From Vulcanimicrobiia bacterium (GTDB lineage: Bacteria; Vulcanimicrobiota; Vulcanimicrobiia; Vulcanimicrobiales; Vulcanimicrobiaceae), in assembly GCA_024281075.1 (NCBI GenBank), contig JAMXLK010000105.1, positions 1 through 32,551 on the forward strand: 32,551 nucleotides of DNA, written 5' to 3'. Positions 1-32,551 of the stretch are shown here, piece by piece. The position numbers were made by a program, and so were the translations under genes. Within the stretch, counting starts at the first letter, position 1. Each line of letters starts with the position of its first letter. Below the pieces are notes generated by a model that worked only from the letters and a program-made list of their open reading frames with translations, was not told where the DNA came from and made no database searches.

Positions 1-11
1 CCACTACCCGC

Positions 12-180
12 CTTTCCACACCTGTGGACAAGCTTGTGGAGAAGGGCCTGCTCGAGCCCTATTCCAGCGTCTTTCGGGCCTTATACTGCCGAACAATTCG
101 AGCACCGTGCGGGGTCCCGTTATATCCGTTCATAAATCGGAAAAATCCGCGAAATAGCGTTGCTGCCTACCTGTGGATAA
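12..180. promoter_or_regulatory. oriC: Putative oriC flank with DnaA boxes upstream of dnaA
   Basis: TGTGGATAA at 172-180 is the exact complement of TTATCCACA; TGTGGACAA (23-31) and TGTGGAGAA (35-43) each have one mismatch; CTTTCCACA (12-20) has two. The first three boxes are about 11-12 bp apart. AT-rich stretch around 128-157. Adjacent to dnaA/dnaN. Confidence 0.7.
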
Positions 181-325
181 GTGCATAAAGTCGTGCATAG
201 ATTCCGCAGGAGCAAGCCTTGATTAAGCCAAGTGGATGCGCCCTCACGGGGGTGTGCAGCCGGATTCCCTTCCCAGGGCCCGCTGCGTGTGCTGTTTAGC
301 CGAGTTAACAAAGAGGACGCAGAGG

Positions 326-1675
326 ATGGCGCTTGCGATGAACTCCGACATCTCCAACGAGCTCTGGCAATCCGCACTCGACACCTTAGAGCGAACCTTT
401 TCCAAGCCCGTTTTCGAGATGTGGATCAAACCGATACGGTTCATCTCTCTTCACGGCAACGAATTGCACCTCGCGGTGCACAGCAAGTTTGCACAAGATT
501 GGGTAGGAAGCAAGCTCCGATCGCAAATGATCGGCGTCTTGAGCGAACTCTTCGGGACGAGCGTCGAGTTGCGGCTCTCAGTCGCCGAACCGAGCGACGG
601 CGGGCGGACGCAGCCGGGCCTGCCCCAACGGCCGCTTGAGGAGTTCCGGACTGCCAATCTTAATGCTCGTTATACTTTCGAAGAGTTTGTCGTCGGCAAT
701 TCCAACCGCTTTGCTCACGCAGCCGCGCAAGCCGTCGCGGGCGCGCCGGCGCACGCGTACAACCCACTTTTCCTGTACGGCGGCGTCGGCTTGGGGAAGA
801 CGCACCTGATGCATGCGATCGGCCATCGCGTGATTCAAGACAATCTCGCGGCGAACGTTGTTTACGTCACCTGCGAAAAATTCACCAACGAGTTCATTAT
901 CGCGCTGCAAAACAATCGCACGCCCGAGTTTCGCAATCGGTACCGGCAAGTGGACGTTCTTCTGATCGACGACATTCAGTTTCTCGCCGGCAAGGAGACG
1001 ACGCAAGAGGAGTTCTTTCACACGTTCAACGCGTTGCACGAATCCGGGCGCCAGCTCATCATCTCGTCCGATCGTCCGCCCAAAGAAATTCAAACGCTCG
1101 AGGCGCGCCTGCGTTCGCGATTCGAATGGGGATTGCTCACCGATATTCAAGCGCCCGATCTCGAAACGCGCGAAGCGATTTTACGCAAGAAGGCCGGCAG
1201 CGAGAACATCCCCGTGCCGGACGACGTGACGTCCTTCATCGCCAAGGTGATCCCATCGAACATCCGCGAGCTCGAAGGTGCCTTAATCCGCGTGATCGCC
1301 TACGCTTCCCTCACCAAAGCCCCGATTACGACGGATCTCGCCGCCGACGTGCTCAAGAGCGCCGTCGCGCAGGCGCCGTCGTACCGAATCACGATCGGAA
1401 AAATCAAGGAGACCGTTTCGGGCGCGCACGGCCTCACCGTCAAGGAAATGGACAACGGCCGCCGCGATCAGCGGCTCGCGGCGCCCCGCCAAATCGCCAT
1501 GTATATCGCCACCGAGCTGACGAACTATTCGCTACCGCAGATTGCGCGCGAGTTCGGCAAGAAAGACCACACCACGGTCATGTACGCGCGCGATAAGATC
1601 AAAGAGCAAATGCAGCGGGACGAAGCCTATCGCAATAAAATTCGGCAACTCATCGCGATGTGTCAAAATCCCTGA
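326..1675 (+). CDS. dnaA: Chromosomal replication initiator protein DnaA (start 326 or 338; track ORF opens at 236)
   Basis: Domain I-like N-terminus (LWQSALDTLERTFSKPVFEMWI), Walker A GGVGLGKTHL, Walker B VLLIDDIQFLAGK, C-terminal signature FGKKDHTTVMYARDKI. Confidence 0.98.
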   Translation: MALAMNSDISNELWQSALDTLERTFSKPVFEMWIKPIRFISLHGNELHLAVHSKFAQDWVGSKLRSQMIGVLSELFGTSVELRLSVAEPSDGGRTQPGLPQRPLEEFRTANLNARYTFEEFVVGNSNRFAHAAAQAVAGAPAHAYNPLFLYGGVGLGKTHLMHAIGHRVIQDNLAANVVYVTCEKFTNEFIIALQNNRTPEFRNRYRQVDVLLIDDIQFLAGKETTQEEFFHTFNALHESGRQLIISSDRPPKEIQTLEARLRSRFEWGLLTDIQAPDLETREAILRKKAGSENIPVPDDVTSFIAKVIPSNIRELEGALIRVIAYASLTKAPITTDLAADVLKSAVAQAPSYRITIGKIKETVSGAHGLTVKEMDNGRRDQRLAAPRQIAMYIATELTNYSLPQIAREFGKKDHTTVMYARDKIKEQMQRDEAYRNKIRQLIAMCQNP

Positions 1676-1905
1676 ACAGCCCGCACACAAGGTTCGACCT
1701 TTCGCGCTCTCCGGCGACGGCCGACGATACCGCAGCCAAAACGGTGCATGAAATCCGGCTTCGCTCACAGCTTTATCCATACGCAAAAACCGCGGCCGTT
1801 CAATGCGAATCGCGAGTTCTCCCCAGAATGCACCGCCTTACTACTGCTGCGGCTTACGTTGTTATCTCCTAGGAAAACCCGCCCCGGCGCCCAACGGTGG
1901 AAACG

Positions 1906-3021
1906 ATGAAATTTAGTTGCTCGACCAAGGACATCGCAACGGCCGTCGGCGCTGCCAGCAAGGTGGTCAACGCGCATACAACCGTGGCGATCCTCTCCAA
2001 CGTCCTGTTGCAGGCCGACGGCGGCAAGATCGCGGTGCGAGCGACGGATCTCGAGCTGACGCTGGAGCACGCGTTCACCGCGCAGGTCAGCGAACCTGGT
2101 TCGGTAACGGTGCCGGCCAAGCTCTTTGCAAGCTATCTCGGGAATCTCTCGCCGGGCACCCTCGAGCTTACCGGCACGCCGACGCGCGCGAGCGTGAAGT
2201 TCGAGCGCAGCAACTACGACTTTCACGCGCTGCCGCCTGACGAGTACCCGCCGTTGCCGGCGGCTGCGCGGGGCTCCCATTTTACGATCGCGGCGAAGCG
2301 TTTTCGCGACGGCATCGATGCCACGATCTTTGCGGCCTCCGGCGAAGAGGCGCGCGGTGCGGTCCTCATGGGGACGTTACTCGAGGTAGAAGGCAACGCT
2401 TTGACGATGGTGGCGACGGACGGTTACCGGCTCGCGAAGTTCGTCACGACGCTGGACGACGGCGCGTCCGGCGCCGAGAAGTTCATCGTGCCGTCGCGCG
2501 CCCTCGCGGAGACGGCTCGCAACCTCGGGACGACCGAAACGATCGCGATCAACGCGCTGGGCGCACAGAGCAACCAACTGCAGATGGGAGGCGGCGACGT
2601 TGCCATTACGGTGCGCCTCGTCGACGGCCAGTACCCGAACTACCAGCAAGTGATTCCAGCGAAGTTCGATCGCTCCATCACGGTCAGCACTCCGCTGCTC
2701 ATGGGCAGCCTGCGACGGGCCGAGTTGGTCGCCGGTGACCGCGCCAGCATGGTGAAGCTCGCGGTCGCGAACCAGACCTTGATCGTCACCGCGAGCTCGG
2801 ACGTATCCGGCAATGCGTACGAGGAGCTCGAGGTAGAACAGACCGGCGAGGATCTCACCATCGCGTTCAACGCACGCTATTTGGTGGAGATCCTCAATCA
2901 CATCAAGAGCGATAAGACCGTCATCGAATTGCTCGGTCCGCTTTCACCGGCGGCAATTCGGCCGCTCGAACCGCTCGAAACCGGCCAGCAGCTGTACGTG
3001 CTCATGCCACTGCGGCAATGA
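1906..3021 (+). CDS. dnaN: DNA polymerase III beta sliding clamp (ATG 1906; GTG 1897 possible)
   Basis: MKFSCSTKDI N-terminus, ATDGYRLA motif, C-terminal YVLMPLR; position after dnaA. Confidence 0.98.
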   Translation: MKFSCSTKDIATAVGAASKVVNAHTTVAILSNVLLQADGGKIAVRATDLELTLEHAFTAQVSEPGSVTVPAKLFASYLGNLSPGTLELTGTPTRASVKFERSNYDFHALPPDEYPPLPAAARGSHFTIAAKRFRDGIDATIFAASGEEARGAVLMGTLLEVEGNALTMVATDGYRLAKFVTTLDDGASGAEKFIVPSRALAETARNLGTTETIAINALGAQSNQLQMGGGDVAITVRLVDGQYPNYQQVIPAKFDRSITVSTPLLMGSLRRAELVAGDRASMVKLAVANQTLIVTASSDVSGNAYEELEVEQTGEDLTIAFNARYLVEILNHIKSDKTVIELLGPLSPAAIRPLEPLETGQQLYVLMPLRQ

Positions 3022-3022
3022 T

Positions 3023-4132
3023 GTGCTGCTCGCGCGGCTGACGCTGACCGACTTCAGGAATTACGCCGAGCTCGATCTGACGCCGTCTGCAGGGCTAAAC
3101 GTCTTCGTCGGAGCCAACGCGCAGGGCAAGAGCAATCTCCTCGAAGGGATCGCAATGCTCGGCACCGGCAAGTCGTTCCGAACCTCGCGTGAATCCGATA
3201 CCATCCGTATGGAGCGCGAGCGAGCGACGCTGCACGGCGAAGCGGTGCTGCGCGCCGGCAGCGTCGAGCTGGCCTGCGCCATCGAGCGCTCGGGGCGAGG
3301 AACGCACAAGAGCTATACCGTCAACGGCAGCAACGTACGGTATGCGGGGTACATCGGGCACATGCGCGTCGTGACGTTCGTCCCGGCCGACCTTTCACTC
3401 GCCGGAGGCACGCCGGCCGCCCGCCGCGCCTTCGTCAACATCGCGCTCTCGCAGAGCGACCCACGCTACTATCACGCCTTAGCGCGGTATCGTAACGTCG
3501 TGCAACAAAAGAATGCGCTTCTTCGAGGAACGATCGAGCCCGATCCCGAGCTGCTCGAAACGTATAATCGCAGCATGGTGGAATCGGGCACGGACCTCGT
3601 GCTCGCGCGCGCCGAGTTTATTGCGGCACTGGGGCGCGAAGCGGCGAGAGCGCACGCGCGGTTCGCTGCCGGCGAGCAATTCGAGGTCGTGTACGAGCCG
3701 AACGTGCCGTTTGAAGCGCCGCGACGCGAGGCCGTCATTGCAGCGTTCGAAGCGCGGTTGAGCCATTACGCCGAGGCAGAACGCGTGCGCAAGAGCTCGG
3801 TCGCGGGTCCGCATCGCGACGACGTCGGCTTATTGCTCGACGGACGCTCGCTGGCCGCGTACGGATCGCAGGGTCAACAGCGGACCGCCGTGCTCGCGCT
3901 GAAAGTTGCCGAGTACGCCGTTATGCGCCATCGTTCGAACGAGGCGCCGCTGCTGTTGCTCGATGACGTTCTCTCCGAGCTCGATGAAGATCGCGCCGCA
4001 GCCTTCCTGCACGAGATCGGCGAGTACGAACAGGCATTCATCACGGCGACGCATATGCCGGGCGGATTGCCGCCGGGTGCGCAGACCGCACGCATTGCCG
4101 GTGCGCGCGTCGAAGCGTACGCACTGTGCTGA
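3023..4132 (+). CDS. recF: DNA replication and repair protein RecF
   Basis: LTLTDFRNYAELDL, Walker A GANAQGKSNLLE, GPHRDD, YGSQGQQRTAVLALK signature, LLLLDDVLSELD. Confidence 0.97.
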   Translation: MLLARLTLTDFRNYAELDLTPSAGLNVFVGANAQGKSNLLEGIAMLGTGKSFRTSRESDTIRMERERATLHGEAVLRAGSVELACAIERSGRGTHKSYTVNGSNVRYAGYIGHMRVVTFVPADLSLAGGTPAARRAFVNIALSQSDPRYYHALARYRNVVQQKNALLRGTIEPDPELLETYNRSMVESGTDLVLARAEFIAALGREAARAHARFAAGEQFEVVYEPNVPFEAPRREAVIAAFEARLSHYAEAERVRKSSVAGPHRDDVGLLLDGRSLAAYGSQGQQRTAVLALKVAEYAVMRHRSNEAPLLLLDDVLSELDEDRAAAFLHEIGEYEQAFITATHMPGGLPPGAQTARIAGARVEAYALC

Positions 4133-4959
4133 AACTTTCGGAAGCGCTCGCCGGCTGGCAGCCCGCGAGCAACGGCGCGCCATCGGAACCACTGACGTTG
4201 CTCGAGGCCGGTTGGGAGCAGATCGTCGGGTCGAAAGTCGCACAGAATTCGCGCCCGACTCGAGTTGCGGATGGAGCGCTGACAATTACCACGCGTTCGA
4301 GCGCCTGGAGTCACGAACTCAGCCTGCTCTCCGAGCACGTGTTGCACGCGGTCGCCGCGCGCGTGCCGAACGCCGGTATTCGAACGATTCGTTTTCGCGT
4401 CGGCCGCATCGCGGGTTCGACCGGCCGGCCCCAGCCGCCCGAACGCCGCAACGCCGGGCGCCGGGCGCCGCGGCCGCGCCAGGCGTCGGCCGATGCTGCC
4501 GAGGCGCTGGCGCGGTTTCGCAGCGACGTCGAAGCGGAGCGCGGCCAGCGCATCCGCGCCGGTTCTCGGGAGTGCCGGCGCTGCGCGGCACTCATGCCGC
4601 CGGGTCGGGACGCGCTTTGCGCTGCCTGTTCCAACGCCCGCCTTCGGGAGCTCACCGCGGCGACGGGCCACGTGATGTTCGAAGCGCCGTGGCTTGGCTA
4701 TGCCGGAACGGTTGCGCTCGTAAGCGGGTTACAAGAAGAAGAATACGAGCGAATCCGAAGCCAGTTACTTGCACACTGGTGGCGGATGCTCGCGCGGGCG
4801 AGGGCGGCAAAGCGGCTCTCGCGCGACGGGCGCGAGCGGCTCATTGCCAGCTCCTACGTTTTGCTGCAAAGCAGGCTGGCGCCGGAAGAAATCATGCCGG
4901 CAACGGTTCGTAGCATTTTGGGCGACGAGCTGCACGATTTACTCTATGGCGAGGTTTGA
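4126..4959 (+). CDS. DUF721 (DciA-like) protein with C-terminal zinc-ribbon-like extension
   Basis: N-terminal ~95 aa DUF721-like (LLEAGWEQIVGSKVAQNSRPTRVADGALTITTRSSAWSHELSLLSEHVL); located between recF and gyrB; C-terminal part has CRRC-x11-CAAC. Confidence 0.8.
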   Translation: MLKLSEALAGWQPASNGAPSEPLTLLEAGWEQIVGSKVAQNSRPTRVADGALTITTRSSAWSHELSLLSEHVLHAVAARVPNAGIRTIRFRVGRIAGSTGRPQPPERRNAGRRAPRPRQASADAAEALARFRSDVEAERGQRIRAGSRECRRCAALMPPGRDALCAACSNARLRELTAATGHVMFEAPWLGYAGTVALVSGLQEEEYERIRSQLLAHWWRMLARARAAKRLSRDGRERLIASSYVLLQSRLAPEEIMPATVRSILGDELHDLLYGEV

Positions 4960-6854
4960 TGTCGACGAATTATACCGGCGAACAGATTGAAGTTCTGCGG
5001 GGACTCGAAGCGGTGCGCAAGCGCCCGGGCATGTATATCGGTAATACCGCGGAGCGCGGCCTGCACCAGCTGGTCTATGAGGCCGTCGATAATGCCGTCG
5101 ACGAAGCGCTGGCGGGGTACGCGCGCAACATTCGCGTCGTTCTGCATAAAGACGCTTCCTGCTCGGTTGAGGACGACGGGCGCGGCATTCCGATCGATAT
5201 TCACGCGGAGGAACGGCTGCCGGCGGTGGAGGTCGTGATGACGATCTTACACGCCGGTGCAAAGTTCGGCAAAGGCGGTTACAAAGTCTCGGGCGGCCTT
5301 CACGGCGTCGGTATCTCGGTCGTCAACGCACTATCGGAGTGGATGATCACGCAAGTCAAACGCGACGGCTTCCTTTGGCAGATGAGGTTCGAACGCGGCC
5401 TGACGGTGCAGAAACTCAAAAAAATGGAAAGAACCGACGGAACCGGCACGCTGCAATGGTTCAAACCCGATCCCGAGATTTTCGAGGTCACCGAATTCCA
5501 TTGGGACATCTTGCAGAAACGGCTGCGCGAGCTGGCGTTCTTGAACCGCGGGCTTTCAATCACGCTGAGCGACGAACGCGGCGAAACTGTGCGCGAGCGC
5601 AACTACACCTTCGACGGCGGCATCGTCTCATTCGTCGAATGGCTCAACGAGAAGAAAGATCCGTTGCATCCAATCATTTCGACGCACGCCGAACGTGATG
5701 GAGTCGACGTCGAGGTCGCGATGCAGTATACCGGAGCTTACGCCGATCAAATTTTCTCGTACGCCAACAATATCGGTACCATCGAAGGCGGCATGCATCT
5801 TCAGGGCTTCCGGCAAGCCGTCACCAATGCGGTCAATTCGTACGCGCGTAAGCGCGGCATGCTGAAAGAATCCGACAGCTCGCTCTCAACCGACGACGTC
5901 GTCGAAGGCCTGACCGCCGTCGTCTCGGTGAAGCTCGCAGACCCGCAGTTCGAAGGACAGACCAAAACGAAGCTCGGCAATGCCCGAGTGCGCAGCATCG
6001 TTGCGGGGCTCGTTTCGGAGCGCCTGGAATTCTTTTTGGAAGAGAATCCGAAGTACGCGCGCGCGATTATAGAAAAATGCATGCAGGCCCAGCGGGCTCG
6101 CGACGCCGCGAAGAAAGCGCGGGATTTGTCGCGGCGTAAAAACGCACTTGAAGGCTCCGGCCTGCCCGGAAAGCTCGTGGATTGCAAGAACGCAAATCCG
6201 TCGGAGAGCGAACTCTTCCTCGTGGAAGGCGATTCTGCGGGCGGGACCGCCAAAGGCGGCCGCGATCCGAACACGCAAGCGATTCTGCCGCTGCGCGGCA
6301 AGATTCTCAACGTTGAGAAGGCACGACTCGACAAAGTCCTCGCCAACGAGGAAATTCGCACGATGATCACCGCGCTCGGCACCGGGTTCGGCGACGAATT
6401 CAACGTGGAAAAGCTTCGGTATAACAAGATCATCATCATGACCGACGCGGACGTCGACGGATCGCACATCCGGACGTTGCTGCTCACGTTCTTCTATCGG
6501 CAGATGAAACCGCTCGTCGAAGACGGACACGTCTACATCGCGCAGCCGCCGCTCTACGGCATCCGAAAAGGGAAGCGGCAGTGGTGGGCGTTCACCGAGC
6601 CCGAGCTCAAATCCATCGTCGGCGAGGACGGCAAAGACTTCGTAATTCAGCAGTACAAAGGGCTCGGCGAAATGGACGCCGAGCAGCTCGCCGAGACGAC
6701 GATGGAAGTTGGAAACCGCCGGCTGAAGCGAATTACGGTCGAAGACGCGGTCGAAGCGGAACAGATATTTACCGACCTCATGGGCGACAAAGTCGAGCCT
6801 CGCAAGCAGTACATCTTTGACTACGCCAAATCGGTAAAGAACCTCGATCTTTAA
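4959..6854 (+). CDS. gyrB: DNA gyrase subunit B
   Basis: GLEAVRKRPGMYIG, TILHAGAKFGKGGYKVSGGLHGVG, LVEGDSAGG, MTDADVDGSHIRTLLLTFFYRQM; starts at ATG 4959 overlapping the upstream TGA. Confidence 0.99.
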   Translation: MSTNYTGEQIEVLRGLEAVRKRPGMYIGNTAERGLHQLVYEAVDNAVDEALAGYARNIRVVLHKDASCSVEDDGRGIPIDIHAEERLPAVEVVMTILHAGAKFGKGGYKVSGGLHGVGISVVNALSEWMITQVKRDGFLWQMRFERGLTVQKLKKMERTDGTGTLQWFKPDPEIFEVTEFHWDILQKRLRELAFLNRGLSITLSDERGETVRERNYTFDGGIVSFVEWLNEKKDPLHPIISTHAERDGVDVEVAMQYTGAYADQIFSYANNIGTIEGGMHLQGFRQAVTNAVNSYARKRGMLKESDSSLSTDDVVEGLTAVVSVKLADPQFEGQTKTKLGNARVRSIVAGLVSERLEFFLEENPKYARAIIEKCMQAQRARDAAKKARDLSRRKNALEGSGLPGKLVDCKNANPSESELFLVEGDSAGGTAKGGRDPNTQAILPLRGKILNVEKARLDKVLANEEIRTMITALGTGFGDEFNVEKLRYNKIIIMTDADVDGSHIRTLLLTFFYRQMKPLVEDGHVYIAQPPLYGIRKGKRQWWAFTEPELKSIVGEDGKDFVIQQYKGLGEMDAEQLAETTMEVGNRRLKRITVEDAVEAEQIFTDLMGDKVEPRKQYIFDYAKSVKNLDL

Positions 6855-7018
6855 GTAAGGCCGTAGTGCGGATGCAGCTTGAGGAGCCGAGAGCTGAAGT
6901 TTACTATGGTAAATGAGGCCCGAGGCGACAACGAGATGCGCCGCAGTAGGGCCTTACCTCTTTAGAAGGCCGTGAGGTTGGCGGGGCCTCAGCGCAGCCA
7001 AGAGGTATAAAACCGCCA
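6855..7018 (+). ncRNA. Candidate structured RNA / structured 5' leader of unknown family (gyrB-tamB intergenic)
   Basis: Stem 6855-6871 / 6941-6957 pairs 15 of 17 positions (GTAAGGCCGTAGTGCGG / CCGCAGTAGGGCCTTAC), enclosing hairpins 6875-6880/6891-6896 and 6899-6904/6909-6914; second stem ACCTCTT 6956-6962 / AAGAGGT 7000-7006 enclosing TGAGG/CCTCA. Orientation and RNA nature are inferred. Confidence 0.4.
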
Positions 7019-7027
7019 GGGCAATAC

Positions 7028-10000
7028 GTGCGCAAAGGTCTCGCGATCGGCCTGGTGGCCGCAACCATCATCATCTCCCTCGCGGTCGCGGCGCGCCACG
7101 AGCTATTGCGCTATGCGCTGCAAGGAGGCGCCGGCCTAGCGACCGGGCATGCCGTTCATATCGGCTCGCTCCACGTCGGTACCAATGACGCGACAATCGC
7201 GGATATCACCGTCGGCGACGCCGCCACGCCGCTGCTGCGGGCACAGCGGATCGTCATCCGCTATTCGTTGCGTGACCTGCTGCCGGGAAGCAGTCACCGC
7301 TTCGGTTTGCGTGCGCTCGAGGTGGACGGTGCGACGGTAACGCTGATTCGGTACCGCGACGGCAGCTTTAACGTGAGCATTCCAAACTTTGCTCCGCCGC
7401 CGCCGCCGCGGCGCGCCAATCGCGTTCCCCTGCGGTTTACGCTGCGCTTGCGCGATTGCGCAGCCGAGCTGCGCGAACCATCGGCCTACGACCCCAGCGC
7501 AAAGAGTTTGCGCATCGACGACATCGCGCTCGACGGATCGGTCGATACGGCGGCCGTCACCCAATACCGCGGTACGGGTACCTTCGAAGAGACGCGCGCC
7601 GAGCCGTTTAGCGTCGTCGGGAAGGTCGATGCGGTTAACGGCTACGCGGTGCATCGCGCGCGAGCGGCCGTATTCCCGGCACGCGCGCTTGCGAACTACT
7701 TCGCAGATACGCCGGCCGTTCGGATTCAGGGCGGCGAGGCGCGCAACTTCGACGCGCGGCTCTATGCGCTCGGCTTCACGCAGGAGGAGCCGCCGGCGTA
7801 TCACGCCAGCTTGAGCCTTGACGTTCGCGACGCGCGCCTCGCACTGCAAACGCTCGCGGCGCCGGTGGAACGGTTGCAGGCTCATTTGGAAGTCGTCGAT
7901 ACTTCGTTTTTTGTACGCGGCGCGACCGCCATGCTCGCCGGGCTTCCGCTCCGCATCGACGGCGGCGCGTACGACTTTATGGCCGCGCTGACGGGGCGCG
8001 CGCGGCTACGCGTCGCAGTGCGCGGAAACGGCGACCTGTCGACGCTTCGGCGTGCCTTTGACTTTGCGCGCGACCAGCCGATTTCCGGGGCAGCGCAATT
8101 AGGCGTACTGGTAAACGGTGCCATCGACGATCCTGTGATCATCGCGCACGTGACGGCGTCACGCGCGTGGTATCAAGCGCTCCCGTTCAAGGACTTGAGC
8201 GCACGTGTGGTCTACCATTCGAACGTCGTTGCGCTTGCACCGCTGAACGTTTCATACGCAGGACTCGCGCTGGGCGCCGACGGGACGATGCAGATCGGCC
8301 GGCCGCTGCGTTCGCAGTTCGCGCTTCACGTCAGCGGATCCGCGAACCGGCTGCCGTACCTCGACGAAATGCTCGGCGACGAACCGTTCGTGGTCGACGC
8401 CGCGGCCACGGGAAACGATATGCTCTTCAGAGTCGTCGGCAGCGCGGCGTCCACGCGCGGCGTTTCGCGCCTTGCCGCACTCTACGAGATGAGTTCAAAC
8501 GGGACGGCCGTCGTTGCGCCATTCTGGTTCCACACCGACCGCGGAAACCTCGATGGCGGATACGTCCTGGATCGTCCGCACGACTCGAGCGGCTTTTGGG
8601 TGCTGGCCAACGGCCTTCGCATGCGCGCGACGAGTTACCGCGCGTTTCCAGGCGTCTCACTTCCCGAGATGCCGCCCATCGAAGCGCGCTCGGTCGATAT
8701 GACGCTCGCCGGTGGCGGCGCAGGTAACTCGATCGTCATGGCCGGTCTTCTCGGCGGCAGCGACGCGACCGTTTCCCAAGTGGCGTTCAACCGCGTCGAT
8801 GCGGCATTCGGCGGAACGATGCAAAGTGCGGCCGTCAATCGTTTGCGCGCGTCGGGTCCGTGGGGTCGTTTCGAAGGCCACGGCGCTTTCTCGTCGCAGG
8901 GATTCATCGCATTTGGACATTATCGTGGGAGCTTCGAAGGGCTCGCGCCGTTTCTCGGCAGCGACATCACGGGACACGGTCCCATTGCGGGCACCGTCGG
9001 CGTCGGCGTCGACCCCCGGCGCATTATCGTGCAGGGTGTGAATTTATCCATGCCCGGATCGACGCTGCGCGGAGTGCCGATCGACCGGGCCAGCTTGACG
9101 CTTGCGATTGCCGGAGATCGCTTGCGAATCTACACCGCGAACGCCCGCGCAGCCGGCGGCGACGTCGTCGCCGCTGGAACGTTTGCGCTCGCACCGTCGG
9201 CGGCATCCCTCGGTTCTAATTCCGTCGCGCTCGTCGCGAAACAGTTGAAAGCCGCGCAGTTGCGTGGAATCGGTTTGCCGCTCGATGCCGGAACGCTATC
9301 GGCTGCCGGTAATTTAGCCGCGGGCTCGCCGATTCCAACGTTCGACGGCGCGGTTGCGATCAATGGCGGGCGCATCGCAAACTTTCCATTGAGTGGAAAT
9401 GGGAACGTTCGCGTCGCCGGCAACGCGGTTTCACTGCGCCGGATCCTGGGCGCGCTCGGCGCCACCTATGCAAACGTGAATGGTACGATCGGCGACCTGA
9501 CGTCAGGCGCGCCGACGTACGCGCTCGATGCCACGGTTGCCGCCGCGCAGATCGCACCCGCATTGCATACGTTTGGTCTCTCCAACTATATGACCGACGG
9601 CACGTTCAACGCGCAACTCCATATTGCCGGAAGGAGCACGACGCCGAACGTGAGCGGTCACGTCGGCGTGCCTGCCGGAAACGTGAACGGTTTGCCATTC
9701 GTCGATGGAAGCGCGATCCTCGCCGCCGACCCGCTCGGCGTTGCGATGCACCGCGGATCCGTGCAGGTCGGACGTACGGCGACCTCTTTTACCGCGGTCG
9801 CCCGACCGAACGAAAGCCTTATCCAAGTCGACGCGCCGCACGCGCATTTGGCGGACTTCAATAATTTCTTCGATACGGGCGATACGCTCGACGGTACGGG
9901 AAGCCTCAAGCTTTCCGCTGCAGCGCAGGACGATCACATCACCTCGAGCGGCGACATTGGCATACGAGCATTGCGATACCGCAACTTACCGATCGGCGAC

Positions 10001-12265
10001 ACGAAGGCGGTGTGGTCCAACGCCCATAACGGCATCACGGGATCGCTCGCCGTCGGCGGCAGCGAGGGAATGCTGCGCGCGCGAGGATCTATTGCGCTGA
10101 CGCCGTCATCCGCGTGGCAGTCGACGCTCATGCATTCGCGTTACGATCTCTCCGGAAGTATCGAGGCGCTCAATCTTTCGTTATGGCTTCCCGCGCTCGG
10201 TCTACAGGCGCTGCCAATTACCGGCCGTGCCTCGGGTGAAGCGACGATTCACGGACGTTACCCCGAGCTTGCGGTACGCGGCAGCGCTCGCGTTGTCGGA
10301 GGAACGCTCGGCCCTCTCACGCTCGATCGGGCCGATCTGAGCCTGCATTCTGCCGGCCGGCGGGTCGTTCTCGATCGGGCGGAGCTGGCGACGTCGGCGC
10401 TTTCCGCTTCAGCCGCCGGAACGCTCGGACTCGGTCCGAACGAGCCGCTCGACGTGAACGTTCATGCGTCGACCGACCATCTCGCGCAACTCGTCTACAA
10501 CGTTTCGCGCGTCCGGGTGCCGATCCGCGGCGCGTTCGAGTCGACGCTCAGCCTGCGAGGTACGTATAAGGCGCCGGCGGTCTCGGCAGGTTTTGACGGC
10601 AGCGACGTGGTGGCATACGGCATTCCCATCGCGTCCCTCTTCGGTGAAGTCCGCGTCGAGCGCAAAGCGCTCGTCCTCTCCAACGCCGGCGCGACGTTCG
10701 CACGCGGCGAGGCAACGTTGGCAGGTTCGGTTCCGATGCAACTCTCGCCGCTTCGATTCGCCGCGCCCGAACAGCCCGTCAACTTCGACCTCGACGTCAT
10801 CGGCCTCGATGCGTCGATCTTTAACGCCGTGCTCGGCTCGGGTAGTAAGCTGGGCGGCGTGATCGACGCGCATTTGGGCTTGTCCGGAACGGTTCGCCAG
10901 CCCGTCGCGGTGGGACGCGCCAGCATTAGCAACGGGTCGTACGTCAGCGAGATTGAGCGAACGCAAATTTCGCAAATCGCCGCAGCGCTCGTCTTCAACC
11001 ACACCACCGCGTCGCTCGAAAATCTCTCAGCGCGCCTCGGAAACGGTACCATTCGCGCTTCAGGCACGGCGCAATTCCCCAACGGGCTCTCGGCGGCCGG
11101 CGCGACCTTGGCGCTACGCGGGTCGGCGCACGGCGCGCAACTCGATCTCCCCGCATACGGAAACGGGACGCTCGACGGCGCGCTCGCGCTGGTCAAGCAT
11201 CCTTCGAGCAACGCGCTGCTTTCGGGAAGCGCAACCTTGAGCAACGCAACGCTGGCGTTCGCATCTTTTTTGCGGATAGCCCAAGCATCGAGCGGCGCCG
11301 GGCCGCCCCTTCCGCTCGATTTCGACCTGCACGCCATTGCCGGAAGGAACGTGCGGGTGCGCGGCAGCGGCTACGGCGCGGGGCTCGATATCGGCGTAGC
11401 CGGCTCCGTGAACTTGCGTGGAACGCTGGCTGCGCCAACACTCGACGGTACCTTCGAATCGACCGGAGGAACGTTAACGTACTTCGATCGCGCGTTTCGC
11501 GTGCAGGAGGGGAGCGTTCGCTTCAACCCGAGCGACGGCGTGCTTCCGACGATCCAGGCCGTCGCGACGACGACCGTTGTGAATCCCGACCCGGACCGCG
11601 CGCGCAACCCATACGGGAGCGCCCAGATCACCATCCGCGTCGACGGTCCGATTGCCAACATGCGGTTCGGATTCGAGTCGACGCCTCCGGGATATAGCCA
11701 GGCCCAGATCCTTAGCCTCATCGCGCCGTTCGGCGGCTTCGTTGGCGGTATCGGCTTCACGCGGGAGGGAATGCTCGCGCAGCAGCGGCCGAGCGGCATC
11801 ACGCCGTACGGCACGGTCTCTCCTATCCCCACCGGCGGCGGCTTGGCGCAACGAAGCACGATCACGGTTGGCCAGGAAGCGTTTAATTTGCTCAACGCCC
11901 AGTTTACCGCCGGCTTGTTATCGCCCCTCGAGACGACGCTAGGCCAAGGGCTTGGGCTCTCGAGCATCAATCTCACCCTCGGCTACTATGGAAACGTGGG
12001 TGTAACCGCGAGCCGGCTGCTCGGCAGGTACGTGACCGTCGCCTATGCCGTCACGTTCGGCATTCCGCAGACGCAATCGTTTGGACTCACGTTCGCGCCG
12101 AATCCAGACGAGTCCGCAACGCTCAGCTTTTACGTTCAGAACGGCCCGACCAAGCTCTTCCAAACACCGAACGGTCCGACGGGATTCGGTGCGAGTTATC
12201 TCCAAACGGAACCGTTAATCGGAAACAGCGGGTTCAGTCTCACGTATCAACGTCATTTCTGGTGA
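7028..12265 (+). CDS. tamB: TamB-like translocation/assembly module protein (DUF490 / AsmA-like, 1745 aa)
   Basis: N-terminal membrane anchor, very long beta-repeat protein, C-terminal TamB signature (GTLTYFDRAFRVQEGSVRFNPSDGVLPTIQAVATT...ITIRVDGPIANMRFGFESTPPGYSQAQILSLI); upstream of bamA. Confidence 0.9.
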   Translation: MRKGLAIGLVAATIIISLAVAARHELLRYALQGGAGLATGHAVHIGSLHVGTNDATIADITVGDAATPLLRAQRIVIRYSLRDLLPGSSHRFGLRALEVDGATVTLIRYRDGSFNVSIPNFAPPPPPRRANRVPLRFTLRLRDCAAELREPSAYDPSAKSLRIDDIALDGSVDTAAVTQYRGTGTFEETRAEPFSVVGKVDAVNGYAVHRARAAVFPARALANYFADTPAVRIQGGEARNFDARLYALGFTQEEPPAYHASLSLDVRDARLALQTLAAPVERLQAHLEVVDTSFFVRGATAMLAGLPLRIDGGAYDFMAALTGRARLRVAVRGNGDLSTLRRAFDFARDQPISGAAQLGVLVNGAIDDPVIIAHVTASRAWYQALPFKDLSARVVYHSNVVALAPLNVSYAGLALGADGTMQIGRPLRSQFALHVSGSANRLPYLDEMLGDEPFVVDAAATGNDMLFRVVGSAASTRGVSRLAALYEMSSNGTAVVAPFWFHTDRGNLDGGYVLDRPHDSSGFWVLANGLRMRATSYRAFPGVSLPEMPPIEARSVDMTLAGGGAGNSIVMAGLLGGSDATVSQVAFNRVDAAFGGTMQSAAVNRLRASGPWGRFEGHGAFSSQGFIAFGHYRGSFEGLAPFLGSDITGHGPIAGTVGVGVDPRRIIVQGVNLSMPGSTLRGVPIDRASLTLAIAGDRLRIYTANARAAGGDVVAAGTFALAPSAASLGSNSVALVAKQLKAAQLRGIGLPLDAGTLSAAGNLAAGSPIPTFDGAVAINGGRIANFPLSGNGNVRVAGNAVSLRRILGALGATYANVNGTIGDLTSGAPTYALDATVAAAQIAPALHTFGLSNYMTDGTFNAQLHIAGRSTTPNVSGHVGVPAGNVNGLPFVDGSAILAADPLGVAMHRGSVQVGRTATSFTAVARPNESLIQVDAPHAHLADFNNFFDTGDTLDGTGSLKLSAAAQDDHITSSGDIGIRALRYRNLPIGDTKAVWSNAHNGITGSLAVGGSEGMLRARGSIALTPSSAWQSTLMHSRYDLSGSIEALNLSLWLPALGLQALPITGRASGEATIHGRYPELAVRGSARVVGGTLGPLTLDRADLSLHSAGRRVVLDRAELATSALSASAAGTLGLGPNEPLDVNVHASTDHLAQLVYNVSRVRVPIRGAFESTLSLRGTYKAPAVSAGFDGSDVVAYGIPIASLFGEVRVERKALVLSNAGATFARGEATLAGSVPMQLSPLRFAAPEQPVNFDLDVIGLDASIFNAVLGSGSKLGGVIDAHLGLSGTVRQPVAVGRASISNGSYVSEIERTQISQIAAALVFNHTTASLENLSARLGNGTIRASGTAQFPNGLSAAGATLALRGSAHGAQLDLPAYGNGTLDGALALVKHPSSNALLSGSATLSNATLAFASFLRIAQASSGAGPPLPLDFDLHAIAGRNVRVRGSGYGAGLDIGVAGSVNLRGTLAAPTLDGTFESTGGTLTYFDRAFRVQEGSVRFNPSDGVLPTIQAVATTTVVNPDPDRARNPYGSAQITIRVDGPIANMRFGFESTPPGYSQAQILSLIAPFGGFVGGIGFTREGMLAQQRPSGITPYGTVSPIPTGGGLAQRSTITVGQEAFNLLNAQFTAGLLSPLETTLGQGLGLSSINLTLGYYGNVGVTASRLLGRYVTVAYAVTFGIPQTQSFGLTFAPNPDESATLSFYVQNGPTKLFQTPNGPTGFGASYLQTEPLIGNSGFSLTYQRHFW

Positions 12266-12425
12266 ACGCTATTTCGCCGGCGCTCGCTTCATTAAACGCA
12301 CGTTCAAGCTTACGCAACGCGCAAGGACACGGGGTAAGCCGGGCGGAACAGGGCGTCCCGGGTCGCGCGGCCCACTCGTGCGCGCGCGTCGCGCTCAAGG
12401 CCGCAACGGCACCTCCTGATTCAAA

Positions 12426-12459
12426 TGAGGACGACTTTTTTCTGAGGACGACTTTTTTC
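12426..12459 (+). repeat. Perfect 17-bp tandem duplication upstream of bamA
   Basis: TGAGGACGACTTTTTTC at 12426-12442 and again at 12443-12459, ending 2 nt before the bamA ATG. Confidence 0.95.
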
Positions 12460-12461
12460 GC

Positions 12462-14723
12462 ATGATCTTCGATCCGCGGCGGCGCGTGGGGCCGTTACAA
12501 AGGTACGTCGCTGTGCTCGCGCTGGTCGCGACGAGCGCTTTGGGCTTGGCTACGGTCTGCCCGGTTTGGGCTGCCGGCCCGAAGATCGTTTCGGTCGACG
12601 TAACCGGCAATCTCCACGTTCCGACCCAAGTGATCATGTCCGTCGTGGCGTCTCGGCCCGGGCAGCCATACGATCCAAGAGTGGTGCAGGAAGATCTCGC
12701 GCGCATCAATGCGCTCGGATACTTTGCCGATATCGCTCCTCCGCTGGTCCGGCAACGCCCCAACGGCATCGCGATCACCTATCGCGTGGTCGAAAATCCG
12801 GTGCTCACGAAAATCAACTTTACCGGAAACCAAAAGGTTCCGGGCGATACGCTCCAGGCCTTGATGGACCTCTCCGTCGGCCAAGTATTCAATACCAACA
12901 CGTTCAAGCAAGACGTGCTGAAGATCAATAACTATTACGAGCGCATCGGTTACGGCGGTCAAGTGCCGACCCACGTCAAGGATATCAATCTCGACTCGAA
13001 GACCGGGGTTTTGACGCTTACTATTCAGGAAGGCTTGGTCGTCAAGCAGATCATCATCGGCGGCGACCCGATCTTTCCGCCGCCGTATCTGCTCCCACAC
13101 CTGACGCTCCAGCCCGGCGGCATTTATTCCGATGCCGTACGCGACGCCGACTACAAGGCGCTGCAAAAGCTGTACGAAGATCACTTTCATCTCGAGATCG
13201 GTAACTTCGAAGGCGGCATCGTCCCGTCGTCGATCGACTTGACGGCCGGCACGGCCGACGTCAAGTACGACATTTACGTGGCGCGCATCGCGGTCGTCGA
13301 GATCACCGGCAACACGCGTACGAAGGACCAAGTCATTCGCCGCGAACTGCGCGAGCGGCCGGGCATGGTACTGAATACCGACGGCATCAAGCGCGACTAC
13401 GAGCGGCTTCAGGCCCTCAACTTCTTCTCGAAAGTCGAGCCCGACGTCAAACCCGGACCCGATCCAAAGAAACCGCAAGACGTCACGCTCGTATGGCACG
13501 TGACGGAACAGCGCACCGCCACCGCATCGGTCGGTTTCGGATATTCGGGCGGCTTAACCGGTCTGGGACTGTATGCGACGCTCGGCTTCTCCGATAACAA
13601 CCTGCACGGCACCGGGAACTCCGGCTCGCTGCAGTTTGAGGAAGGCGCGCGGGCGGGAATCGCGCAGCTGTCGCTCTCCATTCCGTATCTCGGCAACTCG
13701 CCGCAGGGGCAGAGATATACTGCGGGCGGACAAATCTTCGCGAATCACACGACCTACTATTATCCGGTCTATGCGATCTCGGGCTCCGGAACACAGGTGA
13801 AGAGCAGCTCGACGATTCCGATTCCGGTAACGCTGTATTCGAGTACGAACACGGCGCTGGTTTCCGGGGTCAACGCGACGAGCATTTCGAGTGCGAACGG
13901 CGCATCGGCCAACGTCGGGCGGCGCTTGAGCGATTACACGATCCTGTCGCTTGCCGTAACCGGCGAGCGCATACGGTACAACACGACCGTGCCGTCGCCG
14001 TATTACTTCCAAGGAAATCAGCCGAACATCTTTATCGGACCGACGCCCGGGCCGATCAACTCGACGCCGCAGAACTACGGCGGATCGTTCGGTATTTCGG
14101 CGTCGTCCATCGCGAACGTGAACACCGGTAATCCATACAATCTGGCGACGACGGGACTCAGCTTACAGACCATCACGCTCGACGATCCCTTCAACCCTCG
14201 CAGCGGCGTTAAAGGACTCTTTAATGCGGTGTACTCGGCGCCGGCGATCGGCTCGAACTTCCAGTTCACGCAAACGACGCTCGACATTGCGAAGTTCTTC
14301 CCGATACTCAAGGATGCCACGTTGGGAGTTCACGGCGCCGCCTACAACTCTACCGGAGTAATTCCGCCGAGCTCGCTCTTTACGTTCTCCGATCAGCAGA
14401 TGCGCGGATACAATCAAGTCTTCTACGCGACCAACGCTTTTCTCGGGCAGATCGAACTGCGCCAACCGGTCGCCCTCGACCGGCGGATAACGCTCGCCGT
14501 TTTCGTGGACGAGCTCGACTACCATATTCGCGGCGCATACCCGCTGCTCGATCCGTACACGAACCGTATCACCGGCTATCCGTCCGACTGGGCATTGTAC
14601 GGCGACGCCGGCTTCGGCATTCGGTTCGACGTGCCGCAGCTTGGCTTGCGTACGGTCCGTATCGACTTTGCAAAAGGAGTGAATGGAACGCACACGAGCT
14701 TCGGAATCGGCCAAAGTTTTTAG
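12462..14723 (+). CDS. bamA: Outer membrane protein assembly factor BamA (Omp85, POTRA + barrel)
   Basis: Signal peptide, repeated POTRA-like segments (VSVDVTGNLHVPTQVI, VVEITGNTRTKDQVIRRELRERPG), barrel with LDDPFNPRSGVKG, C-terminal F. Confidence 0.95.
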   Translation: MIFDPRRRVGPLQRYVAVLALVATSALGLATVCPVWAAGPKIVSVDVTGNLHVPTQVIMSVVASRPGQPYDPRVVQEDLARINALGYFADIAPPLVRQRPNGIAITYRVVENPVLTKINFTGNQKVPGDTLQALMDLSVGQVFNTNTFKQDVLKINNYYERIGYGGQVPTHVKDINLDSKTGVLTLTIQEGLVVKQIIIGGDPIFPPPYLLPHLTLQPGGIYSDAVRDADYKALQKLYEDHFHLEIGNFEGGIVPSSIDLTAGTADVKYDIYVARIAVVEITGNTRTKDQVIRRELRERPGMVLNTDGIKRDYERLQALNFFSKVEPDVKPGPDPKKPQDVTLVWHVTEQRTATASVGFGYSGGLTGLGLYATLGFSDNNLHGTGNSGSLQFEEGARAGIAQLSLSIPYLGNSPQGQRYTAGGQIFANHTTYYYPVYAISGSGTQVKSSSTIPIPVTLYSSTNTALVSGVNATSISSANGASANVGRRLSDYTILSLAVTGERIRYNTTVPSPYYFQGNQPNIFIGPTPGPINSTPQNYGGSFGISASSIANVNTGNPYNLATTGLSLQTITLDDPFNPRSGVKGLFNAVYSAPAIGSNFQFTQTTLDIAKFFPILKDATLGVHGAAYNSTGVIPPSSLFTFSDQQMRGYNQVFYATNAFLGQIELRQPVALDRRITLAVFVDELDYHIRGAYPLLDPYTNRITGYPSDWALYGDAGFGIRFDVPQLGLRTVRIDFAKGVNGTHTSFGIGQSF

Positions 14724-14756
14724 CCGGCCGCCCACCCTGGAGATCTAAGGAACGAA

Positions 14757-15560
14757 ATGAAAATTCGGTCAGCGATATTTTTCGCCGCCGCCGTTGCGCT
14801 TGCCACATGGGCAGGGCGCGGCGCTATAGCGGCGGACCTTACCGACGTCGGGTTCATCGACCAGTCCGATCTGGCGAACCTGCCCGTCTTCGTCGCGGCA
14901 AACCGTCAGTTAGCGACGGCTAAAACGCAGATGGACTCGCAGTTCAACGCCCAAGTGAAGCACGTCCGGACCGATGCGCAACGCCAGCAGCTGACGCTGC
15001 AGTTTCAGCAACAGTTCAACGACAAGCAGCGCGAGATCGTCGGACCGCTTTTTCAGCGCGCGCAGCTGGCAATTGCAGCGGTCAGCAGTTCCCGAAACCT
15101 CTCGATCGTCGTCGACAAACGCATCGTGATTTTCGGAGGCCAAGATATCACCAAGGACGTCGAGGCGGTCTTTGCCGGGCCACAGGCGATCCAGCCGCCG
15201 GCCGCCACGCCGCCGCCGTCGCAGATCGGATTCGTCGATCAAAACGTGCTTGACGGCGTACCGAAAGTGCAGACGGCGAACGCGACCATGCAGCAATTCG
15301 AAACGACGCAGCGGCAAGTCTATTCGGCGCGCATCGCGCAGGCACGCACGCCGGCGGAGAAACAGCAGATACTCACGGAATTCAACAAGACCATCAGCGA
15401 TAAGCAGGATCAGCTGCTCAAGCCGCTGGTGGATCAAACGCGGTCCACGACATCCGACGTCGCGCGAAAGAAAAACCTGATTCTCGTAGTCGACAAAGCC
15501 GACGTGATCTATGGAGGGACGGACATCACGCCCGATGTCCAAAATGCGCTTACGAAGTAA
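14757..15560 (+). CDS. OmpH/Skp-family periplasmic chaperone with two tandem Skp-like domains
   Basis: Signal peptide; VGFIDQ...VIFGGQDITKDV and IGFVDQ...VIYGGTDITPDV, two copies of an OmpH-like unit. Confidence 0.85.
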   Translation: MKIRSAIFFAAAVALATWAGRGAIAADLTDVGFIDQSDLANLPVFVAANRQLATAKTQMDSQFNAQVKHVRTDAQRQQLTLQFQQQFNDKQREIVGPLFQRAQLAIAAVSSSRNLSIVVDKRIVIFGGQDITKDVEAVFAGPQAIQPPAATPPPSQIGFVDQNVLDGVPKVQTANATMQQFETTQRQVYSARIAQARTPAEKQQILTEFNKTISDKQDQLLKPLVDQTRSTTSDVARKKNLILVVDKADVIYGGTDITPDVQNALTK

Positions 15561-16821
15561 GATCGTTGCCTTCGCCGCACTTGCGGTCCTGGCCGCCTGT
15601 GGGCCGAACGTCCACTCCTCCGCCGTGCGCGGCACCGGCTACGTGCGGGTCGACGAGATCGTAAAACACCACCCGCTCTACCCTCAGCTTTCGCAGATCG
15701 ACGATGCGATTGCGGCGATCAATCTCGCCTCGGTCGCGCCGCACGTTCCGATGAGCGCGTCGCAGATCGCCGCGCAGACCGGGGAGCTCAATCGCGAGCT
15801 GCGCGACGCGCAGCTCCGGGCGAATAAGATTCTCGCGCAAAAGCAGCACGACTACGCGCAGCGAGAATCGCAAGCCGTTTCGGCGGCTCTCGCCGCCGCC
15901 GGCATTCACGGTTCGGGCGGCCTTGCCGGGCAGCAAATGAGCGGCGCTTCGGCGCAGCAGCTGCAGCAAGCGACGCAGGCGGCCAACGCCGATCTCCAGG
16001 CCTATCAGCAGAACGTGATCGCACAGAACAATGCAGCGAGCAACTCGATCGAGCGGAACTTGCAAACCCAAGCGGATCAAAAATACCGCGCCAAGGCCGA
16101 ACAGCTTCAGCAAAGCGAAACCGATCTGTCGTTGCGGCTCACGCAGCAAGATGCAGCTCAGCGCCTCGCCATCAAGATGCGGCTCTCGAATTTGGCATTG
16201 GATCCGACGCAGCGTAAGCAAGCGCAGGAGCAGCTCGCGGCGATTAATTCCCGAGAATCCGCGGCCGTCGAGACACAGCGAAATGCCGACGCAGCAACGC
16301 TGCGTGCGTTGCGTGCGCAGCTCGACCGCCAGACGGGCGATGCCATTCGCAATCAAGTGGGCGCGATTGCGGCGCAGACGCGTCAAAAACTCGAGGAGCG
16401 GCGCAACGAGGTCGGATCGCAGCTGCGCAGCTTGGGGCCGCCGCCGGTACCTAATAATATTCCGCCAAACGTCCAGGCCCGAATCGCGCAGATCCATCGT
16501 CAGTACGTCGGCGCATTCCAAAGCGACGCGGCAAAGACGGTGGCCGACTACAACGCGACGAAGGCGGACCTGGACCGCCAGTTCGCGGCGCTCCACGGAG
16601 CCGACGTCGGCGCGACCGGAGCGGCGGCGAAGGAGCTCGATGCACTAACGAAGCGGCGGGGCGAGCTCTACGGGCAAATCGTCGCTCAGATCCGGAACGA
16701 CGCTTCGCGTATCGCCAAGGAGCGAGGATTTACCGTCGTCTTCGCCGACATTTGGTCGGCGGCGGGCGGCTACGATCTCACCAACGAAGTCATTAAGGAC
16801 GTCGAAAGTCAACACGAGTGA
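15535..16821 (+). CDS. OmpH/Skp-like coiled-coil lipoprotein (ATG 15535 or 15544; track ORF opens at 15511)
   Basis: Lipobox-like LAVLAACG, Gln/Ala-rich coiled coil, C-terminal Skp-like ERGFTVVF...GGYDLTNEVIKDV. Confidence 0.7.
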   Translation: MSKMRLRSKIVAFAALAVLAACGPNVHSSAVRGTGYVRVDEIVKHHPLYPQLSQIDDAIAAINLASVAPHVPMSASQIAAQTGELNRELRDAQLRANKILAQKQHDYAQRESQAVSAALAAAGIHGSGGLAGQQMSGASAQQLQQATQAANADLQAYQQNVIAQNNAASNSIERNLQTQADQKYRAKAEQLQQSETDLSLRLTQQDAAQRLAIKMRLSNLALDPTQRKQAQEQLAAINSRESAAVETQRNADAATLRALRAQLDRQTGDAIRNQVGAIAAQTRQKLEERRNEVGSQLRSLGPPPVPNNIPPNVQARIAQIHRQYVGAFQSDAAKTVADYNATKADLDRQFAALHGADVGATGAAAKELDALTKRRGELYGQIVAQIRNDASRIAKERGFTVVFADIWSAAGGYDLTNEVIKDVESQHE

Positions 16822-17225
16822 AAAAGCAGAGACTGATTCTATTATTCTGCGCCGCGGGCGCACTTGCGGGCTGCGGAGCGCATAGTTCCATCGGCTTGGT
16901 CGACGTGCAGCGCATCGTCGCGAACTGGCCGGAGTATCAAGGTTACCAGAACCAACTGTACGCTGAGGAGCGGTCTATTCAATCGCGGCGTGAGAGTGCG
17001 AGGCGCAAACAACAAGCGACGCTCGACCTCCAGCGTAAGTACACCAAAGTGACCGACCAGCTTTCGTCACAAATTCGCGACGCCGCGGGAAAGATCGCTT
17101 CACAACGGCAGCTGAAGCTGGTGCTGACGCGCGAGGGAATCGGATACGGCGGCGTCGACATCACCGCGGACGTCGAGAAAGCGCTCAACATAACGGAAAA
17201 GGCGACGCCGACGCCGGGTACTTAG
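16818..17225 (+). CDS. OmpH/Skp-family lipoprotein
   Basis: Lipobox-like AGALAGCG, SSIGLVDVQRIV, coiled coil, KLVLTREGIGYGGVDITADVEKAL. Confidence 0.8.
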   Translation: MKKQRLILLFCAAGALAGCGAHSSIGLVDVQRIVANWPEYQGYQNQLYAEERSIQSRRESARRKQQATLDLQRKYTKVTDQLSSQIRDAAGKIASQRQLKLVLTREGIGYGGVDITADVEKALNITEKATPTPGT

Positions 17226-17388
17226 TGTACTGTCTCCGATATCACTTTACAGTCGCCGGGCGTCTTTTTGGGCGGATGCTGCGTTGCTCATCGGTCACGA
17301 AGCTCCGGCTTCGCTCCCTCTTCGCGCCTTGCCCCGACCAAAAATCCGTCCCGGCTTTGTGTAAAGCCATATCGGAAACAGTACACTA
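17223..17388. mobile_element. MITE-like palindromic element with 29-bp imperfect terminal inverted repeats and TA flanks
   Basis: Left TAGTGTACTGTCTCCGATATCACTTTACA (17223-17251) versus reverse complement of right arm (17360-17388) TAGTGTACTGTTTCCGATATGGCTTTACA: 26/29 identical. Pairing continues inward (GCCGGG..TTTTTGG / CCAAAAA..CCCGGC). No ORF encoding a transposase inside. Confidence 0.75.
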
Positions 17389-17400
17389 GGCGCAAGGCTG

Positions 17401-18420
17401 ATGCTCGGAACGCTTGAAGAGCTCGCTGCGCGACTCGGAGGACGCGTCGTCGGCGACGGCGCCGTTCGCGTCGCGCGCGTCTCCACGGTTGACGACGCGA
17501 CCGGCGATGCGCTGACCTTTGCGACGACGCAGGCCTTTCTCGATGCCGCGATGCAGGGTGCGGCCGCGGCTATTCTGGTCGAGGATTCCTTGGTGCCCGG
17601 CGCACCCGCGAAGCCGTTGCTGGTCGTTCCGAACGCGCGCCAGGCGCTAGTGCAGCTCCTGGCGTCACTCGAGGCCCCACGGCCGCGCGGCCCATTTGCG
17701 CATCCCACGGCAGTCGTCGAAGCCGACGCGCGGCTCGGCGACGACGCCTTCGTCGGCGCCCACGTCTACATCGGGCACGGTGTCGCAATCGGCCGCGACG
17801 CCGTCATTGCGTCGGGCTGCTACATCGGCGACGGCGTTACGATCGGCGACTCGGTTTGGATCCATCCGCGTACGAGCGTCATGGCGCACACGCGCATCGG
17901 TAATCGCGTCGTGCTGCACGCGGGCTGCGTGATCGGCAGCGCCGGTTTCGGTTGGGCATTCGTCGAGGGCCGCTCCCAGCGCATTCCGCAGATCGGCAAC
18001 GTCGTACTCGAAGACGACGTCGAAATCGGCGCCAATAGCTGCGTCGACCGCGCGCAGACCGGAAGCACGCTGATCGGTACGGGTACCAAGATCGATAATC
18101 TCGTGCAGATCGGGCACAACTGCCGCATCGGAAAACATTGCGTCATTGCAGCGCTGACGGGCTTGGCCGGATCGACGATCATCGGGGACTACGTCAAGGT
18201 CGCGGGACAAGTCGGCTTCAGAGGACACGTCACCGTGGGCTCCCACGTAACGATCGCCGGCCAGTCGGGAATTTGGAACGACGTCTCCGACGGCGCGACG
18301 CTCTCGGGCAATCCGGCGCACGATCACCGCGACGAACTTCGGCAAAAGGTCATGATTCGTAAGCTGCCAAAGCTGTTCGACCGTGTCGAGGCTCTCGAGC
18401 GTTCGCGCACCGCGCAGTAA
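17401..18420 (+). CDS. lpxD: UDP-3-O-acylglucosamine N-acyltransferase
   Basis: Left-handed beta-helix hexapeptide repeats, N-terminal LpxD domain, IGSAGFGWAF, QIGHNCRIGKHCVIAALTGLAGST. Confidence 0.96.
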   Translation: MLGTLEELAARLGGRVVGDGAVRVARVSTVDDATGDALTFATTQAFLDAAMQGAAAAILVEDSLVPGAPAKPLLVVPNARQALVQLLASLEAPRPRGPFAHPTAVVEADARLGDDAFVGAHVYIGHGVAIGRDAVIASGCYIGDGVTIGDSVWIHPRTSVMAHTRIGNRVVLHAGCVIGSAGFGWAFVEGRSQRIPQIGNVVLEDDVEIGANSCVDRAQTGSTLIGTGTKIDNLVQIGHNCRIGKHCVIAALTGLAGSTIIGDYVKVAGQVGFRGHVTVGSHVTIAGQSGIWNDVSDGATLSGNPAHDHRDELRQKVMIRKLPKLFDRVEALERSRTAQ

Positions 18421-18426
18421 CGCCGC

Positions 18427-19248
18427 ATGATGCAGGCGACGCTTCGCGAGACGCTCCGCTTTGAAGGAATCGGTCTCCATACGGGGGCGCGCGCCGCGGT
18501 AGAAGTGCGGCCGGCGCGCGCCGGCGAGGGCATCGTCTTCGCCGTCGGCGCGGCGCGTTTTCCGGCGACCGTCGATTACGTCGTCGATACCTCGCGCGCG
18601 ACCGTGCTGGGGTACGACGGAGCGACCGTTTCGACAACGGAGCACCTGCTGTCGGCACTCTTCGCCATGGGTGTCACCAATGCGGAAGTCGCGGTGGATG
18701 GCCCTGAAATACCGGTGCGGGACGGGAGTGCGGCGGAATTCGTCGCCGCGATCGCGCAATGCGGGCTCGAGCCGCAGTCCGCGCAGCGAGCCGTTTTGGA
18801 CCTGCAAACGGCGTGTTGGGTTCGTTCGGGCGACCGTATGATCGCGGCGTTTCCGTCGGCGGAGTTTCGCATCCGCTTCGTCGCCGACTTTCCGCCGCCG
18901 ATCGGCACGCAGTATTTTGACGGCGCGATCGACGCGCAGCAGTACCCCGGCGAAGTGTCGGCGGCGCGCACGTTTGCGTACCTGCACGAAGTCGAAGCGT
19001 TATGGGCGCGCGGGCTCGGCCGCGGCGGCAGTTTGGAGAACGCTTTGGTCTTTACGGCGGACGGACCCATGCAGCCCTTACGTTGGCCCGACGAAGCGGT
19101 CCGGCATAAAGTACTCGATCTCGTCGGCGATCTCGCGCTGGTTGGCGCGTGGCCGCACTGCGAGATCCTCGCGGTCAAATCCGGGCATCAACTCCACGCC
19201 GAGATGGCGCGCGCGTTGCGCGCTCAGCTGCGCGTGCCTTCCGTATAA
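18427..19248 (+). CDS. lpxC: UDP-3-O-acyl-N-acetylglucosamine deacetylase
   Basis: GIGLHTG, STTEHLLSALFAMGV, RHKVLDLVGDLAL zinc/active-site motifs. Confidence 0.97.
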   Translation: MMQATLRETLRFEGIGLHTGARAAVEVRPARAGEGIVFAVGAARFPATVDYVVDTSRATVLGYDGATVSTTEHLLSALFAMGVTNAEVAVDGPEIPVRDGSAAEFVAAIAQCGLEPQSAQRAVLDLQTACWVRSGDRMIAAFPSAEFRIRFVADFPPPIGTQYFDGAIDAQQYPGEVSAARTFAYLHEVEALWARGLGRGGSLENALVFTADGPMQPLRWPDEAVRHKVLDLVGDLALVGAWPHCEILAVKSGHQLHAEMARALRAQLRVPSV

Positions 19249-19257
19249 GGAGTAGAC

Positions 19258-19731
19258 GTGGCCGAACTAGACATCCGTATGATCTTCGAGCGTTTGCCGC
19301 ATCGCTACCCGATGCTGCTCGTCGACCGAATTACCGAGTTCGAACCGATGGTACGCGTGCGCGGATATAAGAATATCACGTATAACGAACAGATTTTTGC
19401 AGGGCACTTTCCCGGCAATCCGGTCTTGCCTGGAGTCTACATGATCGAGGCACTCGCCCAGATCGGCGGTGCGATGATTCTCGAGCCGGGCGAGTTCTCG
19501 AGAAAAACGCCGTATCTCGCCGGCATCGATAAGGCGAAGTTCCGCCGCCCCGTCATTCCGGGGGATCGGCTCGACATGGAGTGTACGATGCTACGGCACA
19601 AACGCAACATCGGCTGGGTGGGCTGCGAAGCCACCGTCGACGGCCAGTTCGCATGTTCGGCCGAGCTGATGTTTTCGATCGTGTCGGACCCTCGAATGTT
19701 CGCATCCGACGCAAAAGTGCTCCACGTTTAG
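19258..19731 (+). CDS. fabZ: 3-hydroxyacyl-[ACP] dehydratase FabZ
   Basis: LPHRYPMLLVDRI, AGHFPGNPVLPGVYMIEALAQIGG. Confidence 0.97.
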   Translation: MAELDIRMIFERLPHRYPMLLVDRITEFEPMVRVRGYKNITYNEQIFAGHFPGNPVLPGVYMIEALAQIGGAMILEPGEFSRKTPYLAGIDKAKFRRPVIPGDRLDMECTMLRHKRNIGWVGCEATVDGQFACSAELMFSIVSDPRMFASDAKVLHV

Positions 19732-19737
19732 CCGGCG

Positions 19738-20505
19738 ATGCTGCATCAGACCGCGATCGTTCACCCTGGCGCGGAGCTTGGTGAGAACGTCGAAATCGGC
19801 CCGTACTGCATCGTCGGCGAACACGTCTCGATCGGTGCGCGCACGGTTCTGCAGGCGCACGTGATCGTGAACGGCTGGACGACGATCGGGGAAGATTGCC
19901 TGCTCTACCCGTTTTCCACTGTTGGCGCCGCCTCGCAGGACCGCAAGTATGCGGGCGAGCGCGCCTACACGCGCGTTGGGGACCGAACCATTCTGCGCGA
20001 GTACGTCAGCATTCAACGCGCAACCGGACACGACGAACTCACGGCAGTCGGCGACGACTGTCTGTTGCTCGCGTACGTGCATATCGCGCATAACTGCATC
20101 CTCGGAAACGGCATCACCATGAGCAATCTCGCGCAGCTCGCCGGACACGTGCACGTCGGCGATTCCGTGACCATCGGCGGCCAGACCGGCGTCCATCAGT
20201 TCACGCGCATCGGCCGTCACGCGATGGTGGGCGGAATGAGCAAGTGCACCAAAGACGTGCCGCCGTTCTTCCTCGTCGAAGGGAATCCGTGCGAGCCGTA
20301 CGGGCTCAACAGCGTCGGGCTGCGCCGGGCGGGCTTCACCGTCGAGGAGCGTAACGAGATCAAGCGCTTCTATAAGCTGCTCTACAATCCGAAACTCAAC
20401 GTGACTCAGGCCACGGAAGCAATGAAAGAACAGGTTACGACCGATCCCGGACGCGAGGTCATCGCGTTCCTCGAGGCTCCCTCACAGCGCGGAGTCCTCA
20501 AGTAG
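19738..20505 (+). CDS. lpxA: UDP-N-acetylglucosamine acyltransferase
   Basis: Hexapeptide repeats, VHIAHNCILGNGITMSNLAQLAGHV, GGQTGVHQFTRIG, C-terminal helical domain ending RGVLK. Confidence 0.96.
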   Translation: MLHQTAIVHPGAELGENVEIGPYCIVGEHVSIGARTVLQAHVIVNGWTTIGEDCLLYPFSTVGAASQDRKYAGERAYTRVGDRTILREYVSIQRATGHDELTAVGDDCLLLAYVHIAHNCILGNGITMSNLAQLAGHVHVGDSVTIGGQTGVHQFTRIGRHAMVGGMSKCTKDVPPFFLVEGNPCEPYGLNSVGLRRAGFTVEERNEIKRFYKLLYNPKLNVTQATEAMKEQVTTDPGREVIAFLEAPSQRGVLK

Positions 20506-20523
20506 CGTCGCTGCGGCGACAAT

Positions 20524-21633
20524 ATGAGGTACTTTTTTTCAACGGGGGAGCCGTCCGCAGAAGCGGTGGCTATTTTGTTGGCGGAGCAAATTCGACAGCT
20601 CGATCCGGCGGCCGAGTTTGAAGGGATTGGCGGGCAAAAGATGCGCGAGGCGGGCTTCGTGCTGTGGCGCGACAATCGAGGCTGGGCGAGCATGGGGCCT
20701 TTGGCGGCGATTCCCAAAATACCGAAGCTGTTGAACGCGATGTTGAGGACGGCGTTTCATATACGAGCGACGAAGCCCGACTTAGTGGTGCTCGTGGACT
20801 TTGGTGTTTTCAATTTGAGGCTTGCGAATACGCTGCGGCGGCTCCATTATGCGGGGCCCATTTTGGACTTGTTTCCGCCGAGTACGTGGCTCGACAATGC
20901 GGAGAAGGCGCGCAATGTCAGCGAGGTGTCGGTGCCTGTGCCCGCGTTCCGGCACCAGTTCGATTTTTATCGCGGCTTGGGTTTACACGTCGAGTTTTTC
21001 GGTCATCCGCTTACCGGGCAGTATCGCATGCGTGCGTTGCGACCGCCGGCGCCCAGCGACGGCGGCGTCGTAGCGATGCTGCCGGGGAGCCGCAGCGGCG
21101 AGCTGCGCCGCCATCTGCCGGTGATGGCGGCAGCATATCAAACCTTACGAGCACGGCGGCCAAAGCTGCGCGGTGTGTTCGGCGCCGCCAACGATCGCGG
21201 CGAGCAGATGATTCGCGACGCGGTTGTTCGGGAGCAATTGCGCGACGTTACGATCGTGCGCGGCGTCGAGGCTGCCGTTGCAGAAGCCGACGGCGCCTGG
21301 GTAGCATCGGGCACGGCAACCCTGGAGTGCGCGCTGCTCGGAGTGCCCTGCATCGCCATTTACGTGATCCCGCCGATTCTCATTTGGTACGGCCGTCGCA
21401 TGATACGTCATCGTTACATCACGCCGCCGAATTTAGTGCTCGGGCGAGAGGTTATGCCGGAGTTGCTCCAAGAGCAGGCGACGCCCGAGGCGTTGGCCGA
21501 CGCGCTCGAGGCGGAAATGATTCAACCTGCGCGGCAGTACGAAGAGTTCGTGAAGATGCGTGAAGCGTTAGGGCCGCCCGACGCGCTGCAGCGATGTGCG
21601 AGCTATGCGGTCGCGCTCGCGCGCGCGTCGTGA
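20524..21633 (+). CDS. lpxB: Lipid-A-disaccharide synthase-like protein (GT19, divergent motifs)
   Basis: STGEPSAEAVA...GIGGQKM...FFGHPLTGQYRM...LPGSRSGELRRHLPVM...ASGTATLECALLGVPCIAIYVIPP; position after lpxA. Confidence 0.8.
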   Translation: MRYFFSTGEPSAEAVAILLAEQIRQLDPAAEFEGIGGQKMREAGFVLWRDNRGWASMGPLAAIPKIPKLLNAMLRTAFHIRATKPDLVVLVDFGVFNLRLANTLRRLHYAGPILDLFPPSTWLDNAEKARNVSEVSVPVPAFRHQFDFYRGLGLHVEFFGHPLTGQYRMRALRPPAPSDGGVVAMLPGSRSGELRRHLPVMAAAYQTLRARRPKLRGVFGAANDRGEQMIRDAVVREQLRDVTIVRGVEAAVAEADGAWVASGTATLECALLGVPCIAIYVIPPILIWYGRRMIRHRYITPPNLVLGREVMPELLQEQATPEALADALEAEMIQPARQYEEFVKMREALGPPDALQRCASYAVALARAS

Positions 21634-22373
21634 TCCGGATCTATCACACTTCGGACTTACACGATCGTCGCGGCATCGCGCAGCCTTTACGGGAATTGCG
21701 CGCCCAAAATCCGGGCCTGCTCTTTGACTGCGGAGATGCGCTGCGCGGCAGTCAGAGCGCATACTATCGTAACGAACCGATCGTCGCGGAGATGGACCGT
21801 GCGGGGTACGACGCGCAAGCGATCGGAAATCGTGAATTTCATTACATCTTCGCTCTCTTGCGCGCGCGCGCCGCGCGCATGCAGCACCCGCTGGTTTGCA
21901 CGAACCTGCGCGACGTGAAAGCGCGTCCGTTGCCGTTCGTACCGGCACTTCGGCTGGAACGGCGCGGGAACGGCGGCGCCGCCGTGCGCCTTCACGTGCT
22001 CGGACTCTTGATCATGCAGTATCCGGTGGGCAGCCCGTGGGAGCGGATTTTCGGCTGGCGCTTTTTGGATCCATGGGCGGCCGTCGAGCCGTACGCGCGC
22101 GACGTGCCGGACGGCGAACTGCTCGTCGTACTCTCGCATATCGGTCTCACGCTCGACCGGCGGCTCGCGGCGCGCGTACCGCGCATCGATTTAATTCTCG
22201 GCGGCCACAGCCACGATACGTTGGAGGAGCCGGAGTACGTCGGCAACGTTCCCATCGTTCATGCGGGGCCGTACGGACGGTTCGTCTCTCGCAGCGAGTT
22301 GGAGTACGAGCCGGCCCGCCGTCGATTTGCGCTGCGAAACTTCGCGCTCGTGCCGCTGCTGCCGGCGCCGTGA
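21630..22373 (+). CDS. Calcineurin-like metallophosphoesterase (5'-nucleotidase/UshA-type)
   Basis: IYHTSDLHD, FDCGDALRGS, AIGNREFHY, VVLSHIGLTLDRRLA, ILGGHSHDTLEEP. Start GTG 21630 overlaps the upstream TGA. Confidence 0.8.
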   Translation: MIRIYHTSDLHDRRGIAQPLRELRAQNPGLLFDCGDALRGSQSAYYRNEPIVAEMDRAGYDAQAIGNREFHYIFALLRARAARMQHPLVCTNLRDVKARPLPFVPALRLERRGNGGAAVRLHVLGLLIMQYPVGSPWERIFGWRFLDPWAAVEPYARDVPDGELLVVLSHIGLTLDRRLAARVPRIDLILGGHSHDTLEEPEYVGNVPIVHAGPYGRFVSRSELEYEPARRRFALRNFALVPLLPAP

Positions 22374-23527
22374 GAGTCCTCTTCGTCACGAACGGCCACG
22401 GCGAGGCCGCCATCGCCGACCGAATTGCGCTGGAGCTGCGCGCGTTGCGGCCCGACGCCGTGCCGGACCATCTTGCGCTTGTCGGCGATCGGCCAGTTGA
22501 GGTGATGCGCGACGTCGGGCCGCGGCAAGCGATGCCGAGCGGCGGGCTTATCGCGATGGGCAATGCTCGCAACCTCGTTAGGGATCTTCGCGCCGGCCTC
22601 TTGGCGCTGACGCGAAGACAAGTGAAGTTTCTGCGCGGCGTGCGCGGCGACTACGATGTCGTCGTCGCCGTCGGGGACGCCTATGCCTTGATTATCGCGT
22701 CTTTTGCGAAAGCGCCGACGGTCTTCGTCGGCAGCGCGAAGAGCGTGGACGTCGCGCCGTACGGCCCATTTGAAGCGCGCGTGCTCGCCCGCGCAGCGGC
22801 CCGTTTCGTGCGGGACGATGCGACCGCTGCTGCCTTGCGGCGACGAGGCGTTGAAGCCGACGTCGCAAACGCGATCGTCGATCTGTTCGCCTCGCCGCGA
22901 TCGTCAACCGTCGAGCCTGCGGTCGCAGGATTCGCACCATGTTTGGCGCTCTTTCCGGGCAGCCGCGAGAGTGCGTACGACGACGCGCTATTTTTGTTGC
23001 GTATCGTTGGCGCGCTTTCCGTCTGCCGCTCGAAGTTAGGGGCGGTGCTCTCGATCGCACCGGGACTCGACGCCGCGCGCTTCGCCGAACAGGCGCGCGC
23101 CGACGGATGGGACGAGCAGCACTCGCCGGACGAGAGTATTCCGTTTGTCTTGCTTCGCGATGGCCGAGTGCTGGTGCGGGGATGGCGCGGTCCGATCGGG
23201 CCGCCGCTCCAGTACGCCGCTCTCGTTCTCGGTCAGGCGGGGACTGCCAATGAAGCCGCCGCCGCAGCCGGCGTTCCGGTCGTCGCGTTCGCGCGGGAAC
23301 GCGATCGAAAATCCCGCTGGTATCGCGAGCGGCAACGCGGATTGCTCGACGGCGCGCTCGCCGTCGTCAGCGGAAGCTTCGATCGCGCGGTGGCCGAGGT
23401 CGCGGCAATTCTCGACGATCCGCAGCGGCGGCGTCGTATGGGCGAGATCGGTCGCGCGCGGATGGGCGCGCCCGGAGGAGCTCGACGTATTGCCGAACGC
23501 ATCGTTGCGCTGGCTGCGGCGGCATGA
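22370..23527 (+). CDS. Lipid-A-disaccharide synthase-related protein (second LpxB-like; start GTG 22370)
   Basis: RVLFVTNGHGEAAIADRIALELR, LALFPGSRESAYDDALFLLRIV, LGQAGTANEAAAAAGVPVVAFA; track ORF 21896 is over-extended. Confidence 0.75.
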   Translation: MRVLFVTNGHGEAAIADRIALELRALRPDAVPDHLALVGDRPVEVMRDVGPRQAMPSGGLIAMGNARNLVRDLRAGLLALTRRQVKFLRGVRGDYDVVVAVGDAYALIIASFAKAPTVFVGSAKSVDVAPYGPFEARVLARAAARFVRDDATAAALRRRGVEADVANAIVDLFASPRSSTVEPAVAGFAPCLALFPGSRESAYDDALFLLRIVGALSVCRSKLGAVLSIAPGLDAARFAEQARADGWDEQHSPDESIPFVLLRDGRVLVRGWRGPIGPPLQYAALVLGQAGTANEAAAAAGVPVVAFARERDRKSRWYRERQRGLLDGALAVVSGSFDRAVAEVAAILDDPQRRRRMGEIGRARMGAPGGARRIAERIVALAAAA

Positions 23528-24732
23528 TGCGCCGCGCGATGCCCTATGCGCTCGGATTGATTTTTGCGATGATACCGCTCTTTCCGAGCTTCATCGCGTT
23601 CGCCGACGTTCGATTTCCCGGCGTGTCGCTGGTGCCGCGCGACGTGACCCTTGCCGTGCTCGCTCTCTGCGTGCTGCTCGCGGTGTACGCGATCGTCTCG
23701 CTGGCGCGCTATCCGCGCGCCGCATCGCAGCCGTTGCTGGTGCCCCTGCTCAGCGTCTTTGCTGCCGGAGTCGTAGCCGGCGCCGTTGGGTTCAATCCGG
23801 CAGGCGGAGTGATCTTCACCGGAATCGGCGGACTTTCGATCATCTGGCACTGTTCGGTCATGCGGTTCTACGGCGATCGCAACGCGGCGCGCGCGATCGC
23901 GATTGCCGTGCTCGTACCGGGCGTCATTGCGTCGCTTGCGGCAATCATCATGGTCGCCACCCGAACTCCCGCATCGCAATACGCGATTGCGCACGGCCGC
24001 GCGACCGGGACGTTCATTCTCCCCGGTGAGCTCGCAGGATACCTCATCGTGCTGCTGCCGCTCGCCTATGCATACGCGCGTGTGTTGCAGGACGCCGCGA
24101 TGCGCTTCGTCGCGTGGATTACGCTCGCGGCCGGCGCCGTGGCCTTGGCGCTGACGTTTTCGCGCGCGGGATGGATGGGCTTCGCGGCGGCAGTCGCGTT
24201 CTTGATCGCGATACGGACGAAGCGTGCCGGAGCCGCCGCCCTGGTCGTAATTGCCGGTATGCTCGCGGTGCTGCTGCTCTTTAACGCGCATCACGATCCG
24301 AGCGAAGATTACACGCGGCTTTCCATTTGGCGCACGGCGATACAAATCGTCGATCGCTTTACGCTCACGGGCGTCGGGCCATTCAACTTTTCGCGTCTGT
24401 ACGCGGCGCTGCGGGCGCCGGACGGCGATCCGACGGCCTTCCACGCACACAATCTGTATCTCACCTTCTTTGCCGAGTTCGGTATCCTGGGCTTGCTGAC
24501 GGTGGCATGGACCATGTGGCGTTTCGGTGCCGAGCTGCGGCGGCGCTTGCGCGGCGCGCGCGCCCCCGATGCGTTTCTCTCGCTGAGCGTCACGGCGGGA
24601 CTGGTCGGCGTTGCCGTGCAAGGCCTCATCGATACCGTGAGCTTGGTGATTTTCGGGTTGTGGATGCCGATCATGGCGCTTGCGCTCGCTTCGGCGCGTG
24701 GCGGCGATTCCGAACTTGGTTCCCACGTATAA
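23524..24732 (+). CDS. O-antigen ligase/polymerase-like multi-spanning membrane protein
   Basis: Many hydrophobic segments; ALTFSRAGWMG; RLSIWRTAIQIVDRFTLTGVGPFNF...HAHNLYLTFFAEFGILGL (Wzy/WaaL-type). Confidence 0.8.
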   Translation: MMRRAMPYALGLIFAMIPLFPSFIAFADVRFPGVSLVPRDVTLAVLALCVLLAVYAIVSLARYPRAASQPLLVPLLSVFAAGVVAGAVGFNPAGGVIFTGIGGLSIIWHCSVMRFYGDRNAARAIAIAVLVPGVIASLAAIIMVATRTPASQYAIAHGRATGTFILPGELAGYLIVLLPLAYAYARVLQDAAMRFVAWITLAAGAVALALTFSRAGWMGFAAAVAFLIAIRTKRAGAAALVVIAGMLAVLLLFNAHHDPSEDYTRLSIWRTAIQIVDRFTLTGVGPFNFSRLYAALRAPDGDPTAFHAHNLYLTFFAEFGILGLLTVAWTMWRFGAELRRRLRGARAPDAFLSLSVTAGLVGVAVQGLIDTVSLVIFGLWMPIMALALASARGGDSELGSHV

Positions 24733-25283
24733 TGCGGTGCCGGGCTGCAATCATGGCCGTCTTGCTGGCCGGAGCTACCGGCTGCAACCCGCAGCAACCC
24801 AAGGCAACCCCCTCCCCGTCAGCCCCTGCGCCCCAGCCACGCGGTAGCGCCTCGCCGCTGGTGCTCAAAATTACGGGCCACGGGACGGCAAATCGCCCCG
24901 TGCACCTCATTCAGCAAGTCCACAACCGCGTCGATTACGATCTGCTTGCAAGCTCGTACGAGAGCAAGGGGCCCCAGGGTGCTGCGCGTGCAGTCTTTCA
25001 AGAGGCGCGCGTGACGTTTCGCGACAAGCAGGGTGGCAGGATCGCTGCGACCGCACCGCAAGCCGTCGTGGATCAGTCAGCGAACACGGTAACGTTGATG
25101 AACGGCGTTCACGCTCGTACGTCATCGGGAATGACGTTAGAGTGTACGCAGCTAGTCTACGACCGCGCCACCGGAATGCTGCACGGCACCGGTAACGTCG
25201 TCGTCACCGACCCGAAGGGTTTTCGAGCGACCGGCTCGAGCTTCGATTCGGACATTTCACTCACACACATGCGGATGCGATGA
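24732..25283 (+). CDS. LptC-like LPS export lipoprotein (start ATG 24732)
   Basis: Lipobox-like [19 protein letters not shown]...[67 protein letters not shown], LptC/OstA-type repeat; immediately upstream of lptB. Confidence 0.75.
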
Positions 25284-26023
25284 ACTCAACCTCAGCGATC
25301 AAATTACGCGGGCTCGTGAAGCGCTACGGCGAGCGAACCGTCGTCAACGGGGTGACGGCGGAGGTCGGCACCGGCGAAATCGTCGGGCTATTGGGCCCGA
25401 ACGGAGCGGGGAAGACGACGACCTTCTACATGGTCGTCGGGCTGGTGAAGCCCGACGGCGGTACGGTATTGCTCGAAGGCGGCGAGCGCGAGATCAATCT
25501 CACCTCGGCCCCGATGTATGCGCGCGCCCGCAACGGAATCGGCTATCTCGCGCAAGAGAACTCCATCTTTCGCAAGCTCTCCGTCGGCGACAATATCCGT
25601 CTGATCTGGGAACAGAACGGCATCGCACACGACGAGCGCGAGCGACGTCTTCCGGCGCTTCTCGAGGAGTTCGGCTTGCGCGCGTTCGTCGACGCGCGTG
25701 GTGACAGCCTCTCCGGCGGCGAACGCCGGCGGGTCGAGATCGCGCGCGCGCTCGCGATCGAGCCGCAGTTTCTACTGCTCGACGAACCGTTCACCGGAAT
25801 CGATCCGATCGCCGTTGCCGACATTCAAGCCATGATTCGGCAGCTGCGGGATCGCGGGCTCGGCATCTTGATCACCGATCACCAAGTGCGTGAAACGCTT
25901 GCGATCGTCGACCGCGCGTACATTCTCAATAACGGCCGCATCGAAGTATCCGGCAATGCGCAAGAGGTGCTCGACTCGCCGATCGCACGACAATTCTATC
26001 TCGGCGAAGGCTTCCGCTTATAG
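25280..26023 (+). CDS. lptB: LPS export ABC transporter ATP-binding protein LptB
   Basis: [75 protein letters not shown]. Confidence 0.95.
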
Positions 26024-26044
26024 GGACGTTGCCGGTTCTGCTGA

Positions 26045-26206
26045 GCGTCGACCCGACACGCATGCTGCGTCGGGTCGCTCGTCGCTCCACATCCTTGTTC
26101 CGCTCCTGCTACACCGCGCTCGCGCCGCCTGCTAGGGAGAATTTTGACATCCTGTCAACGGCGCTCGCGTCGGAGTCCCCGCGCAGCGTGCGTGTCAGGT
26201 CTCCGC
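26045..26206. repeat. REPIN-like inverted pair of related palindromes
   Basis: GACCCGACACGCATGCTGCGTCGGGTC (26050-26076) versus reverse complement of 26175-26201 (GACCTGACACGCACGCTGCGCGGGGAC): 22/27 identical; GAGCG also shared in the outer flank. First copy folds as an 8-9 bp hairpin. Confidence 0.55.
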
Positions 26207-26228
26207 TCCTCCGAATCAGCACTAGAAA

Positions 26229-27332
26229 ATGAAATTCACCATACTCGATCGGTATATGCTCAGCGAGCTGGCGGGCCCGTTCGTGTTCGGATTGGCGGCG
26301 TTCATGCTGATCTTCGCGGCGACGGAGCTCATCAATATCGCGCGGCTCGTCAGTGCGGAACATGCGCCGGTTTGGGCGGCGTTCATGGTATTTGCCTGGT
26401 CGCTGCCCGGCTATGTGGTGCTCGTCATTCCGATGGCGCTGCTGCTCGGAACGTTGCTCGCCGTGCAACGGCTTTCCGGCGAGAGCGAGATTACCGCGAT
26501 GAAGTGCTCGGGCATTACGTTCACGCGTATCGTGGCTCCGCTGCTCGCGGTCGGCATCGTCATGTCGTTCGTCACGTATTTCATTCAAGAAAAGGTCGTC
26601 CCGTACGCCAACGATCAGCTGACGGAGATCGAAAACGGCGTCATCAATCACGTGAGCGCCTTCAATCGCGACCTGACCGTCTCGGCGCCGCTTCCGGGCG
26701 GCGGGCGCCAGGTCACCATCGCGACGGCCTACGAGCCGCACTCGCGCGCGCTGCTGCACGTCACGCTGATTCAATACGACAATCACAACGTTCCGCGGCA
26801 GATCGTGTTTGCCGATCGGGCGGAATTCACCGCCGACAAGTGGACGCTGCAAAACGCGAGCGTCTATCGTTTCAATCCGGACGGGACGACGCTTGCGGAG
26901 CCGAGCGTTCCGCAGCAGGAGGTCGAAATCGGCGAGAAGCCAACCGATTTGATGAAACGCATGAGCAACGACGATCCCGAGAACATGAGCCGGGCCGAAA
27001 TCGCCGAGATCGTGCGCACGGGGCAGCTAACGGAGGCGGAGTACCGTAAGTACGTCGCGACGTATCAAGAAAAGCTCGCGCGGCCGTTCGCGTGCTTCGT
27101 CTTCATTTTGATCGCGATTCCCTTCGGATTGCGCGCCATTCGAACCAGCGGCAGCACGAGCCTCGGCTTCGGCCTATCGCTCGCAATCGTTTTCGTCTAC
27201 TACGTCGTCATGACTATCTGTTCGTTTGGCGCCCAAGCGCTGATTCAATTTGCCCCATTGTGGGCGTGGGCGCCGAACATTCTCTTCACCGTTATCGGGT
27301 TGATCCGATTGCGTCGGGCGGCGCTGGTTTGA
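26229..27332 (+). CDS. LptF/LptG-family LPS export permease (YjgP/YjgQ)
   Basis: MKFTILDRYMLSELAGPFVFGLAAFMLIF, LVIPMALLLGTLLAVQRLSGESEITAMKCSGI, C-terminal PFACFVFILIAIPFGLR. Confidence 0.92.
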   Translation: MKFTILDRYMLSELAGPFVFGLAAFMLIFAATELINIARLVSAEHAPVWAAFMVFAWSLPGYVVLVIPMALLLGTLLAVQRLSGESEITAMKCSGITFTRIVAPLLAVGIVMSFVTYFIQEKVVPYANDQLTEIENGVINHVSAFNRDLTVSAPLPGGGRQVTIATAYEPHSRALLHVTLIQYDNHNVPRQIVFADRAEFTADKWTLQNASVYRFNPDGTTLAEPSVPQQEVEIGEKPTDLMKRMSNDDPENMSRAEIAEIVRTGQLTEAEYRKYVATYQEKLARPFACFVFILIAIPFGLRAIRTSGSTSLGFGLSLAIVFVYYVVMTICSFGAQALIQFAPLWAWAPNILFTVIGLIRLRRAALV

Positions 27333-28267
27333 ATTTCGTCGAAGTTCTCAGAGGTATCGGAAATCTCGCGGCGGTGATGGCGCTGGCCGGCGCGGTCGCG
27401 TACGTCGGCGATCGCGTCGGGCATCAAGTCGGTCGCCGGCGTTTGAGCCTTTTTGGAATTCGTCCGCGTTACACATCGACGATCGTCGCCATTGCGACCG
27501 GAATGATCATCGCGCTGGTCGTTTCCCTGGCCGCCATCTTTGCCTCCGAAGAAGTGAAGACGGCCTTCTTCAAGTTGACGTCGATCAACCAACAGATCGG
27601 CGAGCTCCAGGCGCGGCAGCGCGATCTCGAGGCCAAAGTCAATAACGGCCGGCTGGTCCTTCCGGTCGATTCGTTGATGGTTCCGTTCTACCGCGTCATT
27701 CCCAAGTCGGCCTCACAGTCACAGAGGCTCTCGACGATCCGCGATTATTATTACTTTGCGGTGAAATACGTGAACGGTACCTACCCTCGGCTTGGGTTGC
27801 GGCCGTACGCGATACCGGCTGACGCGGAGAAGAAGCTGCATGGCGTCGCAAACGACCTGACGACCGCGGCCGAAGTCTCGCAAGCGAACGTTATGCTGAC
27901 CGTTACGTCGGATCAGAATCTCTTCGAGAACGATCAAATCCACTTTGCGATCAACGTCACGCAGGACGTGCGCTACTTTCAGAAGGGGCAAGTGATCGCG
28001 CAAGTCGTCATTCCGGGCCGGAGCGGAGCGAGCATCAACATCGCGCTGATTCAGCTCGAAAACTACGTCTCGTTGACGGCTCGCCGCCTGCGCTTGCCGG
28101 CGTTTCTCTCAAACGTTCAGCCGATTCAGCTCATCCCCGACGCGAAGCAGATGCAGGAAAGACTCGGCAAGCCGGGGACGTACGTGCTGACCGCCTTCGC
28201 GGCCGACGATTTCTATCCGCACGTCGGCGGCATTCCAATCGTCATCGTGCTGACGGCGGCGCCGTGA
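27329..28267 (+). CDS. DUF3084-like membrane protein (probable TTG start 27329)
   Basis: AYVGDRVGHQVGRRRLSLFGIRPRYTSTIVAIATGMIIALV, two N-terminal TM segments then coiled coil; adjacent to RuvC-like gene. Confidence 0.7.
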   Translation: MNFVEVLRGIGNLAAVMALAGAVAYVGDRVGHQVGRRRLSLFGIRPRYTSTIVAIATGMIIALVVSLAAIFASEEVKTAFFKLTSINQQIGELQARQRDLEAKVNNGRLVLPVDSLMVPFYRVIPKSASQSQRLSTIRDYYYFAVKYVNGTYPRLGLRPYAIPADAEKKLHGVANDLTTAAEVSQANVMLTVTSDQNLFENDQIHFAINVTQDVRYFQKGQVIAQVVIPGRSGASINIALIQLENYVSLTARRLRLPAFLSNVQPIQLIPDAKQMQERLGKPGTYVLTAFAADDFYPHVGGIPIVIVLTAAP

Positions 28268-28683
28268 CGCCGGCGGCCGTCATCGGGGTCGACCCCGGAC
28301 GGTCTAAAGCGGGATACGCCCTGGTCGAAATGTCCGGCGCCGTCGTTACGGCCGGCATCGAACCGGTCGAGCGCTTGCCCGTTCGTATCGCCGGCCTTAT
28401 GACGCTGCGACGCGTTACCGCCATCGCGCTCGGCAGAGGCACCAACGCGCGTGCGGTCCGCATTGCCTTGAGTTCCCTCCCGCTGCCGGTACATCTCGTC
28501 GACGAGTACGAGACCAGCCGCGCGGCGCGGGCGCTCTACTTTCGCGAACATCCACCCCGCGGATGGCGCCGGCTCGTGCCGACCGGATTACAGGTCCCCT
28601 CACGGCCCATCGACGATTATGCTGCTATCTTGATTGCACGGCGGTATCTCGCAAGGGGAGCAGAGACTCAATCTCCAAGCTAA
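28264..28683 (+). CDS. RuvC/YqgF-like RNase H-fold protein
   Basis: VIGVDPGRSKAGYALVE N-terminal beta hairpin with catalytic-type Asp and C-terminal IDDYAAILIARRYL. Confidence 0.65.
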   Translation: MTPAAVIGVDPGRSKAGYALVEMSGAVVTAGIEPVERLPVRIAGLMTLRRVTAIALGRGTNARAVRIALSSLPLPVHLVDEYETSRAARALYFREHPPRGWRRLVPTGLQVPSRPIDDYAAILIARRYLARGAETQSPS

Positions 28684-28753
28684 CTACCCCGCCGAGGGCG
28701 CGCTGTACGGCCGCCCGAGTCTGCGGGCGCATACGTCATTGAGCGGAGGTCAC

Positions 28754-29845
28754 GTGCGTCGGTTCGTCGGCGTGGCGGCAGGAATAGCGTTAGTGTGGAC
28801 GCTCGGCTGGGGCGTGGCGCTCTCTTCGACGCTGCCTGCGCACGAACGGTTCGACATGGGCTCGCAGCTGATGCTTCGCCTCTTCGGTGAAACGTCAGAT
28901 GCGCGCGCGTCGTTTGCAGCGGCGCACGGCGACCGCGCGAGCGAGTCGCCTCTGCGGGAGCTCGCTCTGGCCGTACCCTCGACCACGAGCAAACATACGG
29001 CGTCCGGCGGCGCGGCAAACTTTGCCGACGATCGGCTGGCGTTGCGTGATCTTGCAACGCAAGATGCCGACGCGTTTCCCGGTGCAGCGACGATCGATGC
29101 CGGCCCGAGCGCCGTTCATTTTACCGTGCCGGCCGCCTCGACGGACGACGGCCTGACGCTCGTACCGCCAAGCTCGCACTACACCGCAGCGTACCAGCCG
29201 GTGCCGCCGCTTCCCGCGATCTCGCCCGGGCCGGGCACGCTCGCATTCGCACCGCCGCAAATCAGCGCTTTGAACGCGACACCTGCGACCGCACAAGTAG
29301 GGGCGATCCGCTTCCAGACGCAGAGCGAAACGAACGTCTCTCCGCCGCAGTCCGGACTGCAAGATTCGGCGTACGCCGCCGGCGCAAACTTCGACGTTCG
29401 CGCCGGAAAGCGCAACGTCAGCGTCAATCTTTCGAGCGAGTACGAGCATGTCGGGCGTAACGAGTCCGACACGTTCTCGGTAGCTCCGCTCAGCAGCGCA
29501 TCCTCGTGGCAGCTCCCCGGCTCCGGCGCACCCTTATTGGTTCCGAACTACGCCGATATGAGCAGGCTCTCGGTGGGCGCGGGTGTTTCGGTTCCGGTGG
29601 TGCGCGGCCTGACGTTGAACTTGAACTATGACGCGCAACATTTGTACGGCGGCTACGGTCTGCCCGGACTGCTGAATCTCGATACGGTCAACAATACGTA
29701 TGGCGGGAATCTGACGTTCACGATTCCGCGCATTTCCAGTTCGCTTTCCATCGGTGCGTATCAAGACCGATTCCTAGACGGCGTGCAGCCGATCAACGGA
29801 CAGACGCAGACGCGCGAGGACGTTAACTTTACCGTCAAGTTCTAA
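28754..29845 (+). CDS. Hypothetical secreted protein, possible outer-membrane beta-barrel C-terminus (start GTG 28754)
   Basis: GGAGG at 28745-28749 before GTG; N-terminal hydrophobic segment; Pro/Ala-rich middle; C-terminal alternating strands ending in ...REDVNFTVKF (terminal Phe). Confidence 0.55.
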   Translation: MRRFVGVAAGIALVWTLGWGVALSSTLPAHERFDMGSQLMLRLFGETSDARASFAAAHGDRASESPLRELALAVPSTTSKHTASGGAANFADDRLALRDLATQDADAFPGAATIDAGPSAVHFTVPAASTDDGLTLVPPSSHYTAAYQPVPPLPAISPGPGTLAFAPPQISALNATPATAQVGAIRFQTQSETNVSPPQSGLQDSAYAAGANFDVRAGKRNVSVNLSSEYEHVGRNESDTFSVAPLSSASSWQLPGSGAPLLVPNYADMSRLSVGAGVSVPVVRGLTLNLNYDAQHLYGGYGLPGLLNLDTVNNTYGGNLTFTIPRISSSLSIGAYQDRFLDGVQPINGQTQTREDVNFTVKF

Positions 29846-29846
29846 C

Positions 29847-30719
29847 TTGCCGGCCAGGCGATTCACACTCTTCCGCATCGCTCTCACCGCGACGGCCGCC
29901 TTCGTCCTCATCGCCCTGGCGGCCATACAACTCGCGTCCGACTCGTTGAACACCACGGCTGCGGCGCCCGCGACGCTGCCGCGACTCGTACCGCGGGAGT
30001 TTGGACTCACCGTTTACCGTCTGCTCGACCGCGTTGCACCCGCCGCGTACGTTGAAGCGACGCTCGCGCAGCAGGCGCTCGCGCGCGGCGACGCGGATGC
30101 GGCAGAACGTTACGCGGTGCGGTTACCGGCATCGCCGGTGCGCGACGAGCTGCTGGCGCGTGCGGCGCTGCTGCGCGGTCAGACTCTGCTCGCGGCAGAA
30201 TATTTTCTCGCAGCTCCCGACCCGGCGGCAGTCGGCGCCGAAGCAGAGCGCCGCGCACTGCAGAATCCGGCAGCAGGCTATGCGCTTGAAACGCTGTTGC
30301 GCGATCGGCTCGCGCGCAGCGAAACGCATCCCGACGCCGTCGCCGAAGCAACCTGGAAGATGGGGCTTCTTGCCAATCGCGAGGCGTGGCGGCAGATTCC
30401 GGGCAGCCCGGCGCAGCGCGGCTGGCTGCAGCGCGCCGACGGCGATTTCGGGAGCGCGGCGAGCCTCGCGCCGCTCTCAGAGCGCTACGTCATGGAAGCA
30501 GCAAATCAAGCCGACCTGCTGGGCGATCGCGCGCGCGCACAGCGGCTCTTCGCGCACGCGAGTGAGATCGATCCCAACAGCGCCGACGCCATCGCGGGAC
30601 TCGGCGTCGTCGCATGGCAGAGCGGCGACCGAAGCGGCGCGGCCGCATATTTGCGACGCGCACGCACGATCGATCCGCACGCATTGATGGTCCGCGCTCT
30701 GGAACGCGATCTACGGTGA
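29847..30719 (+). CDS. TPR-like repeat protein with N-terminal membrane anchor
   Basis: N-terminal hydrophobic segment; ALARGDADAAERYA, AQRLFAHASEIDPNSADAIAGLGVVAWQSGDRSGAAAYLRRARTIDP. Confidence 0.65.
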   Translation: MPARRFTLFRIALTATAAFVLIALAAIQLASDSLNTTAAAPATLPRLVPREFGLTVYRLLDRVAPAAYVEATLAQQALARGDADAAERYAVRLPASPVRDELLARAALLRGQTLLAAEYFLAAPDPAAVGAEAERRALQNPAAGYALETLLRDRLARSETHPDAVAEATWKMGLLANREAWRQIPGSPAQRGWLQRADGDFGSAASLAPLSERYVMEAANQADLLGDRARAQRLFAHASEIDPNSADAIAGLGVVAWQSGDRSGAAAYLRRARTIDPHALMVRALERDLR

Positions 30720-31738
30720 AGGTTGCGCTCGACGCGCAACTAACGGTCGGCACCGCCACGGGAATCGGAGAGTACGTCAGCGGTTTAAGCGACGCGCTGC
30801 GTCAACGCGGGCTGGACGTTGCAGCGCTCTGCGAGCCACGCCTCGATCCGTGGCGATTCGATCGCCGGCTCGTTTGGGATCAGCTCGTTCTTCCGCGGCG
30901 CGCTCGGGCAGCGCGCGCGCAGATCCTTCATTGCGCGGCCGGAACGATGCCGCTCAACGCCGGGATGCCGGTCGTCGTTACGGTCCACGATCTCGCGTGG
31001 CATGCCGTGCAATCCCACGCACCGACGTACGCGCGTTACTATTTTGGAAATTTTTCGCTGCGGCGCTACCCCAGCGCGGCGCACGTCGTCGCCGACTCGC
31101 ATTTTTCGCGTGACGAACTCCTGCGTTTGTGTTCGAGCCTCGATCCGCGACGGGTCGACGTCGTCTATCCCGGAGTCGCTTCCGAGTTCTTGACGCTCGC
31201 GCGTTCCGGCGGCGATGGGCGCACGATTCTTGCGGTCGGTACGATCGAACGCCGCAAAAATTTGGAAGTGCTCGTTCGGGCGCTCGCCGGTCTGCCCGAT
31301 GCACGTCTCATTGCGGTAGGACCGCAGACGCCGTATGCACGCGAATGTGCCGAACTCGCCGCACGACTGAACGTCGCGTCGCGCTTCGAGATGCGCGGCT
31401 ACGTTTCGCGTGACGAGCTCGTAGGGCTCTACCGTGCCTGCGCCGTCGCCGCCGTGCCGTCGCGTTACGAAGGCTTCGGATACGCCGCGGCGCAGGCGCT
31501 TTGCGCCGGCGTCCCCTGCGTCGTGTCGAATAAAAGCTCGCTGCCCGAAGTCGCGGGAGGCGATGCGCGCGTGGTGGACGCCGACGACCCTACCGCGTGG
31601 ATTTCGGCGCTTGGCGCTGCGCTGCGCGGAGCCGACGATGCGCGCGCGGCGCGCGTTCGTGACGCTTCGGTCGCCCGGTTCTCGTGGAATTCGAGCGCCG
31701 CGCAGATGGAACGGATCTACGCTTCAGTAAATCGGTGA
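30716..31738 (+). CDS. Family 1 (GT4-type) glycosyltransferase (start GTG 30716)
   Basis: TATGIGEYVSGLSDAL; VTVHDLAW; ILAVGTIERRKNLEVLVRAL; VPSRYEGFGYAAAQALCAGVPCVVSNKSSLPEVAGGDARVVD. Confidence 0.92.
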   Translation: MKVALDAQLTVGTATGIGEYVSGLSDALRQRGLDVAALCEPRLDPWRFDRRLVWDQLVLPRRARAARAQILHCAAGTMPLNAGMPVVVTVHDLAWHAVQSHAPTYARYYFGNFSLRRYPSAAHVVADSHFSRDELLRLCSSLDPRRVDVVYPGVASEFLTLARSGGDGRTILAVGTIERRKNLEVLVRALAGLPDARLIAVGPQTPYARECAELAARLNVASRFEMRGYVSRDELVGLYRACAVAAVPSRYEGFGYAAAQALCAGVPCVVSNKSSLPEVAGGDARVVDADDPTAWISALGAALRGADDARAARVRDASVARFSWNSSAAQMERIYASVNR

Positions 31739-32551
31739 GCCGGGAGCGCCGGGCGAAACGCTTCCGTCGTCGGGCGCGAAGACGAGGCGCAACGGAAGGC
31801 TCGAACCTGCCTCGGGCATCGTAACGATGGTTACGCGCACGAATCCGTGAGCCGGAACGACGTACTGGCGAACTTTATAGCGGGAGTAGGGTGGAGTTTG
31901 GTGCGACTGCACGAGCACTCCGTCGATTAAATACGTGCCCGTGGCGCGTCCGCCGCGTGGATTCTCGTAGATGGCGATCGCCTGCGGCGAGCCCATCGGG
32001 TTCTGTACGTCGACGACAAAGGATTGCAGCACGCCGTAATCGCCGGCGAGGGCTTGACCTTGGAGATGGTTCGGTAAGGGAATCTGGCCGACGGGAAGCT
32101 CGAGATACTCACCGTTGACTTTCCATTGCGTCGCGAAATGGAACTCGGCGATTGGGTAGATGCCGCGCGCGTGCAAATGCGTTCCTTCGAGCAGGCCCGA
32201 TCCCGCGACGGCGGAGTCGGGAGTCTCGTCGGCATTCTGTGCGAAGAGCGTGAGGTGAACGTTCGCACCCGAGAGCACTCGCAGCTGTAACAAATTGCAG
32301 ACGACGTTCCCGGCGGGCAGATCCTGTGTGACGATCTGCGTCGTGCTGCTGCCGGGAAGCGTCAAAAGACGTCCTTGATTTTGGACGACGTTGACGAGAA
32401 ATCGCTTGGTGGCGACGTGACCGACCTCCATCTCGTTCGGTGACGGGCCGCCGCGGCCGCTGATGAATTGAACGATCGCGGGCTCGCGAGAGGCGTTCTC
32501 AGCTCGCAGCACGATCCGCCGATTCGGCTGACCCGGCGGATTGTAATGGAA
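31724..32551 (-). CDS. Hypothetical protein, 5' end truncated by window edge
   Basis: Minus-strand frame open from the stop at 31724 to the window end; translation upstream of the track Met continues FHYNPPGQPNRRI with no stop, so the real start is probably outside. Confidence 0.6.
   Translation of the reverse strand, partial: FHYNPPGQPNRRIVLRAENASREPAIVQFISGRGGPSPNEMEVGHVATKRFLVNVVQNQGRLLTLPGSSTTQIVTQDLPAGNVVCNLLQLRVLSGANVHLTLFAQNADETPDSAVAGSGLLEGTHLHARGIYPIAEFHFATQWKVNGEYLELPVGQIPLPNHLQGQALAGDYGVLQSFVVDVQNPMGSPQAIAIYENPRGGRATGTYLIDGVLVQSHQTPPYSRYKVRQYVVPAHGFVRVTIVTMPEAGSSLPLRLVFAPDDGSVSPGAPGSPIY

Follow-up and report, generated by a model that had tools for sequence, protein, structure and literature searches.

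MITE families are classed by their ends, because it is the ends that the transposase reads. Precise terminal repeats bounded by a target duplication are expected of DDE transposases, and RAYT transposases recognise REP hairpins. RUP of Streptococcus pneumoniae is mobilised by IS630-Spn1 and was assigned to this IS on the same kind of evidence as used below, namely matching ends (PMC2229807). Like the element analysed here, RUP is a short, gene-less intergenic palindrome with a TA duplication and with ends resembling those of a resident IS630-family IS. The two differ in that shared sequence between them is not known and that a structural module common to other MITE families has not been reported for RUP.

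The Correia/NEMIS, ERIC and CIR elements and other bacterial MITEs are likewise 100-300 bp long, several of them have TA termini and their transcripts form long hairpins, but they represent lineage-specific families with ends of their own, for which these sources report no core common to different phyla (PMC2229807, PMC10969869). REP sequences are also conserved mobile hairpins of bacterial intergenic DNA; however, they measure 20-40 bp, carry a GTAG/CGTC tag at one end and lack TA-bounded terminal repeats (PMC3733652). At the foot of the core consensus described below a GTAG/CGTC tag was not found, and by this criterion the elements fall outside the REP/RAYT group. SINEs with a highly conserved central domain (V-SINEs, PMC6887750) are likewise non-autonomous and conserved in their middle, but they are eukaryotic retroelements and the likeness is one of analogy alone.

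Insertion at the skp3-lpxD junction

The window, which is the whole stretch of 32,551 nucleotides analysed here, corresponds to contig C105 of the host genome G000, a 2.47-Mb draft of 87% completeness. At 14757-17225 it holds three skp/OmpH-like genes in a row, with a bamA-like gene on one side and lpxD on the other; the second of the three has an unusual length of 436 aa. A preliminary description of this DNA had reported a TA-flanked palindrome at the stop codon of the third gene, and we found its sequence and coordinates to be correct. The features of the junction are as follows.

16818-17225, plus strand: skp/OmpH-like gene no. 3 (skp3), stop codon intact (open reading frame; C-terminus aligned with congeners)
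17223-17224, no strand: TA, left target-site duplication, bases 1-2 of the skp3 stop TAG (sequence; congeners with a single TAG here)
17225-17386, no strand: non-autonomous palindromic insertion of 162 bp, very probably an IS630-type MITE (fold z = -10; missing in 14/15 congeners)
17225-17251, plus strand: left terminal inverted repeat GTGTACTGTCTCCGATATCACTTTACA (GTGTANTGTCTC and subterminal TTTACA common to the right end of the G014 IS630 element)
17279-17332, minus strand: conserved core, "GA-ladder" hairpin, GCAAGGCGCGAAGAGGGAGCGAAGCCGGAGCTTCGTGACCGATGAGCAACGCAG (covariance model match; covariation in 31 divergent copies)
17360-17386, minus strand: right terminal inverted repeat, minus-strand reading (sequence)
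17387-17388, no strand: TA, right target-site duplication (sequence)
17389-17400, plus strand: gap left before lpxD, in which GCGCAAGGCTG is 17390-17400 and an AAGG stretch resembling a ribosome site appears to be retained (sequence)
17401-18420, plus strand: lpxD, downstream of the element (open reading frame; orthologues in 27/29 genomes searched)

The segment 17225-17386 is palindromic and holds no gene. The plus strand of 17223-17388 (166 nt) folds at -78.6 kcal/mol, as compared with -44.7 ± 3.4 kcal/mol for dinucleotide shuffles (z = -10; equalled by 0/200 shuffles), and this value bears out the long hairpin that had been expected from pairing running inward. The minus strand of the same stretch folds to -97.3 kcal/mol as RNA. 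When the outer 29 nt were compared between the two sides (TAGTGTACTGTCTCCGATATCACTTTACA versus TAGTGTACTGTTTCCGATATGGCTTTACA), 26 positions were complementary; the earlier count was thus reproduced, with the correction that the TA belongs to the 29. With less than 500 bp, terminal inverted repeats and no transposase gene, the element has the size and ends of a MITE, and the TA duplication at 17223-17224 and 17387-17388 is the one asked of IS630/Tc1-mariner elements. Excision of the element together with one TA gives GGTACTTAG GCGCAAGGCTG ATG, which restores the stop codon as the preliminary description had proposed, and the stop TAG at 17223-17225 indeed consists of TA plus the first G of the element. 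In the congener G017 (L056), GGTACTTAG is read at this place.

Junctions of relatives were fetched via LpxD, and 15 congeners were readable at skp3-lpxD. Here, we found the empty site that the insertion model predicts for sister genomes: in 14 of the 15 congeners the gap measures 0-19 nt and the long palindrome is absent, and where the window has GGTACTTAG plus the element, several of them read GGTACGTAG or GGTACTTAG, with a single TAG. Judging from these alignments, 17225-17386 was recently inserted at a TA. The combination that had been named as evidence for a fixed structure, a junction sequence conserved among relatives and no further copies, was not observed. In the fifteenth congener (G003) another element of the same kind lies at the lpxD start; it has the end TAGTGTCGTGTC and a core inside, the core-bearing palindrome being located in L043 (G003:C241) at about 1290-1510, and in-frame TTG codons within this insert may now be used as lpxD start. 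In G017 (L056, G017:C70) the stop codon of skp3 carries TTAGTGGGCCACTAA, which looks like a trimmed remnant of the TAGTGGCC-ended element type that occurs elsewhere in the genus; alternatively, it may be a palindrome by chance. The G003 element and the apparent G017 remnant suggest that this junction may have been hit repeatedly.

A palindrome with a very stable fold between co-directional genes of an envelope operon might also be read as a fixed regulatory structure of the skp-lpxD operon, such as a terminator, an attenuator or an RNase III site. However, it is absent in 14/15 congeners and G003 has a different element there, the stem is not followed by a terminator-type T tract, and elements with the same core stand in all gene contexts, where a strong strand bias is absent. 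We consider this explanation extremely improbable, and a fixed operon terminator was rejected on the empty sites in 14/15 congeners.

Terminal repeats and IS630 elements

At its ends (TAGTGTACTGTCTC...TTTACA), the window element matches the ends of full-length ISs of the IS630 family (DDE_3) found in its own genus and family. It has the TTTACA and 13 of the first 14 bases in common with the DDE_3 element of G014, and further full-length elements of the family have the same 14-base end. A by-eye count along the right end of the G014 IS gave 22 matches at 28 terminal positions with TTTACA equally spaced; beyond the first 14 bases and TTTACA, the ends of the window element and of the ISs diverge. 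When 99 genomes of the family were searched for TAGTGTANTGTCTC, nine places were found, one of which is the window element. The other places are IS630 elements (one in G014, two in G099), copies at contig ends (two in G099) and single ends (G002, G014). L210 and L214 are copies cut by contig ends, and L212 and L217, which hold single ends only, are apparently stray IS ends. Three distinct elements among these places are full-length (about 1.1-1.2 kb) and carry DDE_3 transposases, whose mutual identity amounts to 52-71%. Thus, the full-length IS with matching ends that the preliminary description had suggested looking for exists in the family, and the assignment of the window element to the IS630/Tc1-mariner group is supported by both the TA duplication and the DDE_3 IS ends. 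Since its ends match those of IS630-family ISs, the segment is very probably a selfish non-autonomous MITE of the IS630 type.

DDE_3 (Pfam; IS630-family) transposases are rare in relatives (3/41 genomes), where they sit in elements that end with TA followed by GTGTAGTGTCTCA and with TA followed by GTGTTATGCGCC. Our transposase searches covered two families, DDE_3 and DDE_Tnp_1, in draft genomes, which lose IS copies; within this scope neither was found in G000 (87% completeness), so that the window copy looks stranded. Related links were seen outside the family. An IS630 element of Novosphingobium (Sphingomonadales) with TA and GAGCGTTTTCC at its ends matches the ends of the core elements there (GAGCGnTTTCC), and the GGGTC ends of other core elements resemble a DDE_Tnp_1 element, which is a weak hint.

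The conserved core

Other genomic copies resemble mainly the middle of the element and not its arms, the common stretch being 54 nt long. With a covariance model we detected eight cores at six loci in G000, the arms differing between them. The expectation of more copies in this genome and in relatives was therefore borne out for the core, which occurs at five other loci of G000 and in many relatives, but not for the full arms, of which a second copy was not found. The nearest relative of the window element belongs to another genus; its inner 114 bp show 83% identity, and its ends are unrelated. The window core scored 78.6 bits (E 5.6e-22) against the covariance model, the window copy itself being among the 31 training rows.

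On the core strand (CGAnGAGGGAGC...GTGACCGAnGAG), Watson-Crick steps alternate with tandem G.A pairs between the two sides. The n-n pair, which was free in the search pattern, is Watson-Crick in 32/37 divergent copies and occurs in all four types, and the G.A positions not forced by the pattern hold in 29-34 of these 37 copies. Among 31 aligned copies, 94.5% of the cells pair (77.9% in shuffles), 65 cells are compensatory (20.7 in shuffles) and the covariation score is 0.430 as compared with 0.125 ± 0.016, where kinship can inflate the difference from shuffles and several invariant positions are set by the search pattern. The covariation signal was lost when the partner columns were slid. Unconstrained energy folding of the window minus strand yields the same G.A ladder. 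In RNA folding, the G.A strand was the stabler one in 37/37 cores (mean -19.5 versus -11.8 kcal/mol), whereas with DNA parameters the strand difference was small (-7.8 versus -6.9 kcal/mol); these folding models would favour an RNA role of the core. Longer elements, of about 270 bp, have two cores that are inverted relative to each other, which gives each strand one G.A hairpin. In G000 such double-core elements (about 270 bp or more) are L321, L322, L319 and L320 (contigs C31, C154, C75 and C115).

Of 148 genomes searched in the phylum, 34 contain a degenerate core pattern; one of these belongs to the same order and the others to the same family. A reversed control pattern gave 0 matches in the 148 genomes. 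Among the matches listed in a scan of species genomes, the core occurs within palindromic miniature elements of Eremiobacterota, many Sphingomonadales, Bacteroidales, Gemmatimonadota and Elusimicrobia, and also in single records of other groups. Core matches in named records are labelled Candidatus Eremiobacterota, and some are sequence-identical to family-member loci; metagenome records may, however, bear an incorrect taxon label. The covariance model counted 22 cores each in G089 and G142. A Sphingomonas had 10 and the 2.9-Mb Elusimicrobia draft REEB4 (G153, L138) had 74, and since many of the latter lie at contig ends, the elements appear to fragment that assembly. Sphingomonas-type elements are also present in L133, L140 and L146 (RPSH01), titled Bacillus sp. 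2B10, a label that is probably wrong. In 13 loci the core was unmatched by the Rfam 15 covariance models, for which the sole match was mir-598 (E 3.1), adjacent to the element. When plasmids and phages were searched with the core, a Novosphingobium element or its end, there was nothing beyond short chance matches to the end, viral contigs gave 0 matches to the core pattern, and no description of the core was found in open-access papers, including a search for its letters.

Variable ends, spread and stop codons

Terminal repeats were seen in 120 of 131 core matches with enough flank, under a loose criterion that chose a spurious outer pair for the window copy; with a stricter criterion, at least 66 core elements end TA...TA. 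The ends of the TA...TA elements are diverse (GTGTCCTGAGCC, GGAGCCTGTCGG, GAGCCTGTCC, GAGCGGTTTCC, GCAGGTTGCGG, GACCCTG, GGGTCC). In Bacteroidales and Elusimicrobia the core elements have three-base duplications (TTA/TTA, TGA/TGA), and the target duplications are thus of two kinds, TA and TNA. In the family, the element type seen most often is TAGGAGCCTGT; its ends are paired at a spacing of about 110-275 bp and never at IS distance, and an IS-length partner was not found in the genomes searched. In two Novosphingobium genomes TAGAGCCTGTCC is likewise paired at short range and never at IS distance.

Internal deletion of an IS is the usual origin of MITEs, and the core might then be leftover sequence of particular ISs. 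This origin is very unlikely here: the same core stands between many different terminal repeats with two duplication lengths, and IS630 and IS5-type elements with related ends hold no core. On both grounds, leftover IS sequence was rejected as the source of the core. A second alternative is that the class is moved by an enzyme recognising the core hairpin itself, in the manner of REP/RAYT, with the terminal repeats being secondary. It would account for a core that stays constant while the repeats differ by type and phylum, for high-copy types without an IS-length partner and for G089 (22 cores) and G153 (74 cores), in which neither DDE_3 nor DDE_Tnp_1 transposases were found. However, the searches covered these two transposase families in draft assemblies, which lose IS copies, and the terminal repeats are precise, TA- or TNA-bounded and, in two lineages unrelated to each other, the same as IS630 ends over their matching stretch. 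We therefore regard this alternative as unlikely.

For the IS630-type MITE that we prefer, the following route is proposed. The element entered the TA in the skp3 stop codon and duplicated it, the stop being rebuilt because the element begins with G. It was presumably mobilised in trans by an IS630-family (DDE_3) transposase reading TAGTGTA(C/G)TGTCTC...TTTACA. The core is a separate conserved module, common to miniature elements that differ in ends and target duplications; it may act as a folded single strand, RNA being likelier than DNA, and would benefit the element, in its spread or tolerance, rather than the host operon. We suggest, tentatively, that the core acts in folded form, probably as RNA, and might thereby aid persistence or movement of the element. 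A host regulatory role is unlikely, since the sites are unconserved and there is no strong orientation bias to genes. With a crude gene finder, gene contexts relative to the G.A strand were ++ 27, -- 18, +- 29 and -+ 13, and because this ORF model misplaces genes (it missed skp3 and lpxD in L001), only the lack of a strong bias is used.

The chances appear about even that the core represents an undescribed tandem G.A "ladder" hairpin module, which is found in otherwise unrelated miniature transposons from five or more phyla and is passed between families that differ in ends and target duplications. It would then be a functional part that can be transferred, with a protein-binding, anti-silencing or transposition-enhancing role, much like the conserved central domains in SINEs. 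Varying ends around a covarying conserved middle across phyla suggest selection on the folded strand, and such selection would act inside elements usually thought to be passive cargo. The core is short, a covariance model defines it, and cultured Sphingomonas and Novosphingobium carry it, so that its role is directly testable.

Landing in stop codons is a habit of the element class. The boundary reads TAG at 101 and TAA at 7 of 108 element sides. At 65 sides with one dominant upstream open frame, this frame ends exactly at the element edge in 40 cases versus 21.7 expected (one third, for insertion indifferent to the reading frame), a count that may be slightly inflated since a few loci may be orthologous insertions; the remaining frames account for 12 and 13 sides. 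The excess is equally explained by survival of harmless insertions or by targeting. A TA target combined with an element starting with G or A offers a simple account of how operons can be entered with little damage. Several elements end frames on both sides, in overlapping stops of convergent genes.
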